Source: an uncultured SAR202 cluster bacterium (lineage in GTDB: Bacteria > Chloroflexota > Dehalococcoidia > Lucifugimonadales > Lucifugimonadaceae). Taken from it: a stretch of DNA of 51,935 nucleotides. Below are positions 1 through 51,935 of this stretch, one piece after another. The translations under genes and the position numbers were made by a program. Each line of letters starts with the position of its first letter. Position 1 is the stretch's first letter. The stretch covers positions 1 to 51,935 of the forward strand of contig CACNIC010000006.1 of NCBI GenBank assembly GCA_902620405.1, written 5' to 3'. The notes beneath the pieces were generated by a model. That model was not told the origin of the DNA. It made no database searches and worked only from the letters and a program-made list of their open reading frames with translations.

Positions 1-400
1 CTTTATCTTTCATTGGTCGAGACGCATTTGAGATTGCAGTTTCACCAACTGTAAATCTCTTCATACCTCCACCAGTTCCAGATACTCCAACAGGAATTCT
101 TACATCAGGGTGTATTTTCATAAATTCTTCAGCAACTGCTTGAGTAATTGGGAACACAGTACTTGAACCATCAATTTCAATAGTTCCAGATAACTTCTCC
201 ATTTCAACAGATTTAGAATCCATTTTAGGAGCATCCGCTTCTTTATCAGCAGTCATTGAAGTACTAGTAGTTGTAGTTGTAGTTGTAGTTGTTTCAGGTT
301 CCTCTTCTTCAGTTGAACAAGCAAAAATAAGGCTTGCACTAAATAATGTTAAGAGAAATGAGAGAAACAACTTGTTTTGAGAAAAGTGTTTTGTTAACAT
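1..400 (-). CDS. pstS: PstS phosphate-binding lipoprotein, N-terminal part
   Basis: Partial gene, cut by the window edge; about 133 N-terminal codons are visible. It encodes the periplasmic phosphate-binding component of the Pst ABC transporter. Translation from the ATG at 400 gives a lipoprotein signal peptide ending in FAC, an acidic stretch, a run of nine threonines (PETTTT...STS) as a flexible linker, and then the PstS core beginning [20 protein letters not shown], with a later GTGGGMKRF motif. The start is supported by a GGAG Shine-Dalgarno sequence. It diverges from the secreted nucleotidase at 920, and the region between carries many TGTCA motifs. Identity as a PstS-type phosphate-binding protein is confident; the rest of the gene and of the operon lies outside the window. 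Confidence 0.85.
268..291. repeat. Hexamer microsatellite (TAGTTG)x4 inside pstS
   Basis: Four perfect tandem TAGTTG units. On the coding (minus) strand they encode part of the polythreonine linker between the lipidated cysteine and the binding domain. The unit is six bases, so copy-number change would alter linker length without a frameshift. Confidence 0.8.
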
Positions 401-427
401 TTTCGTTTACTCCAATAAATTGTTTTT

Positions 428-472
428 GGTGTATGATCCCAAATATTTTTTATAATATTTTTGTCATACACC
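428..472. repeat. Inverted repeat in the pstS leader
   Basis: GGTGTATGA at 428-436 is perfectly inverted as TCATACACC at 464-472, with a 27-base AT-rich spacer. It lies 28-72 bases upstream of the pstS start, so it could be an operator or a hairpin in the pstS leader RNA. The right arm contains part of a TGTCATA motif. Confidence 0.55.
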
Positions 473-752
473 GATAACAATGTCATAAGAGGTTTAGCTA
501 GTCAATTAGAAAAGATTAAATAAATGTTACGAAAGTGACATACCTCAAAATATCAAAATTATTTAAGTGATTTAGGAACTATTTTCAAGTGTTTAAATTT
601 TATTACAAATGTGTCAACAACGATTTAAAATTTAAAATCTGAAAAAAAAATTATAGTCTTAAAGTGCCAATTTGACTGTCATAATAACAATTTTGTTTAA
701 TAGATTTTGCGTTAGGTATTTGCAATTAAATAAGCTGTAAATGTCAATTTAG

Positions 753-783
753 TTTATTGGAGTAAACAAGAATGCGCCTGTAA
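753..783 (+). repeat. Second copy of the pstS ribosome-binding region plus a three-codon ORF
   Basis: TTTATTGGAGTAAAC at 753-767 is an exact 15-base copy, in inverted orientation, of the pstS ribosome-binding region at 405-419. In both places an ATG follows after four bases. Here the ATG opens only Met-Arg-Leu-stop (772-783). It could be a relic of a duplicated pstS start, a leader peptide, or chance sharing of a good Shine-Dalgarno context. arsC and the aldo/keto reductase also have GGAGTAAA before their ATG. Confidence 0.45.
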
Positions 784-829
784 ATATTTAACGCACAACA
801 ACCCACATGAAGACTAGAGTATATTGTCA

Positions 830-857
830 TTGACACTTAAAAGTATAAAAGTACGAT
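830..857 (+). promoter_or_regulatory. Candidate sigma-70 promoter for the secreted nucleotidase
   Basis: A perfect -35 hexamer TTGACA (830-835) is followed after 16 bases by TACGAT (852-857), which matches the -10 consensus at 4 of 6 positions. The -35 lies within the TGTCATTGACA near-palindrome, so a TGTCA-binding regulator would directly affect polymerase access. Predicted transcription would begin near 864 and leave a 55-base leader with an AAGGAG site at 907-912. Confidence 0.4.
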
Positions 858-919
858 TTCAATTGACATTTACATTTTAAGGCTATTTCTTGTTTGAGAA
901 CTAATTAAGGAGTTTTCAA

Positions 920-3900
920 ATGAATAATTTAAGATCTAAGTTTAAATTACCATTTTTTATTACCATTTTTTCGTTAATTGTTTTTTCTATTTCGTGTTCA
1001 TTAGAAGAAACTACTGATGATACTTCAGAAGTTGAAGAAGAAATTGTGATTGTTGAGGATCAAGGTCCTTTAAAAATGTATTTATTACATAATAATGATG
1101 GTGAATCAGAATTAATTGGAGATGATGAAGAAGGGTATTTTGGGATTGCAAGATTTGCAAATATTCTAAAAGAACAACGAGAAGAAGCATTTAATAATGA
1201 TTATTTTTCTATGCTTGTTTCTTCCGGCGACAATATTCTTGCTGGAGCTAATTTTAGTTCAAGAAAATCATTCGATAAAATGTTTGATGCCGTTGCTTTA
1301 AATTATTTAGATTATGATGCAATAGGACTAGGAAATCATGATTTTGATTTCGGGCCAGATATAACTGCTGACATAATTGAGCAGTCTGGAGATATAACAT
1401 TTTTAGCTGCCAACCTTGATTTTACTGGTGAGCCAAGATTAGCTTCACTAGAAAGCCAAGGAAGAATAGCTCCGGCTAAAGTTATTAACCTTGGTAATCA
1501 TCAAGTCGGAATAATTTCTGCTGTAACAAATGTTCTTCCAAGGATTTCAAGCCCTAGAAATGTTATTGTAAATACTGATGTAGCAGCCTCTATTCAATTC
1601 CAAATAGATGAAATGGAGAAAAAAGGAATTAATCACATAATTGTCCTTTCCCACATGCAATCTATAAATGAAGACATAGAAATTATTGATCAGCTAAGTG
1701 GGGTTGATGTGTATGTTGCAGGTGGGGGCAGTGAAATTTTAGCTAACAGCGGAGATGAATTAGCCCCTGGAGATGATGAGGATGTTTGGGGCACCTATCC
1801 TATGTATTATAAAGATTCAACTGGTAAGGATATTCCCCTAGTAACAACATCAGACGAATACAACTACCTAGGCAAATTAATAGTTCACTTCAATGAAGAT
1901 GGTGAAGTTGAAAAAATTGATGAAAAAAGTGGTCCAGTTGTAGTTAAAGGCGAGAAAGATAAACAGCTTGAAAGCGCTATCGAAGAACCTTTGAAAAAGT
2001 ATTTAGAAAATCTTGCAAACAATCAAATTGCAGTTTCTGAAGTTTCTTTGAATGCAGAAAAATCAACAATTAGAACCACAGAAACTGGACAAGGGAGACT
2101 TCAAGCCGACTCATTATTGTGGCAAGCTTCACAACTGGCCCATGTTTTTGGTGCACCTGCACCAGATGTAGGATTGCAAAATGGTGGAGGAATAAGAAAT
2201 AATAATATTATTCCGCCAGGCCCTATAACTGAGCAGATGACTTACGACATGTCTCCATTTACTAATTATGTTGTAATTATTCCTAATATTTCTGCAACAG
2301 TATTTAAGGAAGTACTTGAAAATGCTTACTCAAATATTGAAAATGTTGATGGAAGGTTTGCTCAGCTTTCTGGAGTCACTGTAGTAATTGATTCTGATGG
2401 GAAGGCTAGAGAACTTGACCCTGATGGCCATATTATTTCTGAAGGAAGTAGAGTTGTAGACGTAAAATTAAAAGATGGCACATGGCTTGTTAGAAATGGT
2501 GTTGTTTTGGAAAACGCTCCCAATATTAACGTTGCCACAATTGATTTTTTGGCAAATGGTGGAGATGATTATCCTTGGGAAGGAAGAGAATACATTAAAT
2601 TAGGCGTGAGTTATCAAGAAGCGCTATTTAACTACATTACAGATGGGTTAAATAACTTAATCGATTCTAATAAGTATGGAAATACAATTCAAAACGTAAT
2701 TTTAGATGATTTAGATTACTTTGCATCTACAAAATTAAATGTTGACATTAAGCACATTTCTACATTTGAAACAGGTGTTTACGATGAAAGTGCAGCAGAA
2801 ATTGTTGCATATGACAAAATAACTAGCAGGCTTTTTTCTATTAATGCGATGGATGGTTCATGTGATGTGTATGATATGTCAAAACCATCAAAATTAGTTT
2901 TGGAAAACCAAATAAGTTACTCATACCTCGGCATGGAAATAAACAGTGTTGATGTTCATAATGGAATTATGGCCTTAGCGATACAAGCTGAAGATGAAAC
3001 AAAGGATGGCATGGTTGCTTTTTACGATACTTCAACGCTGAGTGAATTAAATACTGTAAAAGTTGGTGCGTTGCCTGATGCAGTAAAATTTAGCCCAGAC
3101 GGAAACTTTGTAGTTGTATCAAACGAAGGTCAACCCAATGATGATTACAGTGTTGATCCTGTTGGGTCAATAAGTGTAATAAACATGAAAGGTGGAGTAA
3201 AAGCTGCACACTTAAATACTACAACATTGGTGCCAAATGAAGTAGAAGAGGGAGTAAGAATTTTTGGAAAGGGTGCGAACATTTCTGAAGATTTAGAACC
3301 TGAATATGCAACCATAAGCCCTGACAGCAAAACAGCTTATGTTGTAGCACAAGAAAATAATGCAATGATAGTTGTTGACTTAGAAACTGCAACAATAACA
3401 AACGTATATTCTCTTGGTTATAAAGATCATTTGCTTCCAGGAAATGGTTTTGACGCTAGTAATAAAGATGGAAAAATCTTTATTACTAACTGGCCCACAC
3501 ACGGTGCTTATCAACCAGATATGCTTTCTTCTTTCGAAGTAAATGGGAATACCTTTATTGTGTCAGCTAACGAAGGAGATGCTAGAGACTATGATGGGTA
3601 CAGTGAAGAGGTTCGGGTAGCAGATTTAAAACTTGACCCTGAACACTACCCTATGGCTAGCATTCTTCAACTTGAAGAAAATTTAGGTAGGCTAAAAACA
3701 ACAACTGCTACTGGAGATCATGATGGTGATGGTGACATAGACCAGATAATGAGTTATGGTGCTAGATCATTTTCAATATGGGGTTCTTCAGGAAATCTTA
3801 TTTTTGATTCAGGTAGCGCTTTAGAGAGGATGACTGCATGGGTTTACCGAAATGGATTTAATAATGACGAAGGTGAATTTGACGGAAGAAGTGATGATAA

Positions 3901-4159
3901 AGGGCCAGAACCAGAAGCTGCAACAATAGGCCATAAGGATGGAAGAATTTACGCTTTTATCGGCTTGGAAAGAACGGGTGGATTCGTGATCTATGATGTT
4001 ACTAATCCGGTTTCTCCTGACTTTATTGATTACATTTACACTAAGGGGGATATTGGCCCAGAAGGTATAGAATTTATTCCTGAAGATGCTTATGGAAATT
4101 CTTTAATTGTTGTCGGTAATGAAGTTAGTGGATCAATATCTGTGTACAGAATGAGATAA
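920..4159 (+). CDS. Secreted 5'-nucleotidase/metallophosphoesterase lipoprotein with C-terminal beta-propeller-like region
   Basis: 1079 aa lipoprotein with lipobox SIS-C26. Residues about 51-330 form a UshA-type metallophosphoesterase domain (HNNDGES 57-63, SGDN 102-105, GNHDFDFG 138-145, SHMQ 244-247). About 365-600 form the 5'-nucleotidase C-terminal domain (QNGGGIRN; FLANGGDDYPW). About 620-1079 are repeat-rich and resemble the choice-of-anchor I/propeller-type region, ending in VVGNEVSGSISVYRM. The expected second histidine of the ND-x-H motif is Glu (DGE), and the usual GHSH near 268-272 is GGGSE, a variant I associate with a distinct subfamily. Probable role: scavenging phosphate from extracellular organic phosphate, consistent with its divergence from pstS. 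An AAGGAG site precedes the ATG. Substrate is not determinable here. Confidence 0.8.
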   Translation: MNNLRSKFKLPFFITIFSLIVFSISCSLEETTDDTSEVEEEIVIVEDQGPLKMYLLHNNDGESELIGDDEEGYFGIARFANILKEQREEAFNNDYFSMLVSSGDNILAGANFSSRKSFDKMFDAVALNYLDYDAIGLGNHDFDFGPDITADIIEQSGDITFLAANLDFTGEPRLASLESQGRIAPAKVINLGNHQVGIISAVTNVLPRISSPRNVIVNTDVAASIQFQIDEMEKKGINHIIVLSHMQSINEDIEIIDQLSGVDVYVAGGGSEILANSGDELAPGDDEDVWGTYPMYYKDSTGKDIPLVTTSDEYNYLGKLIVHFNEDGEVEKIDEKSGPVVVKGEKDKQLESAIEEPLKKYLENLANNQIAVSEVSLNAEKSTIRTTETGQGRLQADSLLWQASQLAHVFGAPAPDVGLQNGGGIRNNNIIPPGPITEQMTYDMSPFTNYVVIIPNISATVFKEVLENAYSNIENVDGRFAQLSGVTVVIDSDGKARELDPDGHIISEGSRVVDVKLKDGTWLVRNGVVLENAPNINVATIDFLANGGDDYPWEGREYIKLGVSYQEALFNYITDGLNNLIDSNKYGNTIQNVILDDLDYFASTKLNVDIKHISTFETGVYDESAAEIVAYDKITSRLFSINAMDGSCDVYDMSKPSKLVLENQISYSYLGMEINSVDVHNGIMALAIQAEDETKDGMVAFYDTSTLSELNTVKVGALPDAVKFSPDGNFVVVSNEGQPNDDYSVDPVGSISVINMKGGVKAAHLNTTTLVPNEVEEGVRIFGKGANISEDLEPEYATISPDSKTAYVVAQENNAMIVVDLETATITNVYSLGYKDHLLPGNGFDASNKDGKIFITNWPTHGAYQPDMLSSFEVNGNTFIVSANEGDARDYDGYSEEVRVADLKLDPEHYPMASILQLEENLGRLKTTTATGDHDGDGDIDQIMSYGARSFSIWGSSGNLIFDSGSALERMTAWVYRNGFNNDEGEFDGRSDDKGPEPEAATIGHKDGRIYAFIGLERTGGFVIYDVTNPVSPDFIDYIYTKGDIGPEGIEFIPEDAYGNSLIVVGNEVSGSISVYRMR

Positions 4160-4187
4160 GTAAATTTAAATTAAATCATCGACTCGT

Positions 4188-4223
4188 AAATACTCGTCTC
4201 TTATGGTATCGAGACGAGTATTT
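4188..4223 (+). terminator. Strong intrinsic terminator between convergent genes
   Basis: AAATACTCGTCTC (4188-4200) and GAGACGAGTATTT (4211-4223) form a perfect 13-bp stem with a 10-base loop. The stem ends are A/T-rich, so it can act in both directions and serve the nucleotidase gene and the convergent gene ending at 4243. It is the clearest terminator in the window; most other convergent junctions have none. Confidence 0.85.
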
Positions 4224-4242
4224 ATTTTGTGTTTACAAAATT

Positions 4243-5166
4243 TCAAATAATTAAAGGTGGATTATTTTTAATAATATTCATAATTATAGAGTCCATACTT
4301 AAATTACTTATTTTGCTATTATCTTTTGGAGTTTTTCTTCTACTTAAATCAGAAATAGAAACTGGCATTGGAAGTCTCTTAGAAAATTCAACTAGCCATA
4401 TAAAAGGGTCATTTAAAGATTCAAAACTATAATAACTACCATAGTCCCAAACATACTTATCTATTGCAGCCTTAATCCTTCTAACATGGATTCTTGACGC
4501 TGAGCCATAAGCTTTTTCAGATACTATTAGACTTTGCTTAATATCTTCACCGCAATTTTTCCAAATTCCATTTGCCAATCTTCTTTTTGAATTCCAAAGA
4601 TTTTCATCCAATGTCTTTTCTTCTATATTAATAAATTTATTTTCAATAAATGGAGAATATTTAATAATTGTTTCTCTTAAATTGATGCAATCTTTTTCAA
4701 ATTCTCCTAATGAAATCCATTTGCCCAATACTGGCAATCCAGCAATTAAATCGCTCCAATCTACTTGCAAAATATCATTTGGAAAAGAAATACCATTTAA
4801 AGCTGTTATAGAATTAATTTTAATTTTAATTTTATTTTTAATATACCAAATAACCCACAAATTATTTCTTTTTTTTGCTCTCTCTATTAAATCTAAGACT
4901 TTGAAAGTCTCAGCTTCATCTAACTTAAATTCATACACAAGTGAATTAAAATTCCAATCATCTGGCCAAATCACTTCTGGAGTTAATTTAATCATACTAT
5001 TATCTATAAGACCTTGAATTTTTGCTGATTTTATTTTTCTCTGCAATGACCTCAAACTCATATTCATCATGTCAGCAATTTGCGAGTTCGAATAATTGCT
5101 AGGAGAAGATTTTAGGTTCTTATATTCTGATATAAAAGAATTTAAATCAGATATTTTATTGCTCAT
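4243..5166 (-). CDS. Unrecognised HTH-containing protein coupled to arsC
   Basis: 307 aa, no family recognised over most of its length. Residues about 25-55 (SQIADMMNMSLRSLQRKIKS) read as a helix-turn-helix of the kind in which a second helix gives template-like recognition; this suggests DNA binding. The remaining 250 residues are basic and aromatic, with few acidic patches, no membrane segment and no clear ligand-binding fold visible to me. The start codon lies within the end of arsC (11-base overlap), so the two are probably translated together. By position it could be an arsenate- or phosphate-responsive regulator, but no As-binding cysteine cluster of the ArsR type is present. Function unknown. 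Confidence 0.6.
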   Translation of the reverse strand: MSNKISDLNSFISEYKNLKSSPSNYSNSQIADMMNMSLRSLQRKIKSAKIQGLIDNSMIKLTPEVIWPDDWNFNSLVYEFKLDEAETFKVLDLIERAKKRNNLWVIWYIKNKIKIKINSITALNGISFPNDILQVDWSDLIAGLPVLGKWISLGEFEKDCINLRETIIKYSPFIENKFINIEEKTLDENLWNSKRRLANGIWKNCGEDIKQSLIVSEKAYGSASRIHVRRIKAAIDKYVWDYGSYYSFESLNDPFIWLVEFSKRLPMPVSISDLSRRKTPKDNSKISNLSMDSIIMNIIKNNPPLII

Positions 5167-5563
5167 CTGGATTTAAATTTTTTATGACATTTAATACATT
5201 TTTTTCTACTTGATCTCTTATAATCTTTACATCATCATAAGATTTGTCATTAGGATCATCTAGGTTCCAGTCTTCAATTCCTTGTGGCAAAACTGGGCAC
5301 TTACTTTTATCTACACTGCACCCCATTGTAATAACTTTAGTATCAGACTGGATCATGTCATAAGTTAGTAATTTTGGTATGCTTTTTGATATATCTATGC
5401 CCTTTTCTTTCATTGCCTCAATTACATTTAAGTTGATATGAGAAGTTGGTTCTGTGCCAGCTGAATTTGCAAAATGTTTTGATTTGCCAATTTTATTGTT
5501 GAAAAAAGCTTCAGCCATTTGGCTTCGTCCAGAGTTATGTACACATACAAATAAGAAATTCAT
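5156..5563 (-). CDS. arsC: Arsenate reductase, thioredoxin-coupled LMW-phosphatase type
   Basis: 135 aa, the usual length for the family. The P-loop CVHNSGRSQMAEAF places the nucleophile at Cys7 and the phosphate-binding Arg at 13. Cys82 (MGCSVD) and Cys89 (KCPVLPQ) are the redox relay pair typical of thioredoxin-linked ArsC, and DDP at about 102-104 supplies the catalytic acid. It reduces arsenate to arsenite in the cytoplasm. No arsB/acr3 efflux gene is next to it; the only partner is the overlapping HTH gene. A GGAG site lies upstream of the ATG. Detoxifying arsenate, a phosphate mimic, fits the surrounding phosphate genes. Confidence 0.9.
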   Translation of the reverse strand: MNFLFVCVHNSGRSQMAEAFFNNKIGKSKHFANSAGTEPTSHINLNVIEAMKEKGIDISKSIPKLLTYDMIQSDTKVITMGCSVDKSKCPVLPQGIEDWNLDDPNDKSYDDVKIIRDQVEKNVLNVIKNLNPDEQ

Positions 5564-5707
5564 TTTTACTCCATTTTTTTTTCAACATAACAAAAAATAG
5601 TTAACGAAATATTAAGAAAATGACATAAGTTAAATTATTTATTGAAAAAATAAAAAAAGTAATAATTTAGTATTGATATTTTTATCTTTTTCCTTAAATG
5701 TAAATTT

Positions 5708-6493
5708 ATGAGTTCAAAAAAAATAAATGTAAAATCAGTTTTTTTAAGCGATCTTCATTTAGGGACCCCTGGTTCAAAAGCCTTAGCAATAGATGGTTTT
5801 TTAAAAAATATTAAAGCTGAAAATATTTTCTTAGTTGGGGACATAATCGATGGTTGGCAAATGGCAAAAAATCCTTATTGGCCCCAAAGTCATACTGATG
5901 TAGTTAGAAGGATTCTTTCTAAAGCAAGAAAAGGTACAAACATTTATTATGCAATTGGAAATCACGATGAAATGCTAAGAAAATGGCTTTTCTTTAAATT
6001 AAAATTTGGAAATATAGAAATTAAAGATAGGTTTGAGTATAAAGCTCTCGATGGAAAAAAATACTTGATTTTGCACGGTGATTATTTTGATGGCATTCAT
6101 AGCGGCTTTCCGTTTATTGCTCACGTTGGCGATTTTGCATACCATTTTATGATTAATTTTAACAAATTCTTTAATAAAGTAAGAATGAGGATGGGTCTTG
6201 AATATTGGAGTTTAAGTAAATTTTTAAAGCAAAAAGTAAAAAAGGCTGTTGATGCACTAATGAAAATTGAAAAGTTAGTAGTTAATTATTGTAAATCAAA
6301 TGGTTTTGATGGAGCAATATTAGGTCATACCCACATCCCTGATATGAAAGAAATTGACGGTATTAAGTATATGAATTCTGGTGATTGGGTAGAAGAGTGC
6401 ACTTCACTATTAGAGCACCATGATGGATCTTGGGAACTTTACAGGTACGACAATAAACATTGGTTTGATCAAGTTAAAGATGAAAAAAGTTAA
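5708..6493 (+). CDS. LpxH-like metallophosphoesterase
   Basis: 261 aa calcineurin-type phosphoesterase of the UDP-2,3-diacylglucosamine diphosphatase (COG2908) family. Metal ligands are visible: D15 and H17 (SDLHLG), D45 (GDIID), N85-H86-D87 (GNHDE), H123 (LHGDYFDG), H207 and H209 (GHTHIP). Members cleave pyrophosphate bonds of lipid-linked sugar nucleotides; if this organism lacks lipid A, the substrate would be another pyrophosphate. It heads an operon with polyphosphate kinase 2 and a Nudix hydrolase, its end overlapping the next start by 14 bases. No convincing Shine-Dalgarno sequence is present, so a short or absent leader is likely. One TGACA motif lies upstream at 5621. Confidence 0.8.
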   Translation: MSSKKINVKSVFLSDLHLGTPGSKALAIDGFLKNIKAENIFLVGDIIDGWQMAKNPYWPQSHTDVVRRILSKARKGTNIYYAIGNHDEMLRKWLFFKLKFGNIEIKDRFEYKALDGKKYLILHGDYFDGIHSGFPFIAHVGDFAYHFMINFNKFFNKVRMRMGLEYWSLSKFLKQKVKKAVDALMKIEKLVVNYCKSNGFDGAILGHTHIPDMKEIDGIKYMNSGDWVEECTSLLEHHDGSWELYRYDNKHWFDQVKDEKS

Positions 6494-7346
6494 ACCCATA
6501 TATTATTCAATACCTGAATACAATAATGCTGATACTTCCTACTACTATGAAGAAAAGAGAAGATTACAAGTAACTTTACTAAAAGTTCAAGAGTGGGTAA
6601 AAAAAAATAATAAAAGATTAGCTATTGTTTTTGAAGGAAGAGATGCTGCTGGAAAGGGAACCGTAATAAGAAGAATAACTCAAAACTTAAACACTAAGGG
6701 ATTTAAAATTTTTGAGTTAGGGGTTCCTAATAAATCTCAACAAAATAGATGGTTTGATACGCATTTAAAAGCAATGCCAAATAAGGGAGAGATAGTTCTT
6801 TTTGATAGGTCCTGGTACTCAAGGGCAATAATTCAGCCAGCTATGGGATTTTGTTCTATGGAGCAATATGCTTACTTTATGAAAAAAGTAAATGATTGGG
6901 AAGGAAATCTTTCAAAGGGTAAAAAAGGAATTATTTTTATAAAAATTTACTTGTCGGTAAATCGAGAAAATCAAAGACTAAGATTAAATCTGAGAAGATC
7001 AAGTGAGCTTAAATATTGGAAACTTTCCAAAAATGATTTGGAAGCTTTATCAAGTTGGCATACTTTTTCATTTTTTAAGCAAGAAATGTTTGAAAAAACT
7101 TCAACTAAAAAAAATACGTGGCACATCATAAATTCTGACAATAAGTTTTCGGCTACATTAAATTCTATGCAACTAATCGTTTCACATCTTTCAAAAAAAT
7201 CTGAAATAAATCACATAATTTGTGACCCTGATTTACCAGAAATTGACAACAAGGGAAAATATACAATTAAAATTGATGAAGTCATTTTTGATAATTTAAA
7301 TAGAGATCAATATGAATTACTTTACAGGATCAAGTCAAATGAATAA
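6480..7346 (+). CDS. ppk2: Polyphosphate kinase 2 family protein
   Basis: 288 aa from the ATG at 6480; the frame is open to an ATG at 6420, but the shorter form fits the family and gives the usual coupled overlap with the preceding stop. The PPK2 core has the Walker A motif GRDAAGKGT (53-61) and the Walker B/lid sequence LFDRSWYSRA (107-116), followed by the family's ENQRLRLNLRR region. PPK2 enzymes transfer phosphate between polyphosphate and nucleoside mono- or diphosphates in the cytoplasm. Which nucleotide is used cannot be read from the sequence. Neighbours handle pyrophosphate and nucleotides, so the operon looks like polyphosphate and nucleotide metabolism. Confidence 0.88.
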   Translation: MKKVKPIYYSIPEYNNADTSYYYEEKRRLQVTLLKVQEWVKKNNKRLAIVFEGRDAAGKGTVIRRITQNLNTKGFKIFELGVPNKSQQNRWFDTHLKAMPNKGEIVLFDRSWYSRAIIQPAMGFCSMEQYAYFMKKVNDWEGNLSKGKKGIIFIKIYLSVNRENQRLRLNLRRSSELKYWKLSKNDLEALSSWHTFSFFKQEMFEKTSTKKNTWHIINSDNKFSATLNSMQLIVSHLSKKSEINHIICDPDLPEIDNKGKYTIKIDEVIFDNLNRDQYELLYRIKSNE

Positions 7347-7785
7347 AAAAATATCAGCAGGTGGAATTGTTTCATGCCAAAATAAAATTTTATTTATTCG
7401 TAAAAAAGGAAAATGGGACTTCCCAAAAGGCAAACTTGAAAATTTTGATACTTTAAAAAAAGCTGCTGTAAGAGAAATTTCTGAAGAAACTGGTTTAAAT
7501 AAAGAAAAGTTAAAAATTATAAGTAAGTTAGCAGTAACAAATTCAGACAAATTTTTTAGGAAATTTAAAAAAGAAATTGTATGGTTCGAAGTTCGATATG
7601 ACGGAGAATTACATGACAAACTTATGCCAGATTTTAATGAAGGTATTGATAAATGCATGTGGCTAAATATAAATTCAAAAAAAATTCTAGATTTTAATTT
7701 TAAAAAAAGAGTATTTGAATTGTTAATGATTAAAAACAATCATAAAAATGTAATTAAAACAGATTTACAAGAAAGTTTTTTCTAA
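7339..7785 (+). CDS. Nudix hydrolase
   Basis: 148 aa from the ATG at 7339, chosen over 7312 because an AGGA site lies at 7326-7329 and the overlap with the ppk2 stop is then only 8 bases. The Nudix box spans residues 31-53 (GKLENFD...REISEETGL) and fits GX5EX7REUXEEXGU except that the first Glu is Asp37. The sequence WDFPKGK before the box resembles enzymes acting on dinucleoside polyphosphates or diphosphoinositol-type substrates, but the substrate is not assignable. Third gene of the phosphoesterase-ppk2 operon. Its stop overlaps the stop of the convergent small gene by 4 bases. Confidence 0.85.
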   Translation: MNKKISAGGIVSCQNKILFIRKKGKWDFPKGKLENFDTLKKAAVREISEETGLNKEKLKIISKLAVTNSDKFFRKFKKEIVWFEVRYDGELHDKLMPDFNEGIDKCMWLNINSKKILDFNFKKRVFELLMIKNNHKNVIKTDLQESFF

Positions 7786-7991
7786 ATCCCTACTAAAGCA
7801 TACGGACTGCCATCATCAGATTTAAATACAAAACTTTGGAAATTTCCTTCGAGTTTAATTTTAGAAATATCTTTTATTATTACATTATGGTGACTTTTGC
7901 CATGATCGATATACTCTTTCCAGTCAACTTCTTCAAGATGCTTAAAATCATCACATAATAGGCAGTAAATTTTTTTAATTTTATAATTCAT
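7782..7991 (-). CDS. Small putative zinc-binding protein
   Basis: 69 aa, not recognised. A CxxC pair at residues 10-13 (YCLLCDDF) is followed about 16 residues later by a His-rich segment (YIDHGKSHHN), so a small Cys2-His2 zinc site is plausible. The C-terminal half looks like a short beta-rich segment ending SPYALVGI. The gene is convergent to the Nudix gene with a 4-base stop overlap. Coding potential is supported mainly by the clean fit between neighbours and the paired Cys/His; treat as probable. Confidence 0.5.
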   Translation of the reverse strand: MNYKIKKIYCLLCDDFKHLEEVDWKEYIDHGKSHHNVIIKDISKIKLEGNFQSFVFKSDDGSPYALVGI

Positions 7992-8073
7992 AATTAACTT
8001 TTTATTTTAATAAATATAGTTTTCTTAAAATATGATTTTGGACTTAAAATTTATCGATTTTACTAATAACTTT

Positions 8074-8079
8074 GATAAT
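8074..8079 (+). promoter_or_regulatory. -10 element placing transcription start at or near the ATG
   Basis: GATAAT at 8074-8079 is preceded by CTTT, and the UbiA-family start codon follows after 8 bases. Transcription would begin at or within a few bases of the ATG at 8088, giving a leaderless or nearly leaderless mRNA. No Shine-Dalgarno sequence is present. The context CTTTGATAAT resembles CTTTGATATAAT before the gene at 44930. Confidence 0.4.
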
Positions 8080-8087
8080 GTGTACAA

Positions 8088-9014
8088 ATGGATCTAATAA
8101 AAAACATAATTCTTACTTCAAGACCTAAACAACAAATTAAGAATATATTAGTTATTATACCATTTATTCTCTCTGTAAACCTTTGGTACTCTTTACCTTC
8201 AAATTTAATTATAAATTTACTAACAAATGTGTTGATTGGGTTAGTCTCTTTTATGTTAGGTTCTTGGTTTATTTATATTGTAAATGACTACATCGATAGG
8301 AATGTTGATAAAAATCATCCTGAAAAATCAAATAAACCAATAGCATCAAATAAGATACCTCAAAATTTAATTATGTTAGTGTCGGCTATAATTTTAATTA
8401 GTTCAGTTTCATTTGGGTTAATCACAAGTTCAAGCTTTCTTTTTATTTTATACATTTATATATCTTTAATGACTTTATATTCATTAATAATAAAAAAAGT
8501 ATTTTTAGTTGATATTATTTCAATTGCAATTGGCTACATGCTAAGGGTTTATGGAGGAGCATTAATTGTTGTAAATAGCATTGATGAGACAATTAATGTT
8601 TCAATTTGGCTTATATTATGCACAGGTTTTGCTTCATTGTTTGTTTTGAGCATAAAAAGGTTTTCAGAAATTACCAATGACAAGCTCACATCAAGATCCT
8701 CTCTTAGTGGAAATAAATCTAAATTACTTTATAACTCAATAAATTTAAATGAATTGCTCACGTATATAAGCTATAGCTTTTATTGCATTTCAATTAATTT
8801 TTCCTCAATATTCAGTGCTAATACTCCTTCTGATTTATCTTTATTACTTACCCTTCCATTAGTAATTTTAGGAATGAGAAGATTTAAAAAAGATTCACTA
8901 AATTCTTCTTACGGAGACCAGCCAGAAGAAATAATATTTAAAAGTAAATTTATTATTTTGATATTCTTTTCATGGATTATTATTTCATCATTAATAATCT
9001 ATGTAAGAAATTAA
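8088..9014 (+). CDS. UbiA-family prenyltransferase, decaprenyl-phosphate phosphoribosyltransferase-like
   Basis: 308 aa polytopic membrane protein with about eight to nine hydrophobic helices. Near the N-terminus RPKQQIKN (12-19) matches the RPxQWxKN signature of the DPPR synthase branch of UbiA. The first Asp-rich motif is ND-x2-D-x3-D (N66-D67, D70, D74), followed by HPEKSNKPIAS (77-87). A KRFSE segment lies near residue 190. DPPR synthases attach phosphoribose to polyprenyl phosphate as the first committed step to the decaprenyl-phosphoarabinose donor. Homologues also occur outside mycobacteria, often near sugar and lipid genes, as here. Other aromatic or isoprenoid acceptors cannot be excluded. 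Confidence 0.75.
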   Translation: MDLIKNIILTSRPKQQIKNILVIIPFILSVNLWYSLPSNLIINLLTNVLIGLVSFMLGSWFIYIVNDYIDRNVDKNHPEKSNKPIASNKIPQNLIMLVSAIILISSVSFGLITSSSFLFILYIYISLMTLYSLIIKKVFLVDIISIAIGYMLRVYGGALIVVNSIDETINVSIWLILCTGFASLFVLSIKRFSEITNDKLTSRSSLSGNKSKLLYNSINLNELLTYISYSFYCISINFSSIFSANTPSDLSLLLTLPLVILGMRRFKKDSLNSSYGDQPEEIIFKSKFIILIFFSWIIISSLIIYVRN

Positions 9015-9054
9015 ATTTCAATACTCTAAAAATATTTGTTAAGATCCAATTGTT

Positions 9055-9744
9055 ATGCCAAAACATTTAAATTCAAGGAATATATTTTTTATAAGACACG
9101 GCCAGTCAGAATCCAACGTTAATGAAAATATGGCTGCTGGAATGAACTATGATGCACCTCTTACTGAGCTAGGAAAAAAACAAGCTGAGGCTTTAGGTGA
9201 AAGATTCAAAAGGGAAGGAATTTATTTTGACTACTTATTTACCTCAGAACTTTCTAGGGCAATAGACACGGCCTCAATATTTTTATCTGCTCTTGGAAAT
9301 AAAGACATTCCCACAAAGAGGTCAGATAAATTAAATGAACTTCAAATACCTGGATGGAGAGGCAAAGCAAGAAATGATGTTGTTACTACTGAAATTCAAG
9401 CAATGTGGGGCAAAAGCGGAAAACATTACACTCCAGCTGATGGTGAATCAGAATATGAACTGCAAAAAAGATATTCAGAGTTTATTGATAAAGAAATAAT
9501 TTTTAACAGTGAAATAGAAAAAATTCCCGAAAGTGTAAATATTGCAATAGTTGTTCATGGCTGGGCATTAAGATGTTTTTTTCAAGAAATACTTGAATAT
9601 GATCAAAGTTTTATAAAAAAAATGGCGATGGACAACACATCTATATCACAATTTAAATATAACGATATCGGGTGGAGACTGGTTAGAATTAATGACTCAA
9701 GTCATCTTGAAAAGTTAGATGAAAACTCACGGAGGTACAGATGA
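9055..9744 (+). CDS. Histidine phosphatase (phosphoglycerate mutase-like)
   Basis: 229 aa. The catalytic RHGQSESN motif is at 14-21, with a phosphohistidine at His15. The second arginine is in SELSRA (R68) and the second catalytic histidine in VVHGWALR (H168). These residues define the branch-1 histidine phosphatase fold. Substrate cannot be deduced; members act on phosphosugars, prenyl-linked phosphates or small phosphoesters. It ends in a 4-base ATGA overlap with the enolase-superfamily gene, so the two are translationally coupled. A TAAGAT hexamer nine bases before the ATG suggests a very short leader. Confidence 0.8.
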   Translation: MPKHLNSRNIFFIRHGQSESNVNENMAAGMNYDAPLTELGKKQAEALGERFKREGIYFDYLFTSELSRAIDTASIFLSALGNKDIPTKRSDKLNELQIPGWRGKARNDVVTTEIQAMWGKSGKHYTPADGESEYELQKRYSEFIDKEIIFNSEIEKIPESVNIAIVVHGWALRCFFQEILEYDQSFIKKMAMDNTSISQFKYNDIGWRLVRINDSSHLEKLDENSRRYR

Positions 9745-11033
9745 AAATAAAGAAAATAGAAGTCTTTCCGATTAGAGTTAAAAATAATTTTGATATTGGA
9801 AGAAAATCAGACACAAAGAATATAAATACAGCAATGCTGGAAATAAAAAATCTTAAGAAAACTAAAAAAGAGGCACCTTCAAAGAATAAAGTTGAGAAAA
9901 GAAATTTAGAGCCAAAATCTTTAGGAAATTACGAAACAAATATTAAAGACATGGGTGAATACTACGTTGATGAGGGTTCTGCTACATCTATTTATTCTAA
10001 ATCTCACGAAACAACCGTTGTAAAAATAGAAACAGAAAACGGTATTGTAGGTTGGGGAGAGGCACAGTCTCCTGTAAGCCCAAATACTACTGCGACAATT
10101 ATTAAAGATATTGTTGAACCGCTTACAATTGGAAAAGATATATATGATGTTGAATCAATATGGCATAACAACTATTCATCCAAAAGAGAAAGAGGTCACT
10201 ATACAGGTTTTTATATTGATGCAATTTGTGGTGTTGATATTGCAATTTGGGATGCAATAGGAAAATCACTTAACATGCCAACTTGTAAGGCAATGGGTGG
10301 TGCTCATAGAAAAAGTGTTGCGGTCTACAATGGGATTGGTGGGACTGAACCAGAAGAAGTCGCTGATCAGGCAGAGTGGTCTGTTAGTAAGGGTTATAAA
10401 TTTGTAAAAATGCATTTAAAAGAGAATCTTGAAAAAGATATTGAAATAGCTAGAAAAGTAAGAGAGAGAGTTGGCGATTCCATAGGAATTATGATTGATG
10501 TTCACATGGGTTTTGATACTTTTAATGTAATTAAGCTTGGTAAAGAGTTAGAAAAATTAAATTTACTTTGGATTGAATCTCCATCTGACCCAACTGATAT
10601 ACTTGGTTTATGTGAAATATCTAGGTCACTTGATATTCCAATTGCAAACGGTGAATGGACTAGAACTAAATATGAGATGAGAGAAATTTTTGAAAAAAGA
10701 GCTTATGATATTTCAATGCCTGACATTGCCAGAACTGGCCTCACAGGAGGTAAGCAAATTGCAACAATAGCACAACTTTACAATATTCCAATTTCTCCTC
10801 ATGTCGGTGGAGGAGGCATATTGTCAGTTGCTGCAACACTTCAATTCTCATTGAACACTCCTAACTTCCTTATTATGGAACATTCTGAGCAAGGTCATGC
10901 TGTAAAAGCAGCAATACTATCCGAAAAATTTGAAGCTAAAAATGGAGAATTTAAATATTCAGAAAAACCTGGGCTTGGTGTTGAAATAAATGAGGAAAAA
11001 TTAAAAGAATTTACAATTAATCCGTCACTCTAA
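9741..11033 (+). CDS. Enolase-superfamily (mandelate racemase group) dehydratase or racemase
   Basis: 430 aa. Metal ligands D253 (MIDVHMG), E279 (WIESP) and E305 (IANGEW) are present. The acid/base residues of the mandelate racemase group are visible: D328 (PDIARTG) with H354 (SPHVGGGG) on one face and K223 on the other. The usual KxK motif reads K-M-H. The N-terminal capping domain carries a Lys-rich insertion of about 45 residues (about 28-75), which makes the protein longer than the usual 370-400 aa. Likely a sugar-acid dehydratase; the substrate is not readable. Translationally coupled to the phosphatase upstream; its end overlaps the convergent gene by 9 bases. Confidence 0.85.
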   Translation: MKIKKIEVFPIRVKNNFDIGRKSDTKNINTAMLEIKNLKKTKKEAPSKNKVEKRNLEPKSLGNYETNIKDMGEYYVDEGSATSIYSKSHETTVVKIETENGIVGWGEAQSPVSPNTTATIIKDIVEPLTIGKDIYDVESIWHNNYSSKRERGHYTGFYIDAICGVDIAIWDAIGKSLNMPTCKAMGGAHRKSVAVYNGIGGTEPEEVADQAEWSVSKGYKFVKMHLKENLEKDIEIARKVRERVGDSIGIMIDVHMGFDTFNVIKLGKELEKLNLLWIESPSDPTDILGLCEISRSLDIPIANGEWTRTKYEMREIFEKRAYDISMPDIARTGLTGGKQIATIAQLYNIPISPHVGGGGILSVAATLQFSLNTPNFLIMEHSEQGHAVKAAILSEKFEAKNGEFKYSEKPGLGVEINEEKLKEFTINPSL

Positions 11034-11762
11034 ATTTTTTTTCACCAAGCTACCAAATATTGCTGCAATACTAAAAAAAAGTTGCGAATAAATCATCAAA
11101 TACATCGGATAAACTATTAGTTGTTCATCGAAAAATGGAAATACAATTATTAAAGCATATGCTATTCCCATATTTGTTGCGGTGTTATATCTAATAAAAA
11201 ACAGTAGTTTTCCAATTATTGAGGAAGATCTAATACTTACATTTGGTTTTTGTTGAGAATAGATGACTTTCATAATAAAAGACAGCTGTCCTGGGTCATC
11301 ATCAACTTTTGAAATACTATATATTGGTCGCCATTTTAGATAAAGAGACGTAGAGATTAATAAAAGAAAAAGAATATTTAAACTAACAGAGAATTTATCT
11401 ATCATGCCCACAATTACTGAACCAGGAAATAATACTAGAGCTAAATCAGCATGCATAATTTCTAACTTTCTTCCTAGCTCACTTTCTTTATTATTTAATC
11501 TTGCTACTATTCCATCTGCGCAATCAAGGACAAGGGAAAGAAGGACAAATAATGAGCCTACAACAAATGCCCCTCTAAAAGAAAATACAGCTGCCAAAAA
11601 AAGTGTTAAGTAGGAAATATATGTTACCCAATTAGGTTGAAAATTTAAGATTTTAAATATAATAACGAAAGGAATCGACATCAACCTGTAAATTATTACT
11701 ACTGGTGAATTCATTTCAGTTTTGAACTTCTCTATTGGATATGCTTTGGTAAATATTGACAT
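11025..11762 (-). CDS. CDP-alcohol phosphatidyltransferase family membrane protein
   Basis: 245 aa with about six membrane helices. The CDP-alcohol signature is recognisable at 80-106: D80-x2-D83-G84-x2-A-R88, then eight residues, then G97. The third and fourth metal or catalytic aspartates of the consensus G-x3-D-x3-D are altered: Glu at 101 and Ala at 105, with an Asp at 106. The enzyme would join a CDP-activated lipid to an alcohol, or is a diverged member with another chemistry. It is convergent with the enolase-superfamily gene and divergent from the GT-like gene at 11844. The substrate alcohol is unknown. Confidence 0.7.
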   Translation of the reverse strand: MSIFTKAYPIEKFKTEMNSPVVIIYRLMSIPFVIIFKILNFQPNWVTYISYLTLFLAAVFSFRGAFVVGSLFVLLSLVLDCADGIVARLNNKESELGRKLEIMHADLALVLFPGSVIVGMIDKFSVSLNILFLLLISTSLYLKWRPIYSISKVDDDPGQLSFIMKVIYSQQKPNVSIRSSSIIGKLLFFIRYNTATNMGIAYALIIVFPFFDEQLIVYPMYLMIYSQLFFSIAAIFGSLVKKNLE

Positions 11763-11843
11763 AATTTTATTTATAGACGTGAATATATACTATAAGCATT
11801 TATCATAAACTAAAAATTCATTAACTTAAAAATAAAATTAATT

Positions 11844-13346
11844 ATGAAAAAAGTTCTTATTATTCCAGGAAATACATTTGTATCAAGAAATTATTTTTCA
11901 TCTCCAATGATAGAAAATTTAAAAAGAATTTCTGTAAAGGATAATATAAAAATAATTGTGGCTGAGATAGAAAGCAATCCTGTCCCAAATGAAACTTTTG
12001 ATAAATTAAAAGAAATTTTTGAGGATGATTACAATGTACAATTTGTAAAACTAATCAAAAATCCTGAATCATTTATTGAAAGGTTAATTTGGTACCTAAA
12101 AAATAGTTTTCTCCACAAGGCTTTAACTTACAGGTTTAACGAAATAAATAATTTTATTACACAAAAAAGATTTAAAGATATAACAAATACTCAAATAAAA
12201 AAGGATGATAAAAAATATTTGTGGGACTCAGACATATGGCCAAAATATTTCGGATTTCCTTTCCCTAAATCTAAGTTAATTTTTAAAATTCTCTATTCCT
12301 TATTTTCATCGACCCTTTTTTCAAAGAATAAAATTATTGATGAAAATCTTAAGAATCTAAAACCAGATCTTGTTATTTTAGGTGACATACAAAACTCGGT
12401 AAGTTTTAGTTATTTTAAATTGTGCAAAAAATACAAAATTAAAATTTGTGGAAATGTAAGAACTTGGGATCATTTAACTAAAAATGGACCTGTAATTAAC
12501 GGATTAGACGAATATTGGGTTTGGAATCCTATTATGAAAGAAGAATTAATTAAATTCCACAAGATTAATATAGACAAAATTTATGAAGTTGGGTCTCCAC
12601 AATTTGATTATTATTTGAATAATAAAGAAGCCAACAAGGATTTAGTGGAATACTTCAAAGTTAAAAATCCTGAAGATGAATTCTCATTAAAAAATGACTC
12701 TTCTATACTTTTTTTTGCAACCAATAGGCCGCACAGAGGAATAGGGGAAGAGTCAATTATTCACCATATTTGTGAAAATATAGCTTTAGGTGCATACCCT
12801 GATAAAGATATAACTATTATTTTAAGATCACATCCATACGATAATACTTTTGAAAAAAGATTTGAAGAATTCAAAAAATACCCATTTGTCAGATTATTTA
12901 GTTCGCCGCCACTTACTAATTTCATTCCTTCAGAATTTAGGGAAGATATGATTAAAGTGAATTTGCTCCTTGAAAGAACAAAGTTGGTAATTTGTGGCCA
13001 AAGTACATTTGCAATAGACTCAGCTTGCACTGATACGCCTATAATTAATATTTCTTTTGAAGGAGATGTAAAGGTTGATGAAAAATTATCAGTAAAAAAT
13101 AGATATAATGTTGATCATTATCAAAAGCTCTTATCTTTTAATGGAACCAAGATTGCTGATAGTTTTAAATCATTAGATGAAATGATCATCGAATACTTAA
13201 AGGACCCTACCATAGATAGACAGGGTAGAAATTTGATAAATAAAAATTTTGCTGGATTTTCTGAAAAACCATCCTCCGAAAGAATAACTGAGAGAATTCT
13301 TCTTAATTTAATGGTGGCAACGGGAGGATTTGAACCTCCGACCTAG
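11844..13346 (+). CDS. GT-B-like surface polysaccharide transferase, unassigned
   Basis: 500 aa. No exact family is assigned, but the architecture suggests a GT-B fold like that of capsule or CDP-glycerol transferases: an N-terminal half ending LKPDLVILGDIQNS, then WVWNPIMKEELIKF and IYEVGSPQFDYY, then RSHPYD and VICGQSTFAIDSACTDTPIINIS, typical of donor-binding regions. No signal peptide or membrane segment is seen. The frame runs 35 bases into the oppositely oriented tRNA-Met, so the last 12 residues (MVATGGFEPPT) are antisense tRNA sequence; this is the natural stop of the open frame, but it makes an odd C-terminus. TAAAAT five bases before the ATG suggests a leaderless start. Confidence 0.65.
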   Translation: MKKVLIIPGNTFVSRNYFSSPMIENLKRISVKDNIKIIVAEIESNPVPNETFDKLKEIFEDDYNVQFVKLIKNPESFIERLIWYLKNSFLHKALTYRFNEINNFITQKRFKDITNTQIKKDDKKYLWDSDIWPKYFGFPFPKSKLIFKILYSLFSSTLFSKNKIIDENLKNLKPDLVILGDIQNSVSFSYFKLCKKYKIKICGNVRTWDHLTKNGPVINGLDEYWVWNPIMKEELIKFHKINIDKIYEVGSPQFDYYLNNKEANKDLVEYFKVKNPEDEFSLKNDSSILFFATNRPHRGIGEESIIHHICENIALGAYPDKDITIILRSHPYDNTFEKRFEEFKKYPFVRLFSSPPLTNFIPSEFREDMIKVNLLLERTKLVICGQSTFAIDSACTDTPIINISFEGDVKVDEKLSVKNRYNVDHYQKLLSFNGTKIADSFKSLDEMIIEYLKDPTIDRQGRNLINKNFAGFSEKPSSERITERILLNLMVATGGFEPPT

Positions 13347-13387
13347 GCCTTATGAAGACCCCGCTCTGACCCCTGAGCTACGTTGCC
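13312..13387 (-). tRNA. tRNA-Met (CAT), elongator type
   Basis: Read on the minus strand: acceptor GGCAACG/CGTTGCC, D arm GCTC/GAGC, anticodon stem GGGTC/GGCCT with loop TTCATAA (anticodon CAT at 13352-13354), T arm GGAGG-TTCAAAT-CCTCC, discriminator A and an encoded CCA at 13312-13314. The G1-C72 pair rules out the formylatable initiator, and the 5' half (GGC-ACGTAGCTCAG) matches typical elongator tRNA-Met. tRNA-Ile with a lysidine-modified CAT is the alternative. The 3' half overlaps the end of the opposing transferase frame. Confidence 0.93.
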
Positions 13388-13400
13388 AATACGAAAAATT

Positions 13401-13429
13401 AGTTTAGGCAGGTATTTATTCTAAGTCAA
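13401..13429 (-). promoter_or_regulatory. Promoter of the tRNA-Met gene
   Basis: On the minus strand TTGACT (13424-13429) is followed by a 17-base spacer and TAAACT (13401-13406). Predicted initiation is near 13394, a few bases before the mature tRNA 5' end at 13387. It is one of the best -35/-10 pairs in the window. Confidence 0.6.
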
Positions 13430-13462
13430 TAAAAATTGCCACTTATCAATCAAATCATAAAA

Positions 13463-14341
13463 TTATCTTGAAAAATCACCACTTCTGCCACCTGATTTTT
13501 TTATTAATTTTATATCTGTAATATATGCTGATTTATCGACTGCCTTACACATGTCATATATAGTAACGCAAGCTATAGAAACCCCAGTAAAAGCTTCAAT
13601 TTCAACTCCTGTTTTCCAGTCAGCTTTGGTAGTGCAAATAACATTAAGGCCTGGAAGTTCTTCATCTGGTTCAATTTCAATTTTTATTTCATTTAAAGGT
13701 ATTGTATGGCATAAAGGTATCAGTGTAGGTGTGGATTTAGCTGCAGTAATTCCTGCTGTTCTAGAAAGAGTAAATATATCTCCTTTAACCAATTCCCCTT
13801 TTTTAATAATATCAAGAGTTTCCTTTTTCATAACCACTTTTCCTGAAACTATTGCACTCCTTGATGTTATTTCTTTTTCAGAAACATCCACCATTTTTAT
13901 GCTCCCATCTGAATCAATATGAGAAAGTTCTTTTAAATTATTTTTTTTTAATTCGTTAATTGCACTTACAGCTAAATTATCAGCTACTTCATTAAATTTA
14001 TTTCCTGAATGACCTTTAACCCATTCCCATTCGACAATTCTTTTTTCTAATAATTTATCGAGTTGATCCCAAAGATCATTATTTGCATTTCTTTTCCAAT
14101 TTTTAGTAATTGTGTTTATTACGTAAGTACTATCAGAATAAATTTTTACCTTGTCATCATTTTTTAATTCTTCAAGTTCAAGGCTCTTTATAACAGCAGT
14201 AATCTCCATTCTGTTATTTGTTGTCTCAAGCTCAGAACCACTTATTTCTTTTTCTTCACCAGACTCAAAAATAATTATTGCTCCCCATCCGCCCATCCCG
14301 GGGTTTACTGAGCATGCTCCATCAGTATAAATTTTAATCAT
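13463..14341 (-). CDS. Fusion: ribonuclease HI - MoaC (cyclic pyranopterin monophosphate synthase)
   Basis: 292 aa with two complete catalytic domains in one frame. Residues 1-130 are RNase HI: D7 (YTDGAC), E46 (NNRMEIT), D70 (YSDST), H111 (KGHSG) and D121 (VADNLA) are all present, so it should cut RNA in RNA-DNA hybrids. Residues about 138-292 are MoaC: MVDVSEK, GDIF, AAK202, PLC211-H212, IYDMCKA (D263, K266) and the KKSGGRSGDF end, which converts the MoaA product to cyclic pyranopterin monophosphate. The linker is short and charged. The start overlaps the aldolase stop by 4 bases (ATGA). Normally these are two unrelated proteins; the link is not explained by a shared pathway. moaA is 2.2 kb away on the same strand. 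Confidence 0.92.
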   Translation of the reverse strand: MIKIYTDGACSVNPGMGGWGAIIIFESGEEKEISGSELETTNNRMEITAVIKSLELEELKNDDKVKIYSDSTYVINTITKNWKRNANNDLWDQLDKLLEKRIVEWEWVKGHSGNKFNEVADNLAVSAINELKKNNLKELSHIDSDGSIKMVDVSEKEITSRSAIVSGKVVMKKETLDIIKKGELVKGDIFTLSRTAGITAAKSTPTLIPLCHTIPLNEIKIEIEPDEELPGLNVICTTKADWKTGVEIEAFTGVSIACVTIYDMCKAVDKSAYITDIKLIKKSGGRSGDFSR

Positions 14342-15258
14342 GCTGATTTATAAATATCCATAATTTCTCGCATTAATGATAAACCTTCATCAAAAGGTCT
14401 TTGGAATGAATTCCTGCCAACTATTGAGCCGAATCCACCACCATTTGCAATTGCTTGTATTTCATCAAGAATTTCCTCTTTGCCCTTAGCTGGTCCACCG
14501 GAAAAAATAACTATTCTTTTGCCGTTAAAAGCTGATTGAATACAATGAGAAATTCTGTCAGAAAGAGTTTTAATTTTGATATCATTTTTCATATATAATT
14601 CTGAAATATCATCTTTACTAATATGTGCTGAAGGGGGTTTAATTTTTATAATATCTGCCCCCATTTGAGCTGCTATATGAGCTGCATAACTGATAACATC
14701 TACCGCTGTTTCATCTTCTTTTTTTAATTTTCCACCCCTCGGATAACTCCAAACAACCACAGCCAGTCCTTTTGATTTTGCTTCAAAAGTAATTTTTCTC
14801 AATTCTTCATACATTTTAGGAGATGAATCTGATCCAGGGTATATAGAAAATCCTACTGCTACACACCCCAACCTTACTGCATCATCTACAGATGAAGTCA
14901 TAATTTGTGTTGGATCTCCACCAAATAAAGAATCAGAATTATTTAATTTTAAAATTAATGGAAGTTTTTCAGAAAATCTTTTTGCTCCATGTTCTAAAAA
15001 ACCCAGAGGAGCGGCATATGCATTACAACCTGCCTCAATGGCAAAATTAAAATGATAATCAGGATCATATGCTTCTGGATTTGGTGCAAATGATTTTGAT
15101 GGTCCATGCTCAAAGCCCTGATCGACTGGCAATATAACTAACTTTCCAGTGCCCCCTAAGTAGCCTGAATTGAGTAACCTTTCGATATTTTTTTGGACAT
15201 TATTATTTTCGTGTTGATACCAAGAAAGAATTTGATTAACTTTTTCAGAATTTTTCAT
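14338..15258 (-). CDS. fba: Class I fructose-bisphosphate aldolase, DhnA/archaeal type
   Basis: 306 aa. Hallmarks of the DhnA-type class I aldolase are VDQGFEHGP (45-53), the GGDPTQIM segment (113-120), and DIIKIKPPS (202-210), which carries the Schiff-base lysine (K205 or K207). SGGPAKGKEEIL and GSIVGRNSFQRPFDEG form the phosphate-binding end. It makes or cleaves fructose-1,6-bisphosphate in glycolysis/gluconeogenesis. The ATG is preceded by a GGAGAAG site. It is divergent from the FBPase-HTH gene across 77 bases and co-transcribed with the RNase HI-MoaC fusion. The pairing with FBPase suggests a gluconeogenic control unit. Confidence 0.9.
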   Translation of the reverse strand: MKNSEKVNQILSWYQHENNNVQKNIERLLNSGYLGGTGKLVILPVDQGFEHGPSKSFAPNPEAYDPDYHFNFAIEAGCNAYAAPLGFLEHGAKRFSEKLPLILKLNNSDSLFGGDPTQIMTSSVDDAVRLGCVAVGFSIYPGSDSSPKMYEELRKITFEAKSKGLAVVVWSYPRGGKLKKEDETAVDVISYAAHIAAQMGADIIKIKPPSAHISKDDISELYMKNDIKIKTLSDRISHCIQSAFNGKRIVIFSGGPAKGKEEILDEIQAIANGGGFGSIVGRNSFQRPFDEGLSLMREIMDIYKSA

Positions 15259-15335
15259 AATTTACTTCTCCAAGATGCAATTATAAGAAATATAGTTTAA
15301 TTTAATATATAGCAAAACATGATTAAAAAAAATAA

Positions 15336-16547
15336 ATGAACCTCCTTAGCTATTTAAATAAAGAGTTGGCTGGAAAAAGTGATGAAAATCTCGAATTAAT
15401 TTCGGTAATTTGTTCAGTTGCTGACTCAACTGTAGACATTGCAATGGACACAAGAGTAACTGGCCTTAAACAGATCAGAGGCTCAGCAAATGAGATAAAC
15501 GTCCAAGGTGAAGAAGTTCAAATGCTTGACCAAATTGCTAATAAGTCTTTAATTGATTCACTTTCAAAAAATAGCTCTTGCGCCGGTTATGCTAGTGAAG
15601 AAATAGACGAGCCATTAATTTTTAATCAATCTTCAAGATTTATGGTAGTCGCAGACCCTTTGGATGGCTCATCAAATATATCGGTTAATATGCCTATTGG
15701 TACAATATTTGGAATAATTAGAAACACTGATTATGGAGTGAGCAGTTTTAATAAATCTGGCCGATATTATATAAGTGCTGGATATTCATTATATGGACCA
15801 TCGGACATATTTGTTATTTGCGTAAACAATAAAGTTAGTGAGTTTACTCTTGATCCAAAAAAGAAAGAATATCAACTATCTAGGGATGATATTAAAATTC
15901 CAAGAACTGGTTCTATATATTCAATTAATGAAGGAAACTTCATTTCATGGGAAGATAATATTAAAAAATGGGTACTTAATAATAAAAATCCTACGGGCTC
16001 ATCTAGTAAAAGAAAAACTCTCAGATACGTCGGGTCTCTTGTAGCGGATGCTCATAGAACTTTGATAAATGGAGGTATTTTTGCATATCCTCCAGATAAG
16101 TCTCAGCCTGAAGGGAAGCTCAGATTGATGTACGAGGCAAACCCTTTAGCATTACTTTTCACATCTGCTGGAGGAAATGCAGTATCAATAGATAAAGAAA
16201 TACTTGATATTGAACCTGAAAATTTTCATCAAAGAACTCCTCTTATTCTAGGTTCGAAAGATGATATTGATGACTTCATGAATTTTACTACCTCCGGAAG
16301 AAGTTCGTTCAAAGAGACACCTGAAATTAGTCCAATTTTTAAATGGAATAAAGTTAATATTGCCAAACTTAGGTCACGGTTGGGTCTTAGCAGATCTCGT
16401 TTTGGAAAAAAAGTTGGTGTAACAAGAGGGACAGTTCTTAGGTGGGAATCAGGAGATGTTTCACCGAACTTAAGTAACAATAAGGCACTTGACAGTATCT
16501 ATTTATCAACAAGAAAAGAATTGCTACAAAACCCACTTGATACTTAA
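15336..16547 (+). CDS. fbp: Fructose-1,6-bisphosphatase class I fused to a C-terminal XRE-type HTH domain
   Basis: 403 aa, about 70 more than a standard class I FBPase. Residues 1-315 are the catalytic domain: SEE (87-89), DPLDGSSNI (107-115), the substrate segment GSLVADAHRTL (233-243), and KLRLMYEANP (261-270) with the metal-ligand Glu267. Residues about 340-395 are a helix-turn-helix of the XRE/Cro type (IAKLRSRLGLSRSRFGKKVG, then VTRGTVLRWESGDVSPN), joined by a short linker. The enzyme removes the 1-phosphate in gluconeogenesis; the added domain should bind DNA. Divergent orientation to aldolase suggests autoregulation or metabolite-sensing control, which is inference. A six-codon ORF (15319-15339) ends on the start codon in an ATGA overlap. 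The 3' end stops one base from moaA. Confidence 0.92.
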   Translation: MNLLSYLNKELAGKSDENLELISVICSVADSTVDIAMDTRVTGLKQIRGSANEINVQGEEVQMLDQIANKSLIDSLSKNSSCAGYASEEIDEPLIFNQSSRFMVVADPLDGSSNISVNMPIGTIFGIIRNTDYGVSSFNKSGRYYISAGYSLYGPSDIFVICVNNKVSEFTLDPKKKEYQLSRDDIKIPRTGSIYSINEGNFISWEDNIKKWVLNNKNPTGSSSKRKTLRYVGSLVADAHRTLINGGIFAYPPDKSQPEGKLRLMYEANPLALLFTSAGGNAVSIDKEILDIEPENFHQRTPLILGSKDDIDDFMNFTTSGRSSFKETPEISPIFKWNKVNIAKLRSRLGLSRSRFGKKVGVTRGTVLRWESGDVSPNLSNNKALDSIYLSTRKELLQNPLDT

Positions 16548-16548
16548 G

Positions 16549-17553
16549 TTATCCACCTGTTTGAAACATTTCGATTTTATTTTTAACTTTAATCTTAGAT
16601 TTAGATCTTTCCAATGAATATTTATCATCCCTCAATTTCCACATATTTATTATCTCACTTATAATGTACTTATTCGATTTTCTACTTCTTAACATCGATT
16701 TCAAATTCATGCCCTTATTGGCAAAAAGACATGTAACAAGTTTTCCATCTGCTGTAATTCGTGCTCTAGTGCAGTTATCACAAAATGGATTAGAAATCGA
16801 AGAAATAAAACCAATTTCACCTTTGCCATCATCAAAGCTAAATCTGTTAGAGGTTTCAGATGGATAATTTTTTTCAATTTTAGATAACTTATATTTATTT
16901 GAAATAATCTTAAGAATATCATTAGAATTAACAACATTTTCTATGTCCCAAGAATTCAATGTTCCGACATCCATATATTCTATAAATCTAAGAATGTGGC
17001 CCTCTGACCTACAATAATCTACAAGCCCCATAATACTTTTTTCGTTAACACCTTTTCTGACCACTGTGTTTATTTTTATATTCTCAAAACCTTCTGATTT
17101 AGCTTTGCTGATACCTTTTATTACTTCATCAACATTGAATTTTTTACCACTCATTTTCTGAAAAACTTCGTTATCTAAAGAATCTAGACTGACCGTGAGT
17201 CTCTTTAGTCCAACTTGAAATAAATCTGAAGCATATTTCTCCAATAAGTAGCCATTGGTTGTCATTGCAATATCCAAATCATTATTAATTTTTGAAATAG
17301 ACCCAATTAATTTAGTAACATCCTTTCTCACTAATGGCTCACCGCCTGTTAACCTTATTTTTTTTACACCCAAAGATATAAAAATCTCGGCTAATCTATG
17401 TATTTCTTCAAAAGATAAAATTTGGTCTTTTTTTAGAAACTCAAATGCTTCACCATACAATTCTTCTGGCATGCAATATCTACATCTAAAATTGCATCTG
17501 TCTGTCACAGAAATTCTTAAATCTTCTAATTTTCGACCAAACTTATCATTCAT
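16549..17553 (-). CDS. moaA: GTP 3',8-cyclase MoaA
   Basis: 334 aa radical SAM enzyme for the first step of molybdenum cofactor synthesis. The N-terminal cluster motif is C20-x3-C24-x2-C27 (DRCNFRCRYCMPE), followed by the SAM-binding LTGGEP. The C-terminal cluster motif C-x2-C-x13-C (FCDNCTRA...TCLF) is present, and the protein ends in the Gly-Gly typical of MoaA. The start lies in the last codons of rdgB (8-base overlap), so translation is coupled. Its product is the substrate of the MoaC half of the fusion at 13463. Confidence 0.95.
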   Translation of the reverse strand: MNDKFGRKLEDLRISVTDRCNFRCRYCMPEELYGEAFEFLKKDQILSFEEIHRLAEIFISLGVKKIRLTGGEPLVRKDVTKLIGSISKINNDLDIAMTTNGYLLEKYASDLFQVGLKRLTVSLDSLDNEVFQKMSGKKFNVDEVIKGISKAKSEGFENIKINTVVRKGVNEKSIMGLVDYCRSEGHILRFIEYMDVGTLNSWDIENVVNSNDILKIISNKYKLSKIEKNYPSETSNRFSFDDGKGEIGFISSISNPFCDNCTRARITADGKLVTCLFANKGMNLKSMLRSRKSNKYIISEIINMWKLRDDKYSLERSKSKIKVKNKIEMFQTGG

Positions 17554-18172
17554 TTCTAAAAATCGTAGTTATCATTTTTTTTACTGCAACTGATCTATGA
17601 CTGATTGCATTTTTTAAATCGTATCCCAATTTACTAATTGTTTCATTGTAACCCAGAGGGATAAAAATTGGATCATACCCAAAACCGTCCCCATCAATAG
17701 ATTCATTAGAAATATATCCTTCAAGGTGTCCTGTAAATTCCATTTTTACTTGGTCATGTAAATTTAAAATTTTTATACAACAAACATATCTGGCCCTTCT
17801 ATTATTTTCTTCTACACCTTCCAGCTTAGAAAGAACCAATTCATTCCTTTCTCTAGAAGAAATATCCCCACCATACCTTGCTGACTTTATTCCCGGAGCA
17901 CCATTTAAATAATTTATTTCAATTCCTGAATCCTCTGACAATAAATATGTTTCTGGGCCTATTTCAATGCCTGAATCTCTAATTTTATTAAAATAGTAAC
18001 TAATTTTAATTTCTGCATTTTGGGAGAAAGTATTGCCGTCTTCAATCGGTTCTTCTTTAATTTTGAATGAAGATAAATTCAAAAATTCAATCCCAAAACC
18101 ATTTAATAAATGTTCAAATTCTTTAATTTTTCCTTCATTGTGTGTAGCTAATATCAGCTTCTTATTTTTCAA
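17546..18172 (-). CDS. rdgB: XTP/dITP diphosphatase (RdgB/HAM1)
   Basis: 208 aa, standard size. Motifs are LATHNEGKIKEF at the N-terminus (nucleotide binding), SEDSGIEI carrying the catalytic Asp, GAPGIKSARYGG, GDGFGYDPIFIP, and the C-terminal ISHRSVAVKKM. It hydrolyses deaminated purine triphosphates (XTP, dITP) and so cleans the nucleotide pool. First gene of an rdgB-moaA unit, divergent from the cox operon across 139 bases. Confidence 0.93.
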   Translation of the reverse strand: MKNKKLILATHNEGKIKEFEHLLNGFGIEFLNLSSFKIKEEPIEDGNTFSQNAEIKISYYFNKIRDSGIEIGPETYLLSEDSGIEINYLNGAPGIKSARYGGDISSRERNELVLSKLEGVEENNRRARYVCCIKILNLHDQVKMEFTGHLEGYISNESIDGDGFGYDPIFIPLGYNETISKLGYDLKNAISHRSVAVKKMITTIFRNE

Positions 18173-18253
18173 TTTTCCATTCCCTCTGATAATTAAGGCT
18201 ATTTTTAATTGATTTCAGTCTCTTATAATGCTATATTTTTCCTAGCTTTAATT

Positions 18254-18282
18254 TTGATTAAATTATACTAAAAAAGTATAGA
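18254..18282 (+). promoter_or_regulatory. Candidate promoter of the cox operon
   Basis: TTGATT (18254-18259), a 17-base spacer, then TATAGA (18277-18282). Predicted initiation near 18289 leaves a leader of about 23 bases before coxB, containing AGGGA and GAGAG. No extra operator is obvious. Confidence 0.45.
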
Positions 18283-18311
18283 ACGAGAGATATTAGGGAA
18301 TTTAAAGAGAG

Positions 18312-19787
18312 ATGACATCAAAACTGCCTAAATATTTAGCATTATTCTCATTGGTTTGGGTATTTATTATTTCTTGTAGCCCACAACACCAACAAAGTAC
18401 TTTCGCTAACGCTGGTCCAGTAGCCCAACAACAATCTAATTTATATTATTTAATGTTTTGGATTGCAGCTCTAATATTTGTTCTTGTTCAAGGAGCTTTA
18501 ATATTTGCTTTACTTAACTTTAGGAGAAGAGAAAAGCCAATACCTGGAAGCGATTTTACCGTCCCTGATATTCCACCTAAGCAGGTTCACGGAAATACTA
18601 AATTGGAAATTATATGGACCATAATTCCTGCTCTAATCTTAATTGTTATTGCTGTTCCAACAGTACAAACAATTTATGACACATATCAACCTCCAGAGGA
18701 TTCTGATCCTTTAGAAGTTGTTGCAATGGGTCATCAATGGTGGTGGGAGTTTAGGTATCCTGATGAAGGTATAGTTACAGCCAACGAATTATTTATACCA
18801 ACTGATAGACCTATTAGAATCACTCTTCAGAGCCAAGATGTTATTCATAGTTTCTGGGTTCCTCAGGCTGCTGGAAAGAAAGATACAGTCCCTGGAAATA
18901 CTAACGTTATGTGGCTACAAATAGACGAACCTGGTAATTATTCAGGTCAATGTGCTGAATTTTGTGGAGTAGCTCATGCAAGAATGAGGTTTAGAGTTAT
19001 TGCTGAAGAAGAGGCTGATTTCAATACATGGATGGATGCCATGAAAACCCCTCCTAAAATGGATACTTCAGATGGATACGGTTTATTCTTAGCTCATTGC
19101 AGTATGTGTCATAGTATAGATAGCTATAATGAAGGTTCTTATGAAAAAGAATTAACAATGCAAGATGAAAGATGGGATGATTGGTACTTCAATCAAGAAG
19201 AGTCAGTAAGGGTATCAGCGCCCAATCTTACACATTTAGGGATTAGATCCATGTTAGCAGCTGGTCAAAAAGATATGACGAAAGAAAATTTAATAACCTG
19301 GATAAAAGATCCTTCAGAATTTAAACAAGGAACAAGAATGCAGTCAGTTGCAAGTGTTTATAAGGGCGGACCTGCAAAATTGGAAGACCATGAAATAGAA
19401 GCAATTGCAGATTACTTACTTGCCCAGATTCCAGATGGTTGGGGCGTAGTAAAAACTGGGGGTGAGACTGAAGAAGAAGTTGAGGCTGTTGTTTGGAATA
19501 CTCCAGAAGAACATGGAGAATATTTATTTGTAAATCAGGGTTGTGCTGGATGCCATTCTTTAAATGAAGAAGAGGTTATTGTCGGCCCAAGTATGTATGG
19601 TTTATACGATAGGTCAGGGGATAAAGTTCCAGGATTGTCAGCTGAAGAATACATTTACCAGTCAATTGTTTATCCAAATGAATATATAGTTGAGGGCTAC
19701 CCTGCAAATGTTATGCCACAAATATTTATTAACCTTAGTGAAGAAGAGTTACAGGCTCTTGTTTCGTACTTAAAAACTATTGAGTAA
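18312..19787 (+). CDS. coxB: Cytochrome c oxidase subunit II with two cytochrome c domains
   Basis: 491 aa, far longer than a plain subunit II. A lipobox (FIIS-C22) precedes two membrane helices (about 45-69 and 98-120). The cupredoxin domain has HQWWWEF (141-147) and the CuA ligands H179, C214, E216, C218, H222 and M225. Two c-type haem domains follow: C263-SM-C-H267 with a probable Met343 ligand, and C411-AG-C-H415 with a probable Met468. It accepts electrons, passes them to CuA and then to subunit I, outside the membrane. Usual caa3 enzymes have one fused haem domain, so the diheme form is notable. First gene of coxBACD. Confidence 0.95.
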   Translation: MTSKLPKYLALFSLVWVFIISCSPQHQQSTFANAGPVAQQQSNLYYLMFWIAALIFVLVQGALIFALLNFRRREKPIPGSDFTVPDIPPKQVHGNTKLEIIWTIIPALILIVIAVPTVQTIYDTYQPPEDSDPLEVVAMGHQWWWEFRYPDEGIVTANELFIPTDRPIRITLQSQDVIHSFWVPQAAGKKDTVPGNTNVMWLQIDEPGNYSGQCAEFCGVAHARMRFRVIAEEEADFNTWMDAMKTPPKMDTSDGYGLFLAHCSMCHSIDSYNEGSYEKELTMQDERWDDWYFNQEESVRVSAPNLTHLGIRSMLAAGQKDMTKENLITWIKDPSEFKQGTRMQSVASVYKGGPAKLEDHEIEAIADYLLAQIPDGWGVVKTGGETEEEVEAVVWNTPEEHGEYLFVNQGCAGCHSLNEEEVIVGPSMYGLYDRSGDKVPGLSAEEYIYQSIVYPNEYIVEGYPANVMPQIFINLSEEELQALVSYLKTIE

Positions 19788-19816
19788 ATGATAAAATAAT
19801 TTTAGGAGAAACATAA

Positions 19817-21676
19817 ATGACAACAATTTCATATCCAACTTTAATACCGAGGCCTAAGGAATACGTGTCAGGTGTTTGGTCGTGGCTAACTACTGTCGAT
19901 CATAAAAAAATTGGAACAATGTATGGAGTGATAGCTTTCTTTTGGTTTCTTGTAGGTGGTATTGAAGCATTATTAATAAGGATTCAACTTTCTGGCCCCG
20001 AAGGCAAATTTTTAACTCCTGAAGTTTATAACCAGGTTTTTACAATGCATGGAACAACGATGATTTTCCTTGTTGTAATGCCACTGAGTGCAGCATTCTT
20101 TAATTGGATGGTGCCATTAATGATAGGTGCAAGAGATGTAGCTTTTCCTAGATTAAATGCTTTTAGTTTATGGGCATTTTTATTTGGTGGAATTTTGCTT
20201 AATATTTCATGGTTTACAGGTGAAGCACCTAATGCTGGATGGTTTGCATATGCCCCAAACACAGAAGTACCTTTTAATCCAAAAAACGGTGTAACATATT
20301 GGATTTTAGGTCTTCAGGTTTTAGGTATAGCATCATTGGCTGCAGGATTTAATTTCTTGACAACAATTATCAATATGAGAGCTCCAGGCATGACATTTAT
20401 GAAATTGCCTGTATTTATATGGATGACTGCTGTTGTGAACGTACTTATAGTTTTAGCCTTTCCTGTAATAACAGTAGCACTAATTCAATTGCAGTTTGAC
20501 AGATTATATGGAACTCATTTCTTCAACCCTGTAATGGGCGGAGATCCAGTAATGTGGCAACACATGTTCTGGCTTTTCGGGCACCCAGAAGTGTACATAC
20601 TTATTCTTCCTGCAATGGGAATCGTTTCTGAAGTTTTACCAACTTTCTCAAAAAAACCAATTTTTGGATATCCTTTCATTGTATTTTCTGGGATTGGAAT
20701 AGGTTTCCTTGGGTGGTTTGTGTGGAGCCATCACATGTTTACAGTAGGATTGGGGCCTGCTGCAAATGCTGCATTTAGTATATCAACCATGCTAATTGCT
20801 GTTCCGACAGGTGTAAAAATATTTAACTGGATTGGAACTTTATGGGGAGGATCAATAAGGGCAACTCCTGCTTTACTTTTTTCAATTGCATTTATAGGAA
20901 TGTTTGTTATCGGAGGGCTTAGTGGCGTAACTCATGCAGCCCCTCCTTCAGATGCGCAACAACAGGATACATACTATGTTGTTGCTCACTTCCATTATGT
21001 TTTATTTGGTGGTGCATTACTTGGTCTTTGGTCAGGAATTTATTACTGGTGGCCAAAATTTACTGGCAAATTTCTTAATGAAAAAATCGGATATTTGCAC
21101 TTTACAGTTGTATTAATTGGATTCAATATCACATTCTTTCCAATGCACTGGCTTGGTTTAGATGGAATGCCAAGAAGAATAGCAACATATCCAGAGTCAA
21201 TGGGTTGGGAAGTTTCCAACTTGGTTGCTAGCTTAGGTAGTTTTATTCTAGGATTTGGAGTTTTAATATTTATATATAACGTAATTTATTCTAGAAAAGG
21301 TCCAAAGAATGCAGGAAACGATCCGTGGGACGGCAGGACGCTTGAATGGTCTATACCATCTCCTCCACCACATTATAATTTTGAAACAATTCCTGAAGTT
21401 AAATATAGGGATGATTTTTGGTATAAAAAATATCCTGAATTAGCAAATGAAAGTCATGGTGGTGGTTCTGGTTCTGAGGAGGATAGTCATGGTGAAAGTC
21501 ACAGTGAGCCTCACATGCCTGACCCATCTTACTATCCTTTATTTTTGGGCCTAGGGATGTCAATAATGATTGGAGGATTCATACCATTTACAGGGCATTG
21601 GATCGTGTGTGGGGTTGGATTAGCAATATTTATATGGTCGTTTCTGGGTTGGTGTTACGAACCGGTTAATGATTAG
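19817..21676 (+). CDS. coxA: Cytochrome c oxidase subunit I
   Basis: 619 aa, twelve or more membrane helices. It holds the haem a and haem a3-CuB centres. Visible signatures are GTTMIFLVVMP, FWLFGHPEVYILILP (CuB His, the E286-type Glu and the cross-linked Tyr), WSHHMF (CuB histidines), and DTYYVVAHFHYVLFGG (haem ligands). These place it in the A-type haem-copper oxidases, which reduce oxygen to water while pumping protons. After the helices a soluble loop rich in His, Gly and Glu (about 555-580) precedes two final helices. An AGGAG site precedes the ATG. It lies 29 bases after coxB. Confidence 0.96.
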   Translation: MTTISYPTLIPRPKEYVSGVWSWLTTVDHKKIGTMYGVIAFFWFLVGGIEALLIRIQLSGPEGKFLTPEVYNQVFTMHGTTMIFLVVMPLSAAFFNWMVPLMIGARDVAFPRLNAFSLWAFLFGGILLNISWFTGEAPNAGWFAYAPNTEVPFNPKNGVTYWILGLQVLGIASLAAGFNFLTTIINMRAPGMTFMKLPVFIWMTAVVNVLIVLAFPVITVALIQLQFDRLYGTHFFNPVMGGDPVMWQHMFWLFGHPEVYILILPAMGIVSEVLPTFSKKPIFGYPFIVFSGIGIGFLGWFVWSHHMFTVGLGPAANAAFSISTMLIAVPTGVKIFNWIGTLWGGSIRATPALLFSIAFIGMFVIGGLSGVTHAAPPSDAQQQDTYYVVAHFHYVLFGGALLGLWSGIYYWWPKFTGKFLNEKIGYLHFTVVLIGFNITFFPMHWLGLDGMPRRIATYPESMGWEVSNLVASLGSFILGFGVLIFIYNVIYSRKGPKNAGNDPWDGRTLEWSIPSPPPHYNFETIPEVKYRDDFWYKKYPELANESHGGGSGSEEDSHGESHSEPHMPDPSYYPLFLGLGMSIMIGGFIPFTGHWIVCGVGLAIFIWSFLGWCYEPVND

Positions 21677-21687
21677 AGGAAGGAATT

Positions 21688-22491
21688 ATGTCTACAGCAA
21701 TTGAAGAACATGTAAATAGCACTGGAGTAGATAACAAGAAATTAATGATGTGGATTTTTCTTGGGTCTGACTGTCTCTTCTTTGGCTCATTTATTTCTAC
21801 TTATCTTGTTTATAGAAATAGAAGTTTAGCTGGCCCATATCCTAATGAAATTTTAGATATACCAATCACAACTGTAAGTACTTTTGTGCTTTTGATGAGT
21901 TCTCTTGCAATGGTATTAGCAGTTAGTTATGTTCAGAGAGGCAGTCAAGTGATTGGAAGATACTGGACACTTGCAACAGCATTACTTGGATTGGTTTTTA
22001 TGGGTTTTCAGGTATATGAATTTTCTCACTTTGCTCATTTAGGCCTCACACCAAGAACAAATATTTTTGGTTCGACTTTCTTTGTAATGACTGGTTTTCA
22101 TGGAGGTCACGTAACATTTGGTGTTATTTGGTTAGTAATTTTTGCTATTTCAAGATTAGCTGAATCATTAAAACAAAAATTGTTAATAATCGGGTCAGTA
22201 TTTTCTGTAATTATTGCAATGGCTGGAACTATGATGACTCACACTCTAGACGTAATACCTAACATTCCATCAGCAGTAGCATATTCAGTATTTGGCATTG
22301 GTTTAATTGGAACAATAGGTTCACTATATCTTCTGAAAACAAGTGATACTCAAAATATTGAAAGCATAAAAAAAGAAGAGGGTAATTTAGAACTTGCAGG
22401 ATTATACTGGCACTTCGTTGATATTGTTTGGATTGTTATTTTTACAGTAGTATATTTAATTTCAGCTAACGATGGAGCACCTCTACTATAA
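21688..22491 (+). CDS. coxC: Cytochrome c oxidase subunit III
   Basis: 267 aa, hydrophobic, about seven membrane helices. Typical subunit III features are MWIFLGSDCLFFGSFISTYL near the N-terminus, GFQVYEFSHF, MTGFHGGHVTFGV (the conserved His region) and the C-terminal LYWHFVDIVWIVIFTVVYL. The subunit stabilises subunit I and the proton-uptake path. Start follows a GAGGAAGGA site 11 bases after coxA; its stop shares one base with the coxD start (TAATG). Confidence 0.95.
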   Translation: MSTAIEEHVNSTGVDNKKLMMWIFLGSDCLFFGSFISTYLVYRNRSLAGPYPNEILDIPITTVSTFVLLMSSLAMVLAVSYVQRGSQVIGRYWTLATALLGLVFMGFQVYEFSHFAHLGLTPRTNIFGSTFFVMTGFHGGHVTFGVIWLVIFAISRLAESLKQKLLIIGSVFSVIIAMAGTMMTHTLDVIPNIPSAVAYSVFGIGLIGTIGSLYLLKTSDTQNIESIKKEEGNLELAGLYWHFVDIVWIVIFTVVYLISANDGAPLL

Positions 22492-22934
22492 TGAAAAAAT
22501 TATTTAGAAATATATGGAATCAATTCTTAGGGCATTCTACAGATGGTTATTTTAGAGTTCCTGACACACCTCAAGATCTTCCTGAGCCAGAAAATGATAC
22601 GCCTTGGGCAGGTACACTGAAACTATCTATGGAGAAGTTTAATAAGCTGACCAGGAAAAATGGTCACGGAACTCCAGCTTTTTATGCAATTGTTGGGTTG
22701 ATTCTAGCTGTAATTACATTGGTTGAATTTTTAATCTTCTATGTAGAGAGTCTTGGGGTACTTTTAATACCAATCATGCTGATATTATCCCTTATGAAAT
22801 TTGTAATTGTCGTTGCATTTTTTATGCACTTGAGATTCGATAATAAACTATTTACTTATTTATTCTTTGCAGGTTTTATCCTTGCTGCAGTAATTGCTGT
22901 TGCTCTTTTAGTATTACTGGCTATCAAGCCTTAA
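22491..22934 (+). CDS. coxD: Cytochrome c oxidase subunit IV
   Basis: 147 aa. A soluble N-terminal half of about 60 residues (FLGHSTDGYF; PEPENDTPWAG) precedes three hydrophobic helices of the prokaryotic subunit IV type, with the conserved segment FVIVVAFFMHLRFDNKLF in the middle. It is the last gene of the cox operon and is translationally coupled to coxC. No haem a synthase or Sco-type assembly gene is in the window. Its end is one base from the convergent hypothetical gene. Confidence 0.85.
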   Translation: MKKLFRNIWNQFLGHSTDGYFRVPDTPQDLPEPENDTPWAGTLKLSMEKFNKLTRKNGHGTPAFYAIVGLILAVITLVEFLIFYVESLGVLLIPIMLILSLMKFVIVVAFFMHLRFDNKLFTYLFFAGFILAAVIAVALLVLLAIKP

Positions 22935-22935
22935 A

Positions 22936-23334
22936 TTAATTTGAAATAAAACTTCCGCTCTTCTCTAAAATACTTTTTACCCCACTGTCAGATAAGTTTT
23001 TATAAGGCAACTTATAATGTTCTAGCCAAACTTCAGAAAGGTCACTTTGTATCTGGTTCATTGTAGTTGCTATATTTTTTCTAATTAAAATTACCCTTAA
23101 TATGGATTCATTAAGACTAAGATCTGGCAGTATAAAATCATGAGGATTTTTTTTGAATTTTGAACATAACGTTAGAATTTGATCAAGGTTTTCAGACCCT
23201 TTTACTTTTATACCCACTGATTTTAATTTTTCAATAAGTAAGTATTCGGTTGAGAACCCCTCATTTTCAAGCTTCTCAAAATCTATTAAATAAGATTTTT
23301 CTTCATTTTGTTTCTTTGTTCCTTTTTTTACCAT
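22936..23334 (-). CDS. Hypothetical protein at the end of the pheST-moeA operon
   Basis: 132 aa, family not recognised. Lys-rich N-terminus (MVKKGTKKQNEEK), then a predicted mostly alpha-helical soluble protein with no cysteines of note beyond one, no membrane segment and no enzyme motif visible. It starts two bases after moeA, so it belongs to that transcription unit. A chaperone or cofactor-related helper role would be guesswork. Confidence 0.65.
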   Translation of the reverse strand: MVKKGTKKQNEEKSYLIDFEKLENEGFSTEYLLIEKLKSVGIKVKGSENLDQILTLCSKFKKNPHDFILPDLSLNESILRVILIRKNIATTMNQIQSDLSEVWLEHYKLPYKNLSDSGVKSILEKSGSFISN

Positions 23335-23336
23335 TT

Positions 23337-24587
23337 CTAATCTTTCAACAATATTACTTCTAATTCATCGCCTGATTTAATCACTTTACAATTCTCAGGA
23401 CAAATTGCAAGCCCATTAGAATATACAAGAGAACTAAATATGTTTGATCCTTGATTTTTATAAACATCAGCTATGTAATTATTTTCTTTATCTTTTTTAA
23501 TACTTACCCTCGAATATGATCTTCTTCCATCATTATTGAAAATATCTGAGCTTATTTTTGCTCTTATTTTTTTTCTGTGAATATTTTTTATTCCTTGCAT
23601 TTTTAATAATATAGGTCGAATAAAAAGCTCAAAGCATACATATGAACTAACAGGGTTTCCAGGCAAACCAATATGAAATACTTTTTTATTATTTAAAACA
23701 ACCTGACCAAATGCTAATGGTTTTCCTGGCTTCATATTTATACCCCAAAAATCAATATTACCTTTACTAGAAATTGCGTCTCTTATTAAATCAAAATCTC
23801 CTTTTGATACTCCTCCTATAGTTACTATAAGGTCGCTTCGACTACAATTTTCATACAATTTATCAACATCTTCTTTCTTATCTGAAAGAATCTTGTGCAT
23901 CTTACACTCGGCGCCAGAGCTGCTAATAGCAGCAGAAAGGGCAAAAGAATTTGAGTCGTAAATTTGACCCTCATTTAATTTCTCCCCAGGCATTACTAAT
24001 TCATTTCCAGTTGAGATTAGTGAAACTATAGGTTTTCTGATTACATTGACTTCATTTACACCAAAAGATGCAATCGCACCTATAATTGCAGGATCTATCA
24101 ACATTCCGTTTTCAACAACAATTTCACCAAATTTATAATCTTGACCGGATAACCTAATGTTGTCACCTTTATTTACAATTTCATTTATAAGTACAACATC
24201 TGGAAAATCATCACCTTTATGGGGGTTATTATTTGTGTTCTCAAAAGGAACTACAGAATCTGCACCTTTAGGAATGCCGCTGCCTGTCATTATTCTCATA
24301 GCCTCATCTTTTTTGATTACGTAATCTGTAACTGATTCGGCGCCAACTCTACCAACAACCCTAAGTGACTTATTTATTTCCAGATCATCATGCCTTACTG
24401 CAAAACCATCCATTGCAGAATTATTTTTATTTGGCAAATCAAATAATGCATTTATTTCTTCGTCCAAAATAAAACCATTGGAGTCAATTAATTTTTTTTG
24501 GATAGATTGAAGTTTTTTAAATTTAGAAAAAATTATTTCTTGTGCATTTTCAACAGAAATTAAATCGTTATTATCTCTTGATTTCAT
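23337..24587 (-). CDS. moeA: Molybdopterin molybdenumtransferase MoeA
   Basis: 416 aa, family length. Motifs: NKNNSAMDGFAVRHDD near residue 55, IMTGSGIPKGADSVVP near 95, SLISTGNELVMPGE near 190, TIGGVSKGDFD near 255, and MKPGKPLAFGQ with HIGLPGNPVSSYVCFELF near 285-325. MoeA inserts molybdate into adenylylated molybdopterin. Located between pheT (gap 1 base) and the hypothetical gene (gap 2 bases). With moaA and the moaC fusion it is the third cofactor gene here placed inside a housekeeping operon. Confidence 0.95.
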   Translation of the reverse strand: MKSRDNNDLISVENAQEIIFSKFKKLQSIQKKLIDSNGFILDEEINALFDLPNKNNSAMDGFAVRHDDLEINKSLRVVGRVGAESVTDYVIKKDEAMRIMTGSGIPKGADSVVPFENTNNNPHKGDDFPDVVLINEIVNKGDNIRLSGQDYKFGEIVVENGMLIDPAIIGAIASFGVNEVNVIRKPIVSLISTGNELVMPGEKLNEGQIYDSNSFALSAAISSSGAECKMHKILSDKKEDVDKLYENCSRSDLIVTIGGVSKGDFDLIRDAISSKGNIDFWGINMKPGKPLAFGQVVLNNKKVFHIGLPGNPVSSYVCFELFIRPILLKMQGIKNIHRKKIRAKISSDIFNNDGRRSYSRVSIKKDKENNYIADVYKNQGSNIFSSLVYSNGLAICPENCKVIKSGDELEVILLKD

Positions 24588-24588
24588 T

Positions 24589-26997
24589 TTAATCTCTTAT
24601 ATCAAAGTCAATTTTTTTTGATAAATGAGATAAAAATATTTTTTCACAATTATCTATTTCTTCTCCAGACAATGTTCTTTCATCAGAACCATATATTAAT
24701 CTCACTGTTAAAGATTTTTTTCTGTCACCAAGTGAATTATCTTTATATATATCAATAACATTTATTCCTAAAATTAAATCAAAATCTGAAATTTCATTAG
24801 TTATGGCTTCAGATAAAATTGAGTCCTCTAAAATAAAACTAATATCCCTCTTAGATACAGGAAATTTATTTATTTGCTCATACTTTATTTCACTTTTTTT
24901 AATGTAATTATTAAAAACTTTTTTTAAATTAATTTCTACAATAAAAACACTTTGATTTTTAACCTCAAATGTAGAAGAAACTTTTTTTGAAACCTCTCCA
25001 AATTCTCCTACTTCCTCATTATTAATTTTAATGACGTAGCTCATTCCGTCTTGAAAATAAGCATGTTCTTTAGGTGTTAAGTCAAATTGAATTTTTAAAT
25101 TTTTAAAAAAATTATCAATAAATGATTTTGCATCATAATAATCAATTTTTCTTTCATTATCCCAAATAGTTTTTTCACGATTACCTATTATTCCTATGAC
25201 TAAATTTTTTTCTTGAATTGGCAAGTTACCTTTTTTTGATTTTTTAAAAGTTGTACCCACTTCAAATAAATTAATATTTTTATTTAGATTTCTAGAATTT
25301 AAACTTAATGTTTTTAGCATTCCAGACTTAAGTGACGGCTTCATGTATTCAACTTCGCTTGACATAGGGTTAAGTATTTTTATGAATTCATCTTCATTTA
25401 TCTCAGGGCAAAAGTATTTAATGTTCTTTAATGAATCTGCAGAATAATTAATTACTTCATTAAAGCCTAAAGCAACACTTAGATCAATAACTTCATCTAA
25501 AAATTCTAAATAATTATTTGGTTTCCATTCAGGAATCACACCAGAAATTGGTGTGGCAGGAATTGAATCATATCCTTCAATCCTACTGATTTCTTCAATC
25601 AAATCTTCTGGAATATTTATATCAGGCCTCCAAAAAGGTGATAAAACTTTATATGTAATCTCTTCTTGGTTTTTTGTTTTTTTGAACTCAAAATTTAATC
25701 TAGAAAAAATTTCATCAACTGATTTTTCTTTAAATGAAAAACCTAATAATGAATTGATTTTATTTAAAGAAAGTTCGATTATTTCATCACTTTTTTGAAA
25801 GCCAGTATCAATAATTTCTGAGGATATATTTCCTCCACAAATTTCCAAGATTAGATGCAATGCTCTATTGAATGCAATTTCACTTAATTCTGGTTTAAGG
25901 TTCTTTTCGAATCTTAAAGTTGCCTGACTTTTTAAATCAAAATGATTAGCTGTTTTTCTATTATTACCACCTTCAAAACATGCTGATTCAAGTACTATTT
26001 TAGATGTGCCATTCTGAATGCCAGATTCTTTACCTCCTTTAATACCTGCAAGAGCTATTGGAATATCTGAATCCGCAACAACAAGCATTTCTTCGGTTAA
26101 CTCTCTTGCTTCTTCATCTAGGGTGACTAATTTTTCACCTTTTTTTGCATTTCTTATAATAATTTTGCTGTTATTTATTTTTTCGTAATCAAATGCATGC
26201 AAAGGTTGTCCGAGCTCAAACATTACGTAATTTGTTATGTCTACTATATTGTTTATGGGGTTTTCACCAATAGAAATTAATGCTGATTTTAACCATTCAG
26301 GTGACTCTTGAATTTTTACGCCTTCAATTACTGCTCCCATATATCTTTTACATAAATTCTTTGCCTCAATATCAATTTCTAAATTATCTGATGATTCAGC
26401 CGATTGTTTATTAAACATTTCTATATTTTTTAAATCGTTTCCTGTAACAGCAGCAACCTCTCTTGCAATACCATATATTCCTAAACAATCTGGTCGGTTT
26501 GGTGTTAATTCAAAATCAATAATAGTGTCAGAATAATAATCTTCAAGTTTTCTTCCAATTTCAAAATCCTGATTTAAATCCAAAATTCCATCATGGTCAT
26601 CTCCTAAACCTAATTCAAGTGAAGAGCATATCATTCCATTTGATATTTCACCTCTAATTTTTGATTTTTTTAAAGTTTCCATCTTTTTGCTTTTAGGACT
26701 GAACAATTTAGATCCAACTGGTGCAAATGCTACTTTTTGATCAACATATAGGTTGCTGGCTCCACAAACTACATCAAGCACACTATCACCTGAATTTACT
26801 TTTACAAGATTTAGTCTGTCAGCATTTGGGTGCTTAGAGACTTCTGATACTTGCCCTACTATAATGCCTTCCCAGTTTCCTTGAGTTTGAACAGATTCGA
26901 CTTCAGTTCCTGCTAAAGTCAAACGATGAAGCAAGTCATCAATGCTTCCTTCATCAACTTTAATATATTTTTTTAGCCAGCTAATTGGTACTTTCAT
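24589..26997 (-). CDS. pheT: Phenylalanyl-tRNA synthetase beta subunit
   Basis: 802 aa, full length. The N-terminal tRNA-binding domain spans about 40-150 (IIVGQVSEVSKHPNADRLNL), followed by LTPNRPDCLGIYGIAREVAA, the B3/4 editing region (about 210-375), the B5 domain (about 400-475) and the C-terminal ferredoxin-like anticodon-binding domain (KFPVSKRDISFILED to the end). It pairs with PheS as a heterotetramer to charge tRNA-Phe. Six bases after pheS. Confidence 0.96.
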   Translation of the reverse strand: MKVPISWLKKYIKVDEGSIDDLLHRLTLAGTEVESVQTQGNWEGIIVGQVSEVSKHPNADRLNLVKVNSGDSVLDVVCGASNLYVDQKVAFAPVGSKLFSPKSKKMETLKKSKIRGEISNGMICSSLELGLGDDHDGILDLNQDFEIGRKLEDYYSDTIIDFELTPNRPDCLGIYGIAREVAAVTGNDLKNIEMFNKQSAESSDNLEIDIEAKNLCKRYMGAVIEGVKIQESPEWLKSALISIGENPINNIVDITNYVMFELGQPLHAFDYEKINNSKIIIRNAKKGEKLVTLDEEARELTEEMLVVADSDIPIALAGIKGGKESGIQNGTSKIVLESACFEGGNNRKTANHFDLKSQATLRFEKNLKPELSEIAFNRALHLILEICGGNISSEIIDTGFQKSDEIIELSLNKINSLLGFSFKEKSVDEIFSRLNFEFKKTKNQEEITYKVLSPFWRPDINIPEDLIEEISRIEGYDSIPATPISGVIPEWKPNNYLEFLDEVIDLSVALGFNEVINYSADSLKNIKYFCPEINEDEFIKILNPMSSEVEYMKPSLKSGMLKTLSLNSRNLNKNINLFEVGTTFKKSKKGNLPIQEKNLVIGIIGNREKTIWDNERKIDYYDAKSFIDNFFKNLKIQFDLTPKEHAYFQDGMSYVIKINNEEVGEFGEVSKKVSSTFEVKNQSVFIVEINLKKVFNNYIKKSEIKYEQINKFPVSKRDISFILEDSILSEAITNEISDFDLILGINVIDIYKDNSLGDRKKSLTVRLIYGSDERTLSGEEIDNCEKIFLSHLSKKIDFDIRD

Positions 26998-27003
26998 AAT
27001 TTC

Positions 27004-27999
27004 CTAAAATTGCTCTAAAAATCTCAAATCATTTGAATAAAATAATCTAATATCGTCTATATTGTGCTTTATCATAGCAATCCTTTCAGGACCCATTCCA
27101 AACGCAAATCCTGATAAATTTTTATCCTTATATCCTGCTTTTTCGAAAACCTTTGGATGAACCATTCCTGCACCTAAAATTTCTAACCATTTACCTTCCC
27201 AATATATTGACATATCGACACCAGGTTCAACGAATGGAAAATAATCGCATCTAAATCTAATTTTTGTTTCACTTCCAAACATTTTTTTTGCAAATTCATA
27301 CAAGGTTCCCTTTAAGTCAGAAAAAGTTAAATTTTTATCAACAGCCAAACCTTCAACTTGATAAAAGTGCCATTCATGAGTAGAGTCTGTTGCTTCGTAT
27401 CTATAACACTTTCCTGGAACAATTACTCTTATTGGAGGGTCTTGATTTTCCATTATTCTTGCTTGAACAGGTGAGGTATGAGTCCGTAAAAGCATTTTTT
27501 CACCATTCTTGTTGATTTTTTCATCTATCCACATTGTGTCCCACATATCTCTAGCCGGATGATCTTCAGGAATATTGAGCATATCAAAATTATATTTATC
27601 TAACTCAATTTCAGGACCTTCTGCGATTTGAAACCCTAAAGAAACAAATGCCTTTCTTATTTCCCTCAGAGTTAATGTAACAGGATGAAGCTTTCCCATT
27701 GAAATATGCCTACTTGGCAATGAATAATCTTCAGATGATTTTGAAGTCCCAATTGTTCCCGAAATTCGATTTTTTGTATCCTTAAGCTTCCCTTCCAATT
27801 CGATTCTTGTTTTATTCCCCAGAGATCCGACAACTTTTTTTTGTTCCTGATCAAGATTCTTAATATTCTTCAAAATATCAGAAAGTTCAGACTTTCTACC
27901 TAAATAATTTACTCTCCAATCTTCAAAATCTTTGTCTGAAACACACGATTTTAGGTCATTTTCAGCTTTGATTTTCAGTTTTTCAATTTTTTCAATCAA
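27004..27999 (-). CDS. pheS: Phenylalanyl-tRNA synthetase alpha subunit
   Basis: 331 aa. The start is TTG at 27999 with an AAGGA site five bases upstream; no ATG lies early in the frame. An N-terminal coiled-coil tRNA-binding arm (1-90) precedes the class II catalytic core: HPVTLTLREI, EGPEIELDKYNFDMLN, PARDMWDTMWID, LLRTHTSPVQARIM, DSTHEWHFYQVEG and the motif 3 GFAFGMGPERIAMIKH. First gene of pheS-pheT-moeA-hypothetical. No T-box leader is seen upstream. Confidence 0.96.
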   Translation of the reverse strand: MIEKIEKLKIKAENDLKSCVSDKDFEDWRVNYLGRKSELSDILKNIKNLDQEQKKVVGSLGNKTRIELEGKLKDTKNRISGTIGTSKSSEDYSLPSRHISMGKLHPVTLTLREIRKAFVSLGFQIAEGPEIELDKYNFDMLNIPEDHPARDMWDTMWIDEKINKNGEKMLLRTHTSPVQARIMENQDPPIRVIVPGKCYRYEATDSTHEWHFYQVEGLAVDKNLTFSDLKGTLYEFAKKMFGSETKIRFRCDYFPFVEPGVDMSIYWEGKWLEILGAGMVHPKVFEKAGYKDKNLSGFAFGMGPERIAMIKHNIDDIRLFYSNDLRFLEQF

Positions 28000-28094
28000 T
28001 TTTTCCTTGAGCTTTCTTTTTTAAATTATTTAATTTAAAGATTGCAAACTTAAATGTAGCATAATTACTACAAGTAGATTTTTATACATTATAG

Positions 28095-28123
28095 TTGAAC
28101 ATTCAAGTTTATTTAAGTACAAT
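28095..28123 (+). promoter_or_regulatory. Promoter of the small DUF5679-like gene, possibly of the trp operon
   Basis: TTGAAC (28095-28100), a 17-base spacer, TACAAT (28118-28123). Initiation near 28130 would give a leader of about 55 bases with a strong AGGAGG site before the ATG at 28186. Because the next operon has no room for its own promoter after the terminator at 28395, this one may also drive trp genes by read-through. Confidence 0.5.
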
Positions 28124-28185
28124 TCTAGTATATTAATTTAGATGTAAATCGACGTTACTCTAAGATTGGACTAGGAGGTCTTTAA

Positions 28186-28368
28186 ATGAAGTTAACAGCG
28201 TACAGTGTTAAATTAAAGAAAGTTGTTGAAATTGCTAACCCTAAAATAGTTACAATGAAGAATGGCCGAAAGGCAGTTCAAGGTGTAGCTGCTGAGGATC
28301 CATCTTCAAAAGTATTTAGAATACTTAGCGACAAAGATGTTGCTGAAGTTGAAAAGCAAATAGGCTAA
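28186..28368 (+). CDS. Small DUF5679-like protein lacking its zinc-ribbon cysteines
   Basis: 60 aa. The pattern AYSVKLKKVVEIANPKIVT, then KNGRKAVQG and KVFRIL, follows the small DUF5679 family, in which AYCVKCK and CPxCG pairs form a zinc ribbon. Here both cysteine pairs are replaced: S-V-K-L in the first, and AAEDPSS in place of the second. The ORF is intact, has an excellent AGGAGG ribosome site, its own promoter and a terminator, so it is expressed rather than decaying. Function of the family is unknown; a ribosome- or nucleic-acid-associated role is only a guess. Confidence 0.75.
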   Translation: MKLTAYSVKLKKVVEIANPKIVTMKNGRKAVQGVAAEDPSSKVFRILSDKDVAEVEKQIG

Positions 28369-28394
28369 CTCGACTATTTAAACAAAATTTAAAG

Positions 28395-28422
28395 CGACCC
28401 ACTTTAATCGTGGGTCGTTTTT
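28395..28422 (+). terminator. Intrinsic terminator just upstream of the AKR-trp operon
   Basis: CGACCCAC (28395-28402) and GTGGGTCG (28410-28417) form a perfect 8-bp GC-rich stem with a 7-base loop, followed by five T residues (28418-28422). It ends the small DUF5679-like gene. The aldo/keto reductase start is only 16 bases further on, so the terminator may also act as a read-through control point for the downstream operon. Confidence 0.88.
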
Positions 28423-28438
28423 ATTGTTGGGAGTAAAT

Positions 28439-29353
28439 ATGGAAAAAGTTTTACTTGGTAAAACAGGTCTCAAAGTTAGCAGGCTTGGCATTGGTTTATC
28501 TGAAATAGGTTCAAGCAATAAAGAAATTTCAAAAGAAATTCTTCATACCGCATTAAATAATGGAATAAATTTTTTTGATACATCCTCTTGCTACGGCAAA
28601 AGTGAAGAATTTGTTGGTGAAAATTTATCTAAATACAGAAACGATATTATTTTAGCTTCTAAATGTGGGCATTCTTCAAGATTTGATTCTAGTCTTCCTG
28701 ATTGGAGCTATGAAGGCATAAAAAAAAGTATCGATAGGAGCCTTAATCTTCTTCAAACAGATAGAGTAGATATCATGCAACTACATTCTTGTGGTGTTGA
28801 TGCCTTAGAAAAAGGAGAGGTGATAAAAGCTCTTGAAGAAGCAAGGTCTGATGGAAAAATTATTCATCTTGGTTTTAGCGGTGATAATGATGCTGCTATT
28901 TGGGCTGCTGAAAGTAACAAGTTTGAAACTATACAAACCAGTTTTAATTTGGTTGAACAAAAAGCAAGATATAAATTATTTGATTTGGTTGAACAAAATG
29001 AATTAGGTCTTATTGCAAAGCGACCAATTGCAAATGGAGCTTGGAGAGCAAATGAAAATCCAAATGTTCACTCTGCTCCAACTAATTATGCAGAAGAATA
29101 TTTTAATAGAGCAGGGATAATGACTGGAGAGGGAAGTATTATTAATGAACCGAAAGACAGAATTATGACTTCGATGGGTTATACATTTAGCTTTAATGAT
29201 ATAGATGTTGGTATAATTGGAACACAGAACCCTAAACATCTTTTGAGTAACATAGATATGTATAAAGAATGTCTTGAAATGCCAAAAGAAGTTGTCAATG
29301 AATTGAACAACAGGTTTGATAAATTCGGTAAAAATTGGGATCAAAGAACATAA
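28439..29353 (+). CDS. Aldo/keto reductase
   Basis: 304 aa from the ATG at 28439, chosen over an in-frame TTG at 28424 because GGGAG (28429-28433) is correctly placed. The AKR tetrad is present: D47 and Y52 (FDTSSCYG), K75 (ASKCGH) and H116 (MQLHSCG). The C-terminal SFNDIDVGIIGTQNPKHL is typical of the NAD(P)H site. Substrate unknown. It abuts trpS with no gap and so appears to be part of the tryptophan operon, an unusual location that may simply reflect shared transcription. Confidence 0.88.
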   Translation: MEKVLLGKTGLKVSRLGIGLSEIGSSNKEISKEILHTALNNGINFFDTSSCYGKSEEFVGENLSKYRNDIILASKCGHSSRFDSSLPDWSYEGIKKSIDRSLNLLQTDRVDIMQLHSCGVDALEKGEVIKALEEARSDGKIIHLGFSGDNDAAIWAAESNKFETIQTSFNLVEQKARYKLFDLVEQNELGLIAKRPIANGAWRANENPNVHSAPTNYAEEYFNRAGIMTGEGSIINEPKDRIMTSMGYTFSFNDIDVGIIGTQNPKHLLSNIDMYKECLEMPKEVVNELNNRFDKFGKNWDQRT

Positions 29354-30364
29354 ATGGATAAAAAGAAAAGAATATTAACTGGAATAAGACCAACTGGAGC
29401 ACTTCATCTTGGTCATTATGTAGGAGCATTAGAGACATGGCTAGAGTTTCAAGACTCTTATGAATCTTTCTTTCTTATAGCAGACTACCAAGCTCTTGGG
29501 GATAATTTTGATGATATAGATAAAATAACTGATTCTGTTAGACAAGTTGCAATTGACTGGCTTTCAGTTGGATTGGATCCAAATAAAAGTAACTTTGTTA
29601 TTCAAAGCTATGTTCCTGAACACGCTGAACTTACTATGCTACTAAGTTTTGTAACTCCACTAGGTATGCTCGAGAGAAATCCAACTTTAAAAAGTGAAAT
29701 AGATCAACTTGCAGTAGAGAAAAGAACTGTAGGATTTTTTAATTATCCTATGAGTCAAGTAGCTGATATTTTACTTCCTAGAGCTGATTTAGTTCCTGTA
29801 GGAGAGGATCAGGCCCCACATATAGAAATGACTAGAGAAGTTGTAAGAAAATTTAATAGAATCTTTGAACCGATATTTAGTGAGCCTGGAATAAAGATTG
29901 GAAGGGTGCCAAGACTCAAAGGGACTGATGGTGGCAATAAAATGAGCAAATCGAAAGGTAACGTCATAGAGCTTAGGTTTTCAGAAGACCAAGTAAATAA
30001 AGCTGTTATGTCAATGTACACTGACCCTAACAGATTGAAGGCAACTGACCCTGGAACAGTAGAAGGGAATCCTGTTTTTGAATATCATGACGCCTTCAAT
30101 GACGATAAAGAAAAAGTAGAAGATTTTAAAACAAGATACAGAGAAGGGAAAGTTGGTGATGTGGAAGTTAAAAAAGATTTAGCTATTGCAATAAATAATT
30201 TTCTGCGACCAATTAGAGAAAAGAGAGACTATTATGAAAAAAATCCTACATTGGTTGAAGAAGCATTAATGGCAGGGACAGATAATGCTAGAAAAATTGC
30301 TGATGAAACGATGAGAATGGTTAGGTCTGCAATGAAAATAGATTCATATACTTCAAGATGGTAG
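29354..30364 (+). CDS. trpS: Tryptophanyl-tRNA synthetase
   Basis: 336 aa class I synthetase. The HIGH-type motif is LHLGHYVGAL (about 17-26) after TGIRPTGA, and the KMSKS loop is GGNKMSKSKGN (about 193-203). Standard length and complete. It lies at the head of the tryptophan biosynthesis genes, overlapping trpE by 7 bases, so charging and synthesis are co-expressed. Confidence 0.96.
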   Translation: MDKKKRILTGIRPTGALHLGHYVGALETWLEFQDSYESFFLIADYQALGDNFDDIDKITDSVRQVAIDWLSVGLDPNKSNFVIQSYVPEHAELTMLLSFVTPLGMLERNPTLKSEIDQLAVEKRTVGFFNYPMSQVADILLPRADLVPVGEDQAPHIEMTREVVRKFNRIFEPIFSEPGIKIGRVPRLKGTDGGNKMSKSKGNVIELRFSEDQVNKAVMSMYTDPNRLKATDPGTVEGNPVFEYHDAFNDDKEKVEDFKTRYREGKVGDVEVKKDLAIAINNFLRPIREKRDYYEKNPTLVEEALMAGTDNARKIADETMRMVRSAMKIDSYTSRW

Positions 30365-31836
30365 AAAATATTCAAGCAGATATTTCAATAGAACTTTTTA
30401 ATGATTTATCAAAAAATTATAATTTAATTCCTATATATAAAGTCATTGAAAAAGGCAAAAAAACACCTGTTTCTGTTTACAAAAATTTGAAAAATCATGC
30501 AAACACATTTCTTTTAGAATCTGTGGAGGGTAATAAAAATTTTGCAAGATATAGCTTTATTGGATTTAACCCAAATAAAATTATTAAAACTGGAGATAAA
30601 GAGAAATTTAAAAAAATTGATCCATTAAATAAACTTGAAGAACAATTAGAAAATATAAGAACTCCAAAGCTAGAAGGATTGCCAGAATTTAATAGCGGTG
30701 CTGTTGGATTTATTTCTTATGAAGCAGTAAGTTATTTTGAGCCCAGCATCAATAAAATTGAAGATCAAACATCTTATTTTCCTGAAAGTATATTTTTTAT
30801 CACAAGTTCATTAATTGTTTTTGACAATGAAGACAATAAAGTTTTTATTATTTCTCATGCCGACTTGAGAGATTCAGAAAATTTTGAAAAAGAATATGAA
30901 AAATCAATAGATGAAATAAAAACTATATCTCAAGTGATTGAAAGTTCATTAGATAGTGAAGAAGAATTTAAAGATACAGATAATGATAATGTTTCTCTTA
31001 AAGTAAATTATTTGACACCAAAAGAAGAGTTCATGAATTCTGTTGAAGAAACAAAGAAGCTTATCTATTCTGGTGAAATGATACAGGCAGTTTTATCTCA
31101 GAAAATAACAGTTGAGGTAGAAGCGCAACCAATAGATATCTTTTCTTCATTAAGAAAAATTAATCCTTCTCCATACATGTTTCTTTTAGATTGTGATGAA
31201 TTTAAAATTATTGGATCTTCGCCAGAATTACTAGTAAAACTTCAAAATGGAAAAACAGAAGTGCATCCTATTGCTGGAACAAGGCCTAGAGGAAAAAATG
31301 AAAATGATGACTTGGAGAATGAGCAAGATTTATTGAGGGATGAAAAAGAAATTGCTGAACATCTAATGTTGCTTGACTTGGGCAGAAATGATCTTGGTAG
31401 AATAGCCAAACCAGGAACAGTTAAGGTTACCCAACAAATGGAAATAGAAAGGTATAGCCATGTGATGCATATTGTTTCTCATGTTGAGGCAGATATAGAT
31501 AAAAGTTTCAATGCTTTTGATGTTTTAAGATCAGCATTTCCAGCTGGAACAGTAACAGGTGCTCCAAAAGTTCGGGCAATGAAATTAATATCTGAAAAAG
31601 AAAAATATAAAAGGGGGCCTTATTCAGGTGCAGTTGGATATTTTTCATACGATGGGAACATGGATACAGCAATAGCTATCAGAACAATAGTTTTAAAAGA
31701 TAATATAGCAATTCTTCAAGCAGGTGCAGGTATTGTTGCTGATTCTGATCCTGAGTCAGAACATAACGAATGTTTAGCAAAAATGGGAGCATTAATTAAA
31801 GCCTTAGAACATGCAGAAAACTCAACAAAGAGATAA
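30358..31836 (+). CDS. trpE: Anthranilate synthase component I
   Basis: 492 aa. The N-terminal domain has FLLESVEG (about 50-57), the LLES segment linked to tryptophan feedback binding, and ARYSFIG. The chorismate-binding domain has [21 protein letters not shown] with Ala rather than the PabB-type Lys, [37 protein letters not shown] and [12 protein letters not shown]. It makes anthranilate from chorismate with TrpG. Starts inside trpS and is followed by a second trpE-type gene overlapping by 26 bases. Confidence 0.95.
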
Positions 31837-33214
31837 CTATTTAGTTACCCCAAATAAAAAAGAATATCAAATAATTTCTCCAAAATATCAAAGTATTTTT
31901 TTATCTTTAAAGATAAAGAACTTTAATTTAAACCCTTTAATAGTTCACAAGATAATGAGATCAGAAGATTGCTTTTATATGCAAAAAACACATCCTGGAG
32001 AAAAAGAACCATATGAAACAATTATGGGGCACAAAATTTCAGGAGCCACTAGGACTAATGGAGTAAATCCAATAAAAGAAATTAGAAAATTAATCAATAA
32101 AAATAAATCATTAACTTATTGTAGTGAAAATAAACATTCTGGATTATTCTCTTATTTTTCGTATGAATGTTTCCAGTATTTTGATAAAGTTCCCAAATTG
32201 AAAAAGGATCCAAATGGTTGTCCTGAATGTATAATTCTAAATCCAGAAATAATATCCACATATGATCATAAGGGTAAGTCTATAACTATCTCAAAAAAGT
32301 ATAGGTCATCTACAGAAAATTATGATGATTATATTGAAGACTTAATTAGAATTGCAGATTTTATTTATGAGAAATCAAAACAATTTAGTATTAAATCGCC
32401 TGAAAAACTGAAAGGTCAGAAAAGTAAACCTATAACCAATAAAAGTAAATATTTGAAAAAAATTAAAAAGATAAAAGAAGAGATAATTTCTGGAGAATTA
32501 ATTCAATGCGTACTTACACAAAGATTTAAAAAAATTTCAAAAATAAATGACCAGGAACTGCTTGAATACTTATCTACAAATTATCCATCTGAATATGTTT
32601 ATCAAATATCTGACAAAAAATTTTCAATTACTGGCTCATCTCCGGAAATGTTTTTAAAGGTAAAAAATAATGTTGCAACTATAAGGCCGGTTGCAGGAAC
32701 TATAGGATCCAAAAAAGGTAAAACAAAAAGCCTAATCAAAAAATTAAAATCCAGTATTAAAGACAATGCTGAGCATATTATGCTTGTTGATTTAGCTCGC
32801 AACGATTTGGGTAAAGTTGCTATACCAGGCTCGGTGAAAGTAGACAAATTAATGGAAACAATGGCATACAGAAATGTAATTCATTTAGTATCAGAAGTAA
32901 ATGCAAAATTAAGAGAAGGCAAAGATTTTCTTGATGCATTTTCATCTACATTCCCAATAGGAACTTTGGTTGGCGCTCCTAAAATAAGAGCTGCAGAACT
33001 AATAAACGAGCTTGAAGAAGAAGGGCGAGGGGCTTATTGCGGTGCAATTGGCTGGTTTTCAAACAATGGTAATTTAGAAACAAGTACCATTATCCGTACT
33101 GTTGTTAAAAAAGGTGAAGAATTGTCATTTAATGGAGGAGGAGGAATAGTATTTGACTCTATACCTGAGGTAGAATATCAAGAGACCTTAGATAAGGTAA
33201 AAGCTTTTTGGTAA
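31811..33214 (+). CDS. Second, divergent TrpE-type chorismate-binding enzyme
   Basis: 467 aa. Catalytic landmarks of the family remain: ITGSSPEMFLKV, AEHIMLVDLARNDLGK, NVIHLVSEV, FPIGTLVGAPKIRAA, GAYCGAIGW and EVEYQETL. PVAGT keeps Ala at the position where PabB has a catalytic Lys, so it is TrpE-like rather than PabB. It differs from the first copy in two ways: the RPRG that follows AGT is replaced by IGSKKG, and the LLES feedback motif is replaced by FYMQ. It may be a Trp-insensitive isozyme or a heteromeric partner. Overlaps trpE by 26 bases and is Lys-rich (SKPITNKSKYLKKIKKIK). Confidence 0.8.
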   Translation: MQKTQQRDNYLVTPNKKEYQIISPKYQSIFLSLKIKNFNLNPLIVHKIMRSEDCFYMQKTHPGEKEPYETIMGHKISGATRTNGVNPIKEIRKLINKNKSLTYCSENKHSGLFSYFSYECFQYFDKVPKLKKDPNGCPECIILNPEIISTYDHKGKSITISKKYRSSTENYDDYIEDLIRIADFIYEKSKQFSIKSPEKLKGQKSKPITNKSKYLKKIKKIKEEIISGELIQCVLTQRFKKISKINDQELLEYLSTNYPSEYVYQISDKKFSITGSSPEMFLKVKNNVATIRPVAGTIGSKKGKTKSLIKKLKSSIKDNAEHIMLVDLARNDLGKVAIPGSVKVDKLMETMAYRNVIHLVSEVNAKLREGKDFLDAFSSTFPIGTLVGAPKIRAAELINELEEEGRGAYCGAIGWFSNNGNLETSTIIRTVVKKGEELSFNGGGGIVFDSIPEVEYQETLDKVKAFW

Positions 33215-33220
33215 ATATAA

Positions 33221-33790
33221 ATGATTATACTTATAGACAACTACGACAGTTTTACTTACAACCTTTTTCAATATATGACTGAGCTTGGTGCTAAAGTAAA
33301 AGTTTTCCGGAACGATGAAATAGAAATATCAGAAATTGAAAAAATGGCACCTGACAAACTAGTTGTTTCACCAGGGCCTTCAAACCCTGAAAATGCTGGC
33401 ATTTCTGAAGAATTAATAAAAAAAATGGCCCCAATTATTCCTATATTAGGTGTTTGTCTTGGTCATCAATGTATTGGGTCAACATATGGGGCTAAAGTAG
33501 GTTATGCTGGGGAAGTAAAGCATGGAAAAATCTCCGAAATTACCCATGACGGAAAAGGTGTATTTAAAAATATTAAAAATCCTCTTAAAGTTGTAAGATA
33601 TCACTCATTGTCAATTGATGAAAAAACATTACCTGAAGAACTTGAGGTTACTGCAAGAAGTGAAAGCGGGGTAATAATGGGCGTAAGGCACAAGAATTAC
33701 GATATTGAAGGAATACAATTTCACCCAGAATCCATTTTCACAGAAAATGGTAAAGAAATGATCAACAATTTTTTAAATTATGGAAAATAA
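33221..33790 (+). CDS. trpG: Anthranilate synthase component II (glutamine amidotransferase)
   Basis: 189 aa class I amidotransferase. DNYDSFTYNL at the N-terminus, SPGPSNPENAG, the nucleophile in GVCLGHQ (about Cys79), and His-Glu in GIQFHPESI complete the triad. It releases ammonia from glutamine for TrpE. It could serve either upstream TrpE-type protein. Overlaps trpD by 11 bases. Confidence 0.95.
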   Translation: MIILIDNYDSFTYNLFQYMTELGAKVKVFRNDEIEISEIEKMAPDKLVVSPGPSNPENAGISEELIKKMAPIIPILGVCLGHQCIGSTYGAKVGYAGEVKHGKISEITHDGKGVFKNIKNPLKVVRYHSLSIDEKTLPEELEVTARSESGVIMGVRHKNYDIEGIQFHPESIFTENGKEMINNFLNYGK

Positions 33791-34832
33791 AAAGATATTA
33801 CAAGCCATAAAATTAGCAACAAATAATGAGGATTTAGATTTTGAATTAGCTAAGCTATCTATGAATGAAATAATGAGTGGAGAGGTTACACCTTCTCAAT
33901 TTGGAGCTTTTATAATTGCAATGAAAATGAAAGGTGAAACTCCTACTGAGATAGCAGGTTTAGCTACAGCAATGAGAGATAAATCTCTAAAAGTAGATTT
34001 AGACGAGCCTTTACTAGATACATGTGGTACGGGGGGAGATGGACTGAAAACTTTTAATATTTCAACAGCTGTTGCATTTGTTGTTGCTGGCGCAGGCATC
34101 AAGGTAGCAAAACACGGAAATAGAGCAATATCAGGATCATCAGGTAGTGCTGATGCATTGGAATCATTAGGAGTAAAAATTACATTATCTCCATATTCTG
34201 TAAAAAAGTGCATTCAAGAAATTGGAATAGGTTTTATATTTGCACAATCATTTCATCCAGCCATGAAGTTTGCATCACCTTTAAGAAAAGAAATTGGGAT
34301 ACCTACAATATTTAATATTCTGGGGCCTCTTACTAATCCTGCAGGCGCCTCTAATCAATTAATAGGAATATCTAGCTATGAATCTGCTGAAAAGGTAGCA
34401 GAAGCATTAAAAATATTAGGTACTAAAAATTCTATTGTTGTTAATGGTCACAATAATTTAGATGAGATAAGTGTAGAGGGTAATACAAATATATGGCAGG
34501 TTAACAAAGATAAAGTAAAAAGAAGAAGGGCAAGGATATCAGATTTCGGTTTACCAGAGTCCAAATTAGATAATTTAATTGTTGACAGCATTGAAGAAAG
34601 TGTTGATACGATAAAAGATATTTTTGATGGTCAAGGTTCTGACCCTTTAGAAAAAAGTAATATATCCTCAAGAAGAAATGCTGTGATTATTAATGCTGCT
34701 GCTGCATTGGTAGCTTCTGGTAAGACTGATAGTTTTCAAGATGCTTCTGAAATGGCTAAGACTTCTATTGACTCTGGGGCTGCACAATCTAAATTGATCG
34801 AGCTTATTGAATTATCAAATAAGATGGACTAG
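33780..34832 (+). CDS. trpD: Anthranilate phosphoribosyltransferase
   Basis: 350 aa. The PRPP site DTCGTGGDG is followed by FNISTAVAFV, KHGNRAISGSSGSADALE, HPAMKFASPLRKEIG and FNILGPLTNPA, all characteristic of TrpD. It joins anthranilate to phosphoribosyl pyrophosphate. Start lies in the end of trpG; gap to trpC is two bases. Confidence 0.96.
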   Translation: MENKKILQAIKLATNNEDLDFELAKLSMNEIMSGEVTPSQFGAFIIAMKMKGETPTEIAGLATAMRDKSLKVDLDEPLLDTCGTGGDGLKTFNISTAVAFVVAGAGIKVAKHGNRAISGSSGSADALESLGVKITLSPYSVKKCIQEIGIGFIFAQSFHPAMKFASPLRKEIGIPTIFNILGPLTNPAGASNQLIGISSYESAEKVAEALKILGTKNSIVVNGHNNLDEISVEGNTNIWQVNKDKVKRRRARISDFGLPESKLDNLIVDSIEESVDTIKDIFDGQGSDPLEKSNISSRRNAVIINAAAALVASGKTDSFQDASEMAKTSIDSGAAQSKLIELIELSNKMD

Positions 34833-34834
34833 AT

Positions 34835-35641
34835 ATGCAATTAGGTAGCGTACTAAAACAAATAATTGAAGATAAAAAAAAATTAGTTGATGAATCTAAG
34901 TATAAGGTCTCACTTCAAGAATTAAAAATTAAAACAACTGAAATTAGTAAACCAATTGATTTTAAAAACATTTTTAATTCGAATGAAATATCCCTAATTG
35001 CTGAAATAAAAAGATCCTCAGCATCTGCAGGAGACATATTACCTGAGTTAGATTTATATAATATTACAAATGCTTATATTGAAGGTGGAGTATCAGCAAT
35101 TTCAATTTTGACAGAAAAAACTAGATTTGGTGGATCATTGTCAGATTTGAAAGAAGTTGCATCAATTTGTAAAAAAAATAATGTGCCTGTTTTACAAAAA
35201 GATTTTATTTTTGATGTTTATCAACTTTATGAAGGGGCATTAAATGGAGCTTCGGCGGCTTTAATAATTGTTTCTATTCTAGATGAAAAAGAATTAAATC
35301 AATTAATTAAAACATGTAAAGATTTGTCTATAACTCCTCTTGTAGAAATATTTAATGAACATGAATTGCATCTTGCTCTAAATAATGGAGCTGATGTCAT
35401 TGGAATAAATAATAGAAACTTAAATAATTTAGAAACATCACTAAAAGTTTTTGAAGAACTATCACCCATGGTCCCAAAAGATAAAATACTCATTTCTGAA
35501 AGTGGAATAAAAACAATTGAAGATGTGGAACTGATGTCTGAACAGGGAGCTGATGGTGTTCTTGTTGGAGAATCTATTTTAAAAAGTAAAAATATCAATG
35601 ACCACATCAAAAAATTATCTAATGTAAAAAAATGCAAATAA
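34835..35641 (+). CDS. trpC: Indole-3-glycerol-phosphate synthase
   Basis: 268 aa TIM barrel. LIAEIKRSSASAGDI, VLQKDFIFD with the catalytic Lys, PLVEIFNEHEL, IGINNRNLNNLETSL, LISESGIKT and GADGVLVGESILKS are the family motifs in order. It closes the indole ring in the fourth step of the pathway. It overlaps trpF by 10 bases. Confidence 0.96.
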   Translation: MQLGSVLKQIIEDKKKLVDESKYKVSLQELKIKTTEISKPIDFKNIFNSNEISLIAEIKRSSASAGDILPELDLYNITNAYIEGGVSAISILTEKTRFGGSLSDLKEVASICKKNNVPVLQKDFIFDVYQLYEGALNGASAALIIVSILDEKELNQLIKTCKDLSITPLVEIFNEHELHLALNNGADVIGINNRNLNNLETSLKVFEELSPMVPKDKILISESGIKTIEDVELMSEQGADGVLVGESILKSKNINDHIKKLSNVKKCK

Positions 35642-36258
35642 AAATTTGTGGAATCAAAGATTTAGAAAGTGGAGAAGCATCAATTATAAGTGGTGCGGAT
35701 TATTTAGGATTTAATTTTATTGAAAGCTCAAAGAGAGTAATTTCACCTGACAATGCTTTAGGTATTATAAACAACCTAAGAAAAAAATTTCCAAAGAGAA
35801 AGTTCAAATGTGTTGGATTATTTGATAAAAATATATTTAATTCAATTGAAAAAATATCAGAATATTCAAAACTAGACTTTGTTCAAATATGCGGAGAAGG
35901 GGATATTGATACACCGGTTCCTTCAATGAAACAAATAAGAATAAAATCTGAAGATACTGACGAGTTAATTATAAAAAAAATACAAGACTCACTCATGATT
36001 CATAATTATGTAATTTTAGATACCTATAAAGAAAATGCATTGGGTGGGACTGGAGAAAAATTTAATTGGAATGAATTTAAAAATTCTATCAATACAACAA
36101 ATGTTTTTTCTTCAGGTGGATTAAACCCAGAAAATATATTGGATCTGCTAAATAATTTTAGCCCTTTTGGAATTGATATTGCTTCTGGCGTAGAAACTAA
36201 CGGAAAAAAGGATCCTAAAAAAATTAAAAGAATTATTGAACTTTCAAAGAAAAACTAA
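35632..36258 (+). CDS. trpF: Phosphoribosylanthranilate isomerase
   Basis: 208 aa. KICGIKDLESG at the N-terminus carries the catalytic Cys, DYLGFNFIESSKRVIS follows, and VILDTYKENALGGTGEKFNW supplies the catalytic Asp and phosphate site. FSSGGLNPENI and GIDIASGVETNGKKDPKKI close the barrel. It is the last gene of the operon; trpB and trpA are missing and must be elsewhere. Its stop directly abuts the hflC stop on the other strand. Confidence 0.94.
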   Translation: MQIKICGIKDLESGEASIISGADYLGFNFIESSKRVISPDNALGIINNLRKKFPKRKFKCVGLFDKNIFNSIEKISEYSKLDFVQICGEGDIDTPVPSMKQIRIKSEDTDELIIKKIQDSLMIHNYVILDTYKENALGGTGEKFNWNEFKNSINTTNVFSSGGLNPENILDLLNNFSPFGIDIASGVETNGKKDPKKIKRIIELSKKN

Positions 36259-37335
36259 TTATTCTACGCTCTCAAAAATGTCTTCGCTTACCTGCTGATC
36301 TTTCAGGTATTTAAATAGAGGACTTTCAGGTGACAATACAATTGTATCCTCAGAATTTAATATCTTTATGTAGCTCTTTAAATATCTTTGGAATGCATAA
36401 AGTTCAGGATCTTTGTTAAGAGCTTCGGCTAATATAGATATTGATTCTGATTCAGCTTCACCTCTTAATTTAGCATCAGTACCTTGTGCTGTTTGAATAA
36501 GAACTGTAACTTGCCTGTCAACATTTGCTCTAATTTCAGCATCTCTTTGGGCACCTTCTGCTCTAAATGCATTAGCAATTCTTTCTCTTTCTGCTTGCAT
36601 TCTTGAGAAAACTGAACTTTCAATTGAGTCAGGAAAATCAGCTCTTTTTATTCTTACATCTATAATTTCTGCACCAAAAACTTCTTTAATGGGAAGCTTA
36701 TATCTAACTTCAAAACCACTTAATTCTGAAGGAGAAGGATTTGATGATATTAGGTTAATTTCTTGTTGAGTTGCTTGCCTTGATGTGCCATCTAAAGTAT
36801 TCGCAACTAAATCAATAACAACAAGATTGTTATTTAATCCATTTTCTAAATTTAATGCTTCATTTCTGCTAATATCAACGAAGTTGCTGGCTCGAGTAAC
36901 TTTACTCATAATTTCTTCTCTGACTTCAGCAATTATTTCTTCTTGGTTATCTTGTGCCACTTCATCTCGTAACCTTGAGTTAACAATATCTCCTAGCTTA
37001 GATTCTGCTTGAAGTTCATTACCAATTGCCTGAAAGAAAAGGAGGGGGTCTACTATCTTGTATCTAGCATAAACATCTATAACTAAGTTCTTTTTATCCT
37101 TTGTAAGCAAGCTTGTAGGAGAAGCATCTATTCTTAATAACCTTTTATCAAATCTTTGAACATTATCAATAATTGGAGTTTTAATTTTCAAACCTGGCTC
37201 AGTATATTCTTTCTGGAAAGCACCGAACCTAGTGACAATTGCAACTTCCCTTTCATCAATTACAAAGAAAATTTGCGGTAGTCCTACAAACAGAAATACA
37301 AGAACTATAATTATTGGTATTAAAGTCTTTCTCAT
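36259..37335 (-). CDS. hflC: HflC, SPFH-domain membrane protein
   Basis: 358 aa. One N-terminal helix (about 5-25), then IDEREVAIVTRFGAF at about 26-40, which opens the SPFH (band 7) domain. The C-terminal part is an alanine-glutamate-rich coiled coil (RMQAERERIANAFRAEGAQRD), and the chain ends in a short acidic tail. With HflK it forms a membrane microdomain that modulates the FtsH protease. One base downstream of hflK, in the same unit. Confidence 0.92.
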   Translation of the reverse strand: MRKTLIPIIIVLVFLFVGLPQIFFVIDEREVAIVTRFGAFQKEYTEPGLKIKTPIIDNVQRFDKRLLRIDASPTSLLTKDKKNLVIDVYARYKIVDPLLFFQAIGNELQAESKLGDIVNSRLRDEVAQDNQEEIIAEVREEIMSKVTRASNFVDISRNEALNLENGLNNNLVVIDLVANTLDGTSRQATQQEINLISSNPSPSELSGFEVRYKLPIKEVFGAEIIDVRIKRADFPDSIESSVFSRMQAERERIANAFRAEGAQRDAEIRANVDRQVTVLIQTAQGTDAKLRGEAESESISILAEALNKDPELYAFQRYLKSYIKILNSEDTIVLSPESPLFKYLKDQQVSEDIFESVE

Positions 37336-38436
37336 TTATTCGCCACCTACTGTATTATTTCCAAGTTGAAGTAAAGGTAATGGCGCTGATGAATCAGAAA
37401 TAATATATTTCTTAACTTTAGGTAAAATTTCATTTATCGCGTCCAAATATAATCTTGTTCTAGTAACATCTTTTGATTGTTTATATGCCTTCAATAACTC
37501 TTCGAAACCTGCTGCTTCACCCTCAGCAATTTGCAATCTTCCTTCTTTATAAGCTTCTGCTGCTTCAATAATTTTTGCAGCTTCACCCTGAGCTCTTGGT
37601 AACTGGTCAGCTTGATATGCTTCCGCAAGGTTAATAATTCTATCTCTATCTTCTCTAGCTCTAACAACATCTTCGAATGCATCTTGTACTGCTGCTGGAG
37701 GATTTACATTTTGGAGAAGTACTTGTTGAACATCAATTCCAGTTTCGTAAGCTTCGTTTATCTCTCTCATTTTAGATAATACTTCTTGTTGCACTGCTTC
37801 TTTTTCAGTTGTCAAAATATCATCAATGTTTCTAGACCCAACTATTTGCCTAAGAGTTGTTTCAGTTATATCTCTTAATGTTTTACCATCTGGTTGACCT
37901 TCATCAATGCCTCTATCAGATTCACCTGGATCATCAACATGAAATAAGTAAGCTTTAGGGTCGCTGATTCTATACTGAATTACTGCCTGAGCTTGAACAA
38001 TATTTTCATCTCCAGTTATCATGTTGGCTTCAGCTGGAACTTCTTTAAAAATACCTGCCTGCTCTTCTATTCCCCTAAATCCAAGTTCTAGTCTTCTTGT
38101 TTTTGTAACAGCAACTATATCAGTATTCCCGACAGGGCCAGGCCAGTGCCATCTAAGACCAGGTTCAGTTGTTGCAACGTATTTCCCAAAAGTCCTAAGC
38201 ACAGCTTTCTCATCGGGCTGAACAGAATAGACACCAGATGCAATCCACAATATTGCCACAACCAAGATAATTATTAACCCTAAGAATGGAGACCCGCTTC
38301 CTAAGCCAGGGATTTTAGGAATTTTAATATTAAGCCTTCCTAACAACTCTTCTAGAGAAGGCTCCTCTTTGTTATTGTCTCCAGACGGAGGTCTATATAC
38401 AAAATTATTTACTAATTTAGACATTACTGATTTCAT
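37336..38436 (-). CDS. hflK: HflK, SPFH-domain membrane protein
   Basis: 366 aa. A proline- and glycine-rich cytoplasmic N-terminus (about 1-50) precedes a membrane helix (about 52-70), then VYSVQPDEKAVLRTFGKY and GLRWHWPGPVG, typical of HflK. A long helical region (EAVQQEVLSKMREINEAYE) follows, with DVQQVLLQNVNPPAAVQDAF and the EGEAAK-type repeats of the coiled coil. No ftsH gene is in the window. A TATACT 11 bases before the start suggests a short leader. Confidence 0.92.
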   Translation of the reverse strand: MKSVMSKLVNNFVYRPPSGDNNKEEPSLEELLGRLNIKIPKIPGLGSGSPFLGLIIILVVAILWIASGVYSVQPDEKAVLRTFGKYVATTEPGLRWHWPGPVGNTDIVAVTKTRRLELGFRGIEEQAGIFKEVPAEANMITGDENIVQAQAVIQYRISDPKAYLFHVDDPGESDRGIDEGQPDGKTLRDITETTLRQIVGSRNIDDILTTEKEAVQQEVLSKMREINEAYETGIDVQQVLLQNVNPPAAVQDAFEDVVRAREDRDRIINLAEAYQADQLPRAQGEAAKIIEAAEAYKEGRLQIAEGEAAGFEELLKAYKQSKDVTRTRLYLDAINEILPKVKKYIISDSSAPLPLLQLGNNTVGGE

Positions 38437-38477
38437 AACTTAAATATAGTATATCATTCATCTGTCGATGTCAGTAC

Positions 38478-39488
38478 CTATTCGATCATAATTTTATAAT
38501 CATCTATTGAACTTATATTTTTAATATCATCAATAGCATCATGTAAATTGTCATAACTATCAATTAAATCATTTAATTCATCATTAAAATTTGAAATTGA
38601 ACTTGGTGAGTCTCCATAGGTACCATTAAATGCAAACCATGCTTGGTTTATTTTTCTTATTTTTACACCGTTAGAGTTTAATATTAATGTAGATTCTTGC
38701 ATAAGTTTTTCAGCATCATTTATTTTCCTCTTAGCCAACAAAGAATCAACTTCAATTCTTAATTTTTTCATAAATTCTCTGTAATTAAATTCAGTCTTAT
38801 TACTTTTTTTATATTGTCCGCATAATTCATTTTTCGATTCAAAATTTTTTTTGCAAAGACCATCTAACAATCTATTAGAAAATATATTTGCAAGAGTTTC
38901 ATTAATTTCTTTCATTTCTGGGCTTGAAAAATATGACCTTCCTAAAGGATGGAATATTAAATACTGATGAAGCCATTCATGACTTACTGTTAAAAATAAT
39001 TCTCTCAGGCTCTTTCCATCAGAAATAATTGATGGGTATGCTGCAATGCCTCCAATATCTATGATTATTGAAGACAGATCTTTATTTTCAGTAGCACTTT
39101 CTAAAGCCTCAATTTCATTTATGTTTAAAGAAGAAGTTAATAAAAGCTCCCCTTTTCTTTCAATTTTGTTTCTTGGAGAAGTCACCAATAATTTAGGTGA
39201 ATTTCCAACAGTAAATTCAGGGGTTGGAAAAATTATGTTAAAAATATAATCCATGTTTTGATCATATAATTCATTTATAAGTAATTTTTTTACAATTTCA
39301 TTTTGTGATTCAGGTTTTTTAAATCCATATCTTTCCAAAAATAAATTCAGAATTGAATTTAATTCATATTTAAAAATACTGAACTGGAATTTATCATCAA
39401 CTATATCATCGAGATTACTATCATCATTTGATTGACAACTAATAAAAAAAATCTGAAAAATTAAAATTAAAGTTAAAAATTTGGTCAA
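38478..39488 (-). CDS. Lipoprotein with HExxH zinc-metalloprotease signature
   Basis: 336 aa. Signal peptide with lipobox FFIS-C18, then an acidic linker. The motif SHEWLHQY has H170-E171-x2-H174, with a candidate third zinc ligand Glu197 in NETLANIF, the arrangement of gluzincins. The family is not recognised beyond that. It would act on the outer side of the membrane, possibly in cell-wall or peptide turnover. Starts inside the formylglycine enzyme gene (4-base overlap), so the two are co-translated. Confidence 0.7.
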   Translation of the reverse strand: MTKFLTLILIFQIFFISCQSNDDSNLDDIVDDKFQFSIFKYELNSILNLFLERYGFKKPESQNEIVKKLLINELYDQNMDYIFNIIFPTPEFTVGNSPKLLVTSPRNKIERKGELLLTSSLNINEIEALESATENKDLSSIIIDIGGIAAYPSIISDGKSLRELFLTVSHEWLHQYLIFHPLGRSYFSSPEMKEINETLANIFSNRLLDGLCKKNFESKNELCGQYKKSNKTEFNYREFMKKLRIEVDSLLAKRKINDAEKLMQESTLILNSNGVKIRKINQAWFAFNGTYGDSPSSISNFNDELNDLIDSYDNLHDAIDDIKNISSIDDYKIMIE

Positions 39489-40414
39489 TTTTTTACTACT
39501 CTAAAGCCCATGTTTGAAGTCGATGAATCAATTGAATTGCTTGTCCTTGCAGAAGTTCTATATCTATTGCAATAACTATCATGACACAAAAAGGATCCGC
39601 CTCTAATTACTTTATTATTGCCCTTTTCTGGCCCTGAAGGATTCACATTGATTTCTAAATCATGAAATCTTGTAAACCAATCTTGTGTCCATTCCCAAAC
39701 ATTCCCTACCATATTAAATAAGCCGAAGTTATTTGGATTAAATTCATCTACCTTTGTTGTAAATTTCATCTCAGCAGGTGCATTATTTTGATAAGGAAAC
39801 TCGCCATCAAAAATATTGCACTGGATTTTTCCATCAATTAAAAGCTCATCGCCCCATGGAAATTTCTTTTGCTCGAGCCCGCCTCTTGCTGCATACTCCC
39901 ATTCTGCTTCAGTGGGCAATCTTGTTCCACTCCATTTACAATATTCTTGTGCGTCCCTCCATGAAATATGTGTAACAGGATGATCAGGAAAATTATCGAT
40001 TCCAATATTTTCACCGTCCGGAAGATTCCAGTTTGCGTTTTCTACTTTTATCCACCATGGAGCGTTTTGGACTGACTCATTTTGATCTCTTTTTTCGAAT
40101 TGTTCAAAGAAAACAAATGACCACCCAAATTTTTCTGCGTCTGTTACATAATTAGTCTCTTTAATGAATTCATTAAACTCTGAAATAGTAACTGAGTATT
40201 TTGATATAGAAAATTCATCAACATATACTTTTCTTACAGGCCCCTCTCCATCTCCTGGAAATACATACTTTTCTTCAGACCCCATAAAGAACCAACCTCC
40301 ATCAAGGTGTTCAAATGCAATCTTAGAGTTATTGTCAGAATAAGATTTTTCAGTTGAAATATTGATTTCAATATCTTTTCTATCGCTTTGTGGAGAACAA
40401 CAATTATCTGACAT
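39485..40414 (-). CDS. Formylglycine-generating enzyme (SUMF1 family)
   Basis: About 309 aa from the ATG at 40414 (MSDNCC). The frame is open to 40483, and an ATG at 40423 is also possible; no Shine-Dalgarno site decides. Family signatures: GGWFFMGSEE, the FSISKYSVTISEF region, PVTHISWRDAQEYCKWSGTR, LPTEAEWEYAARGG, GNVWEWTQDW and VIRGGSFLCHDSYCNRYR with the two copper-binding catalytic cysteines spaced as in true FGE. It converts the sulfatase-motif Cys to formylglycine. A matching Cys-type sulfatase is 3 kb away. Confidence 0.92.
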   Translation of the reverse strand: MSDNCCSPQSDRKDIEINISTEKSYSDNNSKIAFEHLDGGWFFMGSEEKYVFPGDGEGPVRKVYVDEFSISKYSVTISEFNEFIKETNYVTDAEKFGWSFVFFEQFEKRDQNESVQNAPWWIKVENANWNLPDGENIGIDNFPDHPVTHISWRDAQEYCKWSGTRLPTEAEWEYAARGGLEQKKFPWGDELLIDGKIQCNIFDGEFPYQNNAPAEMKFTTKVDEFNPNNFGLFNMVGNVWEWTQDWFTRFHDLEINVNPSGPEKGNNKVIRGGSFLCHDSYCNRYRTSARTSNSIDSSTSNMGFRVVKN

Positions 40415-40465
40415 AATGAACATAATTATATAATTATTTTTTAGGAAAAAAATATTCAAGGAAAT

Positions 40466-41131
40466 ATGCTTAAAAATGATCAATTAGAAAAATTGAATGA
40501 ATATACTGAATTAATTTACAGCGAAAATAAAAAATACAACTTAACTGGATTAAAAAATATTGAAGCTATTAAAGATAAATTAATTTCTGAAAGTATCTCA
40601 ACAATCAATTATGCAAATATAAATTTAACTGATTCTTCAAAAATTATAGATATTGGTACTGGTGCTGGAATTCCTGGAATACCCCTAAAAATTATTAAAG
40701 ATGATGTTAATTTAACATTAGTAGATTCCAATAATAAGAAGTGTGATTTTTTAAAAATGGTTTCATCTAAATTAAAGATTCATACAAATATTATTTGTGC
40801 CAGAATTGAAGATCTAGCTCATAACAATGACCACAGAGAAAAGTATGATTTATGTATTTCTAGGGCACTTTCAAAAATTTCGACACTTCACGAATTTGCC
40901 TTACCATTTTTAAAATTATCAGGAGAGACACTTTATATAAAAGGTAAGAACATTTCCAAAGAAATAATTGAATCTGAGTACTCAGCAAAAGTACTTGGGG
41001 GAAGCCTTTCGAATTATTCAGCAGTGACAGATATGTCTTCAATAGTTATCTATAAAAAAGTCAGATATACTCCAAAATCATACCCAAGAAGAGTAGGGAT
41101 TCCAAAAAAAAGTCCATTAGAGTTATCATGA
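40466..41131 (+). CDS. rsmG: 16S rRNA (guanine-527-N7) methyltransferase
   Basis: 221 aa. KYNLTGLKN near the N-terminus, the SAM motif IDIGTGAGIPGIPL (about 66-79), LVDSNNKKCDFL and CISRALSKIS follow the RsmG pattern, and the C-terminal YPRRVGIPKKSPL is typical. It methylates G527 of 16S rRNA. A CAAGGAAA site precedes the ATG. Divergent from the formylglycine enzyme. Usually near gid/parA genes, but not here. Confidence 0.93.
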   Translation: MLKNDQLEKLNEYTELIYSENKKYNLTGLKNIEAIKDKLISESISTINYANINLTDSSKIIDIGTGAGIPGIPLKIIKDDVNLTLVDSNNKKCDFLKMVSSKLKIHTNIICARIEDLAHNNDHREKYDLCISRALSKISTLHEFALPFLKLSGETLYIKGKNISKEIIESEYSAKVLGGSLSNYSAVTDMSSIVIYKKVRYTPKSYPRRVGIPKKSPLELS

Positions 41132-41154
41132 AATAAACTTGTAAAGGAAATCAT

Positions 41155-42123
41155 ATGAGATGCGGGCTGGGACAATTCCATAAACCTTCTCCAGAATTTT
41201 TAAAATTTGCTAAGGAATATGGGGCCACAGATATTTTACTCAACCAGAACAGTGATAAAGATAATCATCTTTTAGATCATAACAACAGATGGGAATTAAA
41301 AGATTTGGTAAGCCTTAGACGTACTGTAGAGAGTTATGGAATGAAACTAAGTGCATTAGAAAATGTTCCAACAAAATTTTACGATCATATTATGCTTGGT
41401 GGCCCAAAAAGGGATGAGCAGATTGAAAATATGATATATACAATAAAAAATATTGCCAGGGCGGGAATTCCAATATTTGGTTACAACTGGATGCCATCTC
41501 AAGTATGGAGGACCAAGCCAGAATATATAAGAGGAAATGCAGAAGCTACAGCTTTTGATTATGATTCAGCACAAAATCTTCCTATTACTCATGATAGAGA
41601 ATATACAGAAGAAGAGATGTGGGAGAACCTAGAATACTGGATAAAAATTATTACTCCAATTGCCGAAGAAGAAGGAATAAGGCTAGGTATTCACCCATGT
41701 GATCCACCAGTTCCAGTTTTAGGTGGGATCCCGCAACTTATGAGAAGTTTCGATGCATACAAGAGATTAATTGAAATCTATCCTTCAGATAGTAATGGTA
41801 TTGAATTTTGCCAAGGAACTTTTGCAGAAATGAATGATGATATTTATGAAATGATAAAATATTTTGGTGAAAGAAAAAAAATTCTTTATGTACATTTCAG
41901 AAATGTCTCAAGTCAAGTTCCAAAATTTCACGAAGAATTTGTTAATACGGGTTATGTAGACATGCACAAAGCAATGAAAATTTATAAAGATGTTGGTTAT
42001 GATAGTTTTTTCATTGATGATCATGTGCCAAGCACTTTTCAAGATACACCTTTTGGGCACAGAGGAAGAGCATTTGCAATGGGTTATATTCAGGCACTGA
42101 TTGAATCTGTCACAAAGGGTTAA
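41155..42123 (+). CDS. Mannonate dehydratase-like TIM-barrel enzyme
   Basis: 322 aa. Resembles UxuA: the metal-binding HPCDPPVPVLGGI, GIEFCQGTFAEM, the HFRNVSS segment and the IDDHVPS motif near the C-terminus. UxuA dehydrates D-mannonate to 2-keto-3-deoxygluconate. It is somewhat shorter than E. coli UxuA and may act on another sugar acid. Placed between rsmG and a small iron-sulfur-type gene, close to a sulfatase that could release sugars. Related in theme, not in fold, to the enolase-superfamily gene at 9741. Confidence 0.8.
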   Translation: MRCGLGQFHKPSPEFLKFAKEYGATDILLNQNSDKDNHLLDHNNRWELKDLVSLRRTVESYGMKLSALENVPTKFYDHIMLGGPKRDEQIENMIYTIKNIARAGIPIFGYNWMPSQVWRTKPEYIRGNAEATAFDYDSAQNLPITHDREYTEEEMWENLEYWIKIITPIAEEEGIRLGIHPCDPPVPVLGGIPQLMRSFDAYKRLIEIYPSDSNGIEFCQGTFAEMNDDIYEMIKYFGERKKILYVHFRNVSSQVPKFHEEFVNTGYVDMHKAMKIYKDVGYDSFFIDDHVPSTFQDTPFGHRGRAFAMGYIQALIESVTKG

Positions 42124-42127
42124 ATTA

Positions 42128-42319
42128 ATGACATATGATTTTTTCGAAAACGTTATTTCACCATGCGTAAATATTTGTAGGTATGACGAATCTGGTGAAT
42201 ATTGTATTGGATGCAAAAGGACCCCAATAGAAATATCAAAATGGTTTACAATGACAAATTTTGAAAGAGAAAAAATCTTGTCTGAGCTTCCAAGAAGAGA
42301 AGTTAATACAGAATATTAA
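42128..42319 (+). CDS. DUF1289 small cysteine-rich protein
   Basis: 63 aa from the ATG at 42128 (an in-frame TTG at 42101 would lie in the previous gene). Four cysteines in SPCVNICRYDE and EYCIGCKRT, then IEISKWFTMTNFEREKIL, match the DUF1289 family, proposed to bind a metal or iron-sulfur centre. Function unknown. Its stop overlaps that of the convergent OYE gene by 4 bases. Confidence 0.85.
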   Translation: MTYDFFENVISPCVNICRYDESGEYCIGCKRTPIEISKWFTMTNFEREKILSELPRREVNTEY

Positions 42320-43377
42320 AATGATCTAAGGTATTGATTAGGAGGAAAATTATTTCCATCCAATTTTTTCATAGAACTCAAGGGCCAATATGGATTTCTT
42401 AGTAACTCTCTCCCCATAAAAATAACATCAGCTTCATTATCTTTTAGGATTTTTTCTGCTTGATCAGGTTCTGTTATTAAACCTACAGCGCCTGTCATAA
42501 TACCAGCTTCTTTTTTAATTTTTTTTGAAAACTTTACTTGATAATTTGGTTCAGCAATTATTTCTTGCTTAGAGTAATTTCCTCCCGAAGAACAATCAAT
42601 TAAATCAACTCCAAGTCCCTTAAATTTCTTAGAAAGCTCAACTGACTGATATTCATCCCAGCCATTATCGGCATAATCAGTTGCAGAAATCCTAGCTAAA
42701 AGTATCGTATTTTCTGAAATTGCGCCTCTTACTTTCTTTACAATATTTAATGCAAATTTCATTCTATTCTCAAAATTACCCCCATAATCGTCTTCTCTTT
42801 TATTGGAAATTGGTGATAAAAATTCATGGACTAAATAGCCGTGCGCCATATGAAGCTCTATGCATTTAAATCCAGCTTTTTCAGCCCGTACAGCTGAGTT
42901 TGCGAATTTATTTTCTAGATCTTTAATTTCCTGAATTGAAAGTTCTTTTGGTGTAACAGATTTATTATCAAAAGGGATTGATGAAGGACCTACTGGCTGC
43001 CAACCACCTTTATTATCCGGCACAGAATATCCTTCCTCCCAAGGTTTATGGGTAGAGCCTTTTCTTCCAGAATGGGCTATCTGAATTGCGGGAATTGCAT
43101 TCATTTCTTTTATAAAATTTGTAATCTTTAAAAGCCCATCAATATGGTCATCTTTCCAAATGCCTAAATCATTTGGGCTTATTCTTCCTTCGGGTGAAAT
43201 TGCAGCAGCTTCTGTCATTACTAACCCTGCACCCCCAGCTGCCCTTGAGCCAAGATGTACTAAATGCCAGTTATTTGAAAATCCATCTTCAGAAGAATAC
43301 TGGCACATTGGAGAAACCCAGCATTTATTTTTGATTTCTTGCCCACGAATTGTAAAGCTACTGAACAATCTGCTCAT
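42316..43377 (-). CDS. NADH:flavin oxidoreductase (old yellow enzyme, YqjM type)
   Basis: 353 aa. VSPMCQYSSEDG at 21-32, with Cys25 of the thermophilic-like/YqjM class, NWHLVHLGSRAAGG, IQIAHSGRKGS, the substrate-binding ELHMAHGYLVHEFLSP, NKREDDYGG and VIFMGRELLRNPYWP. An FMN enzyme that reduces activated C=C bonds using NAD(P)H. Starts directly after the sulfatase stop on the same strand, so the two are co-transcribed. The physiological substrate is unknown. Confidence 0.9.
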   Translation of the reverse strand: MSRLFSSFTIRGQEIKNKCWVSPMCQYSSEDGFSNNWHLVHLGSRAAGGAGLVMTEAAAISPEGRISPNDLGIWKDDHIDGLLKITNFIKEMNAIPAIQIAHSGRKGSTHKPWEEGYSVPDNKGGWQPVGPSSIPFDNKSVTPKELSIQEIKDLENKFANSAVRAEKAGFKCIELHMAHGYLVHEFLSPISNKREDDYGGNFENRMKFALNIVKKVRGAISENTILLARISATDYADNGWDEYQSVELSKKFKGLGVDLIDCSSGGNYSKQEIIAEPNYQVKFSKKIKKEAGIMTGAVGLITEPDQAEKILKDNEADVIFMGRELLRNPYWPLSSMKKLDGNNFPPNQYLRSF

Positions 43378-44862
43378 TTAATCAAACCTAAAATGGTCTT
43401 CAGTCTTAATTTGCCATTCAATTAATTTTTGCTTCATTGCCTTAATTGTTTTCTGGTATTCAGGGCTATCAATAAGATTTATTTCTTCATAGGGATCATT
43501 ATTTAAATCAAATAACTCACCAGAATCATTGAGGGTTAAATTAAGTTTTATGCGATTTATTATTATAGATCTTCTAGGATTTAAGTTTAATTCATTAATT
43601 TTCTCAGTACCTAAATTCCTGTCATTTATTTCACCCGTTCCATTCCACTCAACAACAACCTCGTTATCTCCAAAATCCAACTCCTCAAATGCATAGCTCC
43701 TGTCTTGCCCATGAAGATTTGTAGGCAATTCCTGGTTTAATTTAGAAAGAAGAGTAGGGACAAAGTCTATCTGGCTAAAGCTCCCTTTTATCCTTTTCAT
43801 GCTTTTTTGATTTTGAAGTTTAACTAACATTGGCACTCTTGCTGATTCTTCATATAATGTTCTTTTTTCAAGCATTCCATGATCTCCCATCATCTCGCCA
43901 TGATCGCTTGTAAAAATTATGATTGTTTTTTCATATAAGTTATTTTCTTTTAATGAATCAATGACCCTTCCCACCATTCTGTCCACCAAAGTGATATTTG
44001 AATAATAATCTGCCCTTGCCTTTAACCATCCTTCTCTTGTTGAAAAATCTTCGCCTCTTGTAGCTAAATAATTATTCATATATTCATCACTTTTTTGATC
44101 AGCTCCTTTAAGAAAAGAAGAATGATAGTCTGCCCTTGCTCTATCAATCTCAGCTACATTTTCAGGCTTTTTTAAAAAAGTTGGTCCTGTTGGAATTGAA
44201 TTTGGGTCGTGCATTCCATCAAGTGGACCGCCATAAGGAGAATGAGGCTCAAATGTACTAACGTACAGAAGAAACGGATTCTTTTTATTTCTGTCAATAA
44301 ATTCTTCAGCTTTTTCTGCAAGAAATGTAGCCATCTGACTGTCCTCTGGCAAATAAGATCTTACGGTATCATCAAATATCTTTCTTCCTGTTGGCCCCGT
44401 ACCTGTCGGAGTGTGCCCTTTTTCTACTAACCAATTATGTAAATCACTGTATGGCAATTCTCCATCGTAATAACTACTTACAGTGTGATCTTCAACACTC
44501 ACCCATTCATCAAAACCTCTTTGTTTTACCGTATCATCTCCTAAGTGCCATTTACCCAAATGGCCAGTGCGATAATCATTGTCTTCTAAAATTTCAGCAA
44601 TTGTTTTGACATCTTGTTTTAGTGGAATTTTATTTACAGTTGGTCCTGCTGCATGTGGATATAATCCAGTCATAACTGATGATCTAGCTGGAGCACAAAC
44701 TGGTTGGGTACAATAAGCGTTATCTATAACATAAGAATTGTTGGCAAGTTCATTAAGTCTTGGGGTTTTTATCCAGTCATTCCCATAACATTCCAAAGTG
44801 TCTTGTCTTTGCTGGTCACTCCATATAAAAACTATATTTGGTTTATCATTTTTATCAACCAT
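43378..44862 (-). CDS. Cys-type sulfatase
   Basis: 494 aa. The N-terminal metal motif IWSDQQRQDT (D16, Q17) is followed by the sulfatase signature C56-A-P58-A-R60, preceded by TQPV and followed by SSVMTGLYPH, whose Cys would be oxidised to formylglycine. TSDHGEMMGDHGMLEKR supplies further ligands. No signal peptide is present, so it should act in the cytoplasm, like choline-sulfatase or phosphonate monoester hydrolase homologues. The substrate (sulfated sugar, choline sulfate or phosphonate ester) is not readable. First gene of a sulfatase-OYE unit. Confidence 0.92.
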   Translation of the reverse strand: MVDKNDKPNIVFIWSDQQRQDTLECYGNDWIKTPRLNELANNSYVIDNAYCTQPVCAPARSSVMTGLYPHAAGPTVNKIPLKQDVKTIAEILEDNDYRTGHLGKWHLGDDTVKQRGFDEWVSVEDHTVSSYYDGELPYSDLHNWLVEKGHTPTGTGPTGRKIFDDTVRSYLPEDSQMATFLAEKAEEFIDRNKKNPFLLYVSTFEPHSPYGGPLDGMHDPNSIPTGPTFLKKPENVAEIDRARADYHSSFLKGADQKSDEYMNNYLATRGEDFSTREGWLKARADYYSNITLVDRMVGRVIDSLKENNLYEKTIIIFTSDHGEMMGDHGMLEKRTLYEESARVPMLVKLQNQKSMKRIKGSFSQIDFVPTLLSKLNQELPTNLHGQDRSYAFEELDFGDNEVVVEWNGTGEINDRNLGTEKINELNLNPRRSIIINRIKLNLTLNDSGELFDLNNDPYEEINLIDSPEYQKTIKAMKQKLIEWQIKTEDHFRFD

Positions 44863-44914
44863 GGGTCATAGTTTACAATAAATAAAAAAATTGTATATTT
44901 AGTTAAGTCAGCTT

Positions 44915-44923
44915 TGATATAAT
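44915..44923 (+). promoter_or_regulatory. Extended -10 promoter giving a leaderless start
   Basis: TGATATAAT (44915-44923) is a perfect extended -10 element. The ATG at 44930 follows after six bases, so transcription should begin at the start codon itself. No good -35 or Shine-Dalgarno sequence is present. It drives the operon 44930-50116. Confidence 0.6.
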
Positions 44924-44929
44924 AAAAAT

Positions 44930-45475
44930 ATGAAAAATTTAATCAAATTTTTACTCATTACTTCTGTGTTATTTGCATTTGCTTGCTCATCAAGCGAAGA
45001 AGTCTTTGTGCCAATGGATAAAATTTCAGATCAAGGTAAATTATTATCTTTAAATGACTTTAAATCGACTGGATTCAAGAAAAGCAACGAATACAATGTA
45101 AAAGAACTTCCAGGTGCAATATCAGCTTTTTATGGATTCATGAAAAATGAACTTGGTGATCCAGAAGATTATGAATTAAGGTTCTATTCTAGTCATAATG
45201 ATGCGGTCAATTTAGGAACAAAGTATGCTGACAATATTGTTGGTGAGAATGCATGTATAAGTAAAGATTGTTCATTGTGGTTAGAAAATTTGAATCAAAG
45301 AACTCATCTTGAAGGCGGAAGAAATAATACCTGGAACGGAACTAAAGCAGCCAAATACAATAATTATGTTATTTACAACAACATGATTCTTTTTTGCCCT
45401 GGATATGACGAAGATGACTCTATGAAAAATTGCACTATCTTCATAGGTAAGTTTGAAGAATCAAATATAAATTAA
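44930..45475 (+). CDS. Lipoprotein of an unrecognised paralogous family (copy 1)
   Basis: 181 aa. Signal peptide with lipobox FAFA-C19, then an Asp/Ser/Lys-rich domain. It is clearly paralogous to the lipoprotein at 49306: shared landmarks are DFKSTGFKK against DLKSIGFKK, DYELRFYSSHNDAVNLG against DYEIRFYDNHTDAVNLG, and NNYVIYNNMILFCPG against GNYVIYGNMVILCEG. Two to three conserved Cys and a short beta-rich fold are likely. No known family recognised. It starts a leaderless operon and would sit on the outer face of the membrane. Confidence 0.7.
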   Translation: MKNLIKFLLITSVLFAFACSSSEEVFVPMDKISDQGKLLSLNDFKSTGFKKSNEYNVKELPGAISAFYGFMKNELGDPEDYELRFYSSHNDAVNLGTKYADNIVGENACISKDCSLWLENLNQRTHLEGGRNNTWNGTKAAKYNNYVIYNNMILFCPGYDEDDSMKNCTIFIGKFEESNIN

Positions 45476-45483
45476 ATAACTAC

Positions 45484-46131
45484 ATGAATCTTTTAATTAA
45501 ATCTGGCAGTGAAAAACTAGAAAAAATTATTGATAATTTTAAAAATTATGACGTGAAGATTACTAATGAAGTTAATGAGAAAAATATTGCAAATGCAGAT
45601 TGTTTAATTATCCTTTCGACTCTAAAAAATTGTTCAGACCCAGAAGAATTTAATTTAAAAATTCAAGATATTTACAACACTCTATCCCTTTCTGTTGAAC
45701 AAGGCATAAAAAAAGTAATTATGATTAGTTCTTTAGAAGTATTTGACTATAATGAAAGATTTACAGTTACGGAAAGATGGAAAACTCTTCCCAAAAAAGA
45801 TTTTTTTAACCTTTCAATAAATTTGTCTGAAATTATCTTTAAAGAATTTGGAAGAACTTTCCCTTTTCAAAAAATATTATTAAGAATTGGGTTCCCGATT
45901 GACAATGAACCGAAAAATAAAGCTAAGTTTAATTGCTTCACTAAGGAAGAGGATTTTATAAATACTATTTCAAGAATTTTAAAAACTGATTTCAAAAATC
46001 AATTTGAGATTTTTCATTTGCAATCAAAAAATGAAAACCAAAAATACTTAACAAATAAGTTAGATGATTTAGAAAATTTATCTTCTTCAATTAATGACCA
46101 TTTTTATCACCCGAGGAATAAAAAATTATGA
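45484..46131 (+). CDS. Degenerate SDR/epimerase-like protein
   Basis: 215 aa. The fold looks like the Rossmann domain of the extended SDR family: ADCLIILST, then IKKVIMISSLEVFDY, the beta-strand usually carrying the catalytic Ser. However the N-terminal glycine-rich NAD motif and a clear YxxxK are missing (the start reads MNLLIKSGSEK). It therefore may have lost catalysis or act as a partner subunit. It overlaps the next SDR gene by 4 bases. Confidence 0.55.
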   Translation: MNLLIKSGSEKLEKIIDNFKNYDVKITNEVNEKNIANADCLIILSTLKNCSDPEEFNLKIQDIYNTLSLSVEQGIKKVIMISSLEVFDYNERFTVTERWKTLPKKDFFNLSINLSEIIFKEFGRTFPFQKILLRIGFPIDNEPKNKAKFNCFTKEEDFINTISRILKTDFKNQFEIFHLQSKNENQKYLTNKLDDLENLSSSINDHFYHPRNKKL

Positions 46132-46889
46132 AAGTATTGATATTAGGTGCAAATGGAATGCTTGGGCCATGGTTGTCAGAAATATTAAAAGATGATCATG
46201 AAATTATTGAAACGGATTTAGAGCAAATTGATACAAATACAAACTTTGTAAAAGTTGATATCTCCAATACTGACCAAGTGCTAGAAGTTGCTGAAGGGGT
46301 TGATGCAATTATAAACCTTTCTGTTTTGAGGACAGACAGAAAAATAGCTTTTGACGTTAACATGAAGGGCAATCTAAATATGATGTTAGCTGCAGAAAAA
46401 TTTAAAATTTCTAGAATAATTAATACTGGTCCTCATTTCCAAGTAGCTGGTCCGACATATGAAAATTATGACTCTGAAATTAATCCTGACATACCTCCTC
46501 AACCTGGAGTAAATTTATATGCAATTACCAAAGCATTAGGGCAAGAAATTTGTAGAGTATACACCGAAAATAATTCTTATATTTATTTGCAAACATTACT
46601 TTTTTATAATTTTTATAATGATTCTTTAACTCTAGGCGGCGAAAGAAATGTTGGAAAGCCCCCTCAAGAAGTCGGTACAGATTTAACACCATTTAGCATT
46701 AGGTGGGAAGATGCAGCTGAAGCAATAAAAAAAGCATTGGAAATTAGTTTAGAAAAGCTTCCAACAAGATTAGAAAATTACTTTGTTTTTGCTGACTTGC
46801 CTCATAGAAAATTTTCAAACAAAAAAACTAAAGATCAATTAGGATGGCAACCAAAATATAATTTAAAAGATCTTTGGAGCAGGGAATAA
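46128..46889 (+). CDS. NAD-dependent epimerase/dehydratase-type SDR
   Basis: 253 aa. The NAD motif GANGMLGPWLSE is at 7-18, VDAIINLSVL follows at about 64-73, INTGPHFQV carries the mid strand, and YAITK gives the catalytic Tyr and Lys. It lacks the longer C-terminal substrate domain of sugar epimerases, so the substrate is uncertain. Translationally coupled to the degenerate SDR before it, and followed after one base by the amidohydrolase. Confidence 0.8.
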   Translation: MKVLILGANGMLGPWLSEILKDDHEIIETDLEQIDTNTNFVKVDISNTDQVLEVAEGVDAIINLSVLRTDRKIAFDVNMKGNLNMMLAAEKFKISRIINTGPHFQVAGPTYENYDSEINPDIPPQPGVNLYAITKALGQEICRVYTENNSYIYLQTLLFYNFYNDSLTLGGERNVGKPPQEVGTDLTPFSIRWEDAAEAIKKALEISLEKLPTRLENYFVFADLPHRKFSNKKTKDQLGWQPKYNLKDLWSRE

Positions 46890-46890
46890 T

Positions 46891-48483
46891 TTGTACGACT
46901 TAGTATTGCTGAACGGAAATGTGAATTTTGGTGATTCATCAAAATCAAAAAAACTTAACATAGGAATAACTGGTGAAAAAATTTCATATATTGGAACGGA
47001 TACTATTAATGGAAAAGAATCAATTGATTCAACTGGATACGAAGTCACTCCAGGCTTTATAGACCTTCATACTCATAGCGATTTATCTTTCATTGTAGAC
47101 CCAGATGCAGATAGTAAGTTGGTTCAAGGGGTCACTTTTGAATTAATGGGCAATTGTGGAATGAGTTTCAGTGCCCCATTATCTAAAGATAATAAATACC
47201 AACTCCAAGAAAGATTAAATCGGTATGGAATAAATAAAGAAATGGATTGGAATAATTTTGATGATTGGTTAACTGAAATTGAAAATAATACTCCATCAAT
47301 AAATGTAGCTGCTCAAATCGGTCATGGTAATTTGAGGTCTTATGTCATGGGGATGGAAGCTAGACAAGCAAACCCTGATGAATTAAACAAAATGAAAGAT
47401 GAAATTCAAAAAGCATGCGACCAAGGTGTATTAGGTTTTTCAACTGGCCTTTGGTATGCACCTGGTTCATATTCTAGTGCCGAAGAAATTATTGAACTAG
47501 CAAAGATCGCAAACAGAAATAACATTTTATATTCAAGTCATATTAGGTCAGAAAGTGATGATTCTTCTGGTCTTTTTCCTGCTCATGCTGAAGCAATTGA
47601 AATCGCTAGAAGGACTGGGGTTAGAGTGCAAATAAGTCATGTCAAAAGCGTTGGACCAAAATTTTGGGGGAGGGGCTATGAGCTTATTGAGGGCATTGAG
47701 AAAGCAAGAAATGAAGGGCTCGATGTTGCCGGAGACCAATATCCTTACTACTGGTCTAGCACACCTATAAGTGGATGCATGTTTCCAAGATGGAGCCTTG
47801 AAGGCGGAAGAGAAAAAACACTTTTGAGAATGAAAGATTCTGACATCAGAGAAAAAATCAAAAATGAAACAACAAATTTCATAAATAGATTTCATGGGGC
47901 CCAAGGTTGTGTTCTTGCGGATTATCCAGAAGATACAAATCTTGAAGGATTAGATTTAATTGAAATTTCAAAAATAAAAAATACGACTCCGGAGGAATCT
48001 GTGATGCAACTTTATGAAAAATCTGAAGGGTCTTTCATACTCCACTCAATGGAGGAAGAAGATGTAAATGAAATTGCTAAATACAAATATATGTGTGTAG
48101 CTTCGGATGGAAATTCTCTAAAAGCTGATGGTCCTCTTTCATCAGGAAAGCCTCATCCACGGAGCTATGGAACAAATACAAGATTTATTGAACAATTTGT
48201 TTCTAACAATAAAATTGTAAGCTTTGAAGAAGCTATTTTTCGGATGACATCCTACCCTGCAGAAAGACTTTCACTTAAAAAGAGGGGCAAAATTGCACTT
48301 AATTTTTTTGCTGATATAAATATTTTTAAAATTAATGAAATAAAAGAAAATGCAACATATGTTTCACCTCATCAATATTCTGAAGGCATGAAAACTGTGA
48401 TTGTGAATGGGCAAATATCTGTTATCAATGGAAAAAAGGTTAAAGGCAGGCATGGAAAAGTAATCAGATCTTTTTCAGACTAA
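46891..48483 (+). CDS. D-aminoacylase-like amidohydrolase
   Basis: 530 aa. Starts at TTG (46891) with an AGGGA site five bases upstream; the first residues MYDLVLLNGNV match the usual start of the family. VTPGFIDLHTHSDLS holds the metal-binding HxH, MGNCGMSF follows, SSHIRSESD and VQISHVKSVG hold further ligands, and VASDGNSLKADGPLSSGKPHPRSYG is the typical end motif. Members hydrolyse N-acyl-D-amino acids. In the operon with SDR proteins and lipoproteins it may act on D-amino acid derivatives from cell wall. Substrate inferred from family. Confidence 0.88.
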   Translation: MYDLVLLNGNVNFGDSSKSKKLNIGITGEKISYIGTDTINGKESIDSTGYEVTPGFIDLHTHSDLSFIVDPDADSKLVQGVTFELMGNCGMSFSAPLSKDNKYQLQERLNRYGINKEMDWNNFDDWLTEIENNTPSINVAAQIGHGNLRSYVMGMEARQANPDELNKMKDEIQKACDQGVLGFSTGLWYAPGSYSSAEEIIELAKIANRNNILYSSHIRSESDDSSGLFPAHAEAIEIARRTGVRVQISHVKSVGPKFWGRGYELIEGIEKARNEGLDVAGDQYPYYWSSTPISGCMFPRWSLEGGREKTLLRMKDSDIREKIKNETTNFINRFHGAQGCVLADYPEDTNLEGLDLIEISKIKNTTPEESVMQLYEKSEGSFILHSMEEEDVNEIAKYKYMCVASDGNSLKADGPLSSGKPHPRSYGTNTRFIEQFVSNNKIVSFEEAIFRMTSYPAERLSLKKRGKIALNFFADINIFKINEIKENATYVSPHQYSEGMKTVIVNGQISVINGKKVKGRHGKVIRSFSD

Positions 48484-48486
48484 AAA

Positions 48487-49293
48487 ATGCTAAGAAATAT
48501 TTTTCTTAAATCAATAAGAGATTCTCGTTATACATTTTTATATGTATTTCTAACTTACCTTTTTGTTTGTTCTTTAATTATGTATGTTGTGTCAGAATTA
48601 CCACTAAATGAAATTCAAATAATTTTTGAAAAGCTTCAGCTTCCAGAACCATTAATGTCCTTTATAGGAGGTGAAGGAGGTTTAAATTTAACTACTGTTG
48701 AAGGCATTCTTAATACAGACATGTTTACTGTTTTTGCACCTTTAATATCTATTGGATTTTCAATTTATTATGGATTCAATTCAAGCTTTAAAGAAGAGGA
48801 AAAAAAATATATTGATATTATATTATCTACAAAAATTACTAGAGAAAGTTTTCTAATTCAAAAATTATTATCAATGATTTTTAAGAACTTAATTATTTCC
48901 TACTCTTTATTTTTTTCAATAATAATTTCAACATTTTTTTTTAACTTAACAATTAATTTATGGAATGTGTTTGCAGTTTGTTTTTATCTTTTTTTGTTAT
49001 CTTCAACTTTAGGAATAATGACAATCTTTTTTTCAACATTTTTAAAAAAATCTAATTACATATATGGAATACCGTCTTCAATTGCAATTATTTCATACAT
49101 AATTTATTCAATTGAACCTCTTATAGAATCATTTAAGGAAATAAAATATATTTCTCTTTTTTATTTTTATAAAGGCCATGATCCTCTCAACAATGGATTC
49201 CATCCTTGGCACTGGATAATATTTGTTTTGGTTAGTATTTTATTTGCATCAATGTCATTGTATTATTGGAAATTAAGAGATATTGATACTTAA
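48487..49293 (+). CDS. ABC-2 type permease without a neighbouring ATPase
   Basis: 268 aa, about six membrane helices. It has the usual shape of ABC-2 transporters: an N-terminal helix (about 16-37), a soluble segment with PLPEPLMSFIG-like sequence, then five helices ending near residue 262. No ATP-binding cassette gene lies in this window on either side. The ATPase must be encoded elsewhere, or this is a diverged permease. It is three bases after the amidohydrolase and directly abuts the second lipoprotein. Confidence 0.7.
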   Translation: MLRNIFLKSIRDSRYTFLYVFLTYLFVCSLIMYVVSELPLNEIQIIFEKLQLPEPLMSFIGGEGGLNLTTVEGILNTDMFTVFAPLISIGFSIYYGFNSSFKEEEKKYIDIILSTKITRESFLIQKLLSMIFKNLIISYSLFFSIIISTFFFNLTINLWNVFAVCFYLFLLSSTLGIMTIFFSTFLKKSNYIYGIPSSIAIISYIIYSIEPLIESFKEIKYISLFYFYKGHDPLNNGFHPWHWIIFVLVSILFASMSLYYWKLRDIDT

Positions 49294-49305
49294 ATGGAAA
49301 GACAA

Positions 49306-49845
49306 ATGAAAAAAATTTTTTACTTAATCTTTGTAAGTGCATTAATTGTGTCTTGTGGAGAATCAGGATCTAGTGAAAAACAACTTGACGTTATTACAAA
49401 TACAGAAAAAATTTATACATTTGATGACTTGAAGAGTATAGGATTTAAGAAAAATAGAGAGTACGATGTAGAAGATTTAACTGGAGCTTCTGAAGCTTAT
49501 TTTGGTTTTTGGGGTATCAAGAAAAGCGAGTCAAAAGATTACGAAATAAGGTTTTATGATAACCACACAGATGCTGTAAATTTAGGTGAGAGTCTAGCAA
49601 TTGAAGTTACAGGAAATGACGCAGTAATTACTAAAGATGAAACATCTTGGAAAGAAGGAAATAAAGACAGAAGGCAAGTAGGCGGAGGAGTAGATAAGGG
49701 AAGTCTTGGATTACAAGCAACTGGAATTTTTCCAAAGTATGGAAATTATGTGATTTATGGAAACATGGTTATATTGTGTGAGGGCCAAGAAGGTATAGCT
49801 CTACAAACATGTTGGGATTTAATTAATGCAATTGAATCTGAATAA
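49306..49845 (+). CDS. Lipoprotein of the same unrecognised family (copy 2)
   Basis: 179 aa from the ATG at 49306, preferred to 49294 because it gives a normal signal peptide (MKKIFYLIFVSALIVSC) with lipobox Cys17. Paralogous to the gene at 44930, with the same TFDDLKSIGFKK, YEIRFYDNHTDAVNLG and YVIYGNMVIL blocks. The final Cys-containing segment (ILCEGQ and TCWDLINA) is also shared in outline. Both copies lie in one operon, which suggests cooperating or differently specific surface proteins. Function unknown. Confidence 0.7.
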   Translation: MKKIFYLIFVSALIVSCGESGSSEKQLDVITNTEKIYTFDDLKSIGFKKNREYDVEDLTGASEAYFGFWGIKKSESKDYEIRFYDNHTDAVNLGESLAIEVTGNDAVITKDETSWKEGNKDRRQVGGGVDKGSLGLQATGIFPKYGNYVIYGNMVILCEGQEGIALQTCWDLINAIESE

Positions 49846-50116
49846 ATTAGAAGGCACAGAATTTCAAAAAAAAGTATGGAAAGAAATTTATAAAATTCCT
49901 AAAGGACAAACAAAGACCTATAAGGAAATTGCAATTTTAGTTGGATCACCTAAATCATCTAGAGCAGTTGCAAACGCATGCGGCAAAAATCCTTTTCCGA
50001 TAACTATTCCATGCCATAGAGTAATAAAGTCTGATGGCTCTATTGGAGGATATAGTGCAAAAGGTGGAATAAAAAGAAAAAGAATGCTTCTTGCTAATGA
50101 AGTAAATGACAAGTAA
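49826..50116 (+). CDS. ogt: Minimal O6-alkylguanine-DNA alkyltransferase
   Basis: 96 aa. Only the catalytic domain is present; the N-terminal domain found in typical Ogt/MGMT proteins is missing. The active-site motif is intact, IPCHRVI, with the Cys acceptor, unlike the alkyltransferase-like proteins that have Trp there. The DNA-binding helix region PKSSRAVANACGKNP and the end motif GGYSAKGG are present. It removes alkyl groups from guanine O6 by self-sacrifice. Its start overlaps the lipoprotein gene by 20 bases. Confidence 0.88.
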   Translation: MQLNLNKLEGTEFQKKVWKEIYKIPKGQTKTYKEIAILVGSPKSSRAVANACGKNPFPITIPCHRVIKSDGSIGGYSAKGGIKRKRMLLANEVNDK

Positions 50117-50165
50117 TTATATATGGTCCTTTGGAACTTATATCGAGAAAGGCAACTTATTTTAA

Positions 50166-50345
50166 ATGAGCGCATTTAATATATTTATAGCAATAGTAAT
50201 AATTATTTACGGAATAATTATTCCCGCAATTACTATTAGGCAAATTGTTTGGTATTACAAGAATAAAAAAAATAAAGAATTATCTTCATCAAAAAAAGAA
50301 AAAATAAAAGAACTTGAAAAACAAATTGAAAAGTTAAAAAAATAA
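50166..50345 (+). CDS. Small membrane-anchored coiled-coil protein
   Basis: 59 aa. A hydrophobic helix spans residues 4-24 (FNIFIAIVIIIYG), followed by WYYKNKK and a Lys/Glu-rich coiled coil ending EKQIEKLKK. It resembles short single-pass proteins such as phage-shock or membrane scaffolding peptides. The ATG lies 49 bases after ogt, so it may belong to the same operon. Coding is inferred from the classic membrane-helix plus heptad pattern; no homologue was recognised. Confidence 0.55.
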   Translation: MSAFNIFIAIVIIIYGIIIPAITIRQIVWYYKNKKNKELSSSKKEKIKELEKQIEKLKK

Positions 50346-50378
50346 TCTATCTTATATAGTATTTATTAAAAATTTTTA

Positions 50379-50384
50379 TATAAT
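50379..50384 (+). promoter_or_regulatory. -10 element of the beta-hydroxyacid dehydrogenase gene
   Basis: Perfect TATAAT at 50379-50384; initiation near 50391 would leave a leader of about 20 bases holding an AAGGA site (50400-50404). No clear -35 is visible in this AT-rich stretch. Confidence 0.4.
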
Positions 50385-50411
50385 AATATTTTTAGTGAAA
50401 AGGATTAGATT

Positions 50412-51278
50412 ATGAGCAAAGTTGCATTTATTGGCTTGGGAGTTATGGGTTACCCAATGGCCGGATTTATTTCAAAAGCTGGGCATGAAGTAACAGTATT
50501 CAATAGGACTTCATCTAAGGCTGAAAAGTGGGTTTCTGAATATTCTGGAAGTAAAGCTGACACCCCAGCAGAAGCTGCGAATGACGCTGACTTTATATTT
50601 ACTTGCGTTGGTAATGACGATGATTTAAGAGAAGTTACTTTCGGTGAAAATGGGGTATTTAAAAATATTAAAGAAGGTGCTGTTTATATAGATAATACAA
50701 CTGCATCTGCAACAATTGCTAGAGAAATTTATGAGTATGCTAAAGATAATAATTTCGGTTCTCTTGATGCCCCTGTATCAGGGGGTCAAGCTGGAGCAGA
50801 AAGTGGCGCCTTAACAGTAATGATTGGCGGAGATCAAGGTACTTATGATAAAGCAAAAGATGTCATTGATTGTTACAGCAAAAAAATGAAACTTCTTGGT
50901 CAAGCGGGCTCTGGTCAATTAGCTAAAATGACTAACCAAATATGTATTGCAGGTTTAGTTCAAGGCCTTTCGGAAGCAATTAATTTTGGTATGAACGCAG
51001 GCTTAAATATGGAAGATGTCGTTGAAGTGATTTCAAAGGGTGCGGCACAATCTTGGCAAATGGAAAATAGACACAAAACTATGATAGAAGATGAATTTAA
51101 TTATGGTTTTGCAGTTGACTGGATGAGGAAAGATTTAAAAATAGCATTAGAAGAAGCTGAAAAAAATAATTCAGAGCTTCCAGTTACAAAGATAGTTGAC
51201 CAGTTTTATAGTGAAGTTCAAGATATGGGTGGCGGAAGATGGGACACATCAAGTCTAATAAAAAGATTTAGGAAATAA
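50412..51278 (+). CDS. Beta-hydroxyacid dehydrogenase (3-hydroxyisobutyrate / tartronate semialdehyde reductase family)
   Basis: 288 aa. The NAD(P) motif is FIGLGVMGYPMAGF (about 5-18), followed by NRTSSKAEKW. DAPVSGGQAGAESGALTVMIGG is the substrate-binding segment, and GQLAKMTNQ carries the catalytic Lys. Arg and Ser of the NRT motif suggest NADP preference, as in GarR-type and glyoxylate/succinic semialdehyde reductases. The substrate (3-hydroxyisobutyrate, tartronate semialdehyde, other short hydroxyacids) is not determined. Confidence 0.9.
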   Translation: MSKVAFIGLGVMGYPMAGFISKAGHEVTVFNRTSSKAEKWVSEYSGSKADTPAEAANDADFIFTCVGNDDDLREVTFGENGVFKNIKEGAVYIDNTTASATIAREIYEYAKDNNFGSLDAPVSGGQAGAESGALTVMIGGDQGTYDKAKDVIDCYSKKMKLLGQAGSGQLAKMTNQICIAGLVQGLSEAINFGMNAGLNMEDVVEVISKGAAQSWQMENRHKTMIEDEFNYGFAVDWMRKDLKIALEEAEKNNSELPVTKIVDQFYSEVQDMGGGRWDTSSLIKRFRK

Positions 51279-51318
51279 TAAATCTCCAAAATCATTTTTT
51301 GTGTAGTAAAATAAATTT

Positions 51319-51507
51319 ATGGAACAAATTAAAGAAAATAATAATAGATTTTTTGCATTGCTTGGTGTTCTTGTAATCTCAATTGCAAGTTTTTTGATCA
51401 TTAATAATTATGTGCTTGCTGATGAAGGTGATTCAAATGACAATGGATATTCTGAAGAATACAAGGAAAAAGATTGTGAAAGCAAGGATAAAGAAGCTAG
51501 TATTTAA
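51319..51507 (+). CDS. Small single-pass membrane or secreted protein
   Basis: 62 aa. A positively charged start, one hydrophobic helix (about 12-32, FFALLGVLVISIASFLII), and an Asp/Glu/Lys-rich tail. LADE after the helix could be a signal peptidase site, leaving a 28-residue acidic peptide. TAAAAT six bases before the ATG suggests a leaderless start. Its stop is one base from the convergent zinc-finger gene. Not recognised. Confidence 0.5.
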   Translation: MEQIKENNNRFFALLGVLVISIASFLIINNYVLADEGDSNDNGYSEEYKEKDCESKDKEASI

Positions 51508-51508
51508 A

Positions 51509-51775
51509 TTAGCATAAATCTCTAGTCTCATAATTCCCATTACCATTAACACAATTTACACACCTAATCACTTTGTGCTTAAGGGACTTATTTCTTCCCA
51601 TTATTACACCACAACTTATGCAGTATCTTAAATCTGTTTTTAAAGCTAATGGATGCCTCTGAATATCTTTTCTAATCAAATTAGAAAGGTGTGTTACGCA
51701 CAAATTATAATTAAATAAATAATTATTTATTATCCAAAATGATTTAATTTCTGTTGAACATTGATTGCAGGTCAT
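51509..51775 (-). CDS. Small double zinc-ribbon-like protein
   Basis: 88 aa from the ATG at 51775 (MTCNQC); the frame is open to a TTG at 51820 without a Shine-Dalgarno site. Cysteine pairs at TCNQCS near the N-terminus and at YCISCG and RCVNCV near the C-terminus, plus LCVTH in the middle, suggest two zinc-binding modules. The segment between is Leu/Ile-rich and basic. No family recognised. Possibly a nucleic-acid-associated or regulatory small protein. Confidence 0.5.
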   Translation of the reverse strand: MTCNQCSTEIKSFWIINNYLFNYNLCVTHLSNLIRKDIQRHPLALKTDLRYCISCGVIMGRNKSLKHKVIRCVNCVNGNGNYETRDLC

Positions 51776-51858
51776 AGGAGAAATAATTTTCCTCAAACTA
51801 GAATTTAAATTCAACAACAAGGTGTCACTATTTTAGATACAAAAAATATTTCATTTAA

Positions 51859-51864
51859 TATAAT
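51859..51864 (+). promoter_or_regulatory. -10 element of the alanine dehydrogenase gene
   Basis: Perfect TATAAT at 51859-51864; initiation near 51871 leaves about 25 leader bases with AAGGAG at 51884-51889. The -35 region is poor (GATACA with a 17-base spacer). Confidence 0.4.
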
Positions 51865-51895
51865 TAATCCATAATTGTGGCTAAAGGAGTATGTA

Positions 51896-51935
51896 ATGAT
51901 TATAGGTGTTCCAAAAGAAATTAAAAATAACGAGT
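51896..51935 (+). CDS. ald: Alanine dehydrogenase, first 13 codons
   Basis: Cut by the window end. MIIGVPKEIKNNE is the near-invariant start of alanine dehydrogenases and of the related transhydrogenase alpha subunit. An AAGGAG site lies six bases before the ATG, and another ATG just upstream (51891) opens only one codon. Which of the two enzymes it is cannot be settled from 13 residues; alanine dehydrogenase is more likely from the exact start. Confidence 0.75.
   Translation, partial: MIIGVPKEIKNNE

Follow-up and report, generated by a model that had tools for sequence, protein, structure and literature searches.

The window, by which we mean the whole 51,935-nucleotide stretch that was analyzed, comes from an uncultured SAR202 cluster bacterium of the class Dehalococcoidia (Chloroflexota). 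On its reverse strand, one gene encodes ribonuclease HI (RNase HI) followed by MoaC, an enzyme of molybdenum cofactor (Moco) biosynthesis (Table 1). This fusion had been proposed in an earlier note on the same DNA, and we are virtually certain that it is real: the Pfam matches for RNase_H and MoaC lie in one frame, both are far above their cut-offs, and the arrangement recurs in relatives. The C-terminal half also exceeds the cut-off of the NCBIfam equivalog for MoaC (TIGR00581; 173 bits, cut-off of 141.5), and the N-terminal half falls narrowly below the cut-off for ribonuclease HI (PRK00203; 140.4, cut-off of 160). An AlphaFold2 model, based on an alignment of 41 fused sequences, has two well-folded domains (mean pLDDT of 92.6) whose mutual placement is unsure (pTM of 0.54). 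When compared to known structures with Foldseek, the MoaC half matches E. coli MoaC (4pyd, chain C; TMt of 0.94), and the RNase half matches entries for E. coli RNase HI (TMt of 0.72-0.77) as well as 3h08_B (0.84).

Table 1. Features of the fusion locus and its surroundings. Positions are in the window unless a locus is named.
Feature	Position	Strand	Remarks
Fused RNase HI-MoaC gene	13463..14341	-	292 aa, ATG start, single frame
RNase HI domain, residues 3-128	13958..14335	-	Pfam RNase_H, 2.9e-35; without basic protrusion (handle)
MoaC domain, residues 150-285	13487..13894	-	Pfam MoaC, 2.2e-50
A9 tract in linker, proposed slippage site	13941..13949	-	A9 on the sense strand
TAA directly after A9	13938..13940	-	In frame if one A is added; chain would end at 134 aa
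DeoC/LacD-type aldolase gene	14338..15258	-	Directly upstream; stop overlaps start codon of fusion
FBPase gene	15336..16547	+	Between moaA and the aldolase-fusion pair in the window's genus
moaA	16549..17553	-	Partner enzyme of MoaC
rdgB/Ham1-family gene	17546..18172	-	Overlaps moaA; conserved cluster member
Multi-RNase-H ORF of genus g10	L168:5352-6866; L166:5584-7086; L235	+ (L168, L166)	

The window's own genome (G000) has one match each to PF01967 and PF00075, both at this gene. Thus, no other copy of rnhA or moaC, which the earlier note had asked about, was found in this assembly of 966,721 bp and 32 contigs; its completeness of about 70% leaves some room for a second copy.

Some of the surrounding genes belong to a conserved cluster. 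We compared 61 loci (L141-L200 together with the window), most of which are arranged as rdgB-moaA-(rnhA)-moaC; members of the rdgB family are present at 51 of the 61 loci, and so are members of the moaA family. Three loci (L182, L185, and L196) have rdgB-moaA-moaC without a detectable RNase H between them. The FBPase has a C-terminal helix-turn-helix domain (HTH_3, residues 342-381), and its length is 403-412 amino acids in the window's genus versus 205-355 in other genomes. A scan for promoters and terminators gave results at chance level. Downstream of the fusion, a tRNA-Met gene (13312-13387, minus strand) overlaps the 3' end of an open reading frame on the other strand (11844-13346), the last residues of which are read from the tRNA gene.

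Spread and origin of the fusion

We searched 60 relatives and found a match in 55 of them. The two genes are fused in 33 of the 60 (24 as one full-length match, and 9 with longer linkers that were shown to be one frame) and are adjacent yet separate in 20. In one genome, rnhA and moaC are unlinked (G042); another has the RNase H only (G032); and neither half was matched in G003, G007, G021, G030, or G031. Within the window's genus, 8 of 10 genomes carry the fusion, and the remaining two lack a match; the eight are incomplete MAG-like assemblies that are not independent of each other. At least 22 of 158 genomes from the class have the fusion. For 132 phylum genomes outside the class (of 151), there was no single match spanning both halves among the matches listed, which would not exclude fusions with long linkers. 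None of 790 matching plasmid records covers 80% of the query.

Because the fused frame is present in many genomes at 40-80% identity, it reflects neither chance nor a sequencing error, the latter being an objection that the earlier note had raised. The note also supposed that stop codons between the halves in other genomes would count against a fusion. Such stops do occur, but they correspond to the operon state that preceded it. In the split pairs, the stop codon of rnhA lies 11-66 nt ahead of the MoaC domain and frequently overlaps the start codon of moaC (TAATG), and the two genes are mostly in different frames. Given this closeness or overlap, a small insertion or deletion can fuse them. 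Since relatives without the fusion carry rnhA next to moaC, the fusion almost certainly arose from neighboring genes of an operon, as the note had guessed.

The linkers between the RNase H and MoaC matches vary from 3 to 70 amino acids. A tree of the RNase H halves (89 rows) requires at least 7 changes of the fused label, and its starred branches force at least 2 changes; for MoaC (85 rows), the tree has 15 such changes. Both trees have few columns and many open forks, so these numbers are unsure, but the fusion appears to have been gained or lost repeatedly. In each of the two trees, one fused relative (L034) sits beside a genome from the window's order.

The fusion belongs with the known fusions of RNase HI to cofactor enzymes, and the slippage junction that we propose below is the new part. 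The closest are the actinobacterial RNase HI-CobC proteins (Rv2228c, MSMEG_4305, and SCO2299), which, as described in PMC7466739, have an N-terminal RNase HI without a handle and a C-terminal enzyme of cofactor biosynthesis, are confined to one lineage, and have variable linkers. However, the partner here is MoaC: the window's protein has no CobC/phosphatase domain, and it scores 41 bits against the comparable NCBIfam entry PRK07238, which has a cut-off of 326. The two fusions also differ in that this one originated from an rnhA-moaC operon in Chloroflexota and has an A9 junction in one genus. Proteins with MoaC as one half are known as well, namely MoaC/MoaB (PRK03604), MoaC/MOSC (PRK14499), and MoaC/MobA (PRK14500). 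In those proteins, the partner acts in the same pathway and follows MoaC, whereas here the partner lies N-terminal to MoaC and its substrates are RNA/DNA hybrids; against all three NCBIfam entries, the window's protein scores far below the cut-off. The earlier note's statement that there is no standard RNase H-MoaC protein agrees with NCBIfam and with the literature that we searched, as none is described in the available text of those papers, including PMC3120642; the available text of PMC3711429 and PMC5009743 names neither RNase H nor molybdenum genes. But the fusion of an RNase HI to a cofactor enzyme does have a precedent, RNase HI-CobC (PMC7466739). The RNase HI-MoaC protein is a second, independent case, and it is common in one class.

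The two halves

The catalytic residues that the earlier note had listed are all present in the window's protein: D7, E46, D70, H111, and D121 in RNase HI, which has the fold and the catalytic residues of the E. coli enzyme (D10, E48, and D70, with H124 and D134), and K202, C211-H212, D263, and K266 in MoaC. K186, which corresponds to K51 of E. coli MoaC, is present too. Across 53 fused RNase H rows, D10, E48, and D70 (E. coli numbering) are kept in every one; at D10, one row from a split gene is ambiguous. Three fused rows (L193, L194, and L195) have another residue in place of H124; at D134, 13 fused rows have N, 2 have H, and 2 align to a gap. In E. coli RNase HI, D134N and D134H are tolerated, and changing H124 only weakens the enzyme. 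One of the genomes in which H124 is replaced (G101, with locus L193) also has a canonical second RNase HI.

The MoaC half matches the family profile and has the equivalents of the active-site residues K51, K67, H77, E112, E114, D128, and K131. In 41 aligned fused proteins, K186, K202, H212, E247, E249, D263, and K266 are invariant; in a comparison of 81 MoaC rows, K51, K67, H77, E112, E114, D128, K131, and K147 are kept in all 81, and C76 is replaced by A in four. Both halves have a dN/dS of 0.01-0.07 in the three least diverged pairs that were tested (among G001, G004, and G008); for pairs that are further apart, dS is high or saturated. We consider it very likely that both enzymes are active in the window's protein. 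Users of the cofactor are encoded in the genus: MoCoBD_1 is present in 9 of 10 genomes and Molybdopterin in 8 of 10, and G000 has both. MoaE was identified in 5 of the 10 genomes, and none was found in G000, which is incomplete. In those five genomes (G001, G002, G004, G006, and G008), MoaE lies in open frames of 217-230 amino acids, as compared to a family of 114 positions, so these are possibly another fusion of Moco genes.

The RNase HI half lacks the basic protrusion of the E. coli type and is 13 residues shorter in this region (79-104). Other RNases HI without a handle are known (PMC1950709 and PMC9719913). The handle is missing from 51 of 54 fused RNase halves and is present in 13 of 20 unfused proteins from the same operon slot; the three fused proteins with a handle are from G018, G027, and G036. 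We considered whether handle loss might be a cause or a result of the fusion. The two are associated, but the state of the handle changes just twice on the RNase H tree, so we rejected this idea; handle loss is an old event and no test of function. Four RNases HI from one family outside the window's class (f83; L221, L224, L225, and L226) also lack the handle, are without MoaC in frame, and form one supported clade.

The fused domain is the sole RNase_H match in 42 of the 52 fused genomes. An additional match was found in five (G052, G058, G079, G101, and G192); three (G018, G027, and G036) have an ORF with multiple RNase H stretches upstream of the fusion; G167 has two weak extra matches; and G206 has a fragment below the cut-off. 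The multi-RNase-H ORF is found in genus g10, is about 500 amino acids long, and lies directly upstream of the fusion. Of its three RNase H-like stretches, the first two are weak and degenerate and the third is canonical. In G167, a second copy of RNase H, interrupted by a TAG codon, lies directly upstream of the fusion (G167:C114:17394-17753, plus strand, in L192). RNase HII is present in 49 of the 52 fused genomes, with no match in G006, G117, or the incomplete G000.

An A9 tract at the junction

All eight genomes from the genus that have the gene contain a run of exactly nine A's at the junction. It is followed by TAA in G000 and G009, by GTAA in G001, G004, G005, and G008, by TGA in G002, and by TTAA in G006. 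The codon phase of the tract is 2 in G000 and G009, 0 in G001, G004, G005, and G008, 1 in G002, and 0 in G006, and the linker peptides of G001, G002, and G009 are just 25-67% identical to the window's. Because the A9 is constant while its phase and the peptide vary, the DNA tract outlasts the peptide that it encodes. With one A fewer or one A more, the protein would end at 130-145 amino acids in all eight genomes, as RNase HI with a short tail; an off-frame stop codon lies 0-13 codons past the tract in each of them. Fused relatives outside the genus do not have A9 at the junction, so the fusion does not need it. One split pair (L183) has A8.

As a control, we analyzed 484 genes (463,578 coding bases) from the eight genomes. 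These contain 28 A9 tracts, of which 8 are the junction, and no tracts of ten or more. For the other 20 tracts, A9 recurred (within about 9 codons) in none of 57 comparisons to reciprocal-best orthologs; for 6 of the 20, the sampled DNA contained no ortholog. Across the 476 other genes, those 20 A9 tracts compare with an average of 30.9 in synonymous shuffles, which is below all 200 of the shuffles, and tracts of ten or more number 0 versus 15.6. Tracts of A6-A8 are above the synonymous-codon shuffles. The depletion of A9 and longer runs implies that tracts of nine or more are selected against elsewhere in coding DNA. Baranov and colleagues recognized slippage-prone lengths by such depletion, with nine being the length in many genomes (PMC1088944).

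Codon usage could account for some of this pattern. AAA makes up 77-91% of lysine codons, and if the linker peptides are held fixed, codon choice alone gives A9 or longer with a probability of 0.37-0.81 per genome; the product over the eight rows is 0.004, but the rows are related. If the peptide is shuffled, the probability is 0.02-0.18 per genome. Off-frame stops are found within 6 codons in 53-58% of places, and 8 of the 20 other A9 tracts likewise have a stop triplet 0-1 nt behind them. To have stops close by in both other frames is therefore common by chance and proves nothing by itself.

Interpretation of the junction

A conserved A9 on the coding strand, in a genome that avoids such tracts and with stops nearby in the other two frames, resembles dnaX of Thermus thermophilus (tau/gamma). 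There, too, a sense-strand A9 lies within one ORF with off-frame stops close behind, half of the product is short, and the short product is a complete N-terminal part (PMC1088944). Unlike in dnaX, the tract here joins two enzymes that are unrelated, and slippage is predicted from sequence. We propose that two neighboring genes of the rdgB-moaA-rnhA-moaC cluster fused in Dehalococcoidia-type Chloroflexota, giving one chain with a working RNase HI (for clearing R-loops and RNA primers) and a working MoaC (for the synthesis of cPMP with MoaA). RNA polymerase would slip on the junction A9 as it does on the A9 of dnaX. Messages without slippage, or with slips of three bases, would encode the fusion protein; with slips of one or two bases, translation would reach an off-frame stop 0-13 codons on and yield a free RNase HI of about 130-145 amino acids. 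One gene would thereby give both free RNase HI and the fusion, and the dose of RNase would be untied from the MoaC oligomer.

MoaC forms hexamers, and the earlier note expected an oligomer with six exposed RNase H domains. The idea that all of the RNase H is tied to such hexamers is weakened, though not refuted, if the A9 would also give free RNase HI. We infer slippage, the two products, and both activities from the sequences; the junction A9 is probably a conserved slippage site that gives free RNase HI. A bolder reading goes further: selection would maintain the A9 so that slippage frees RNase HI while the remaining transcripts encode the fused protein, which would set how much of the genome-maintenance enzyme is made relative to the cofactor enzyme, and the fusion would partly undo itself. 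We give this about even odds (a probability of roughly 0.5). If it is correct, slippage would let a cell retain a fusion at little cost while still making the free enzyme. This could account for the survival of fusions between unrelated enzymes through a stage at which forced tethering hurts.

It is also possible, if rather less likely, that this is a plain fusion of operon genes that was fixed by drift, in which case the two enzymes would share a chain but work independently, slippage would not be programmed, and the A9 would merely follow from an AT-rich genome encoding a linker with many lysines. The split pairs are adjacent or overlapping, the fused state changes frequently on both trees, and with so much use of AAA, A9 is not rare given the peptides. 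Drift was also favored by the authors of the study of RNase HI-CobC, which describes that removing CobC in M. smegmatis hardly mattered (PMC7466739). What drift does not easily explain is why A9 is present in 8 of 8 genomes despite the changing phase and peptide, when other A9 tracts never recur in orthologs and coding tracts of this length or longer are depleted. An artifact of sequencing or assembly that joined two genes has very little to recommend it beyond the fact that homopolymer tracts are typical sites of indel errors: dozens of genomes share the fused frame although their linkers are unrelated, which rules out such an error, and there are exactly nine A's in eight assemblies and low dN/dS across both halves.

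Two other explanations give the A9 or the fusion a different function. MoaC, or its oligomer, might replace the missing protrusion and help a handle-less RNase HI to hold RNA/DNA hybrids. This has been suspected for the CobC of Rv2228c, whose RNase half has no protrusion and is slower without CobC (PMC7466739), and it would fit with the handle being absent from 51 of 54 fused proteins versus 7 of 20 unfused proteins in the same slot. But with only two changes of the handle on the RNase tree, the association does not rest on independent cases; handles are also missing where no MoaC is attached, in 7 split pairs of the class and in 4 rnhA genes from a single family of another class; the fused proteins of G018, G027, and G036 keep the handle; and the placement of the domains in the model is unsure. 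We consider this explanation unlikely. We are slightly more skeptical still that the A9 acts in translation, either by a -1 ribosomal frameshift on A_AAA_AAA, which is in frame in every phase of the A9, or by a poly-lysine pause that would give RNase HI time to fold ahead of MoaC synthesis. For these purposes A7 or A8 would suffice, and both are far more common, yet there are exactly nine A's in all eight genomes. In addition, no significant fold was identified downstream of the tract in the five that were tested, which fits transcriptional rather than ribosomal slippage, as in our main reading. More broadly, split, fused, handle-bearing, and handle-less states coexist among these bacteria and form a natural series for asking what the fusion does.

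We also considered whether free MoaC might be made from an internal start. The window's linker contains no start codon, and 14 of 53 linkers lack ATG, GTG, and TTG. Across the 53 genes, the linker zone has proportionally fewer start codons (89/1594) than the rest of the gene (1008/13132). A Shine-Dalgarno-like word is more common before the start codons of the linker (23 of 89) than before those in the rest (125 of 1008), among rows that are not independent, and linker start codons may matter in other genera.

Follow-up and report, generated by a model that had tools for sequence, protein, structure and literature searches.

A fructose-1,6-bisphosphatase with a C-terminal helix-turn-helix domain

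An open reading frame at positions 15336–16547 (+) of the window (the whole 51,935-nucleotide stretch of DNA analysed here, from an uncultured SAR202 cluster bacterium) encodes a 403-residue protein, uninterrupted by internal stops, in which a complete class I fructose-1,6-bisphosphatase (FBPase) is fused to a C-terminal helix-turn-helix (HTH) domain. The source genome (0.97 Mb, 70% complete) groups with uncultured Chloroflexi. The FBPase part, residues 1–318 (15336–16289, +), is defined by Pfam families PF00316 and PF18913, Foldseek matches and its catalytic residues. It is followed by a linker of low pLDDT, residues 319–337 (16290–16346, +), which ends in a conserved PIFKW stretch, and by a lambda-repressor-type (XRE/Cro) HTH, residues 338–398 (16347–16529, +), assigned from the HTH_3 family, its structural model and its match to the P22 c2 repressor. 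Each Pfam match in the window protein exceeds the curated cut-off of its family: the FBPase N-terminal domain spans residues 19–183 (E = 2.2e-35), FBPase_C residues 188–317 (E = 3.7e-42) and HTH_3 residues 342–381 (28.3 bits against a cut-off of 23, E = 1.9e-6). All three families were matched in each of the seven genus members scanned.

The initial annotation had proposed this fusion, with an HTH starting near residue 340, and had named related genomes carrying the same fusion, and an intact junction, as the points to check. The proposal holds: the single frame recurs at full length in nine of the ten genomes of the genus, the eight other proteins being 53–96% identical to that of the window, and the HTH begins at about residue 338. 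As these nine separate genomes all show the same junction, a frameshift or assembly artefact at 16290–16350 is ruled out. Two of the fusion-bearing relatives are the metagenome-assembled genomes RS659 and MCMED-G30. In the tenth genome of the genus (G007, 59% complete), neither FBPase nor aldolase was detected.

Distribution and origin

In the order (250 genomes), some 90 genomes besides those with the fusion encode an FBPase, with no match extending into an HTH, and the FBPase–HTH fusion was not found in samples of the class (393 genomes) and the phylum (400 genomes). Plasmids and viral contigs likewise gave no FBPase match that extends into an HTH. Reading through 22 frames (15 mostly of unusual length and 7 viral-contig loci) revealed a C-terminal HTH in none; the long-looking FBPase frames are explained by N-terminal read-through or short unrelated tails. 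A contig scan with the single fusion protein, which finds close relatives only, matched just two congeners. Phyla other than that of the window were covered through the plasmids, the viral contigs and one scan sensitive to close relatives. A tree of FBPase parts from the fusions and selected relatives unites the fusions in a single group (support 100/99), whose neighbour is the HTH-less FBPase of G042, a genome of the same family. As far as these searches reach, the sequences compared suggest a single origin of the fusion, in this genus.

The FBPase part is probably the working enzyme of the genus

The FBPase part aligns with solved FBPases to about residue 318 (phmmer), and Foldseek matches it to them with 34–38% identity and a target-normalised TM-score of up to 0.94; both Pfam domains above cut-off, together with this fold, identify a class I FBPase. 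The motifs DPLDGSS, SEE, KLRxxYE and RYVGS of the class are all present. Residues kept in the window protein comprise D65, E88/E89, the DPLDGSS motif (107–113), N198, R230/Y231, Y251, K261, R263 and E267, which we take, from the mammalian enzyme, to have metal- and substrate-binding roles. The annotation's description of a complete enzyme with intact metal and substrate motifs is thus borne out by domains and residues alike. The AMP-site loop of mammalian FBPase, T-G-E-x-T, was not found: in the phmmer alignment to 1bk4 the window protein reads S-D-E-N-L, and this region varies within the genus. The window protein therefore does not have the loop that marks an AMP-inhibited class I FBPase.

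Each fusion-bearing genome of the genus has one class I FBPase and no second FBPase was detected in it. Searches of all ten genus genomes gave no FBPase of the GlpX type and no PfkA match above the family cut-off, and both searches were positive in control genomes; with genus genomes 55–89% complete, single absences mean little and ten successive absences are informative. Given that it is the sole class I FBPase per genome and has intact catalytic residues, the fusion protein is most likely a working enzyme, and is probably the gluconeogenic FBPase of the genus.

Linker and HTH domain

The linker is predicted to be mostly disordered, with pLDDT below 50 at residues 321–333 of the full-length model; at its end, I334, F335 and W337 are conserved among the fusions. 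The C-terminal domain models as an HTH, as the annotation had anticipated: an HTH-only model, built from the fusion rows alone, has five helices and a mean pLDDT of 90.9, with the recognition helix at about residues 364–372 (RGTVLRWES). This five-helix fold and the HTH_3 match above cut-off place it among XRE/Cro (lambda-repressor-like) HTHs. A profile of the fused HTHs has the P22 c2 repressor, in its operator complexes 3jxb and 2r1j, as top match (E = 2.5e-6), and Foldseek superposes the model on operator-bound P22 c2 (3jxb) with an r.m.s.d. of 1.0–1.1 Å over 52 aligned columns; the probability is 1.00, and the E-values are weak (about 0.01), which is common with folds of this size. Sequence and model thus support assignment of the domain to the operator-binding type.

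The window HTH has a pI of 11 and a net charge of +8; across the genus fusions, the HTHs are basic (pI 9.5–11) whereas the FBPase parts are acidic (pI 4.9–6.9). The fused HTHs of the genus are 38–96% identical to that of the window. For pairs with informative dS, dN/dS is 0.05–0.16 in the HTH versus 0.02–0.07 in the FBPase part, several other genus pairs being saturated at silent sites; by this measure, the HTH is under purifying selection. A chance HTH is ruled out by its conservation, its confidently predicted fold and the purifying selection on it.

Next to exonuclease III, eight of these ten genomes encode a stand-alone HTH protein of 115–130 residues with a conserved C-terminal ...LPI end (loci L042–L049; at L048, 1501–1632). 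It is about 33–43% identical to the fused HTH of the window, and is a possible source of the fused domain through duplication.

Divergent aldolase gene and shared intergenic region

The product of the neighbouring gene at 14338–15258 (−) scores 481.9 bits for NCBIfam NF006704 (cut-off 277), which identifies it as a fructose-bisphosphate aldolase of class I (DeoC/LacD-type, PRK09250). The aldolase gene (fba) had been annotated as facing the FBPase gene (fbp) across 77 bases, and the arrangement is confirmed: the two are head to head in the window and in the seven other genus genomes comparable there. The contig of the ninth fusion genome (G003) stops short of the aldolase, and this genome was left out of the comparison. 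The genome of a sister lineage, G042, appears to have fbp divergent from a different aldolase type, and its FBPase is without an HTH. The divergent layout therefore does not need the HTH and may be older than the fusion. In relatives (loci L067, L068 and L069), the aldolase near fbp is of a type other than the DeoC/LacD-type class I enzyme of the genus.

The shared intergenic region (15259–15335), with the candidate regulated promoters, is 77 bp long in the window and 68–80 bp across the genus, and has a conserved central block. Within it lies an 18-bp element, AGAAATATAGTTTAAYTT (15286–15303), a candidate operator that may equally be a promoter. With at most one mismatch allowed, the element occurs once and no more in each of eight genus genomes, at the fba–fbp intergenic locus only, and was not found in the other two, G006 and G007. 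In the eight genomes that carry it, the recognition helix follows the pattern [TS]R[GA]T[VI]LRWE; in G006 the helix reads EQSTVRKWE and the intergenic sequence differs. This covariation of helix and element agrees with a single local target, and counts as one evolutionary event, because the recognition helix changed in one genome only. No clear conserved palindrome was found in the fba–fbp intergenic regions, where candidates were weak and not conserved, and a consensus promoter scan returned sites no more numerous than in shuffled sequences. Conservation of the region is high, not exceptional: the promoter region of coxB, close by, reaches a similar level, so the intergenic block may consist of overlapping promoters alone.

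The gene cluster that holds the FBPase fusion has a second fusion, a 292-residue reading frame at 13463–14341 (−) that joins RNase HI (residues 3–128) to MoaC (residues 150–285). It is 288–291 residues long across the genus genomes compared. In G087 (L068), from the same order, the RNase HI and MoaC genes are separate neighbours in the cluster order fbp–aldolase–rdgB-like–moaA–rnhA–moaC. Elsewhere in the window, a tRNA-Met (CAT) gene at 13312–13387 (−) overlaps the 3′ end of the reading frame at 11844–13346 (+), whose C terminus, ...VATGGFEPPT, is the translated antisense of the tRNA. A 60-residue reading frame at 28186–28368 (+), between phenylalanyl-tRNA synthetase-like and aldo/keto reductase-like genes, coincides with the window's most conserved stretch between flanking genes in comparison with G004.

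Candidate regulatory mechanism

By sequence and model, the protein combines an intact enzyme part with a DNA-binding part, which is the layout of a trigger enzyme. The reading that we favour, and to which we give an even chance, is that of a bifunctional trigger enzyme whose own amount feeds back on the fba and fbp promoters. The sole detected FBPase of the genus would perform the gluconeogenic step as an oligomer (known class I FBPases are tetramers) that carries HTH domains on flexible linkers. These HTHs would occupy the intergenic DNA that fba and fbp share and would repress the two divergent promoters, or tune them in some other way, such that the amount of free enzyme would determine how strongly its own gene and that for the feeding enzyme, aldolase, are transcribed. 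Feedback through protein amount is the simplest logic and the favoured one; modulation by substrate or by an R/T-state change is possible but unsupported. We infer the oligomer, DNA binding, the target site, repression and any response to fructose-1,6-bisphosphate. The conservation of the fusion in nine of ten genomes, the low dN/dS of the HTH, its basic character next to an acidic FBPase, its likeness to P22 c2, the kept catalytic residues, the divergent aldolase and the locus-specific AGAAATATAGTTTAAYTT argue for autoregulation. The absence of a clear palindrome, the coxB-level conservation, the single covariation event and the G042 layout without an HTH argue against it.

The initial annotation had gone further, inferring a one-protein metabolic switch in which an enzyme that sees fructose-1,6-bisphosphate directly would control aldolase and itself. 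That the active enzyme senses fructose-1,6-bisphosphate at its own active site and directly switches the aldolase/FBPase promoter pair is a claim that we find doubtful. The wider form of this idea, in which fructose-1,6-bisphosphate or an allosteric effector at the FBPase part shifts the HTHs and so releases or tightens operator binding, is also unlikely. Large quaternary shifts between R and T states are well known in FBPases and are reflected in the PDB titles of the structural matches, and these shifts, like the intact substrate-binding residues of the window protein, would suit a ligand switch. The S-D-E-N-L loop at the AMP site, variable in the genus, points the other way, and the predicted disorder of the linker weakens the case for rigid coupling between FBPase and HTH. 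The Q1 chimera, which joins the BzdR HTH to E. coli shikimate kinase I and is enzyme and repressor at once, bears on both sides: in vitro it responded to its substrate, shikimate, through the linker, but in vivo catalytic turnover abolished the effector response (PMC3602430). By analogy, an active FBPase would share this turnover problem unless the signal travelled through an allosteric state. Because turnover cancelled the in vivo response of Q1, simple autoregulation is favoured over a direct substrate switch.

It is quite unlikely that the HTH binds DNA elsewhere, whether as a regulator of distant genes or as a loose nucleoid tether for the enzyme. Such a role would accord with the lack of a palindrome between fba and fbp, where the conserved element could be two overlapping promoters; against it, AGAAATATAGTTTAAYTT is conserved and locus-specific, and regulators of the lambda/P22-repressor type often control adjacent genes. 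A non-DNA role, such as protein–protein contact, RNA or ribosome binding, or oligomer stabilization, as in MBF1-like proteins, is very unlikely: hints come from the profile search, in which an MBF1-like protein (2mez, E = 1.7e-4) matches weakly, and from fold matches to ribosome-bound Mbf1/EDF1, but operator-binding repressors and antitoxins match best, and the domain has a strong positive charge and a basic recognition helix. A functionless HTH that hitch-hikes neutrally in a streamlined genome is disfavoured as extremely improbable: the RNase HI–MoaC fusion shows that gene joining occurs in this cluster, but the HTH has a dN/dS of 0.05–0.16 and was retained through divergence to 38% identity.

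Significance

Enzymes joined to DNA-binding domains are an already known kind of protein; a literature search of open-licence papers found no report of an FBPase–HTH fusion. The conserved fusion, confined to one genus in the searches made here, is real, and the switch is hypothetical. The fusion protein and the 77-bp region make a clear, testable pair of parts. If the ligand reading were true, one protein would be metabolic sensor, enzyme and repressor. If the protein is bifunctional, it would give a compact, natural example of the path by which enzymes have been proposed to become regulators (PMC3602430), seen in small-genome bacteria while the enzyme still looks active.

Comparison with known systems

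The window protein shares with class I Fbp (PF00316 and PF18913) the full catalytic fold and residues over a length of about 318 residues, and differs in its 80-residue C-terminal extension with an HTH and, from the mammalian enzyme, in having no AMP-loop motif. With P22 c2/lambda-type XRE repressors (HTH_3) it shares the five-helix fold, a recognition helix ending in W-E and a basic surface; unlike in those repressors, the HTH sits at the C terminus of an enzyme and the operator is a candidate only. CggR, of the SorC family, is a dedicated repressor and not an FBPase, and its effector part is not homologous; the likeness is conceptual, in that CggR ties the transcription of central carbon genes to the level of fructose-1,6-bisphosphate, as the fusion protein might. 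BzdR and the Q1 chimera also link an XRE HTH to a metabolic-enzyme fold. The HTH of BzdR is N-terminal, whereas that of the FBPase fusion is C-terminal, and the enzyme part of BzdR is inactive and controls benzoate genes, whereas the FBPase fusion looks active from its sequence and belongs to a gluconeogenic gene pair. DNA-binding parts are also present in the trigger enzymes PutA, NadR and BirA. The FBPase fusion differs from them in its combination of enzyme and fold, and its regulatory role is inferred from layout; like them, it has a layout that makes the enzyme a candidate regulator of the genes of its own pathway.
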